31,497 nucleotides of DNA from a virus: positions 1 through 31,497 of IMG/VR virus record IMGVR_UViG_3300025769_000502, one strand, 5' to 3'. A program made the position numbers and the translations under genes. The number at the start of each line of letters is the position of its first letter. The stretch's first letter is position 1. The notes below the pieces were generated by a model that had not been told where the DNA came from, made no database searches, and saw only the letters and a list, made by a program, of their open reading frames with translations. Shown here piece by piece: positions 1 through 31,497 of the stretch.

Positions 1-1
1 A

Positions 2-352
2 TCAACAATTGTTGCCGCTATTAATGAAGTTTTAACTTCTACATTTAGTTTTACTTTAAGAGATGAAACATCTACAACACAGGTGATATCTGCTAATGAT
101 ACTATGAGTGTTTTAGGTGATTCGAATATTACCGCAACTGTGTCAGCAGAAGATAGTTTGACAATAACTCTTAATAGTACAATATCAGGTTTAACTAGTG
201 TGTCTTCTACGACATTAACCGACGGAACCGCCACTTTAACGGGTGGTTCAATGACAGGTTTGACTAGTTTAGATAGTGCGGCAATTACAATAAATAGTGT
301 AAGTGTTGCAACGACACCTTTTGCGATTGCTCAGGCGATTGCTTTAGGATAA
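2..352 (+). CDS. Fibre-like virion protein, C-terminal part (cut by window edge)
   Basis: The reading frame is open from base 2, so the gene begins before the window and 116 residues are visible. A GTG at 83 is possible, but the open upstream codons (residues STIVAAINEVLTSTFSFTLRD) look coding. The protein is rich in Ser, Thr, Gly and Asn with short beta-strand repeats, such as LTDGTATLTGG followed by SMTGLTSLDSAAITI, typical of phage fibre shafts. It ends in PFAIAQAIALG, and the same 11 residues end the protein at 10331-10747. I infer a tail-fibre or baseplate-attached protein. The exact role and the N-terminal domain are not visible. Confidence 0.75.
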   Translation, partial: STIVAAINEVLTSTFSFTLRDETSTTQVISANDTMSVLGDSNITATVSAEDSLTITLNSTISGLTSVSSTTLTDGTATLTGGSMTGLTSLDSAAITINSVSVATTPFAIAQAIALG

Positions 353-389
353 TTTTTGAAATATTTTTCGTTATAATAGATTTTACTGA

Positions 390-397
390 TATAAATA
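390..397 (+). promoter_or_regulatory. Late promoter box TATAAATA (distal, upstream of 482 gene)
   Basis: Exact match to the T4 late promoter -10 octamer, in a 129-bp intergenic gap. By T4 geometry (box at -13 to -6) transcription would begin near 403, inside the adjoining palindrome at 398-409. Confidence 0.55.
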
Positions 398-409
398 ACT
401 TATATAAGT
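398..409. repeat. 12-bp perfect palindrome ACTTATATAAGT, copy 1
   Basis: Perfect 12-bp inverted repeat directly abutting a TATAAATA box. The same 12 bases occur in the gap between genes 19 and 20 (20680-20691). It could be a protein-binding site or a chance product of A+T-rich DNA. Confidence 0.4.
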
Positions 410-432
410 CAAAATCTTAAATTAAAAGTTTA

Positions 433-446
433 TATAAATATAAATA
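433..446 (+). promoter_or_regulatory. Two overlapping late promoter boxes before the 482 gene
   Basis: TATAAATA occurs at 433-440 and again at 439-446, sharing two bases. The predicted starts (about 446 and 452) give a leader of 30-36 nt that contains the purine-rich ribosome site (AAAGGA) before the ATG at 482. Confidence 0.65.
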
Positions 447-481
447 TAAACAAGTTTTTAAAAAGATAAAGGAATTAAAAA

Positions 482-850
482 ATGGCCAACGATTTTAAAA
501 GAGAAGTTAAAGCAGACGTAGGAACATCTACAGGTGCTTCAGCTGATGCTGTGTACTCTACTCCAGCAGGTGCTGGTTCTACAGCATTAGAATCAATCGT
601 TATCGGTATTTCAGTTTGTAATAAGAATGCTTCCGAAAGAACAGTAGGATTATTTTTAGATAATTACGATGGGACTAATGATGGTTATATCGTAAAAGAT
701 TTAAAAATTCCAGGAAACACTACAGTTGAAATTATGTCAGGTAACAAAATAGTATTACAAAACAATGGAACAACTGGCGATGTATTAAGAGCAGAGGCTT
801 CTGTTGGTTCATCAATTGATGTTGTTGCATCAGTTTTAGAAGACGTGTAA
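482..850 (+). CDS. Small beta-rich virion structural protein (hypothetical)
   Basis: A 122-residue protein without Cys-rich, catalytic or membrane motifs. The central part (residues about 35-75) alternates hydrophobic and polar residues (LESIVIGISVCNKN, RTVGLFLDNYDG, VKDLKIPGNTTVEI). This resembles small beta-sandwich accessory virion proteins found among structural genes of marine T4-like phages. It has its own late promoters and a purine-rich ribosome site, and is followed 32 bp later by another late promoter. Strong late expression fits a virion component. I cannot assign it to a head, neck or tail position, and the function is an inference from composition and context. Confidence 0.6.
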   Translation: MANDFKREVKADVGTSTGASADAVYSTPAGAGSTALESIVIGISVCNKNASERTVGLFLDNYDGTNDGYIVKDLKIPGNTTVEIMSGNKIVLQNNGTTGDVLRAEASVGSSIDVVASVLEDV

Positions 851-858
851 TATAAATA
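851..858 (+). promoter_or_regulatory. Late promoter box TATAAATA before 883-2723 genes
   Basis: Exact octamer immediately after the stop of the 482 gene. The predicted start is near 864, which leaves a 19-nt leader with an AAGGAA ribosome site before the ATG at 883. It would serve the coupled pair 883-1125 and 1125-2723. Confidence 0.7.
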
Positions 859-882
859 TTAGTATTAAAAAGGAATTTACAA

Positions 883-1125
883 ATGGTCCGATACATAAAC
901 GCAAAAGATAGACCAACTGAAATAAATGTAAGACAGACTGTTGGTGATGGTTCAAACACTGATTTTACTGTAACTCAAAATTCTACAGTTGATAAAGTGT
1001 TAGTAACAGTTAACGGTGTTGCTCAAGCTCCAACAACAGATTATACAATATCAGGTACAACTTTATCTTTTACAACGGCACCAGCTAACAATGATGATAT
1101 TGTAATAAGGGAGTATCCAGTATAA
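883..1125 (+). CDS. Short tail-fibre-associated protein with a single beta domain
   Basis: An 80-residue protein that is essentially one domain. Residues about 18-80 contain GDGSNTDFTV, VLVTVNGVAQAPTTDYTISG, TTLSFTTAPANNDDIVI and a final REYPV. This 'VNGV-Q-P-DYT-G-TLTFTTAP-ND-I-I' pattern is a recurrent domain in phage fibres and fibre-attached proteins. The stop codon overlaps the start of the next gene (TAATG), so the two are probably translationally coupled and may act together as an adhesin and its connector. That partnership is inferred. The ribosome site AAGGAA lies about 10 nt before the start. Confidence 0.65.
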   Translation: MVRYINAKDRPTEINVRQTVGDGSNTDFTVTQNSTVDKVLVTVNGVAQAPTTDYTISGTTLSFTTAPANNDDIVIREYPV

Positions 1126-2723
1126 TGACAAAAATAAAACAATCAAATTTAGATTCAACAGTAATTACAGGCCATACAGAAGAAACTACTGTTAATGATT
1201 TAGACCAAGTTCTTATTTACGACACTTCTGCTGGCGAATTAAGAAAAATGAAAAGATCAAATTTCATTTTTCAAACACCTGCAATAACATCAATTAGTCC
1301 TACACTTATTGATCCAGATGGAAGTACAACAACTACAGTTTCAGTTACAGGTGCTAACATAGAAGACGGTTTCGTTGCAACTTGGGTTGGTGATGATGGT
1401 ACCGAATATACTCCAGGTGCAACTACATATACAAATTCAACTTCAATCACAGTAGATACAACAGCTACTATGACAGCGGCAAATTCGCCGTACGATTTAA
1501 AAATAGTAAATGGTAATGGTATTATCGCTAATGCAACAAACCTTTTAACATTAGACAATCCACCAGAATTTGCTAATCCAGCAAATACTAATTTAGGTTC
1601 AGTACAACCAGGTGCAACAGATTTCTCTGCTTTATCATCTGCGGCAGCTACTGATCCAGATGGAGATACAGTAACACACACAGTAACAGCTGGTTCACTA
1701 CCAACAGGTATGACAATGGGAACTGATGGTTCTTTTGGTGGTACAGTTGCTGATCCTTTATCAGACCAAGATTTTACTTTTACAGTCACAGCGGCAACAA
1801 CTAATTATAGTGTTCCAAGACAGTTTGTAATCACTTTAACAAATGCTGCGTTTATGTCAGCAACAGGTGGTACAGTAACAACAGAAGGTGACTTTAAAGT
1901 TCACACATTTACATCAGACAGTACTTTTGTAGTAACTGCTGCAGTAGGTCCAGCTAGTTATCCAACATCAGTTGACTATTTCGTATTAGCAGGTGGTGGT
2001 GGCGGAAGAGGTGACCACCCTCAAGCTTTCGAAAATGGTGGAGGCGCTGGAGGCGGTGGCTTTAGACTTTCAAATGAACAAGGTCCACTAGGACCATTCA
2101 CAGGAATGCCTTTAGCAAATCCTACAGGTCTTTCTATAACTTCAGACGGTACTTATCCAGTAACTGTTGGTTCTGGTGGAACAGGTCCTACACAAGGTAG
2201 CGAATCAATATTTTCAACAATTACATCAACAGGTGGCGGAGGCCAAGGACACGGATCTGGTAACCCAGGCGGTTCTGGTAGTGGTGGCCACGATAACAAA
2301 CCAACTGGACTAGGAAATACACCTCCTACATCTCCTCCTCAAGGAAATAATGGTGGTAGTTCAGGTGGTCCAAGAGGAAATAATATGGGCGGCGGCGGAG
2401 GCGGCGGCGCTCTAGGTTCTGGAAGTACAGCTCAAGGTGGACCAGGTGGTTCTGCAGGTTATGTACCAAATAGTTGGTTAGGATCAAACGCACCAAGTAT
2501 TGGTTGGCCTGGACCAGATGGTAATAATAGATATTTTGCTGGTGGAGCTGGTGGCTCTGGTGGAAGCAATGGCCCTGGTGGCGGTGGTGGTGCTGCTAGT
2601 GGTGGCTCTTTATCCCCTGCTCCTCCTACAACAGGTTCAGGTGCTGGTGGATCAACAGGTTCTCCATCTACACAAACAACAGGTGGTTCTGGAGTTGTAG
2701 TATTAAGGTACAAATTCCAGTAA
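1125..2723 (+). CDS. Putative adhesin/tail-tip protein: Ig-like domains plus glycine-rich domain
   Basis: A 532-residue multidomain protein. Residues about 1-50 (DQVLIYDTSAGELRKMKRSNF region) resemble attachment segments of marine phage fibres. Residues about 53-145 look like an IPT/TIG-type Ig fold (AITSISPTLIDPDGSTTT). Residues about 146-240 look like a putative Ig (He_PIG-type) domain (DPDGDTVTHTVTAGSLPTGM). From about 262 the chain enters a glycine-rich domain (VDYFVLAGGGGGRG) that runs as Gly-rich loops to a closing strand, GGSGVVVLRYKF. The layout resembles bacterial and phage glycine-rich surface proteins and is reminiscent of, but not shown to be homologous to, T-even gp38 adhesins with polyglycine loops. 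A receptor-binding role is an inference. Its start overlaps the upstream stop by one base. Confidence 0.6.
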   Translation: MTKIKQSNLDSTVITGHTEETTVNDLDQVLIYDTSAGELRKMKRSNFIFQTPAITSISPTLIDPDGSTTTTVSVTGANIEDGFVATWVGDDGTEYTPGATTYTNSTSITVDTTATMTAANSPYDLKIVNGNGIIANATNLLTLDNPPEFANPANTNLGSVQPGATDFSALSSAAATDPDGDTVTHTVTAGSLPTGMTMGTDGSFGGTVADPLSDQDFTFTVTAATTNYSVPRQFVITLTNAAFMSATGGTVTTEGDFKVHTFTSDSTFVVTAAVGPASYPTSVDYFVLAGGGGGRGDHPQAFENGGGAGGGGFRLSNEQGPLGPFTGMPLANPTGLSITSDGTYPVTVGSGGTGPTQGSESIFSTITSTGGGGQGHGSGNPGGSGSGGHDNKPTGLGNTPPTSPPQGNNGGSSGGPRGNNMGGGGGGGALGSGSTAQGGPGGSAGYVPNSWLGSNAPSIGWPGPDGNNRYFAGGAGGSGGSNGPGGGGGAASGGSLSPAPPTTGSGAGGSTGSPSTQTTGGSGVVVLRYKFQ

Positions 2724-2748
2724 TGAATTTTAAAAGGAGATAAAAAGA

Positions 2749-3255
2749 ATGGCGCATTATGCTAAAATAGGTTTAAACGGTGCAGTGTTATCCACACACG
2801 TAGTTGCAGATGAAGTACAACTATTAAATGGTGTTGATAATGAAGAAATGGGTAGAGCATACCTTGAATCAATACACGGTTGGCCAATTTGGAAAAGATT
2901 TTCTTTAAATACTAGTAGAGGTGTTCATTATACTGATGATGGAAATGGAACAAGAACTGTCTCTGCCGATCAATCTAAAGCATTTAGAGGAAATGCCGCA
3001 GGTAAAGGTGGTTCTTATGATGAAGATAATGATTGTTTTTGGGAACCTAAACCTTATAGGGATTGGGTAAAAGATTTATCTACATATGAGTGGAAAGCAC
3101 CAGTAGATTTCCCTACAACTACGACTTTTGATGTAGGTGGTGAAACTAGATATTACAATATAACTTGGGACCAAGATAATTCTCAATGGGTGTGTTTAGT
3201 AAATAATAAAAAATGGAACCATACTGCTGATCCAAAAGTTTGGATTGATATTTAA
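2749..3255 (+). CDS. Conserved marine T4-like phage protein of unknown function
   Basis: A 168-residue protein beginning MAHYAKIGLNGAVLSTHVV and containing LESIHGWPIWKRFSLNTSRG, a GKGGSYDEDNDCFWEPKPY segment and many Trp and Tyr residues. I recognise the pattern (a short 'KIGLN..V' strand, then 'W..W...S.N' and 'YD...D.F....PY') as a protein repeatedly found beside tail-fibre genes in marine T4-like phages. Its biochemical role is unknown to me. A strong ribosome site (AAGGAGA) precedes the ATG. The aromatic, charged composition differs from the Ser/Thr/Gly-rich fibre proteins around it, so it may be an assembly factor or small baseplate/fibre accessory. I would not assign it further. Confidence 0.6.
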   Translation: MAHYAKIGLNGAVLSTHVVADEVQLLNGVDNEEMGRAYLESIHGWPIWKRFSLNTSRGVHYTDDGNGTRTVSADQSKAFRGNAAGKGGSYDEDNDCFWEPKPYRDWVKDLSTYEWKAPVDFPTTTTFDVGGETRYYNITWDQDNSQWVCLVNNKKWNHTADPKVWIDI

Positions 3256-3282
3256 TAATTAAATTATATTGATGTTTATATT

Positions 3283-3900
3283 ATGGCTTCACATAAACAA
3301 ATTCTAACTCAACAATTCTTAAAAAAAGAATTATTACCTAGTGAAATTAATGTTGATTGGTCTTTAGTGACCAATCACGTTTTAAAACATTATAATGAAA
3401 AATTTATATTTGATAATAATTTAGTCTTTACAAAATATCCTCACTACTATAAAGTTTCTTATCACCAACATCTCGGATGGATTAGTAGATATATTTGTGA
3501 TAGAGCAGATGAATTAGACAATTTGCAATTAATTCCTCACAACGAAGACCCTATACTAGTTAATGTTCTAAAGAAAGGTCAGTACACACATTTAACACAA
3601 TTGGTAGATAACTGGAATTTATCTAAATCTTTTGATTATTGTGCCTTGTTAACACTTACTGATACTACAAAAAAATTAGGTAAAAATGATGTTAATGATA
3701 ATGTGGTAGATGAAAATGACGATAGATGTTTTCTACGTTTTGAATATGACGACAATAGAATAAAAGATTGTTCTTGGAATGCTAGATTAGACTACAAAAA
3801 TTATATTCTTTACAATTCAACTTTATTACACAGAATTACAGAAAATAAAAGAGATGAAAATATGATAAATCTTTTATTTAGATATCAAATAAAAAGATAA
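3283..3900 (+). CDS. Hypothetical protein, possible double-stranded beta-helix fold
   Basis: A 205-residue protein rich in Asn, Asp, His and Tyr. The second half has a strand-like succession: GQYTHLTQLVDNWN (residues 99-112), FDYCALLTLTDTTK (117-130), CFLRFEYDD (149-157), YKNYILYNSTLLHRI (171-185), INLLFRYQI (195-203). The order of a His/Asp-containing strand, central strands, and a late LLHRI followed by a final strand resembles the 2OG oxygenase/cupin fold of the genes at 13221-15123. However, a clean HxD motif is absent (H103 and D109 are too far apart). It may be a non-catalytic relative or an unrelated protein. No Shine-Dalgarno sequence is evident before the ATG. Confidence 0.5.
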   Translation: MASHKQILTQQFLKKELLPSEINVDWSLVTNHVLKHYNEKFIFDNNLVFTKYPHYYKVSYHQHLGWISRYICDRADELDNLQLIPHNEDPILVNVLKKGQYTHLTQLVDNWNLSKSFDYCALLTLTDTTKKLGKNDVNDNVVDENDDRCFLRFEYDDNRIKDCSWNARLDYKNYILYNSTLLHRITENKRDENMINLLFRYQIKR

Positions 3901-3903
3901 ATA
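3896..3903 (+). promoter_or_regulatory. Near-consensus late promoter GATAAATA
   Basis: Differs from TATAAATA only at the first base and overlaps the stop of the upstream gene. The predicted start near 3909 leaves an 18-nt leader with an AAAGGTG ribosome site for the gene at 3927. Confidence 0.45.
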
Positions 3904-3926
3904 GTAATAAAAAAAGGTGAAAAATT

Positions 3927-4133
3927 ATGACAACTGAAATAAAAACTATAACAATAAATGGTGTTGAGTACAACGAAAGCGATTTAAGTGCTGATATAAA
4001 AAATACAATTGTTGCTAGAAGTGAAATTCTACAATCAAAAGTAAGGCACGAAATCGAAATGGAAAAAATTGAAGTATTATTGGCACATTATAATAAGAAA
4101 ATAGAAGAAGAAATTAAAAACATTAAAAAATAA
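3927..4133 (+). CDS. Small protein with ITINGVEYN N-terminus and helical tail
   Basis: A 68-residue protein. The N-terminus (ITINGVEYNESDLSADIKNT) forms a short strand-turn motif, followed by a long charged helix (residues about 25-68) with heptad-like hydrophobics and a Lys/Glu-rich end. This resembles the small DUF6447-type proteins found in marine T4-like phages (NGVEYD, then a helix), although the family name is from memory. The function is unknown. It has its own near-consensus promoter and ribosome site, and it is followed after one extra stop codon by the ATG at 4137, so the downstream gene probably depends on coupled translation. Confidence 0.6.
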   Translation: MTTEIKTITINGVEYNESDLSADIKNTIVARSEILQSKVRHEIEMEKIEVLLAHYNKKIEEEIKNIKK

Positions 4134-4136
4134 TAG

Positions 4137-4478
4137 ATGTCAGCGATAGCAAATCTACAAATAGAACAAGGAACATCTTTCAGTTCTGACGTAACCGTTA
4201 CAACTGATACAGACGCAGTGTTTGATTTGTCTGGTTATGCGTCTTACGCACAAATGTCAAAAGGATATGCTACATCTCATACAAGAACATCTTTAACTAC
4301 TTCAAACAACACAGATGAGGGTGTTGTTACTATTAGCTTAACAGCGGCCCAAACCTCTAATTTAGAAGAGGGCCGTTATCTTTTTGATGTTGTTATTGTG
4401 AAACTTGAAGACAGCACAGTAACAAGAGTTTTAGAAGGAATTATCACAGTCAATCCTAGAATCTCTACAAATTATTAA
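4137..4478 (+). CDS. Beta-sandwich virion protein, baseplate/fibre-adaptor-like
   Basis: A 113-residue protein with a compact Ig-like or BppU-N-like pattern: a strand IANLQIEQGTSFSSDVTVTT, the landmark LSGYASYAQMSKGY (residues about 37-50), TSLTTSNNTDEGVVTISLTA (about 57-76), LEEGRYLFDVVIVK, and a closing VTRVLEGIITVNP. The 'D.SGY...AQ..K.....I.....G...L......L..G.Y.FD......V.R...G...V...V' arrangement is common to small phage structural proteins that sit before fibre genes. I infer a virion adaptor. The start lies 3 bp after the previous stop with no clear ribosome site. Confidence 0.6.
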   Translation: MSAIANLQIEQGTSFSSDVTVTTDTDAVFDLSGYASYAQMSKGYATSHTRTSLTTSNNTDEGVVTISLTAAQTSNLEEGRYLFDVVIVKLEDSTVTRVLEGIITVNPRISTNY

Positions 4479-4509
4479 TTATTTTTGTTATTCTACAACA
4501 TACTTTAAT

Positions 4510-4517
4510 TATAAATA
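4510..4517 (+). promoter_or_regulatory. Late promoter box TATAAATA (distal of a pair)
   Basis: Exact octamer, 29 bp upstream of a second copy at 4539-4546, in the 90-bp gap before the gene at 4569. Confidence 0.6.
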
Positions 4518-4538
4518 TTAAAAAAATAATAGTTTTAT

Positions 4539-4546
4539 TATAAATA
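4539..4546 (+). promoter_or_regulatory. Late promoter box TATAAATA (proximal of a pair)
   Basis: Exact octamer. The predicted start near 4552 gives a 17-nt leader containing AAGAGAG before the ATG at 4569. With the distal copy it would drive the fibre unit 4569-10288. Confidence 0.7.
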
Positions 4547-4568
4547 TTACTATAAGAGAGATACAACT

Positions 4569-4811
4569 ATGGTCAAAGCTAGGGTAACAACAAGAATCGC
4601 AGGAAAACCAGCGAATGTAAGCGTTACTTTACCTTCTAGCCAAAATGTTAAAAATAGTAATTTAAAGTTAAGATTGTTAGGAGATGTAAATGCTTCTACG
4701 TTAGAAGATGGTGCTTTGATTCAATATGATGCAAGTTCTGAAAAATTTACAACAAGAAACGAATTAGAAACCACAACGGGAACATTAAAGTTCAACGGTG
4801 GAAATTTTTAG
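4569..4811 (+). CDS. Short fibre-associated protein
   Basis: An 80-residue protein. Residues about 1-30 are basic and strand-like (VKARVTTRIAGKPANVSVTL). Residues 36-67 carry LLGDVNASTLEDGALIQYDA followed by a strand ending in TTRNELE. The 'LGDVD.S.L.DG..L.YD...GKW' motif is a widespread module of T4-like phage fibres, usually found inside long fibre proteins. Here it stands nearly alone, as the first gene of the fibre transcription unit, 10 bp before the large fibre gene. It may form a connector or trimerisation cap for the following protein, which is an inference. Confidence 0.6.
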   Translation: MVKARVTTRIAGKPANVSVTLPSSQNVKNSNLKLRLLGDVNASTLEDGALIQYDASSEKFTTRNELETTTGTLKFNGGNF

Positions 4812-4821
4812 GGAGAAATAA

Positions 4822-7137
4822 ATGGCAACAATAATTCAGATTAAACGATCAGGCACGTCTGGATCACCTTCCCAACTCGCACAAGGGGAATTAGCATATT
4901 CATATCTTGCAGATAATGGATCAAATGGCGGTGATCGTCTTTATATAGGAACAGGTGTCGAAACAGCGGGTGTAGCAGCCAATATAGAAGTAATTGGTGG
5001 TGTATATTTTACAGAAAAATTAGATCACGCTTTAGGAACATTAACAGCATCATCAGCAATTCTAGTTGATAGTAATAAAGCAATTGATGAAATCTTTATT
5101 GGTAATAACTCAACTACTGGTGGTCAATTAAAATTAAACGAAGGTACCAACAATGGTACAAATTACATTGGATTAAAAGCTCCAAATGCCGTAACAACTT
5201 CCACTACTTTCACGTTGCCAGATGGTGATGGAACAAGCGGCCAATTTTTAAAAACTGATGGTTCTGGTAATTTATCATTTAGCACAGTAACGCAAACTCT
5301 CTCTATTGCTGCTGATAGTGGTTCAAATGATTCAGTATCAACAGGTGAAACAATAACTTTCTCTGGTGACACAGGTATTACAACAAGTGTAACTGATAAC
5401 ACAATTACAATTGATTTAGATGATACAGCTGTAACTCCAGGTAGTTATGGTTCAGCAACACAAATTCCAACATTCACAGTTGACCAACAAGGTAGATTAA
5501 CTGCTGCTGGAACTGCTGCGGTTGCAACTACTTTAACTGTTGTTGATGATAGTTCAACATCAACAGGAATTGATCTATTAACAGATTCATTAAAGATTGC
5601 TGGTGGAACAGGTATTACATCATCTATTTCAGGTGATACTGTATCTTTAGATATTGATAGTACAGTTGCTACTTTAACTGGTACACAAGAATTAACTAAT
5701 AAAACGTTAACGTCACCAGTTATTTCAACAATTAGTAATACAGGTACATTGACATTACCTACATCAACTGATACATTAGTTGGTAGAGATACATCAGATA
5801 CTTTAACAAACAAAATTATTGATAGTGCTTCAAACACATTAACTTTAGATTTATCTGAAGGTACTTTAACAGGTACAATATCTGAATTTAATACAGCATT
5901 AAGTGACGCTGATTTTGCGACACTTGCTGGAATAGAAACATTATCTAATAAAACATTAACAGCTCCTAAAATTGCTGATGGTGGTTTTATTGCTGACGCA
6001 AATGGTAATGAACAAATTGTATTTAACACAACAGCTTCAGCAGTCAATCAGTTAGAGATAACTAACGGAGATGCTGGAACAGGTGTTACATTATCATCTG
6101 CTGGTGATGATACTAACATCAATATTATATTAGACCCTAAAGGTTCTGGTACAGTTGATGTTAATTCAAGTAGAATTACTAACGTATCTGATCCATCTGG
6201 TTCTCAGGACGCTGCTACAAAAGCATATGTTGATAGTGTTGCCAATGGTTTAGATGTTAAAGATTCTGTAAGATTTGCTTCAACAGCCAATATTGCTGGA
6301 ACATATGACAATGGTGCTGGAACAATTACTGCTGGTTCAAACGGTGCTTTATCAATTGATGGTCAAACTCCATCAACAAACGATAGAGTATTATTAAAAG
6401 ATCAGTCAGACGCTGTTCAAAACGGTTTATATAGAGTTACAACAGTTGGAGATGGTTCAAGTGCTTATGTATTAACAAGAACACCAGATGGTGATGAAGC
6501 GATTGAAATTACAGGTGGTGCTTTTGTATTCGTTGAAGAAGGTACAGCTAATGCTGATAACGGTTATGTATTTACACATAACGGAACACCTACACTAGGT
6601 TCAACTAATATTACAGTTGCACAATTCTCTGGCGCAGGTCAAATCTCTGCTGGTGATGCGTTATTAAAAACTGGAAATACTTTAGATGTAAGAGTTGATG
6701 GAACAACTATCGAAGTAACATCAGATGCATTAAATGTTGTAGATGGTGGTATTGATACTCAACATTTGGCTAATGACGCTGTAACAACTGCGAAAATTAC
6801 TGACTTAAATGTTACTGCTGCTAAATTAGCAAACACATTAGATTTATCTGGTAAATCAGTAACTCTTGCGAGTGGCGAAATATCAAATAGTGAATTAGCA
6901 AACAGTATAATTAATGTTACTACAGATAGTGGTAATAATGATATTGATTTAGGTGATACATTAACTGTAACTGGTGGTGAGGGTATTGATACTTCACAAT
7001 CAGGTGATACTTTAACAATCACTGCTGAATTAGCAAGTACATCAAATAAAGGTGTTGCTTCATTTAGTTCAGATAACTTTACAGTTACAACAGGTGTTGT
7101 TACTGTTACTGAAATTGACGGCGGAACATACGCATAA
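4822..7137 (+). CDS. Long repeat-rich tail fibre protein
   Basis: A 771-residue protein. The first about 25 residues (IIQIKRSGTSGSPSQLAQGE) match the N-terminal motif of Mtd-like and many marine fibre proteins ('I.IKRS......P..L..GELAY'), followed by LYIGTG. Residues about 202-235 carry VTPGSYGSATQIPTFTVDQQ-GRLTAAG. Residues about 290-375 contain repeated ELTNKTL-, TLTLPTSTDTLVGRDT- and NTLTLDLSEGTL-type segments shared with the protein at 7604-10288. Residues about 460-620 contain KAYVDS, NGLDVKDSVRFA, RVLLKDQ, QNGLYRV and a TGGAFVFVEEG strand, a well-known fibre domain. The composition is Thr/Ser/Gly/Asp-rich with no catalytic motif. GGAGA precedes the ATG. It is probably a trimeric fibre attached to the baseplate; specificity is unknown. 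Confidence 0.8.
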   Translation: MATIIQIKRSGTSGSPSQLAQGELAYSYLADNGSNGGDRLYIGTGVETAGVAANIEVIGGVYFTEKLDHALGTLTASSAILVDSNKAIDEIFIGNNSTTGGQLKLNEGTNNGTNYIGLKAPNAVTTSTTFTLPDGDGTSGQFLKTDGSGNLSFSTVTQTLSIAADSGSNDSVSTGETITFSGDTGITTSVTDNTITIDLDDTAVTPGSYGSATQIPTFTVDQQGRLTAAGTAAVATTLTVVDDSSTSTGIDLLTDSLKIAGGTGITSSISGDTVSLDIDSTVATLTGTQELTNKTLTSPVISTISNTGTLTLPTSTDTLVGRDTSDTLTNKIIDSASNTLTLDLSEGTLTGTISEFNTALSDADFATLAGIETLSNKTLTAPKIADGGFIADANGNEQIVFNTTASAVNQLEITNGDAGTGVTLSSAGDDTNINIILDPKGSGTVDVNSSRITNVSDPSGSQDAATKAYVDSVANGLDVKDSVRFASTANIAGTYDNGAGTITAGSNGALSIDGQTPSTNDRVLLKDQSDAVQNGLYRVTTVGDGSSAYVLTRTPDGDEAIEITGGAFVFVEEGTANADNGYVFTHNGTPTLGSTNITVAQFSGAGQISAGDALLKTGNTLDVRVDGTTIEVTSDALNVVDGGIDTQHLANDAVTTAKITDLNVTAAKLANTLDLSGKSVTLASGEISNSELANSIINVTTDSGNNDIDLGDTLTVTGGEGIDTSQSGDTLTITAELASTSNKGVASFSSDNFTVTTGVVTVTEIDGGTYA
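5737..5792 (+). repeat. Dispersed fibre repeat A, copy 1
   Basis: A 56-bp block that matches 8537-8592 at 54 of 56 positions (mismatches at 5748 and 5751). It lies inside the fibre gene and encodes the NTGTLTLPTSTDTLVGRDT-type segment. Confidence 0.85.
5821..5890 (+). repeat. Dispersed fibre repeat B, copy 1
   Basis: A 70-bp block that matches 7889-7958 at about 65 of 70 positions; the first 35 bases are identical. It encodes DSASNTLTLDLSEGTLTGT. Confidence 0.85.
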
Positions 7138-7153
7138 TAATTAGGAGATTATA

Positions 7154-7597
7154 GTGGCAGCTGTAATTAAATTAAAAAGAAGTACAACAGCTTCTTCAAT
7201 ACCAACTACAAGTGATTTGGCAGATGGTGAAGTTGCTGTTAACATTACTGATAAAAAAATATATCAACGTAATGGTAATGACATTGTTGAAATAGCTAAC
7301 AATTCTAATTTTTCAAGTGTTAGTGCTAATTTATTACCTGATACTGATAATGCTTATAGTATTGGTTCAAGTACGAATAGTTTTACAGATTTGTTTTTAT
7401 CTGGTAAACCGAAAAAACAAGTAGATATATTTACTAATTCAGGTGGATTATCTACAGCTGCTGCTGGATTTGTTTTTAGAATAAATACAGAAGCAAAAAA
7501 TTTTACAGAAGTTTATACTAATTCAGGAGGTTTAGGTTCGCCTGCGATTACATCATCATCAAACTATGATGACAATAATCCAGCTTATCTATTTTAA
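7154..7597 (+). CDS. Short fibre protein with Mtd-like N-terminus (GTG start)
   Basis: A 147-residue protein. The GTG at 7154 is chosen because AGGAGA (7143-7148) is correctly spaced and the encoded N-terminus (AAVIKLKRSTTASSIPTTSD, then LADGEVAVN) matches the same head motif as the upstream fibre. Residues about 57-80 carry LLPDTDNAYSIGSSTNSFTD with LFLSG, comparable to the 'YDLGS..RRWRDLYLSG' motif near the C-terminus of the protein at 7604-10288. Two NSGGL segments follow. It looks like a minimal fibre: an attachment head plus one distal domain. It may associate with the long fibres on either side, which is an inference from the shared modules. Confidence 0.7.
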   Translation: MAAVIKLKRSTTASSIPTTSDLADGEVAVNITDKKIYQRNGNDIVEIANNSNFSSVSANLLPDTDNAYSIGSSTNSFTDLFLSGKPKKQVDIFTNSGGLSTAAAGFVFRINTEAKNFTEVYTNSGGLGSPAITSSSNYDDNNPAYLF

Positions 7598-7603
7598 TAA
7601 AAT

Positions 7604-10288
7604 ATGGCAGAAAAAACACCAATAAGACTAGTATTTACAGACGGTACTCCTACAGGTATAGCTGAATATCAATCAGGTGATACTATTGGAAATTCGTATT
7701 TAACTAATTCAGGTTTCACACTTGTAGATACTTCATCTACATCAACAACTATTTCTTTAGGTGAAACATTAAAAATAGCAGGTAGTGGTGGTGTTACAGC
7801 AACATTAAGCGGTGATACATTAACAATTGCTGTTGATGGTTCTATCGTTACAGAAAATTCAAATGATATATTAACAAACAAAACAATAGATAGTGCTTCA
7901 AACACATTAACTTTAGATTTATCAGAAGGTACTTTAACTGGTACAACTGCTGAATTTAATTCAGCATTATCAGACGCAAATTTTGTAACACAAGATGGTT
8001 CTGGTAATGTAACAATTTCTGGTAACTTAACAGTAAGTGGCACAACAACAACTATTAATACAGAAACCATTAATTTAGCTGACAATACAATTCTTTTAAA
8101 TTCTAACGCTACAGGTTCTGCTTCAGAAAATGGTGGTATTGAAATAGAACGTGGTGATGATGCAAATAAAACATTAATATGGAACGAAACAACTGATAAG
8201 TGGACTGTCGGTTCAGAAACATTTGTTGCTGGAACATTTGAAGGTGCTTTAACAGGTAACGTAACAGGTAATGTCACTGGTAACGTAACAGGTGATTTAA
8301 CAGGTAACGTAACAGGTAATGTCACTGGTAACGTAACAGGTGATGTAACAGGTAATGCTGATACGGCAACCACTTTAGAAACAGCAAGAACAATCGCTGG
8401 TCAATCATTTAATGGTAGTGCTGATATAACTATTGCTTCAACAGATTTATCAAATACAAGTGATATAGTATTATTAACTTCTACACAAACCTTAACAAAT
8501 AAAACATTAACAACTCCTGTTATTTCATCAATCTCAAATACAGGTACGTTAACATTACCTACATCAACTGATACATTAGTTGGTAGAGATACGACTGATA
8601 CACTAACGGGTAAAACAATTAATACTGCTTCTAACACAATCACAGTTGTTGAGGCAGATATTTCAGATTTACAATCTTATATACTTGCTGACAGTACCGA
8701 TACTTTAACAAATAAAACATTTGACGCAAATGGTACAGGTAACTCTATTACAAATTTAGAAGTTGCTGATTTTGCTTCTGGCGTTTTAGATACTGATTTA
8801 ACAAGTGTATCTGCTAGTGATAATACTCTTGCTTCAGCAAAAGCAATTAAAACTTATGTTGACAGTCAAGTTACAGCACAAGATTTAGATTTTTCAGCTG
8901 ACACTGGTGGAGCATTATCAATAGATTTAGATAGTGAGTCACTTACAGTTTCTGGTGGAACAGGTATTAGTACATCAGGTGCAACAAATACAATAACGGT
9001 TACGTTAGATGATACAGCTGTTTCTGCTGGAAGTTATGGTTCAGCAACAGAAATACCTACATTTACTGTTGATGCTCAAGGTAGATTAACTGCTGCTAGT
9101 ACAACTTCAGTTGCAACAAACTTAACAGTTGCAGATGATAGTTCAACTAATGCAACAATATCTCTTTTAACAGATACACTTACAGTTAAAGGTGGAACTG
9201 GTTTAACAAGTAGTATTGTCCAAGATACTATTACTTTTGATTTAGATGACACTGCAGTAACTCCAGGTTCATATGGTTCGTCAACAGCGGTACCTCAAAT
9301 AACTGTAGATCAACAAGGAAGAATTACATCTTTAAGTACAGCTGCTATTAGTACATCATTTACACTTGACGCTGATAGTGGAACACCTGATACATTTAAT
9401 ACAGGAGATACACTAACAATTTCTGGTACAGCAAATGAAATAGAAACTGCTGTTACCGACAACACGATTACAATAGGATTACCGAATGATGTTACAATAG
9501 GTAATGATTTAACAGTAACAGGAAATCTAACTGTAAATGGAACAACCACAACAGTTTCAACAACTAATACAACAGTTTCAGATCAATTGCTTGAATTAGG
9601 AAATGGTCGTACAGGTTCAGCTACAGGTGACGCTGGTATTATTATTGAAAGAGGTGACGACAATAATGTATTTTTAGGATATGATGAGTCGGAAGATGAA
9701 GTAGTATTTGGAACAGGTACATTTACTGGTTCAAGTACAGGTAATTTATCAATAACAAATGCTAATATTAGAGCGGCTGATGTTACAGCAACAGGAGCTT
9801 TAGATGTTTCTGGCGCTTCTACATTAAGAGGTAATGTTACTTTAGGAGTTAATTCAGGTGACTCTACCGAAGATACAATTACTGTTAATGGTAGATTTAT
9901 TTCAAATTTAGAACCATTAAATAATATTACATATGATTTAGGTTCACCAAATAGAAGATGGAGAGATTTATACTTATCAGGCAATACGATAGATATTGGT
10001 GGTGCAACTATCTCTGGTGATGGAACAGGACAAATTTTAATTTCGGCTACAGGTGCCACTTTACCAACAGGATCAAAAGTTGGAGAAGATAGTATAGCAT
10101 CCGCTGATGCGGCTACAGGTGCTGCTGTTAGAAATGTACCATTTTTCACAAATGCTGGTGGATTAGTTACGGCCGCTAGATCATTTAAGTTTTCAGCAGG
10201 TACAACATCTACAGTATTTACTCAAAATCAAACATTTACTTTAGCAAATGGTAGCAATCAAACTGGAGTAACTTTATTTGAGTTTTAA
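7604..10288 (+). CDS. Very long modular tail fibre protein with internal repeats
   Basis: An 894-residue protein. The N-terminus (PIRLVFTDGTPTGIAEYQSG) is shared with the protein at 10331-10747. Residues about 130-200 and 640-705 are paralogous modules, each with NLTV-GTTTT followed by a GGIEIERGDD or AGIIIERGDD strand. Residues about 215-250 are a run of (T)GNV/TGD four-residue repeats followed by NADTATTLETARTIAGQSFN, a classic fibre shaft motif. Two GSYGS-TVD-QGR segments lie at about 471-505 and 549-580. Near the C-terminus YDLGSPNRRWRDLYLSGNTI is a widespread distal motif. The ATG lies 6 bp after the upstream stop with no strong ribosome site, which suggests coupling. It is probably the main long fibre; the receptor is unknown. 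Confidence 0.8.
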   Translation: MAEKTPIRLVFTDGTPTGIAEYQSGDTIGNSYLTNSGFTLVDTSSTSTTISLGETLKIAGSGGVTATLSGDTLTIAVDGSIVTENSNDILTNKTIDSASNTLTLDLSEGTLTGTTAEFNSALSDANFVTQDGSGNVTISGNLTVSGTTTTINTETINLADNTILLNSNATGSASENGGIEIERGDDANKTLIWNETTDKWTVGSETFVAGTFEGALTGNVTGNVTGNVTGDLTGNVTGNVTGNVTGDVTGNADTATTLETARTIAGQSFNGSADITIASTDLSNTSDIVLLTSTQTLTNKTLTTPVISSISNTGTLTLPTSTDTLVGRDTTDTLTGKTINTASNTITVVEADISDLQSYILADSTDTLTNKTFDANGTGNSITNLEVADFASGVLDTDLTSVSASDNTLASAKAIKTYVDSQVTAQDLDFSADTGGALSIDLDSESLTVSGGTGISTSGATNTITVTLDDTAVSAGSYGSATEIPTFTVDAQGRLTAASTTSVATNLTVADDSSTNATISLLTDTLTVKGGTGLTSSIVQDTITFDLDDTAVTPGSYGSSTAVPQITVDQQGRITSLSTAAISTSFTLDADSGTPDTFNTGDTLTISGTANEIETAVTDNTITIGLPNDVTIGNDLTVTGNLTVNGTTTTVSTTNTTVSDQLLELGNGRTGSATGDAGIIIERGDDNNVFLGYDESEDEVVFGTGTFTGSSTGNLSITNANIRAADVTATGALDVSGASTLRGNVTLGVNSGDSTEDTITVNGRFISNLEPLNNITYDLGSPNRRWRDLYLSGNTIDIGGATISGDGTGQILISATGATLPTGSKVGEDSIASADAATGAAVRNVPFFTNAGGLVTAARSFKFSAGTTSTVFTQNQTFTLANGSNQTGVTLFEF
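7889..7958 (+). repeat. Dispersed fibre repeat B, copy 2
   Basis: The partner of 5821-5890 in the upstream fibre gene. The 35 identical bases at its left end could support recombination between the two genes. Confidence 0.85.
8252..8347 (+). repeat. 48-bp tandem duplication in the fibre shaft
   Basis: Two adjacent 48-bp units (8252-8299 and 8300-8347) differ at one base only (T at 8297, G at 8345). Each encodes 16 residues made of four TGN(V)-type tetrapeptides. The unit itself contains a shorter internal repeat (GGTAACGTAACAGGTAATGT). The frame is preserved, so copy number change would lengthen or shorten the shaft by 16 residues. Confidence 0.95.
8537..8592 (+). repeat. Dispersed fibre repeat A, copy 2
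   Basis: The partner of 5737-5792, located exactly 2800 bp downstream and 54/56 identical. Confidence 0.85.
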
Positions 10289-10300
10289 GGACAAAAACAT

Positions 10301-10308
10301 TATAAATA
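10301..10308 (+). promoter_or_regulatory. Late promoter box TATAAATA before 10331 gene and neck genes
   Basis: Exact octamer. The predicted start near 10314 gives a 17-nt leader beginning at the ribosome site AGGAG. It may also drive genes 13-15, which have no box of their own. Confidence 0.7.
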
Positions 10309-10330
10309 GAGATAGGAGAATAGAAGAATT

Positions 10331-10747
10331 ATGGCAGCAAAAGTACCAATAAGAACAGTCTTTGATGGAGATGGAAACGCTACAGGATTAGCGGAATTTC
10401 AATCAGGTGAATTTGTAGGTTTAGCTTACGGTGGTCTAGGTGCCTCTTTAAGTTTAGGAACAGCAGGTCAGGTATTAAAAGTAAATTCGGGTGCAACAGC
10501 ATTGGAATTTGGAAATGTTGAGGCTGTTCTAAACATAGATGGAATGACCGATGGGTCAGGAACAACACTTGTAGATGGTGATAAATTTGCTATTTCAGAT
10601 GGTGGTACTGAAAAATATGTACTAGCAAGTGATATACAAACATACATTGAAGGTTCAGCTTTGAACGTAACAGGTTCACTTCAAGTAAATGGTGCTGATG
10701 TTTCTACTAAACCTTTCGCTATCGCACAAGCTATCGCATTAGGTTAA
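10331..10747 (+). CDS. Short fibre protein combining shared N- and C-terminal modules
   Basis: A 138-residue protein. Its N-terminus (KVPIRTVFDGDGNATGLAEF, QSGE) is homologous to that of the 894-residue fibre upstream. Its C-terminus (PFAIAQAIALG) is identical in protein sequence to the end of the gene at 2-352. The middle has LGTAGQVLKVNSGATALEFG, a 'G..G.vL..n..gtalew' fibre motif, and DGDKFAISDGG. It sits directly upstream of gene 13, where T4 carries the fibritin gene wac, but I see no coiled coil like that of fibritin. I infer a small fibre or whisker-like virion protein that reuses the attachment head and the distal tip of the longer fibres. Confidence 0.7.
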   Translation: MAAKVPIRTVFDGDGNATGLAEFQSGEFVGLAYGGLGASLSLGTAGQVLKVNSGATALEFGNVEAVLNIDGMTDGSGTTLVDGDKFAISDGGTEKYVLASDIQTYIEGSALNVTGSLQVNGADVSTKPFAIAQAIALG

Positions 10748-10786
10748 TCCATATTTCTTCATCTCATTATAAAAGGAATATGGTGA

Positions 10787-11605
10787 ATGGCAAACCCTAA
10801 TACTAGAGAAACATTAAAACAATACGCTTTACGAAGACTAGGAAAACCTGTCATTGAAATTAACGTTGACAATGACCAACTAGAAGACCGACTTGACGAG
10901 GCGTTACAATTTTATGCTCAATTTCACTATGAGGGTATAAGAAGAACATATCTAAAATATAAATTAACAGCTGCCGACAAATTAAGATTAAAAAATCCTA
11001 CACAATCATCAGAAGTTGCCACTGATATAGCATCAGGCAACACAACTACTTGGTACGAGCAAAACAATTATCTATCTGTACCTGATACTGTTTTAGCAGT
11101 CACAAACATTTTTTCTTTTTCTGATAAAGCCAATATGAATATGTTTGATGTTAGATACCAATTAAGATTAAACGATTTATATGATTTTGCTTCTACATCA
11201 GTTATAAACTATGATATGGTTTTAAGACATTTGGACTTTTTAGACCAGATTTTAGTAGGTAAGAAACCAATAAGATTTCAACAACACGATAATAGATTAT
11301 ATATTGATATGGATTGGACTAATGATTTGACTGAAGATGAGTTTTTAATTATAGATTGTTATAGAAAATTAGATCCAGCAACATATACTGATGTATTTAA
11401 TGATATATGGTTGAAAAGATATACAACTGCCTTAATTAAAAAACAATGGGGACAAAATTTGAGTAAGTTTGATGGCGTTACTATGATAGGTAATGTAACT
11501 TTAAACGGAACAAAAATTATGCAAGAAGCTGAGGCTGATATTGAAAAATTAGAAAAAGAAATCAGAGATACATACGAAACTGCACCAGCAATAATGGTAG
11601 GATAA
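10787..11605 (+). CDS. 13: Neck protein gp13 (head completion)
   Basis: A 272-residue homologue of T4 gp13 (about 309 residues), which forms the neck with gp14 and closes the filled head before tail joining. The N-terminus NTRETLKQYALRRLGKPVIE followed by INVDNDQLEDRLDEALQFY is the family hallmark, as are the downstream YLKYKLTA and the C-terminal WGQNLSKFDGVTMIGNVTLN. An AAGGAA-type ribosome site precedes the ATG. It is followed 4 bp later by gene 14, the usual order in T4-like phages. Confidence 0.92.
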   Translation: MANPNTRETLKQYALRRLGKPVIEINVDNDQLEDRLDEALQFYAQFHYEGIRRTYLKYKLTAADKLRLKNPTQSSEVATDIASGNTTTWYEQNNYLSVPDTVLAVTNIFSFSDKANMNMFDVRYQLRLNDLYDFASTSVINYDMVLRHLDFLDQILVGKKPIRFQQHDNRLYIDMDWTNDLTEDEFLIIDCYRKLDPATYTDVFNDIWLKRYTTALIKKQWGQNLSKFDGVTMIGNVTLNGTKIMQEAEADIEKLEKEIRDTYETAPAIMVG

Positions 11606-11609
11606 TGAT

Positions 11610-12401
11610 ATGCCAGTTAACCATTATTTTCAAAACGGTAACGGCATAGGAAACACAGCCGAACAAAGATTACACGAAGATTTAATCATAGAAGGTTTAA
11701 GACAATATGGTCATATGGTATATTACTTACCAAGATCAATTGTAAATAAAGACATTATATTAGGTGAAGATGTTGCAAGTAGATTTGGTGATGCATTTCC
11801 AATAGAAGCATACTTTGAAACGGCGGAGGGTTTTGCTGGTCAACAAGAATTAATTAATAAGTTTGGACTAGAAATTAGAGAAGATACTACTTTTATGATT
11901 TCTAAAAGAAGATTTGAATTATTAGTAGATCAAAAAGCAACACTTGTAAAAGAAGGAAGACCTAATGAAGGTGATATTATATATCTTCCTTTGATGAATA
12001 GTTTTTTTGAAATATTATTTGTAGAAGATCAACAACCATTTTTTCAATTAGGAAATTTACCTGTATATAAATTAAAAGTAACTAGATGGGAATACAGTAG
12101 TGAAGAATTAGACACAGGTGTTGGAGTTATAGACGCAGCAGAAGATACTTACTCACTAAATCAAACAGCATTCCAAATTGATTTAGAAAATGAAGATGGT
12201 TCTTTATTGTTAGAACACGATAGAGCAGATGGTCAATCTAATTATCTAATATTAGAAAGTTACGACATAGGAACACAATCTGCATATGCTGATAATGATG
12301 ATTTTGAGAGTGAAGCAGGATTTAATACTGAAACCACTTTAGATGATATTTTAGACTTTTCTGAAAGTAATCCTTTTGGTGAACCAGGAGATTTTAATTA
12401 A
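11610..12401 (+). CDS. 14: Neck protein gp14
   Basis: A 263-residue homologue of T4 gp14 (256 residues), which binds gp13 at the portal vertex. Diagnostic segments are the N-terminal HYFQNGNGIGNTAEQRLHED, the following GHMVYYLPRSIVNKD, ILGEDVASRFGDAFPIEAYF, and FELLVDQKATLVKEGRPNEGD leading into a strand IIYLPLMNSFFEILFVED. The C-terminus is acidic (ESEAGFN to SNPFGEPGDFN). The stop codon overlaps the start of gene 15 by one base (TAATG), so the three neck and terminator genes 13, 14 and 15 are translationally linked. Confidence 0.92.
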   Translation: MPVNHYFQNGNGIGNTAEQRLHEDLIIEGLRQYGHMVYYLPRSIVNKDIILGEDVASRFGDAFPIEAYFETAEGFAGQQELINKFGLEIREDTTFMISKRRFELLVDQKATLVKEGRPNEGDIIYLPLMNSFFEILFVEDQQPFFQLGNLPVYKLKVTRWEYSSEELDTGVGVIDAAEDTYSLNQTAFQIDLENEDGSLLLEHDRADGQSNYLILESYDIGTQSAYADNDDFESEAGFNTETTLDDILDFSESNPFGEPGDFN

Positions 12402-13195
12402 TGTTTAATAATTATTTTTACAATCAAGGTATGAGAAAATTGACCGTTGCATTTGGTACAATTTTCAATAATATTCAAGTAAAGAAACGATCAGGGGATA
12501 GTACCATACAAAGTATTAGAGTTCCTCTAGCTTATGGTCCTAAAGAAAAATTTATGGTTAGATTGGATCAACAGTCTAGTTTAGAAAATAGAGAGTTTGC
12601 GATAACATTACCAAGAATGGGATTTGAAATTTCAGGTATTGCTTATGATGGTGGCAGAAAATTAACAAGAATACAAAAATATAGAACAGTAAAAACAGGA
12701 AGTACAGAAGTTACTAATTATAATTATACACCTGTTCCTTATAATATAAGTTATAAACTATATGTTTTTACAGCAAACGCTGAAAATGGTTTACAAATAG
12801 TAGAACAAATTTTACCATATTTTCAACCTGATTATACAGTAACATTAAACTTGATACCTGAAATGGGAATAAAAAGAGATGTTCCTATTATATTGACAGA
12901 TGTAAGTTATGAAGACACTTACGATGGTGATTTTACTACAAGAAGAGCAGTAACTTATACTTTAAGTTTTACAGCAAAAACTTATTTATTTGGTCCTCCA
13001 TATACTTCAAAAGTTATCAAAGAAACACAAGCAGACACATATAGTGATACTACGGCAACAGCAAGAGAAAGTAGAGTTACTGTTGTTCCTGATCCATTAA
13101 GTGCAGATGCAGATGATGATTTTGGATTTACAACAACAATAAGTGTATTTGATGATGGTAGATCATATAATCCTACAAAAGATGGTGATGAATAA
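12401..13195 (+). CDS. 15: Tail sheath stabiliser and completion protein gp15
   Basis: A 264-residue homologue of T4 gp15 (272 residues), the hexameric ring that caps the finished tail and binds the neck. Typical features are MFNNYFYNQGMRKLTVAFGT, the VPLAYGPKEKFMVRLDQQ segment, LPRMGFEISGIAYDGGRKL and PYNISYKLYVFTANAENGLQ, followed by an ILPYFQPDYTVTLN segment. The acidic C-terminal part (residues about 225-264) is variable. It starts within the stop codon of gene 14. Right after it a late promoter opens the oxygenase cluster. Confidence 0.93.
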   Translation: MFNNYFYNQGMRKLTVAFGTIFNNIQVKKRSGDSTIQSIRVPLAYGPKEKFMVRLDQQSSLENREFAITLPRMGFEISGIAYDGGRKLTRIQKYRTVKTGSTEVTNYNYTPVPYNISYKLYVFTANAENGLQIVEQILPYFQPDYTVTLNLIPEMGIKRDVPIILTDVSYEDTYDGDFTTRRAVTYTLSFTAKTYLFGPPYTSKVIKETQADTYSDTTATARESRVTVVPDPLSADADDDFGFTTTISVFDDGRSYNPTKDGDE

Positions 13196-13199
13196 CTAG

Positions 13200-13207
13200 T
13201 ATAAATA
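13200..13207 (+). promoter_or_regulatory. Late promoter box TATAAATA before the oxygenase cluster
   Basis: Exact octamer, 13 bp before the ATG at 13221. The predicted start near 13213 leaves a leader of only 8 nt, without a Shine-Dalgarno sequence. Confidence 0.65.
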
Positions 13208-13220
13208 ATCTTATTATATT

Positions 13221-13808
13221 ATGGAAACTTTTATATATCAATATTTTTTAGAAGACCTGAGTCTTTGCGATCAACTTATAGACTATCATAAAAAACACGA
13301 AGAATATAAATCCGTAGGATCCTCTAATTTTGGTGTAGATAAAAGTATAAAAGATTCGACAGATGTAGCAATTTTTAATTCTTCTAACAATTCAGCAATA
13401 CAAAAATATTTTAAAGAATTGAGTAAAGGTACTCAATCATATATTGACAAATATAATTTATATGGATTGTATCATACTTTAGATGCAACTATAATACAAC
13501 ATTATGCTCCTGGTGGTGGTTATAAAAAATGGCACTGTGAAAGAGATAACGCAGCATTATCCAGTGGTTCAATAATGTATAATAGAGCTTTAGTTTTTAT
13601 GACATATTTAAATGATGTTACAGATAAAGGAGAAACTGAATGGTTATATCAAAATATAAAAATACAACCTAAAAAGGGATTAACTGTTATCTGGCCTACA
13701 GATTTTACTCACACACACAGAGGTATAGTTTCACCAACACAGGAAAAATATATTATAACAGGATGGTTACATATGTGTCATTATGATTATAGAGGAGATA
13801 GGAGATAG
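13221..13808 (+). CDS. 2OG-Fe(II) dioxygenase, P4H-like, HxE variant
   Basis: A 195-residue single-domain oxygenase. The double-stranded beta-helix core spans residues about 88-185. Strand I has H105-C-E107 in GGGYKKWHCERDN, followed by RALVFMTYLNDV with GETEW, then the P4H-like KKGLTVIWPTDFTHTHRG with the distal His (H164 or H166). K176 in QEKYIITGWL is the likely 2OG-binding base. The proximal metal motif is HxE rather than the usual HxD. The family couples oxidation of 2OG to hydroxylation of a protein or small substrate; here the substrate is unknown. It has its own late promoter, no ribosome site, and is the first of three consecutive oxygenase-like genes. Confidence 0.8.
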   Translation: METFIYQYFLEDLSLCDQLIDYHKKHEEYKSVGSSNFGVDKSIKDSTDVAIFNSSNNSAIQKYFKELSKGTQSYIDKYNLYGLYHTLDATIIQHYAPGGGYKKWHCERDNAALSSGSIMYNRALVFMTYLNDVTDKGETEWLYQNIKIQPKKGLTVIWPTDFTHTHRGIVSPTQEKYIITGWLHMCHYDYRGDRR

Positions 13809-13815
13809 ATAAATA
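13808..13815 (+). promoter_or_regulatory. Near-consensus late promoter GATAAATA, 5 nt before ATG
   Basis: One base from TATAAATA and located exactly 5 nt before the ATG at 13821. T4-type spacing places the transcript start on the A of the ATG, so the mRNA would be leaderless. Confidence 0.5.
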
Positions 13816-13820
13816 ACGAT

Positions 13821-14459
13821 ATGAATTTAAAAAATTATTATTACTATTATGAAGCAGCATTACCTCAAAAATTTTGTGATGATGTTATAAACACAGGAAA
13901 ACAGCAACAAGCTCAAATGGCTGTAACAGGTAGCAGTGAAGGAAGAAAAGATTTGACTGCTAAAGAAATAAACAATATACAAGAAAAAAGAAAATCAGAA
14001 GTTGTTTGGTTAAACGATCAGTGGATTTATAATACAATACACCCTTTCATACACGATGCTAATGAAAAAGCTGGTTGGAATTTTCAATGGGATTTTTCAG
14101 AAAGTTGTCAATTTACAAAATATGGTTTAGGACAATACTATGGCTGGCATTGTGATAGTTGGGAAGAACCCTATAATGCTCCTGATAATCCAAATACAAA
14201 TGGTAAAATAAGAAAATTATCCGTAACAATTTCGTTAAATGATCCGTCCGAATATGAAGGTGGTAATTTACAATTTGATTTTAGAAATCAAGTTGATTGG
14301 GAAAGACACAAAAACGCTTCAATAAATACCTGTACACAAATAAGACCTAGAGGGTCGATAATAATTTTTCCTAGTTTTGTATGGCATAGAGTATCTCCTG
14401 TTGTAAAAGGAACAAGATATTCTTTAGTGTTATGGAATTTAGGACAACCTTGGAGATAG
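13821..14459 (+). CDS. 2OG-Fe(II) dioxygenase, PKHX/P4H-like, canonical HxD
   Basis: A 212-residue oxygenase with a complete active site: H110-C-D112 in YGWHCDSW, H189 in FPSFVWHRVSP, and R199 in KGTRYSLVLWNLG for 2OG. The segment LSVTISLNDPSEYEGGNLQF (residues about 133-152) is the typical strand pair of the PKHD-hydroxylase/PiuC-like group, and RPRGSIIIFPSF precedes the distal His. The N-terminal 85 residues are helical and polar (QQQAQMAV, NNIQEKRKSEVVW). It is expected to be soluble and to hydroxylate an unknown substrate, with a peptide side chain most likely by family analogy. A GGAGATAG at its end provides the ribosome site of the next oxygenase. Confidence 0.88.
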   Translation: MNLKNYYYYYEAALPQKFCDDVINTGKQQQAQMAVTGSSEGRKDLTAKEINNIQEKRKSEVVWLNDQWIYNTIHPFIHDANEKAGWNFQWDFSESCQFTKYGLGQYYGWHCDSWEEPYNAPDNPNTNGKIRKLSVTISLNDPSEYEGGNLQFDFRNQVDWERHKNASINTCTQIRPRGSIIIFPSFVWHRVSPVVKGTRYSLVLWNLGQPWR

Positions 14460-14460
14460 T

Positions 14461-15123
14461 ATGGAATTTGATTTTCAAAAAGACAATATAACAATAATTA
14501 GAAAAGCAATAGAACCTAAAGTTGCAGAGTTTGTTTATAATTATTTTTTAATGAAAAGACAGGTACATAGTATATTTTCTAAATACAACTATATATCAAA
14601 ATTTAATAATGATTGGGGTTATTATAGCGACCCTCAAGCACCTAATACCTACTCTCATTATGCTGATATTGCTATGGAAACATTATTGTTGTTGTGTCAT
14701 AATATTATGGAAAAAACAACAGGATTAGAATTAACTCCAACATATTCATATGCTCGTATCTACAAAAAAGGTGATGTATTAGAAAGACATAAAGATAGAT
14801 TTAGCTGTGAAATATCAACCACAATGTTTTTAGGTGGAGATAAATGGCCTATTTTTATAGAACCATATAAAAATATAGGAACACCTAGCGAAGGATATCC
14901 TGGAACTACAGACAATAAAGGATTATCTGTAGATATGGATCCAGGAGATATGTTAGTTTATAAAGGAAATATTTTAGAACATTGGAGAGAAAAATTTGAA
15001 GGAAATGATTGTGCTCAAGTTTTTTTACATTATAATAATAAAAAAACTCCAGGAGCTGAGGAAAATATGTTTGATACAAGAGAACATTTAGGCTTACCTA
15101 ATTATTTTAAAAAAAACATATAA
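14461..15123 (+). CDS. 2OG-Fe(II) oxygenase-like protein (third in row)
   Basis: A 220-residue protein with a DSBH core at residues about 94-195: YSYARIYKKGDVLERHKDRF supplies H110-K-D112, SCEISTTMFLGG follows, then VDMDPGDMLVYKGNILEHWR supplies the distal H174, and CAQVFLHYN is the final strand. The Arg normally found about 10 residues after the distal His for 2OG binding is not obvious. The nearby bases are R176 and K178, so cosubstrate binding may differ. The start is 1 bp after the previous stop with a well-placed GGAG at 14452-14455, so it is co-translated with the upstream oxygenase. The substrate is unknown. Confidence 0.8.
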   Translation: MEFDFQKDNITIIRKAIEPKVAEFVYNYFLMKRQVHSIFSKYNYISKFNNDWGYYSDPQAPNTYSHYADIAMETLLLLCHNIMEKTTGLELTPTYSYARIYKKGDVLERHKDRFSCEISTTMFLGGDKWPIFIEPYKNIGTPSEGYPGTTDNKGLSVDMDPGDMLVYKGNILEHWREKFEGNDCAQVFLHYNNKKTPGAEENMFDTREHLGLPNYFKKNI

Positions 15124-15129
15124 TAAATA
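15122..15129 (+). promoter_or_regulatory. Near-consensus late promoter AATAAATA, 6 nt before ATG
   Basis: Fits the relaxed NATAAATA form reported for T4-like cyanophages. It lies 6 nt before the gene 16 ATG, predicting a leader of 0-1 nt, and no ribosome site is present. Confidence 0.45.
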
Positions 15130-15135
15130 ATTATT

Positions 15136-15603
15136 ATGAGTAAATTAGAAGATAGAGTCAATGAAATTTTAGGTGTTGAAAAAGAAAAACCTAAAGAAGA
15201 ACCTAAGCCACAGGTTCCAATTGTTCCTAGAACTGAAAATAAAAATAAAGCTGACATTGATAATGACTACGATTATAGTAGAGAAAATTATTATAATCTA
15301 ATAGAAAAAGGACAAGAAGCAATAGAAGGCATATTAGATATTGCCAGAGAAGGACAACACCCAAGAGCTTATGAAGTTGCTGGTCAATTAATTACAAATG
15401 TTGCTAATACAGTTGATAAGTTACAAGACTTACAAAAAAAATTAAAAGATTTAAAAGAATTACCAAAAACAGCAAGTCCTCAAATTAAAAATGCCTTGTT
15501 TGTTGGTTCTACTGCTGAGTTACAAAAGATGTTAAAGAATAAAGATGAAAATACTAAAAGCAAAAACATCACACCCGAAAAAGAAGATATTAAAGATAAG
15601 TGA
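15136..15603 (+). CDS. 16: Terminase small subunit gp16
   Basis: A 155-residue homologue of T4 gp16 (164 residues), the ring-forming regulator that recognises DNA for packaging and stimulates gp17. Residues 1-45 are charged (MSKLEDRVNEILGVEKEKPK). The conserved core is YDYSRENYYNLIEKGQEAIE, GILDIAREGQHPRAYEVAGQ and LITNVANTVDKLQDLQKKLK, a helical hairpin with coiled-coil character. It is followed by NALFVGSTAELQKML and a Lys/Glu tail. The last 59 bp overlap the start of the ParB-like gene in another frame. The start has no Shine-Dalgarno sequence and lies just after a promoter-like box. Confidence 0.9.
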   Translation: MSKLEDRVNEILGVEKEKPKEEPKPQVPIVPRTENKNKADIDNDYDYSRENYYNLIEKGQEAIEGILDIAREGQHPRAYEVAGQLITNVANTVDKLQDLQKKLKDLKELPKTASPQIKNALFVGSTAELQKMLKNKDENTKSKNITPEKEDIKDK

Positions 15604-15844
15604 TATAAGTTATATTAAATACTACGAAGAAAACGAAGTTTACTTACAAGATTTATCAAAAAAATTTAATATGATAAATGCTATAGAAGTAGAACAAAGA
15701 CATATTTCAAAAACACCTAGAATGGGTGCTCTAGGAATCCCCTATATAGAAAAGAGGTATACAGTTTTAAAAGGAAATCAAAGAATTACTTTAGCGAAAA
15801 AGTTAGGGTATACACATATAGAAGGAATTATTGTAAATGATTAA
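15545..15844 (+). CDS. Small ParB-like domain protein overlapping gene 16
   Basis: A 99-residue protein. Residues about 18-97 follow the ParB N-domain plan: ISDISYIKYYEENEVYLQDL, a stretch around IEVEQRHISKTPRMGALGI, then YTVLKGNQRITLAKKLGYTH and IEGIIVND. GNQRITLAKKLG corresponds to the ParB/sulfiredoxin-fold nucleotide-binding box (GxxR..A...LG). ParB-like domains bind or hydrolyse CTP or ATP, or act as nucleases; which applies is unknown. The ATG at 15545 is the only plausible start that keeps the first strand, so 59 bp overlap gene 16. The stop overlaps the start of the next oxygenase by 8 bp. There is no ParA partner and no centromere-like repeat here, so plasmid-type partition is unlikely. 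A role in DNA packaging or modification is speculative. Confidence 0.7.
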   Translation: MKILKAKTSHPKKKILKISDISYIKYYEENEVYLQDLSKKFNMINAIEVEQRHISKTPRMGALGIPYIEKRYTVLKGNQRITLAKKLGYTHIEGIIVND

Positions 15845-16451
15845 AAATCAAATATTAGTATATGATGATATTGTACCAGAAAAGTTACAAGACGAAATAG
15901 AACAAGTTTTACTAGGACCAGATTTCCCTTGGTATATGTCGTGTCATAAAGATGAAAAAGGTAATTTTCAAACAAGTGATTATTCGCAAGGTAAAAAATT
16001 TGAACACAATAAAAATGTACAAGATATAGGACAGCTAGTACATACGTTTATGAGAATTAATGAAAATAATTTAACTGTAAGATCACCTTATTTTAATTTT
16101 ATTTTAAGTGTGTTGGAACTGACTGTAAGTAAACATAATTTAAAAAATGTTTTGGTTAAAAGAATCAAGTCAAATATGAAACCAAGTTCTTCATTATTAA
16201 ATGAAGATAGTTTTGGAATACCTCATAAGGACTATGATGATGAACATTTTGTTTTGTTGTATTACGTAAATGATAGTGACGGCGATACTGTAATATTTGA
16301 TAATGAAAAAGATTTAAATATAATAAAAAGTGTAACTCCAAAGAAAGGAAGAATTTTACTATTTGATGGAAAGTTTTATCACGCAGCTGGTAATCCTATT
16401 TCAAGTAATTATAGAGCAGTAGTAAATTACGATTTTACAGCAGATGAGTAA
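15837..16451 (+). CDS. 2OG-Fe(II) dioxygenase between gp16 and gp17
   Basis: A 204-residue oxygenase with a full active-site set: H130-K-D132 in FGIPHKDYDDEHFVLLYYV, H182 in LLFDGKFYHAAGNP, and R193 in NYRAVVNYDF. The segment NDSDGDTVIFDNE and VTPKKGRILLFDG are standard DSBH strands. The N-terminus (NQILVYDDIVPEKLQDEIEQ) resembles the 'I.V.DDF.....' start of many marine phage oxygenases, including the one at 29850. It overlaps both neighbours (8 bp with the ParB-like gene and 8 bp with gene 17), so it is locked into translation of the terminase operon. The substrate is unknown. Confidence 0.88.
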   Translation: MIKNQILVYDDIVPEKLQDEIEQVLLGPDFPWYMSCHKDEKGNFQTSDYSQGKKFEHNKNVQDIGQLVHTFMRINENNLTVRSPYFNFILSVLELTVSKHNLKNVLVKRIKSNMKPSSSLLNEDSFGIPHKDYDDEHFVLLYYVNDSDGDTVIFDNEKDLNIIKSVTPKKGRILLFDGKFYHAAGNPISSNYRAVVNYDFTADE

Positions 16452-18081
16452 TACAGACGCTTATTTAGGTAATCCTAATCTTAAAAAAGTAAATACTCCA
16501 CAAGAGTTTACAAAAGAACAGATTATAGAATTTCAGAAATGTGCTGATGATCCTTTATACTTTATGGAAAAGTATATAAAAATTGTATCACTTGATGAAG
16601 GTCTTGTACCTTTTAAGATGTATGACTTTCAAAAAAATATTGTTCGTACCATACACGATAATAGATTTACCATTTGTAAACTTCCAAGACAATCAGGTAA
16701 ATCTACAACAACAATATCATATCTATTACACTATGCTTTATTTAACGCTAATTCAAATATCGCTATACTTGCGAACAAATCATCTACTGCGAGAGATATA
16801 TTAGGAAGACTTCAACTTGCTTATGAAAATTTACCTAAATGGTTACAACAAGGTGTAATCAATTGGAACAAAGGTAATATAGAGTTAGAAAACAAATCAA
16901 CGATTGTGGCAGCGGCGACTTCAAGTTCCGCTATTCGAGGAGGTTCATTTAATATTATCTTCCTTGACGAGTTTGCTTTCGTACCAGCAACAATCGCAGA
17001 ACAATTTTTTAATTCAGTATATCCTACAATATCAGCTGGTAAAAACACAAAGATGATAATTGTATCTACTCCACACGGAATGAATCTATATTACAAGTTA
17101 TGGACAGATGCTGAAAATCGTAGAAACGATTATGTTCCTATAGAAGTACATTGGTCAGAAGTTCCTGGTAGAGATGAAAAATGGAAAGAACAAACAATTA
17201 GAAACACATCGCCAGAACAATTCCAACAAGAATTTGAGTGTGAGTTTTTAGGTTCCGTAAATACTTTAATAAATCCTAAAAAGATAAGAACAATGGCATA
17301 TATGAAACCATTAATTTCTAATAACGGTTTAGACGTATTTGAAAAACCTATAAATGGACATACTTATGTTTGTACAGTTGACGTTGCCAGAGGTGTTACA
17401 AAAGATTATTCTGCGTTTATTGTATTTGATGTTACTCAAATGCCTTGGAAAATTGTTGCTAAATATAGACACAATGAAGTTAAGCCTTTATTGTTTCCAA
17501 ATATAATAGAGAAGACTTGTAAAGCATATAATAAAGCGCACATATTGGTAGAGGTAAACGATATAGGTGCTCAAATATCTGACGCTTTACAATTTGAGCT
17601 AGAGTATGATAATCTTTTAATGACTTCTCAAAGAGGTCGTGCTGGTCAAATATTAGGAATAGGATTTAGTAAAAGAGGTTCTAATTTAGGTGTTAGAATG
17701 ACTAAACAAGTTAAAAAAATAGGTTGTTCAAATATCAAAACAATAATTGAATCTGATAAGGTTATTGTAAATGATTTTAACATCATAGAAGAAATGTCAA
17801 CTTTTTCTCGTCAACATAATTCGTTTAAAGCAGAAGAAGGGTGTAATGATGACTTAATGACTTGTTTGATACTATTTGGTTGGCTGTCAAATCAACCGTA
17901 TTTTAAAGAATTAACAAATTTAAATATACGTTCACAGTTATATGAGGAACAACAAGGTATAATAGAACAAGATATGGCACCTTTTGGTTTTGTAGATGAT
18001 GGTATTAATACTGAAGAAGAACAACCTTTTAGTGATGAATATGGACAAGTATGGTATCCAGTGACACGTAGAGGCGAATAA
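16444..18081 (+). CDS. 17: Terminase large subunit gp17 (packaging ATPase-nuclease)
   Basis: A 545-residue homologue of T4 gp17 (610 residues), the motor that translocates DNA into the prohead and cuts it. The ATPase domain has Walker A CKLPRQSGKSTT (residues 78-89, catalytic K86), NKSSTARDILGRLQLAYENL, and Walker B IIFLDEFAF with D175 and E176. The motif STPHGMNLYYKLW is the coupling/motif III region. The C-terminal RNase H-fold nuclease shows D313 in CTVDVARGVTKDYSAF, E370 in HILVEVNDIGAQ and D469/D470 in GCNDDLMTCL. The frame is uninterrupted by intron or intein. It starts 8 bp before the end of the upstream oxygenase. Confidence 0.97.
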   Translation: MSNTDAYLGNPNLKKVNTPQEFTKEQIIEFQKCADDPLYFMEKYIKIVSLDEGLVPFKMYDFQKNIVRTIHDNRFTICKLPRQSGKSTTTISYLLHYALFNANSNIAILANKSSTARDILGRLQLAYENLPKWLQQGVINWNKGNIELENKSTIVAAATSSSAIRGGSFNIIFLDEFAFVPATIAEQFFNSVYPTISAGKNTKMIIVSTPHGMNLYYKLWTDAENRRNDYVPIEVHWSEVPGRDEKWKEQTIRNTSPEQFQQEFECEFLGSVNTLINPKKIRTMAYMKPLISNNGLDVFEKPINGHTYVCTVDVARGVTKDYSAFIVFDVTQMPWKIVAKYRHNEVKPLLFPNIIEKTCKAYNKAHILVEVNDIGAQISDALQFELEYDNLLMTSQRGRAGQILGIGFSKRGSNLGVRMTKQVKKIGCSNIKTIIESDKVIVNDFNIIEEMSTFSRQHNSFKAEEGCNDDLMTCLILFGWLSNQPYFKELTNLNIRSQLYEEQQGIIEQDMAPFGFVDDGINTEEEQPFSDEYGQVWYPVTRRGE

Positions 18082-18100
18082 TAGTACAAATTTAAGGACT

Positions 18101-18108
18101 TATAAATA
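18101..18108 (+). promoter_or_regulatory. Late promoter box TATAAATA before gene 18
   Basis: Exact octamer 20 bp after gene 17. The predicted start near 18114 gives the sheath gene an unusually long leader of about 103 nt. Confidence 0.7.
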
Positions 18109-18216
18109 ATAGTAATGAAAAATGTTTAACTATGGGCGTATGAATAATACGATTATTGAGATATATTAAAAGAAAAAATGTTTAAATTAGCTAATTTTTA
18201 ATAAGGAGAAACCTAA
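18109..18216 (+). other. Long untranslated leader of gene 18
   Basis: No gene is seen here. The stretch holds two direct repeats of GAAAAA(A)TGTTTAA (18117-18129 and 18172-18185), a weak 6-bp hairpin AATAAT-acg-ATTATT (18143-18157), and a strong ribosome site AAGGAGA about 9 nt before the ATG of gene 18. It could affect mRNA stability or translation, but no known element is recognised. Confidence 0.4.
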
Positions 18217-20127
18217 ATGGCATTTCAAGTATCACCAGGTGTTCTCGTACAAGAAAGAGACCTAACAAGAATTATTCCTGCAGTATCAACAAGTGTTGGT
18301 GCTTTCGCTGGTCAATTCACACAAGGTCCGTTAGATGAAATAGTAAGCATTACAAGTGAACAAGAGTTAGTATCTTTATTTGGGAAACCAAATTCAACAA
18401 ACTATGAACAATGGTTTTCTGCTGCTAACTTTCTACAATATTCTAATGCGCTTAGAGTCGTACGAGCAACAAATAGTAGTTTAACAAATGCGAATACTAC
18501 AGGTAGTAGCATTTTGATAGAAAATACAACTGACTACCAAGATAACTATGCAACAGGTCAAGCAAACGTAGGTAACTTCACAGCAAGAACAGCTGGAGCT
18601 TGGGGTAACAGTTTACAAGTTGCCACTTGTGCTACAGCAACAGCATACGAACAAAGCGGTGTAACAACTGTTAACGATGCAACAACTGCTGTGGGAGACA
18701 CTACAATTGTTTTAGACGATTCATCAGACATCAATGTCGGTGACATAGTAAACTTTGCAGAGTCAGGCGGTTACGAATATAGAGTAACTGATAACAATAC
18801 AGGCACAAATACAATTACATTTGTAAGAAAAGAAACAGGTACAGGTGGTTTACATACTGCAGTAGCTGATACTTCAAGTGTAAGAAGAAGATGGAGATAT
18901 TATGATCTCGTTTCTGGTGCTCCAGGAACTTCACCTTTCGTATCTGATAGATCAGGTTCGAATGATGAAATACACATAATCGTTGTTGACGAAGATGGTG
19001 GTATTTCAGGTGTTCCAGGAGAAGTGTTAGAAGTTTTTGATTCAGCATCAAAAGCAGCAGACGCTAAATCACCGCAAGGAGAGTCTAATTATTATCCAAC
19101 TGTAATTTACAATAAATCACAATACATCTATTGGACAGATCATAACGCATCTGGTTCAAATTGGGGAAACAACGCAAGTGGAACATCTTTCACAGCAGTA
19201 GATACTCCAACATTAGAGTCTTTATCAGCAGGTTCTGACGGATCAGCTGTTACTGACGCACAACTTAAAACAGCGTATGAAAAATTCCAAGACGCTGAAA
19301 CAGTTGATGTTGGTTTAATAGTTGCTGGTACTTGTTCTGCGACACACATTGATAATCTTATCACAATTGCTGAACAAAGAAAAGATTGTGTTGCATTCGT
19401 ATCACCAGAAAGAAATGATGTAGTCAATGTTGCTAATTCAACAACGCAAACATCAAACGTAACAGCGTTCTATTCAACAGTTAGATCAAGCTCATACGTT
19501 TTCTTTGATAGTGGTTACAAATATATGTACGACAGATATAACGATACATATAGATTTGTTCCATTAAACGGAGACATTGCGGGATTATCAGCAAGAACAG
19601 ACTTAATTGCTGACTCTTGGTTCTCACCAGCAGGTTTGAATAGAGGAACAATTAGAGGAGCTGTTAAATTGGCTTACAATCCTAATAAAACTGAAAGAGA
19701 TGACTTATATAGAAGTAGAATCAATCCTGTGGTAACTTTCCCAGGTCAAGGTACTGTTCTATTTGGTGACAAAACTGGTCTTTCTGCGCCATCTGCATTT
19801 GACAGAGTAAACGTAAGAAGATTGTTTATCACTTTAGAAAAAGCTATCTCAACTGCGTCTAAATTCCAATTGTTTGAACTAAATGACGAATTTACTAGAG
19901 CGAACTTTAGAAATATCGTTGAGCCGTTCTTACGAGAGGTACAAGGTCGTAGAGGTATCACAGACTTTTTAGTAGTGTGTGATGAAACTAACAATACAGG
20001 TGATGTAATTGATAGAAATGAATTTGTTGCTGAAATCTTTGTGAAACCAGCAAGAAGTATCAACTTTATCACATTATCATTTGTAGCAACCAGAACTGGT
20101 GTTTCCTTCGAGGAAGTCGCTGGGTAA
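18217..20127 (+). CDS. 18: Tail sheath protein gp18
   Basis: A 636-residue homologue of T4 gp18 (659 residues), the contractile sheath subunit. The N-terminus VSPGVLVQERDLTRIIPAVS, TSVGAFAGQFTQGPLDEIV and the LFGKPN motif are the conserved sheath core. The middle (residues about 150-330) is the variable protruding part. The C-terminal domain from about 470 (SPAGLNRGTIRGAVKLAYNP, INPVVTFPGQGTVLFGDKT, FDRVNVRRLFITLEKAI, FIVEP-like FRNIVEPFLREVQGRRGI) builds the lattice of the extended and contracted sheath. A strong AAGGAGA ribosome site and its own late promoter fit very high expression. Confidence 0.96.
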   Translation: MAFQVSPGVLVQERDLTRIIPAVSTSVGAFAGQFTQGPLDEIVSITSEQELVSLFGKPNSTNYEQWFSAANFLQYSNALRVVRATNSSLTNANTTGSSILIENTTDYQDNYATGQANVGNFTARTAGAWGNSLQVATCATATAYEQSGVTTVNDATTAVGDTTIVLDDSSDINVGDIVNFAESGGYEYRVTDNNTGTNTITFVRKETGTGGLHTAVADTSSVRRRWRYYDLVSGAPGTSPFVSDRSGSNDEIHIIVVDEDGGISGVPGEVLEVFDSASKAADAKSPQGESNYYPTVIYNKSQYIYWTDHNASGSNWGNNASGTSFTAVDTPTLESLSAGSDGSAVTDAQLKTAYEKFQDAETVDVGLIVAGTCSATHIDNLITIAEQRKDCVAFVSPERNDVVNVANSTTQTSNVTAFYSTVRSSSYVFFDSGYKYMYDRYNDTYRFVPLNGDIAGLSARTDLIADSWFSPAGLNRGTIRGAVKLAYNPNKTERDDLYRSRINPVVTFPGQGTVLFGDKTGLSAPSAFDRVNVRRLFITLEKAISTASKFQLFELNDEFTRANFRNIVEPFLREVQGRRGITDFLVVCDETNNTGDVIDRNEFVAEIFVKPARSINFITLSFVATRTGVSFEEVAG

Positions 20128-20149
20128 TTTTAGAAGAGGAGAATAAAAA

Positions 20150-20677
20150 ATGGCAAACATTAATGACTTCAAAGCTAAACTTGCTGGCGGTGGCGCAAGA
20201 GCCAATCAGTTTAAGGTAACAATGCCTTTTCCTGGTTACGCACAAGTTGGTGGAGAAATAGAAGAACTTGCATTCTTATGTAAATCAACAGTTATTCCAG
20301 CGATGTCAGTTGGTACGGTTAACGTAAATTTTAGAGGCCGTGCAATTAAAATCGCAGGTGACAGAACATTTGCAGATTGGAATGTAACAGTTATTAACGA
20401 CACAAACTTTAAATTGAGAAATGCTTTCGAAAGATGGCAAAATGGTATTAACAATATGTCAGATAACGAAGGATTAACAAATCCTGCGGATTATCAAGTG
20501 GACGCATTCGTTGACCACCTTGACAGAAATGGTAATACTATTAAATCCTACACTTTAAGAGGATTGTTCCCAACTAATATTGCGGAAATCCCTTTAAGTT
20601 ATGATACGGTAGATGCTGTAGAAGAATTTGCTGTAACATTTGGATACCAATTCTTCGAAACAAATACCACTACTTAA
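20150..20677 (+). CDS. 19: Tail tube protein gp19
   Basis: A 175-residue homologue of T4 gp19 (163 residues), which stacks as hexamers to form the inner tube. The N-terminus NINDFKAKLAGGGARANQFK with VTMPFPGY, the central LAFLCKSTVIPAMSVGTVNV, the FRGRAIKIAGDRTFADWNVT strand, and the C-terminal LRGLFPTNIAEIPLSYDTVD with EEFAVTFGYQFF are typical. It is preceded by AGAGGAGA and follows the sheath gene by 22 bp, so both are probably made from one transcript. The fold is shared with the gp3-like protein at 27149. Confidence 0.95.
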   Translation: MANINDFKAKLAGGGARANQFKVTMPFPGYAQVGGEIEELAFLCKSTVIPAMSVGTVNVNFRGRAIKIAGDRTFADWNVTVINDTNFKLRNAFERWQNGINNMSDNEGLTNPADYQVDAFVDHLDRNGNTIKSYTLRGLFPTNIAEIPLSYDTVDAVEEFAVTFGYQFFETNTTT

Positions 20678-20679
20678 AA

Positions 20680-20691
20680 ACTTATATAAGT
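20680..20691. repeat. 12-bp perfect palindrome ACTTATATAAGT, copy 2
   Basis: Identical to the palindrome at 398-409. It lies in the 40-bp gap between genes 19 and 20, upstream of the gene 20 ribosome site (GAGGA). There is no TATAAATA next to this copy. Confidence 0.4.
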
Positions 20692-20717
20692 AGTAGTAGA
20701 AAAAGAGGAAATAAATT

Positions 20718-22232
20718 ATGAACTTGTTTGGGTTTTCGATAACTCGTCAAAAGACGGAAACAGATCCAAGACAAAACTTCAGTATACCCGTAGCGGACGA
20801 TGGTGCATCAACTGTCGCTTCCGCTGGGGGTTACTTTGGTCAGTACTTGGATTTAGAAGGTAACGCTAAAAATGAAGCGGACCTTATTAGAAGATATAGG
20901 GAAATATCACTACACCCTGAATGTGATACAGCAATTGAGGATATAGTCAATGAGGCAATTGTTGTTAATGAAAATAAAGATTCGGTATTACCTGATCTAA
21001 CAAACTTACCATATGGAAAAGATGTAAGAAGAAAAATAGAAGATGAATTTAAGAATATTCTTCTATTGATGAACTTTAATACTAAAGGCCACGACATTTT
21101 TAGAAGATGGTATGTAGATGGCCGTATCTATTATCAAAAAATTATTAATAGAGAGAATCCTAAAGAAGGTATCAAAGAATTAAAATACATTGATCCTAGA
21201 AAGATTAAAAAAATTAGAGAGATCAGAAAAGGTCGAACTAATATGGGAGCAATGGATATTGTACAAGATATACAAGAATACTATGTATTCAATGAAAGAG
21301 GAATATCTGGTGCAACACAAGCAGCTGGTATTAGAATAGCAGCAGATACAATTGCCTTTTGTGGCTCTGGTATGGTAGACCAAAATAAAAATATGGTCTT
21401 GTCTTATTTACATAAGGCAATCAAACCTGTCAATCAGTTAAGAATGATTGAAGACGCTGTGGTTATTTACAGAATAGCTAGAGCACCTGAAAGAAGAATA
21501 TTCTACATTGATGTAGGTAATTTACCTAAAGTAAAAGCAGAACAGTATTTAAGAGATACAATGGCAAGATATAGAAATAAACTTGTTTATGACGCTTCTA
21601 CTGGTGAGATAAGAGATGACAGAAATTACTTAAATATGTTAGAAGACTTTTGGTTACCTCGTAGAGAAAACGGCAGAGGAACTGAAATTTCTACACTTCC
21701 TGGTGGTCAAAATCTTGGTGAAACAGGCGATATAGAATATTTCCAAAAGAAATTATATCGTTCTCTAAATGTTCCTATTAGTAGATTAGAGTCTTCTCAA
21801 GGTTTTAATTTAGGAAGAGCGGCTGAAATTAGTAGAGATGAATTAAAATTTACTAAATTCGTAGGTAGATTAAGAAAGAAGTTTACGGAACTATTTAATG
21901 ATCTTTTAAAAACTCAATTAGTTTTAAAAGGTGTTATAGCTGAAGAAGATTGGCCAACTATAATGGCACATTTAAATTATGATTTCGTACAAGATGGACA
22001 CTTTGCTGAGTTGAAAGAAAGTGAAATGTTAAAAGATAGAATAATGTTAGCTGATAGTATGAGAGATTACATAGGTAAATATTTCTCACACAACTATATT
22101 AGAAAAAATATTTTAAAACAATCAGATAGGGAAATTGAAGAAATGGATAAACAAATAAAAAGTGAACAGACAACAATGGAACCCGATCAACAGAATCTAA
22201 ACCAAGAACCAAAGTTAGATTCAAGTATATAA
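20718..22232 (+). CDS. 20: Portal protein gp20
   Basis: A 504-residue homologue of T4 gp20 (524 residues), the dodecameric portal through which DNA enters and leaves the head. Conserved stretches are YFGQYLDLEGNAKNEADLIR, YREISLHPECDTAIEDIVNE, FDI-like KGHDIFRRWYVDGRIYYQKI, LKYIDPRKIKKIREIRKGR, YLHKAIKPVNQLRMIEDAVV with IYRIARAPERRIFYIDVGNL, FWLPRRENGRGTEISTLPGG and the clip/wing segment SLNVPISRLESSQGFNLGRA. The C-terminus is polar and Gln-rich. A short GAGGA precedes the ATG. It is followed within 13 bp by the core-protein gene, matching T4 order 20-67-(68)-21-22-23. Confidence 0.97.
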   Translation: MNLFGFSITRQKTETDPRQNFSIPVADDGASTVASAGGYFGQYLDLEGNAKNEADLIRRYREISLHPECDTAIEDIVNEAIVVNENKDSVLPDLTNLPYGKDVRRKIEDEFKNILLLMNFNTKGHDIFRRWYVDGRIYYQKIINRENPKEGIKELKYIDPRKIKKIREIRKGRTNMGAMDIVQDIQEYYVFNERGISGATQAAGIRIAADTIAFCGSGMVDQNKNMVLSYLHKAIKPVNQLRMIEDAVVIYRIARAPERRIFYIDVGNLPKVKAEQYLRDTMARYRNKLVYDASTGEIRDDRNYLNMLEDFWLPRRENGRGTEISTLPGGQNLGETGDIEYFQKKLYRSLNVPISRLESSQGFNLGRAAEISRDELKFTKFVGRLRKKFTELFNDLLKTQLVLKGVIAEEDWPTIMAHLNYDFVQDGHFAELKESEMLKDRIMLADSMRDYIGKYFSHNYIRKNILKQSDREIEEMDKQIKSEQTTMEPDQQNLNQEPKLDSSI

Positions 22233-22245
22233 AAGGAGATAAAAA

Positions 22246-22539
22246 ATGAGTGAACACACAAAAAATTTTGTAGACCTAGTAGCAAACGGAAGTAGTGCTG
22301 AAGCTGGTGACGCATTTAAAGATGCATTAAGAAATAAAGTTGCGTCTGCGTTAGATAATAAAAGAGTTGAATTAGCTGGAACTTTGTTTCAAGCACAATC
22401 TTTTAGTGATCCAAAACCAGAGGTATTATCGCCATCTACTGAAACTGTTCCACCTGAAATGAAAGTAGATGTGGCAGAACCTGAAGCTGTAACAAATGTT
22501 GCACCTGATGTGGGAGTTGAAGGTGGTGAACAAAATTAG
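22246..22539 (+). CDS. 67: Prohead core protein, gp67-like
   Basis: A 97-residue protein in the T4 gene 67 position. The N-terminal helix pair NFVDLVANGSSAEAGDAFKD, ALRNKVASALDNKRVELAGT matches the gp67 pattern (helix, then 'F...L..K....I..EKI.VA..L'). The C-terminal half is acidic and Pro/Glu-rich, as in T4 gp67 (80 residues), which is cleaved by gp21 during head maturation. In T4 it is part of the scaffold core and affects head shape. The strong AAGGAGA ribosome site suggests high expression. Its stop overlaps the next gene by 14 bp. Assignment rests on pattern and position. Confidence 0.75.
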   Translation: MSEHTKNFVDLVANGSSAEAGDAFKDALRNKVASALDNKRVELAGTLFQAQSFSDPKPEVLSPSTETVPPEMKVDVAEPEAVTNVAPDVGVEGGEQN

Positions 22540-22765
22540 TAATTTATTTAAAGATAAAAAGTCTTTAGATACAGAAACTTTTAACAGTCTTACACCTGTG
22601 ATGAAAGAAGCAGTTGAAGATATGTTTAAGATTATTGAAAATAAAGGTAATCTTTTAGTCAACATAGAAAATGCTGTTGAAAAGATTGCCGAATTTCATA
22701 ATGTAGATAAAAAAGAATTATATCAATATATTGAAAAAGAAACAAACAAACAATTAGGAGTGTAA
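22526..22765 (+). CDS. Small helical protein in the gene 68 position
   Basis: I choose the GTG at 22526 (79 residues, MNKISNLFKDKKSLDTETFN), which follows a purine-rich GGGAG...AAGG, over an ATG at 22496 that has no ribosome site and would overlap gene 67 by 44 bp. The protein is helical and charged (LTPVMKEAVEDMFKIIENKG, NLLVNIENAVEKIAEFHNVD), with KKELYQYIEKETNKQL at the end. Its position matches T4 gene 68, a prohead core protein of 141 residues, but sequence similarity is not evident to me. A head-core or chaperone role is possible. It is followed 7 bp later by the next gene. Confidence 0.55.
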   Translation: MNKISNLFKDKKSLDTETFNSLTPVMKEAVEDMFKIIENKGNLLVNIENAVEKIAEFHNVDKKELYQYIEKETNKQLGV

Positions 22766-22772
22766 AGGAACA

Positions 22773-23147
22773 ATGGCTATAACAACAAAGATATTATCTG
22801 ATACAAAAACACACGCCAAAGTATTACTCACTTTTGATAATGACAGCACAACTACAGCTGCTGCTGTTGATGCAAGTGCGTTAAGTGGGCATGCGAATGG
22901 CGCAAAACTACACATTACTCATATTAATTATGGGATAACAGGTAGACTAAAATTAGAATTTAAAGGTGCTTCAGCAGATGTTGAAGCGATAAACTTATCT
23001 GGCGCAGGTGTTTATTATGGCGCTGTAATTAAAAATACAGCAACAAATACAACTGCAACTGGTGGTGATATTGAAGGTATTACAGCTGGTGCAAGCGGAT
23101 ATGCTTTATTAACATTACAAAAAATAGATATGGGTGAAAATAACTAA
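22773..23147 (+). CDS. Small virion protein A of a paralogous pair (capsid accessory?)
   Basis: A 124-residue beta-rich protein: KVLLTFDNDSTTTAAAVDAS, LHITHINYGITGRLKLEFKG, DVEAINLSGAGVYYGAVIKN and SGYALLTLQKIDMGE. It aligns in plan with the next protein ('V..TF.D...T...VDAS......I..I.......LEFKGA......L.G.G.Y......N....T.GD........Y.L.......'). Similar pairs are found between the portal and protease genes of marine T4-like phages and are described as virion structural proteins. Location inside the head-gene block suggests a capsid or portal-vertex component. The stop overlaps the start of its paralogue (TAATG). Confidence 0.65.
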   Translation: MAITTKILSDTKTHAKVLLTFDNDSTTTAAAVDASALSGHANGAKLHITHINYGITGRLKLEFKGASADVEAINLSGAGVYYGAVIKNTATNTTATGGDIEGITAGASGYALLTLQKIDMGENN

Positions 23148-23539
23148 TGGCTGATGTAGTTACAACACAAACAATAGCTGATACATCTGGAGCAAAATAT
23201 GTAGTCAAGCTGACCAATTTTTCTGATGGTACAGGTGAAACAGATGTAACAAAAGTAGATGCTTCTGAAACAACTTTTATGACAGAAGATGGTAATAGAA
23301 AGATTAGTAAAATATGGTTTTCTATTAATTCATCTAACTCGAAATCAGCTGTTGAATTAAAATGGGCGGGAGCAACTAATGCTACAGCACTATTTTTAAA
23401 CGGTCAAGGTTATTGGGATTTAAGAACAGCGGGAGATGAAATTCCAAATAACGCAACAACGCCTACTGGTGATGTATTATTAAGTACAAAAAATTTTGCC
23501 AGTGGGGATAACTATTCATTGGTTATAGAGTTTAGATAA
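23147..23539 (+). CDS. Small virion protein B of a paralogous pair (capsid accessory?)
   Basis: A 130-residue protein related in layout to its upstream neighbour: VVTTQTIADTSGAKYVVKLT, NFSDGTGETDVTKVDASETT, the strand KISKIWFSINSSNSKSAVEL with KWAGATNATALFLNGQGYWD, then GDVLLSTKNFASGDNYSLVI. It has no catalytic or membrane motif. Tandem arrangement and 1-nt overlap with its paralogue suggest duplication and equal production, perhaps hetero-oligomers on the capsid. This is inferred. A late promoter for gene 21 follows directly. Confidence 0.65.
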   Translation: MADVVTTQTIADTSGAKYVVKLTNFSDGTGETDVTKVDASETTFMTEDGNRKISKIWFSINSSNSKSAVELKWAGATNATALFLNGQGYWDLRTAGDEIPNNATTPTGDVLLSTKNFASGDNYSLVIEFR

Positions 23540-23541
23540 CT

Positions 23542-23549
23542 TATAAATA
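23542..23549 (+). promoter_or_regulatory. Late promoter box TATAAATA before gene 21
   Basis: Exact octamer 2 bp after the upstream stop. The predicted start near 23555 leaves a 14-nt leader carrying the GAGAG ribosome site for gene 21. Confidence 0.7.
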
Positions 23550-23568
23550 TAGGTAGAGAGAAAAAACT

Positions 23569-24213
23569 ATGAAATTAATTAGAGAAGAAGTATCAGACGC
23601 AGAATATATCGTTGAAGAAAACAACGGTAAAAAAGAATATAAAATTAAAGGTATTTTTTTACAATCTGACATTAAAAATAGAAACGGTAGAGTATATCCG
23701 AATGATATTTTAATGAAAGAAGTAACAAGATATAATGCGGAATTTGTTAATAAAAATAGAGCGTTTGGTGAATTAGGCCATCCAGATGGACCTACAGTTA
23801 ACCTGGAAAGAGTATCACATATGATTAAAAAACTCTATCCAGAAGGAAAAAATTTTATTGGTGAAGCGAAAATTATGGATACACCTTATGGAAAGATTGT
23901 GAAGAATTTGATTGATGAAGGCGCTAAACTAGGAGTTTCAAGTAGAGGTATGGGTTCAATTGAATCCAAAATGGGAAGTAATTACGTAGGTAAAGACTTC
24001 TATCTTGCCACTGCGGCAGATATCGTTGCAGATCCGTCTGCGCCAGATGCCTTTGTAGAAGGTATTATGGAAGGCAAAGAATGGGTATGGAACAATGGTG
24101 TGTTAGTAGAACAAGATGTTGCTGCTTGGAAAAAAGAACTTATTAAGACTAAAAAAATCGAAATGGCAGAGAAAAAAGCCCAGATTTTTGAAGATTTTTT
24201 AAGAAAAATATAG
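23569..24213 (+). CDS. 21: Prohead maturation protease gp21
   Basis: A 214-residue homologue of T4 gp21 (212 residues), a serine protease of the herpesvirus-assemblin-like prohead protease group. The catalytic His is H71 in FGELGHPDGPTVNLERVSHM. The nucleophile Ser is S124 or S125 in KLGVSSRGMGSIE. The upstream GIFLQSDIKNRNGRVYPNDI is also a family signature, and DIVADPSAPDAFVEGIMEG follows. It resides in the prohead core and cleaves gp22, gp67, gp23 and itself. It lies between the virion-protein pair and scaffold gene 22, as in other marine relatives. Confidence 0.95.
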   Translation: MKLIREEVSDAEYIVEENNGKKEYKIKGIFLQSDIKNRNGRVYPNDILMKEVTRYNAEFVNKNRAFGELGHPDGPTVNLERVSHMIKKLYPEGKNFIGEAKIMDTPYGKIVKNLIDEGAKLGVSSRGMGSIESKMGSNYVGKDFYLATAADIVADPSAPDAFVEGIMEGKEWVWNNGVLVEQDVAAWKKELIKTKKIEMAEKKAQIFEDFLRKI

Positions 24214-24231
24214 TTTAAAGGAATTATAATT

Positions 24232-24239
24232 TATAAATA
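24232..24239 (+). promoter_or_regulatory. Late promoter box TATAAATA before gene 22
   Basis: Exact octamer 18 bp after gene 21. The predicted start near 24245 gives a 55-nt leader with a strong AAGGAGA ribosome site before the ATG at 24300. Confidence 0.7.
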
Positions 24240-24299
24240 TCTAATAACAAAGAGATAAAAAGAAATTAATTCGAATTAATTACAAAAGGAGACTTCTCA

Positions 24300-25445
24300 A
24301 TGGCTACAGAACAAAATAAAGAAGTTATGGATAAAGAGCAAGAAGTTAAAAAGGAAGAAGTTGCTACTGAAGCAACTGCTAATCCTATGGCTGACGCTCC
24401 TAAGAAGAATGCTGTAGCAGCTGAGCCTTCGCATATTGCCAAAATGGCAGACCACGAAGACTTAGGACAAGCGGTTACTAAACCGACTGACAGCAATCCT
24501 GACGCTTCTAAAAATGTAAAACAAGTTTCTGGAGATCCTCAACAAAAATCACAAGGTGCTGCTGACGCAATGCAAGCTGTGAAAAAAGAGGAAAAAGAAA
24601 CTAAAGAAGACGATAAAGAAATTTCAAAAGAAGCTATGCACGATTCTAAAGAAGACGAAAAGAAAAAAGAAGAAGGCTATGGCAAAATGAAAAAAGAAGA
24701 AATAGATTTATCTGATGACGTTAAAGCTTTAATCGGTGATGACGAATTAACCGAAGAATTTAAAGACAGAGCGAAAACTGTTTTTGAAGCAGCAGTTAAA
24801 ACAAGAATTAACGAAGCTGTGGAAAGAATGGAAGCAGAGTATTCTGACAAACTCAAAGAAGAAGTTGATACTGTAAAAGGTGAAATTGTTGAAAAAGTTG
24901 ACTCATACTTGAACTACGTAGTTGAAGAATGGTTAAAACAAAACGAAATCGCTATCGAAAGAGGTATCAAAGGCGAAATCGCAGAGGACTTTATTACTGG
25001 TCTTAAAAAATTATTTGAAGATCACTACATAAGTGTACCTGACGAAAAATTTGATGTGTTAGAAGATCAAGCTAAACAAATAGACGAGCTTAAAGATAAA
25101 CTTAATGAGCAAGTTGAAAAAAATGTTGAACTTAACAATAAAGTTGGTTCTTTAACAAGACAAGACATTGTTGACGAAGTTGCATCTGATTTAACAGATA
25201 CAAACAAAGAAAAGTTTAACAAATTAGCTGAAGAAGTAGAATACTCTAATGCTGATGAATTTAAAAAGAAAGTATCAACTATTAAAGAGTCGTACTTTTC
25301 TAAAGAAAACAAAATTTCATCTGAAAATGAAATTGATAATGTTGATTCAAGCGAACAAGCTCCTGAATTATCAGGCGTTATGGAAACTTATGCAAGCATT
25401 ATTAGTAAAACAAAAGATCGAATTAAAGTCGGTCACTCAAAATAA
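24300..25445 (+). CDS. 22: Prohead core scaffold protein gp22
   Basis: A 381-residue scaffold, longer than T4 gp22 (269 residues). Residues about 1-135 are a low-complexity Lys/Glu/Ala/Asp extension (KKEEVATEATANPMADAPKK, KEDDKEISKEAMHDSKEDEK). The conserved scaffold domain starts near DLSDDVKALIGDDELTEEFK, followed by FEAAVKTRINEAVERMEAEY, VDSYLNYVVEEWLKQNEIAI and FITGLKKLFEDHYISVPDE, typical of T4-like gp22. A coiled coil (about 255-290) and an acidic C-terminus follow. It forms the core around which gp23 assembles and is degraded by gp21. Confidence 0.92.
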   Translation: MATEQNKEVMDKEQEVKKEEVATEATANPMADAPKKNAVAAEPSHIAKMADHEDLGQAVTKPTDSNPDASKNVKQVSGDPQQKSQGAADAMQAVKKEEKETKEDDKEISKEAMHDSKEDEKKKEEGYGKMKKEEIDLSDDVKALIGDDELTEEFKDRAKTVFEAAVKTRINEAVERMEAEYSDKLKEEVDTVKGEIVEKVDSYLNYVVEEWLKQNEIAIERGIKGEIAEDFITGLKKLFEDHYISVPDEKFDVLEDQAKQIDELKDKLNEQVEKNVELNNKVGSLTRQDIVDEVASDLTDTNKEKFNKLAEEVEYSNADEFKKKVSTIKESYFSKENKISSENEIDNVDSSEQAPELSGVMETYASIISKTKDRIKVGHSK

Positions 25446-25448
25446 ATA
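25441..25448 (+). promoter_or_regulatory. Near-consensus late promoter AATAAATA before gene 23
   Basis: Overlaps the stop of gene 22. The predicted start near 25454 gives a 12-nt leader (GAGAATAAG...). The major capsid gene would be expected to have strong late expression, so this box is plausible although it departs from TATAAATA at the first base. Confidence 0.45.
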
Positions 25449-25465
25449 GGGAGAATAAGAAACAT

Positions 25466-26827
25466 ATGTACTTATCTGAACAACTAGTTAAAAAGTGGCA
25501 GCCTGTACTTGAGCATCCAGAACTCCCAAAAGTAACGGATAGCTATAGGAAGGCGGTCACTGCTGTAATCTTGGAAAACCAAGAGAAGGCATTAAGAGAA
25601 GATAGAGCATTTATATCAGAAGCTGCTCCAACGAACAGTACTGATGCATCTTACGTACAGAATTGGGATCCAATCCTAATCTCTTTAGTAAGAAGAGCAA
25701 TGCCAAATCTAATCGCATACGACATTTGTGGTGTACAACCAATGACTGGTCCAACTGGTCTAATTTTCGCAATGAGAGCGAAATACACTTCACAAAATGG
25801 TACAGAGGCTTTATTCAATGAAGCTGATACGGATTTTTCAAGCAGAAATGCTGCGGGAGATTCTACTCTACCAGGTGTGGGTGGTGCTGGTTCATCATCA
25901 CAATCAGGAACTAACCCTGCAGTATTAAACGACAGCCCAGCTGGTGCTTACACATCAGGAACTGGTATGGCGACTGCTACTGCTGAAGCATTAGGAGACG
26001 GTGCTGGCAATCAATTTGCTGAAATGGCTTTCTCAATTGAGAAATCAACAGTAACTGCTAGATCAAGAGCTCTTAAAGCAGAATACACTATGGAACTTGC
26101 TCAAGACCTTAAAGCAATCCACGGTTTAGACGCAGAAACAGAATTAGCAAATATTCTATCTGCTGAAATTCTTGCTGAAATCAACAGAGAAGTAGTGAGA
26201 ACTATTTACACTGTTGCTGAAAAAGGTGCTTCTGCTAACACAGGTACAATAAACACTACAACTGAAGGTGTTTTCGATTTAGACACAGACTCTAACGGAA
26301 GATGGTCAGTTGAAAGATTTAAAGGCCTAATGTTCCAAGTAGAAAGAGAAGCTAACGCTATCGCACAAAGAACACGTAGAGGAAAAGGTAATATGATTAT
26401 CTGTTCATCTGACGTTGCTTCTGCTTTACAAATGGCAGGTGTGTTAGACTACGCTCCAGCTCTTAACAACAATCTAAACGTTGACGATACTGGTAATACT
26501 TTTGCTGGTGTATTAAACGGTAGATACAAAGTGTACATTGACCCATACAGTGCAAACCAAGCTGCGAAGCAATACTTCGTTGTAGGTTACAAAGGTACTT
26601 CACAATATGACGCAGGTATTTTCTACTGCCCATATGTACCTCTACAAATGGTTAGAGCTGTTGGACAAGACACTTTCCAACCTAAAATTGGTTTCAAAAC
26701 TAGATACGGTATTCAAGCAAATCCATTTGCTGAAAACTCTGGATCTGGTGCGGCTTCAATTGATGGTGCTGGAAACGTTAATGCTAACAGATACTACAGA
26801 AGAGTCCAAGTTACAAACTTGATGTAA
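25466..26827 (+). CDS. 23: Major capsid protein gp23
   Basis: A 453-residue homologue of T4 gp23 (521 residues), HK97-fold. Signatures: KWQPVLEHPELPKVTDSYRK, QNWDPILISLVRRAMPNLIA, YDICGVQPMTGPTGLIFAMR, MAFSIEKSTVTARSRALKAE, YTMELAQDLKAIHGLDAETE, IICSSDVASALQMAGVLDY, and the C-terminal YCPYVPLQMVRAVGQDTFQP with KIGFKTRYGI. The N-terminal prodomain probably ends at the ISE/A site (residues 50-53), which fits the gp21 consensus of a hydrophobic residue, any residue, then Glu. Codons are more C-rich than in neighbours, as expected of a highly expressed gene. A strong terminator follows 21 bp downstream. Confidence 0.97.
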   Translation: MYLSEQLVKKWQPVLEHPELPKVTDSYRKAVTAVILENQEKALREDRAFISEAAPTNSTDASYVQNWDPILISLVRRAMPNLIAYDICGVQPMTGPTGLIFAMRAKYTSQNGTEALFNEADTDFSSRNAAGDSTLPGVGGAGSSSQSGTNPAVLNDSPAGAYTSGTGMATATAEALGDGAGNQFAEMAFSIEKSTVTARSRALKAEYTMELAQDLKAIHGLDAETELANILSAEILAEINREVVRTIYTVAEKGASANTGTINTTTEGVFDLDTDSNGRWSVERFKGLMFQVEREANAIAQRTRRGKGNMIICSSDVASALQMAGVLDYAPALNNNLNVDDTGNTFAGVLNGRYKVYIDPYSANQAAKQYFVVGYKGTSQYDAGIFYCPYVPLQMVRAVGQDTFQPKIGFKTRYGIQANPFAENSGSGAASIDGAGNVNANRYYRRVQVTNLM

Positions 26828-26848
26828 TCTGTAATATAATATCTTTAG

Positions 26849-26880
26849 AAAAGGCGAGGCCTCAAAACCTCGCCTTTTTT
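26849..26880 (+). terminator. Intrinsic terminator after gene 23
   Basis: Perfect stem AAAAGGCGAGG / CCTCGCCTTTT (11 bp, including a GGCGAGG core) with an 8-nt loop, ending in a run of six T. It is the only strong GC-rich hairpin with a T-tract I found in the window, and it separates the head-gene block from the genes starting at 26900. Confidence 0.92.
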
Positions 26881-26886
26881 GTATCT

Positions 26887-26894
26887 ACTAAATA
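26887..26894 (+). promoter_or_regulatory. Possible weak late promoter ACTAAATA, 5 nt before ATG
   Basis: Keeps the TAAATA core but differs from TATAAATA at two positions. It lies exactly 5 nt before the ATG at 26900, as at 13821 and 27149. It is the first possible start signal after the terminator. Confidence 0.35.
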
Positions 26895-26899
26895 ACAAT

Positions 26900-27133
26900 A
26901 TGAAAAAAATTTTAATTCAATATCTCTACATATTCATCATAACACTTATTATGTTATGTGTTTTTATATCGGTAAACGCATGCGAAGTAGAAGAAGTACA
27001 AGATACTACATTACCAATATGCGAAGAATATGAAGTATCAACAGAAGAAAAACCTTGTAGAAAAGGTGAAGATATATTAACCGTTATTGAGGCTATTGAA
27101 AAACTAGGCGAGTCAGGAACACTTCCTAGATAA
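26900..27133 (+). CDS. Small exported Cys-containing protein (possible lipoprotein)
   Basis: I place the start at the ATG at 26900 (77 residues), because the upstream TTG lies in the terminator. The N-terminus MKKILIQYLYIFIITLIMLC is a signal sequence: two Lys, then about 20 hydrophobic residues. A VNAC sequence (residues 25-28) resembles a lipobox, and cleavage after VNA by signal peptidase I is an alternative. The mature part is short and acidic with three Cys (C28 and two in TLPICEEYEVSTEEKPCRKG) and a C-terminal helix ILTVIEAIEKLGESGTL. No family is recognised. It could be a membrane or periplasmic phage protein, such as a superinfection-exclusion or lysis-related factor. Those roles are speculative. 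Confidence 0.65.
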   Translation: MKKILIQYLYIFIITLIMLCVFISVNACEVEEVQDTTLPICEEYEVSTEEKPCRKGEDILTVIEAIEKLGESGTLPR

Positions 27134-27135
27134 CA

Positions 27136-27143
27136 TATAAATA
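27136..27143 (+). promoter_or_regulatory. Late promoter TATAAATA, exactly 5 nt before gene 3 ATG
   Basis: Exact octamer followed by GTATT and then ATG at 27149. With T4 spacing the +1 base is the A of the ATG, so the transcript would be leaderless. No Shine-Dalgarno sequence is present. Confidence 0.7.
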
Positions 27144-27148
27144 GTATT

Positions 27149-27775
27149 ATGACAACAACATCTTTTGCTCAAAGACAACCTAGTAAGTTAGACTATGCTT
27201 CTCCTACACAGTTTAAGTTTAATATAGTCAAATTACCTAAGGTAGAATATTTTTGTACAGCTGTCAATCTTCCTGGTGTATCAATAGGAACTACTGAACA
27301 ATCTACACCATTAAGAAACGTTCCATTGCCTGGTGAAAAATTAACGTTTGAAGATTTGACAATGACATTTATGGTAGATGAAAATTTAATTAACTACCAA
27401 GAAATACACGGTTGGTTAATCGGACTAGGTTTTCCTCAAAGTCACACACAATACAAAAATTTAACGGATGCTGGCGCTGACAGAGCACCAACATCAGCAT
27501 CTAGTGTAAGTACAGAACCTGGTAAAGTAAAATATGGACCAGGAAGTCAAATAGGTGGTTTTTCAGATGCAACGTTAATTGTTTTGTCTGCGAAAAATCG
27601 ACCTGTAACAGAAGTAAGATTTACCGATTTGTTTCCAACTAGTTTATCATCTTTGAACTATAATCAACAAGAGGAAGATGTAAACTATTTGACTGCAAAC
27701 GTAACATTTAAATATAGTATATATGAGTTTGGTACAAATATAAACTCATCTACAACATCAGTTACAACCTCTTAA
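27149..27775 (+). CDS. 3: Tail completion protein gp3-like (tail-tube fold)
   Basis: A 208-residue protein of the T4 gp19/gp3 tail-tube-fold family (T4 gp3 is 176 residues and terminates the tube). Visible family features are YASPTQFKFNIVKLPKVEYF, a strand CTAVNLPGVSIGTTEQSTPL, RNVPLPGEKLTFEDLTMTFM with VDENLINYQEIHGWLIGLGF, and the late strands VRFTDLFPTSLSSLNYNQQE and ANVTFKYSIYEF. The LPGVSIG, FEDL...F.VDE and F.DLFP.SL elements match gp19-like proteins. Its location between the major capsid gene and uvsY is that of gene 3 in marine T4-like phages. A second tube-like or baseplate tube protein is an alternative. Confidence 0.82.
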   Translation: MTTTSFAQRQPSKLDYASPTQFKFNIVKLPKVEYFCTAVNLPGVSIGTTEQSTPLRNVPLPGEKLTFEDLTMTFMVDENLINYQEIHGWLIGLGFPQSHTQYKNLTDAGADRAPTSASSVSTEPGKVKYGPGSQIGGFSDATLIVLSAKNRPVTEVRFTDLFPTSLSSLNYNQQEEDVNYLTANVTFKYSIYEFGTNINSSTTSVTTS

Positions 27776-27778
27776 AGT

Positions 27779-27807
27779 TTGACTTTTAGAGTGTTTTGTG
27801 ATATAAT
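27779..27807 (+). promoter_or_regulatory. Sigma70-type promoter of the carbamoyltransferase gene
   Basis: -35 TTGACT (27779-27784, 5 of 6 match), 17-bp spacer, perfect -10 TATAAT (27802-27807), placed 3 bp after the gene 3 stop. The -10 box is 5 nt before the ATG at 27813, so +1 would fall on or next to the start codon. This is the only clear host-type promoter in the window and implies early or host-polymerase expression, distinct from the late structural genes. Confidence 0.8.
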
Positions 27808-27812
27808 TAGTT

Positions 27813-29411
27813 ATGAATATTATTGGGTTAAGTCGTCATCATAATGGAACCACTACTGTAATAAGAGATGGTGTGGTATTACTATCAATCGAAGAAGAAA
27901 GGTTAAATCGTTTCAAACACGAGGCCTCTCCTTTTTTAGGTATATTAGAAACTTCAAAATATATAAAAGATGTAGATTATGTTTCTATTTCAGGTTTACA
28001 TTCTTTAGAAAAACGTTTTGACTTTTCAAATACTAATAGTCCTTTTGTACTATGTGTAGCAAGAACGTTTATAAAAAATAAAACTTTTAATGTTTATGAT
28101 TTACACAAAAAACATCATTTAACCCACGCAGCAGGTTCTTTTTATAATTCTGGTTTTGATAGAGCATTGTCTTTTGTGTTTGATGGCGATGGTTCAAAAA
28201 ATGAAAATAATGAAACTGAAGGTTATAGTTGTTATGATTTTTCTTATGATGGATTTACATTGGTAGAAAAACAATATCAAAAAAGAACAAGTAACGTTGT
28301 TAATACTTTTGATAAAGAAACATTTAGTTTGGGAAGATGTTTCGAAGAAGTATCAAAACATTTGGGTTTTAATAATTTCTTTGACTCTGGTAAAGTTATG
28401 GGATTAGCCTCATACGGAAAAGATATAAATTTAAACTTTTTAGATTTTTTAAATAATAATTATGACCAAACTATAAACAAAAATCATTTTTTATATGAAG
28501 ATACCAAAAACTTAAAAGACTTTCAAAAATCAGCTGATCTAGCATTTAGTCTTCAAAAATACACACAAGATAAATTGTGTAATATAGTTACAAGAATTAT
28601 ACAACAAACAGATTGTAAAAATATATGTTTATCAGGTGGATTTATAATGAATTGTGTAAGTAATTTTAATTTAAGAAAAAAATTACCTAAAGATATTAAT
28701 ATATACGTGGAACCAATAGCACACGATGGCGGAACATCAATAGGTGGGGCAAAATTAGTTTATTACGAGTTAACGAAAAGTAAAGAAAAGTTTCCTCAAA
28801 CAACTACCTATTATGGTTTAAAATATGATTTAAATGATATAAAAGAAAAAATAAAACATCTAAAAACAAAAGAAGTAACAAAAGAAGATGTTGCTAAAAT
28901 ATTACAAAAAGACATTGTGGCTATATGGCAGGGTCGATCTGAACAAGGGCCTAGAGCATTAGGTAATAGAAGTATTTTGTTTAATCCTAAACTAAAAAAT
29001 GGTAAAGATATAGTAAATGTTGTAAAGAAGCGAGAATGGTTTAGACCTTTTGCTGGAACAATACTATTTGAACATACACACGATTATTTTGATATGGCTG
29101 GTTTAGAAGAAAGTCCCTTTATGACATATGCCGTAGATGTTAAGAAAGATAAAGTTAACGAGATACCTGCGATTACACACGTTGATAATACTTGTAGAAT
29201 ACAAACACTGAAAAAAGAATATAACAAGCATTTTTATGAACTCATAGAAGAATTTTATAAATTGACAGGTACACCTATATTATTAAATACATCATTTAAC
29301 TTGGCTGGTGATCCTATGGTGGAAACTATTGAAGACGCTATAGAAACATTGAATGGATCAGATTTAAAATACGTATATTTACCTGAACTAAATACTTTAA
29401 TAGAAAAATAA
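27813..29411 (+). CDS. Carbamoyltransferase, NodU/CmcH/TobZ family
   Basis: A 532-residue full-length carbamoyltransferase. The N-terminal Kae1-like domain starts NIIGLSRHHNGTTTVIRDGV, with IEEERLNRFKHEASPF, the metal-ligand region HHLTHAAGSFYNSGFD (H101, H102, H105), FVFDGDGSKNENN, GKVMGLASYGK and CLSGGFIMNCVSNFNLRK, then HDGGTSIGGAKL. The C-terminal YrdC-like domain has WQGRSEQGPRALGNRSIL (from W372), REWFRPFAGTIL and TGTPILLNTSFN. Family members transfer a carbamoyl group from carbamoyl phosphate, via carbamoyl-AMP, to a hydroxyl or amine of a sugar, antibiotic or similar acceptor. In a phage the acceptor could be a modified nucleotide, a glycan or a small molecule; the sequence does not say which. 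It has its own sigma70-like promoter and no ribosome site. Confidence 0.93.
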   Translation: MNIIGLSRHHNGTTTVIRDGVVLLSIEEERLNRFKHEASPFLGILETSKYIKDVDYVSISGLHSLEKRFDFSNTNSPFVLCVARTFIKNKTFNVYDLHKKHHLTHAAGSFYNSGFDRALSFVFDGDGSKNENNETEGYSCYDFSYDGFTLVEKQYQKRTSNVVNTFDKETFSLGRCFEEVSKHLGFNNFFDSGKVMGLASYGKDINLNFLDFLNNNYDQTINKNHFLYEDTKNLKDFQKSADLAFSLQKYTQDKLCNIVTRIIQQTDCKNICLSGGFIMNCVSNFNLRKKLPKDINIYVEPIAHDGGTSIGGAKLVYYELTKSKEKFPQTTTYYGLKYDLNDIKEKIKHLKTKEVTKEDVAKILQKDIVAIWQGRSEQGPRALGNRSILFNPKLKNGKDIVNVVKKREWFRPFAGTILFEHTHDYFDMAGLEESPFMTYAVDVKKDKVNEIPAITHVDNTCRIQTLKKEYNKHFYELIEEFYKLTGTPILLNTSFNLAGDPMVETIEDAIETLNGSDLKYVYLPELNTLIEK

Positions 29412-29421
29412 TGGAGTTGTT

Positions 29422-29850
29422 ATGACACTTGAAGAATTACAAGAATTGATTGAAAAAGATATGAAAATAAACGATACCGAATTAGATTTAGAATCTTTAA
29501 AAACCCCACAATTACATAACAAATATTTAAAACATCTAAACAAGTTTAAGTTACTATTAAGTCGTGCTGAAGGCGATTTAAGCAGGCTTAAGCGAGAAAA
29601 GTGGGAGTATTACACTGGTAAGGCCACACCAGATGTATATGCTCTAAAACCTTTTAATTTAAAGTTACTTAAAACTGATGTTGATAAGTATATTGAAAGC
29701 GATGAAGAATACCAAAAGACAAAACAAAAGGTAGATTACTTAAATACAATAGTTGATTATTTGGATAAAATAGTAAGACAAATTTCTAATAGAGGATTCA
29801 CAATTAAGAATGCTATTGACTGGCGTAAATTTACAAGTGGGGCTATTTAA
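29422..29850 (+). CDS. uvsY: Recombination mediator UvsY
   Basis: A 142-residue homologue of T4 UvsY (137 residues), the hexameric mediator that loads the UvsX recombinase onto gp32-coated single-stranded DNA. Features are the helical LHNKYLKHLNKFKLLLSRAE, GDLSRLKREKWEYYTGKATP with the conserved basic segment and WEYYTGKA motif, and the C-terminal helix pair ending VDYLDKIVRQISNRGFTIKN, AIDWRKFTSGAI. GGAG precedes the ATG. It follows the carbamoyltransferase by 10 bp, so it is probably transcribed from the promoter at 27779. Its stop overlaps the next start by one base. Confidence 0.95.
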   Translation: MTLEELQELIEKDMKINDTELDLESLKTPQLHNKYLKHLNKFKLLLSRAEGDLSRLKREKWEYYTGKATPDVYALKPFNLKLLKTDVDKYIESDEEYQKTKQKVDYLNTIVDYLDKIVRQISNRGFTIKNAIDWRKFTSGAI

Positions 29851-30386
29851 TGAATCATAAGATTGAAGTATTTGATGATTTTATTCCATACGATAGAATG
29901 GAAAGAATTTACGATTTTTGTCATAATTCATCATTTAAATTAGGTTGGGCTGATGGCAATAGTGATGAAAAAAGAAAATTAAAGAATCTACATAGTCCTT
30001 GGAGTTTTGATGATTTAGATAGATCACAATTGTTACAATATATAGGTCCTGTTTTACAAAAATCAAAAAATTTTAATCACTTATCTGTTGACGACATTTA
30101 TTTAACAGCTTGTAATTTATGTACTCCTGCTGATACCTTTTTTGCCCACACTCACGCTGATACAGATACTTTGTTATATTATCCTAATTTACATTGGGAA
30201 GATGGTTGGGAAGGTGAAACGAGATTTTTAGATAAGAACAATAGAGATGAAATTATTTACACAACAATATATAAACCTGGAAGAATTATATTATTTGACG
30301 GAGAGATACCACATATAATAGGAACACAATCAATATCTGGTCCTAAATATAGGTTTACTGTTGGTGTTTTTTTCAAGCGTAAATAA
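29850..30386 (+). CDS. 2OG-Fe(II) dioxygenase between uvsY and uvsW
   Basis: A 178-residue oxygenase. The metal site is H102-A-D104 in FFAHTHADTDTLLYYPN (H100 is a second candidate), with distal H155 in GRIILFDGEIPHIIGTQS and R168 in GPKYRFTVGVFF for 2OG. The segment HWEDGWEGETRFLD (residues 115-128) is a characteristic P4H-like strand pair, where GGE/GET marks the hydroxylase core. The N-terminus KIEVFDDFIPYDRMERIYDF matches the oxygenase at 15837. It overlaps uvsY by one base and touches uvsW, so it is embedded in the recombination operon and is probably expressed earlier than the other oxygenases. The substrate is unknown. Confidence 0.85.
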   Translation: MNHKIEVFDDFIPYDRMERIYDFCHNSSFKLGWADGNSDEKRKLKNLHSPWSFDDLDRSQLLQYIGPVLQKSKNFNHLSVDDIYLTACNLCTPADTFFAHTHADTDTLLYYPNLHWEDGWEGETRFLDKNNRDEIIYTTIYKPGRIILFDGEIPHIIGTQSISGPKYRFTVGVFFKRK

Positions 30387-31497
30387 ATGACAACCACCAG
30401 ATATATCATAGTAGATAAAAAAAACGAAGTCTATCTTAAAATAGAAGCAGACGCTGATATTCGCAGAGAGCTTGGTGAATACTTTACGTTTGAGGTACCA
30501 GGATATAAGTTTATGCCTCAATATCGTAATAGAGTATGGGACGGAAAGATAAGACTTTTTTCATACGCCACAGGTCAAATTTATGCTGGTTTATATCCTT
30601 ATATAGTAGATTGGTGTAACAAAAATGATGTACAAGTTGTAGATGGAACTAAAATAAAAGATACCAAAGTAGATGAAGAATTATTACCTAATTTTTTAAA
30701 AGCATTAAAGTTACCTTTAGAAGTAAGAGATTATCAGTTAGAAGCTTTTAAATATTCTATTAAAAAAGGTAGATGTTTATTAGTATCGCCTACTGCGTCA
30801 GGTAAGTCTTTAATAATATATCTAATGTTGGTATTTAATTTATTAAGATTAAAAGATACTAAACAAGATAAAATATTAATAATTGTACCTACTACTTCTT
30901 TGGTAGAACAGCTATTTAAAGACTTTAAAGATTATGGTTATAATAGTTTAAAAAATGTACACAGAATATACTCTGGCCACGATAAAGAAACAAGTAAAAG
31001 GGTTATAATATCTACTTGGCAATCTATTTACAATATGCCAAAAAAATGGTTTAAACAATTTGGTATGATTATAGGTGATGAAGCTCATTTATTCAAAGCA
31101 GTTTCGTTAACTAAAATTATGACTAAACTAGAAGATTGTAAGTATAGAGTTGGTCTAACAGGAACTTTAGATGGTACAAAAACACATAAACTTGTATTAG
31201 AGGGTTTGTTTGGAACTGTAAATAAGGTTGTATCTACAAGTGAATTACAAGAAAAGAAACAATTAGCAGATTTAAAAATTATGTGTTTAGTATTACAACA
31301 CGATAAAACAGCTCGTCATTTTTTAAAAGAAAAAAGTTACCAAGAAGAAATGGAATACCTTGTTTCTAATGAAAAAAGAAATAAATATATAAGGAATCTT
31401 TGTCTTTCTTTACAAGGCAATTCTTTATGCTTATTTCAATACGTTGAAAAACACGGTGAGATTCTTAAAGAGTTAATCGAAGATAAAGCACAGAATA
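30387..31497 (+). CDS. uvsW: UvsW helicase, N-terminal part (cut by window edge)
   Basis: Begins at ATG 30387, directly after the preceding stop (30384-30386), and stays open to the window end (370 codons). T4 UvsW is about 500 residues, so the C-terminal RecA domain is cut. The N-terminal region (YFTFEVPGYKFMPQYRNRVW, DGKIRLFSYATGQIYAGLYP) is the UvsW DNA-binding wing. Next come the Q-like motif EVRDYQLEAF, Walker A SPTASGKSL, VPTTSLVEQLFKDF, and the DEAH box IGDEAHLFKA, followed by GLTGTLDGT (motif III). It is an SF2 helicase that unwinds R-loops and branched recombination intermediates and converts replication modes. It lies in the classic uvsY-uvsW order, with an oxygenase inserted between. 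Confidence 0.93.
   Translation, partial: MTTTRYIIVDKKNEVYLKIEADADIRRELGEYFTFEVPGYKFMPQYRNRVWDGKIRLFSYATGQIYAGLYPYIVDWCNKNDVQVVDGTKIKDTKVDEELLPNFLKALKLPLEVRDYQLEAFKYSIKKGRCLLVSPTASGKSLIIYLMLVFNLLRLKDTKQDKILIIVPTTSLVEQLFKDFKDYGYNSLKNVHRIYSGHDKETSKRVIISTWQSIYNMPKKWFKQFGMIIGDEAHLFKAVSLTKIMTKLEDCKYRVGLTGTLDGTKTHKLVLEGLFGTVNKVVSTSELQEKKQLADLKIMCLVLQHDKTARHFLKEKSYQEEMEYLVSNEKRNKYIRNLCLSLQGNSLCLFQYVEKHGEILKELIEDKAQN

Follow-up and report, generated by a model that had tools for sequence, protein, structure and literature searches.

A carbamoyltransferase gene carried as apparent accessory cargo behind the uvsY promoter of a T4-like phage, with a probable acceptor outside DNA

The window analyzed here is the whole of IMG/VR record IMGVR_UViG_3300025769_000502 (31,497 bases), a fragment of a T4-like (Kyanoviridae) phage. 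Its host is probably SAR11-like, since the nearest isolate is Pelagibacter phage Mosig (75% for UvsY, 79% for gp23, and 72% for UvsW). A 41-kb twin contig reaches 9.7 kb further upstream, with tail and baseplate ORFs, and differs from the window at 8 of 30,322 compared positions, none of them within the carbamoyltransferase (CT) gene; the 31 to 41 kb thus covered belong to a genome probably near 140 kb. The region around the CT gene holds the following features.

27136-27143, plus strand: late promoter motif of the T4 type, TATAAATA, preceding gene 3; closest late promoter before the CT gene
27149-27775, plus strand: gene 3, tail completion (tube-like) protein (phrog_45, 4e-41)
27779-27784, plus strand: -35 element TTGACT, sigma70 type, at a position conserved in relatives with the same uvsY slot
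27799-27807, plus strand: extended -10 element TGaTATAAT after a 17-nt spacer, stopping 5 nt short of the CT start codon
27813-29411, plus strand: CT gene, an O-carbamoyltransferase ORF of 532 amino acids, NodU/TobZ family, phrog_1601
29413-29416, plus strand: GGAG, ribosome-binding site of uvsY, directly behind the CT stop codon, as compared with relatives whose site is empty
29422-29850, plus strand: uvsY, recombination mediator, downstream in the transcription unit of the CT gene (PF11056, 1e-35)
29850-30386, plus strand: phrog_274-type gene resembling 2OG-Fe(II) oxygenases, between uvsY and uvsW (PF13640, weak at 0.004; phrog_274, 3e-18)
30387-31497, plus strand: uvsW helicase gene, truncated by the contig end, 72% to Mosig UvsW

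The position between gene 3 and uvsY that a preliminary description had given for the CT gene is correct, with a gp3 homolog on one side and UvsY on the other. The gene 3 product has 42% identity to the annotated tail completion protein (gp3) of HTVC008M and 33% to gp3 of ACG-2014d; PHROGs labels it "tail tube" despite this homology. Another label, "DNA endonuclease V" for phrog_274, covers what looks like a family of 2OG-Fe(II) oxygenases, as PF13640 matches there too (1.6e-7 for L056) and Pfam gave no endonuclease match for any of the three members checked (window 29850-30386, L056:7694-8335, and L009:5418-5900). Three more genes of the 2OG-Fe(II) oxygenase type (13221-13808, 13821-14459, and, weakly, 15837-16451) are found from the gp15 homolog to the terminase and sheath genes. 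A tail-fiber-like protein with IPT/TIG and Gly_rich_2 domains is encoded at 1125-2723, and the same Gly-rich domain occurs in the CT-adjoining fibers of loci L063 and L071. Between gp23 and gene 3 there is a small ORF, secreted or lipoprotein-like, in the window (26879-27133) and in two related contigs (L248:55-291 and L249:1501-1737); the window copy had no family match in Pfam or PHROGs.

Both Pfam domains of the NodU/TobZ family, Carbam_trans_N (7e-26, 92 bits) and Carbam_trans_C (1e-57, 195 bits), scored above the cutoff in CT, and the pair (PF02543/PF16861) spans the full length of the protein. Its entire length also matched phrog_1601, "Nol-like carbamoyltransferase" (1e-150). All motifs are intact (HHxxH, DGDG, GGxxxN, GRxExGPRALGNRS, KxREWFRPFA, HVDxTCRIQT, and NTSFN), and those of the catalytic and metal sites (HHxxH, DGxG, GRxExGPRALGxRS, KxRExFRPFA, and NTSFN) are invariant or nearly so in family alignments that include VtdB, NovN, and GdmN. 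The AlphaFold model (pLDDT 85, pTM 0.86) has TobZ as its best fold in the PDB (E 3e-38, TMq 0.82), followed by VtdB, NovN, and GdmN. A single-protein query of viral contigs returned an identical CT only from two twin contigs of the same virus. Values of dN/dS were 0.18 between the CTs of two other loci with the gene in this position (L185 and L195) and about 0.25 between the window CT and those of L249 and L248, with dS near saturation in the latter comparisons. The gene is under purifying selection. The full-length NodU-type enzyme of the preliminary description thus stands: judged by fold and motifs, CT is an intact O-carbamoyltransferase of a known family, with predicted activity.

Cyanophage carbamoyltransferases have been described as aspartate carbamoyltransferase or as the first step of pyrimidine synthesis (PMC9146016, PMC10436341). 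If that annotation applied here, CT would feed pyrimidine synthesis, which we regard as next to impossible, as the Pfam domains and TobZ fold of CT place it in the Kae1/TobZ O-carbamoyltransferase family, and it had no Pfam match to the aspartate/ornithine carbamoyltransferase family. An identity as aspartate carbamoyltransferase is refuted at the family level by the same Pfam families and fold. Members of this group are O-carbamoyltransferases of the Nol/TobZ type.

The sigma70-type site noted in the preliminary description, TTGACT-17-TATAAT, is present at 27779-27807, where it matches the consensus at 11 of 12 positions and is TG extended. It is the sole intergenic site of at least 10/12 in the window with the right placement relative to a following ORF. 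By count, 11/12 sites are not rare on the plus strand of the whole AT-rich window (2 observed versus 0.8 expected); it is the conservation of this site in relatives which shows that it is not there by chance. No Shine-Dalgarno sequence precedes the CT start codon, and because only 5 nt separate that codon from the -10 box, a transcript from the predicted promoter would be leaderless or nearly so. Similar promoter-like sites occur 6 to 10 nt before start codons in Mosig, including those of the late sigma factor and primase genes. The sequence TATAATTA fits the late motif TATAAATA as well, at 7 of 8 positions. The late motif itself has 12 copies in the window, each on the plus strand and no more than 120 nt upstream of a gene; the host-type site does differ from these late promoters, as had been claimed. 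The last copy before the CT gene, at 27136, lies upstream of gene 3. With no terminator-like site seen on the plus strand between it and the CT gene, late read-through into CT is expected.

We surveyed the gap between gene 3 and uvsY, here called the slot, in 80 IMG/VR loci around uvsY together with Mosig, HTVC008M, Melnitz, and the window; it was measurable in 82. The slot is empty, with a length of 40 to 66 nt, in 76 of these, and Melnitz has a geneless gap of 118 nt. Cargo is present in the other 5: the window, L185, and L195 each have a CT there, L190 has two ORFs resembling 2OG oxygenases by sequence, and HTVC008M has one phrog_274 gene. Two contigs beyond this survey, L248 and L249, also have a CT in the slot, 59 to 60% identical to the window CT. 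Among 59 distinct gaps, 32 contain a promoter reaching 10/12, versus 1.6 in shuffled sequences, with a spacer of exactly 17 nt in 54/56 and a TG-extended -10 element in 53/58; these counts are inflated by kinship among the loci, but in nearly all of them gene 3 is only 55 to 67% identical to that of the window.

Since the same promoter stands in the empty gaps of relatives without CT, the site at 27779-27807 belongs to uvsY and is older than the CT gene. It is therefore not the gene's "own" promoter, as the preliminary description had called it; L249 keeps it 6 nt before the CT start codon, while no such promoter is visible before the slot CT of L248. The empty-site relatives show that CT entered between the ancestral promoter of uvsY and its ribosome-binding site, the GGAG left behind the CT stop codon. 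From this arrangement we infer early or middle cotranscription of CT with uvsY. With a conserved promoter, a mostly empty site, and differing single-gene cargo in a few phages, the slot constitutes a clean natural experiment in which expression timing and cargo function can be separated for testing.

The preliminary description had taken the linkage to recombination genes as an argument for action during replication. The nearest relatives of CT, however, are found in clusters of tail-fiber and 2OG oxygenase genes as often as in the uvsY slot. The CT of L022, a close relative in the tree (63% in the codon-based alignment, 59% by BLAST), adjoins a tail-like gene, a sulfotransferase gene, and 2OG oxygenase genes; that of L251 lies behind three ORFs resembling 2OG oxygenases, and those of L253 and L254 lie among 2OG genes. 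Other relatives are located behind gp47-gp46-like ORFs (L252), between gp45 and gp44 (L023), or beside a gp41-type helicase gene (L031). In the tree, L022 with its tail-fiber context is sister to L249 with its slot CT (support 100/97), and slot occupancy requires at least four changes of state. A single ancestral insertion into the slot is disfavored by these sisters and state changes; repeated insertion is likely. Since CT moves between genomic sites and the slot is usually empty, its location at uvsY gives little reason to assign it a part in replication.

The 2OG gene beyond uvsY (29850-30386) was considered as a functional partner of CT and rejected, because the same place between uvsY and uvsW is filled by a 2OG-like ORF in 53 of 77 loci, with or without CT. 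Carbamoyltransferase genes occur elsewhere in these phages. A different CT clade is found at the neighboring gp23-gp3 junction in ACG-2014d (L011:3479-4978) and S-SSM4 (L012:3197-4738), and HTVC008M has another CT by gp59 and 2OG genes. Mosig, which has no slot CT, carries another annotated carbamoyltransferase (L165:10990-21305, Mosig genome 60990-71305) in a cassette with MoaA-like, nitroreductase, aminotransferase, and methyltransferase genes that adjoins tail genes.

We investigated the contexts of CT genes across 102 dereplicated loci, which fall into two halves in the tree. In the first (66 loci), sister to that of the window CT, a phrog_8954 gene accompanies the CT, in nearly every case as its immediate upstream neighbor. 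The phrog_8954 model has a GT9 heptosyltransferase fold, nearest to TibC, a Veillonella GT9 protein, and WaaF, and the loci contain heptose genes, namely PfkB (heptose kinase), HAD, isomerase, and epimerase genes, as well as tail fibers. The phrog_8954 gene (L048:5052-5990 and 60 further loci) can thus be noted as a conserved phage gene of GT9 fold directly upstream of CTs and beside heptose synthesis genes. It is absent next to the window CT, which lies outside this clade. Heptose-clade CTs were also found on archaeal and bacterial MAG contigs (L102, L103, and L105 to L112), which are probably misbinned phage contigs, because L102 groups tightly with the viral L051 and most of them carry the phrog_8954 gene.

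The contexts in the half that includes the window CT (36 loci) are Gly-rich tail fibers, 2OG oxygenases, and sulfotransferases. A 2OG-like gene lies within three genes of CT in 24/36 loci here versus 13/66 in the heptose clade (Fisher, 4e-6), and several of these 2OG genes, as in L063 and L071, are contiguous with CT and adjoin Gly_rich_2 tail-fiber genes. Together with the Gly_rich_2 fiber encoded in the window itself (1125-2723), this could mean that 2OG-Fe(II) oxygenases hydroxylate side chains of the tail fiber and that CT carbamoylates those hydroxyls, thereby altering the adhesin. We consider this doubtful, although the best of the alternatives: the association of CT with 2OG genes is not phylogenetically independent (a test on independent pairs found only 3, p = 1, and had no power), and these phages commonly carry 2OG genes, as the uvsY-uvsW gap illustrates irrespective of CT. 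To our knowledge, no O-carbamoylated protein side chain is made by the NodU/TobZ family.

Since 2021, phage carbamoyltransferases have often been taken to be DNA modifying. A phage-type CT that makes 5-carbamoyloxymethylcytosine was indeed proven in the MetaGPA study (PMC8670742), and by this precedent CT might carbamoylate a hydroxylated base, such as 5-hydroxymethylcytosine (5hmC), in phage DNA or its dNTP during replication. The early/middle type of the promoter and the relatives in replication operons (L023, L031, and L252) fit such a role, and those relatives leave room for action on a nucleic acid or nucleotide. In the tree, however, the proven enzyme and the CTs of Xp15, Effie, and BF503P2 form a far outgroup on a very long branch (SH-aLRT 100), and the proven enzyme shares 24% identity with the window CT. 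At the positions corresponding to TobZ 421 and 423, singled out by the MetaGPA study (PMC8670742), the 5hmC clade has Cys in 3/4 and Thr in 4/4, respectively, whereas Gly and Arg occupy these positions in the window CT and in all of its kin. Ile at TobZ position 408 is shared by the window CT and the 5hmC clade but also by most of the window CT's own kin.

The search for base-modifying partners that the preliminary description had proposed gave no gene of the thymidylate synthase (TS)/dCMP-hydroxymethylase type (PF00303) in the window fragment, the 41-kb twin, or eight complete marine T4-like genomes; the same search found TS-type genes in all three positive controls, Xp15, Effie, and BF503P2. 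A search for TET/JBP (PF12851) had no match, but its controls were silent too, which makes it uninformative. Phylogeny, discriminating residues, and the lack of TS-type genes in the complete genomes of eight relatives all speak against the proposed action on a modified nucleotide, and DNA modification by the window CT is unlikely.

Another possibility is that CT carbamoylates a host metabolite, a signal nucleotide, or a toxin, acting on a small molecule or in counterdefense. The closest solved structures are the antibiotic-tailoring enzymes NovN, VtdB, TobZ, and GdmN, and expression from the uvsY promoter would be early or middle. The window, on the other hand, shows no biosynthetic or defense neighbors, and the lineage is widespread beside tail-fiber and LPS-type genes, a pattern not expected from a metabolite role; we regard this as improbable, if slightly less so than DNA modification.

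The reading that we prefer, with a probability of roughly 0.55, is that a SAR11-type T4-like phage carries CT, a functional O-carbamoyltransferase, as accessory cargo behind the uvsY promoter, and that the acceptor of CT is a surface-glycan or tail-fiber-linked hydroxyl and not DNA. Going by family, motifs, and fold, CT would make carbamoyl-adenylate from carbamoyl phosphate and ATP, like TobZ, and would then pass the carbamoyl group to a hydroxyl. Its gene, inserted between promoter and ribosome-binding site of uvsY as described above, would share the early/middle transcription of uvsY-uvsW from the host-type promoter and would be expressed a second time, late, through read-through from the gene 3 promoter. 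Judging from phylogeny and from the gene contexts of its relatives, CT most likely acts on a surface-glycan hydroxyl, either of host LPS/O-chain or of a phage-made glycan, or alternatively on a hydroxyl on or linked to the tail-fiber apparatus. Such a hydroxyl is favored over DNA because the 5hmC clade is remote, the discriminating residues differ, TS-type genes are absent, the sister clade is paired with heptose transfer, and relatives occur in tail-fiber contexts. Surface glycan had been among the substrates listed in the preliminary description and remains the best candidate, on the evidence of relatives at 40 to 60% identity; within the window, no acceptor-making gene adjoins CT. WapO carbamoylates heptose in Pseudomonas LPS (PMC8005017) and is, by analogy, the nearest cellular precedent.

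More speculatively, marine T4-like phages may build carbamoylated adhesins, with the CT family capping a phage-made heptose or a 2OG-set hydroxyl on the tail-fiber apparatus and single CT genes shuttling between tail-fiber clusters and the uvsY operon, which would allow expression timing to be switched; we hold this to be rather unlikely as a whole. The analysis separates the marine CT clade from the DNA-modifying and pyrimidine readings and links the sister of that clade with heptose transfer next to tail fibers, which offers an assayable substrate.

Among known systems, the MetaGPA 5hmC carbamoyltransferase (PMC8670742) and its relatives in Xp15, Effie, and BF503P2 belong to the same superfamily as the window CT and are also phage borne, but their clade is remote, with Thr at TobZ 423 where the window CT has Arg, and these phages have a TS/dCMP-hydroxymethylase partner that none of the eight marine T4-like genomes has. 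TobZ, NovN, GdmN, and VtdB share the fold (TMq 0.79 to 0.84), the motifs, and the expected carbamoyl-adenylate chemistry; their identity to the window CT is 22 to 26%, their substrates are antibiotics, and the window contains no antibiotic genes. WapO, the Pseudomonas carbamoyltransferase of LPS core heptose O-7 (PMC8005017), catalyzes a reaction of the kind that is proposed for the sister clade, but it is a bacterial LPS enzyme, likened to the phage CTs by reaction and not by sequence. That sister clade (P-SSM2, S-CAM1, S-SSM7, and many IMG/VR contigs) is about 40 to 44% identical to the window CT and forms a fixed pair with a glycosyltransferase of TibC/WaaF fold and heptose genes, which the window lacks. 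Closest of all, the cyanophage phrog_1601 CTs of P-RSM4, S-TIM4, S-MS29, and S-CAM8 are 41 to 46% identical over the full length, have all motifs, and fall in the same clade; whereas they adjoin tail fibers and 2OG oxygenases, the window CT is on its own within the uvsY operon, downstream of the uvsY promoter.
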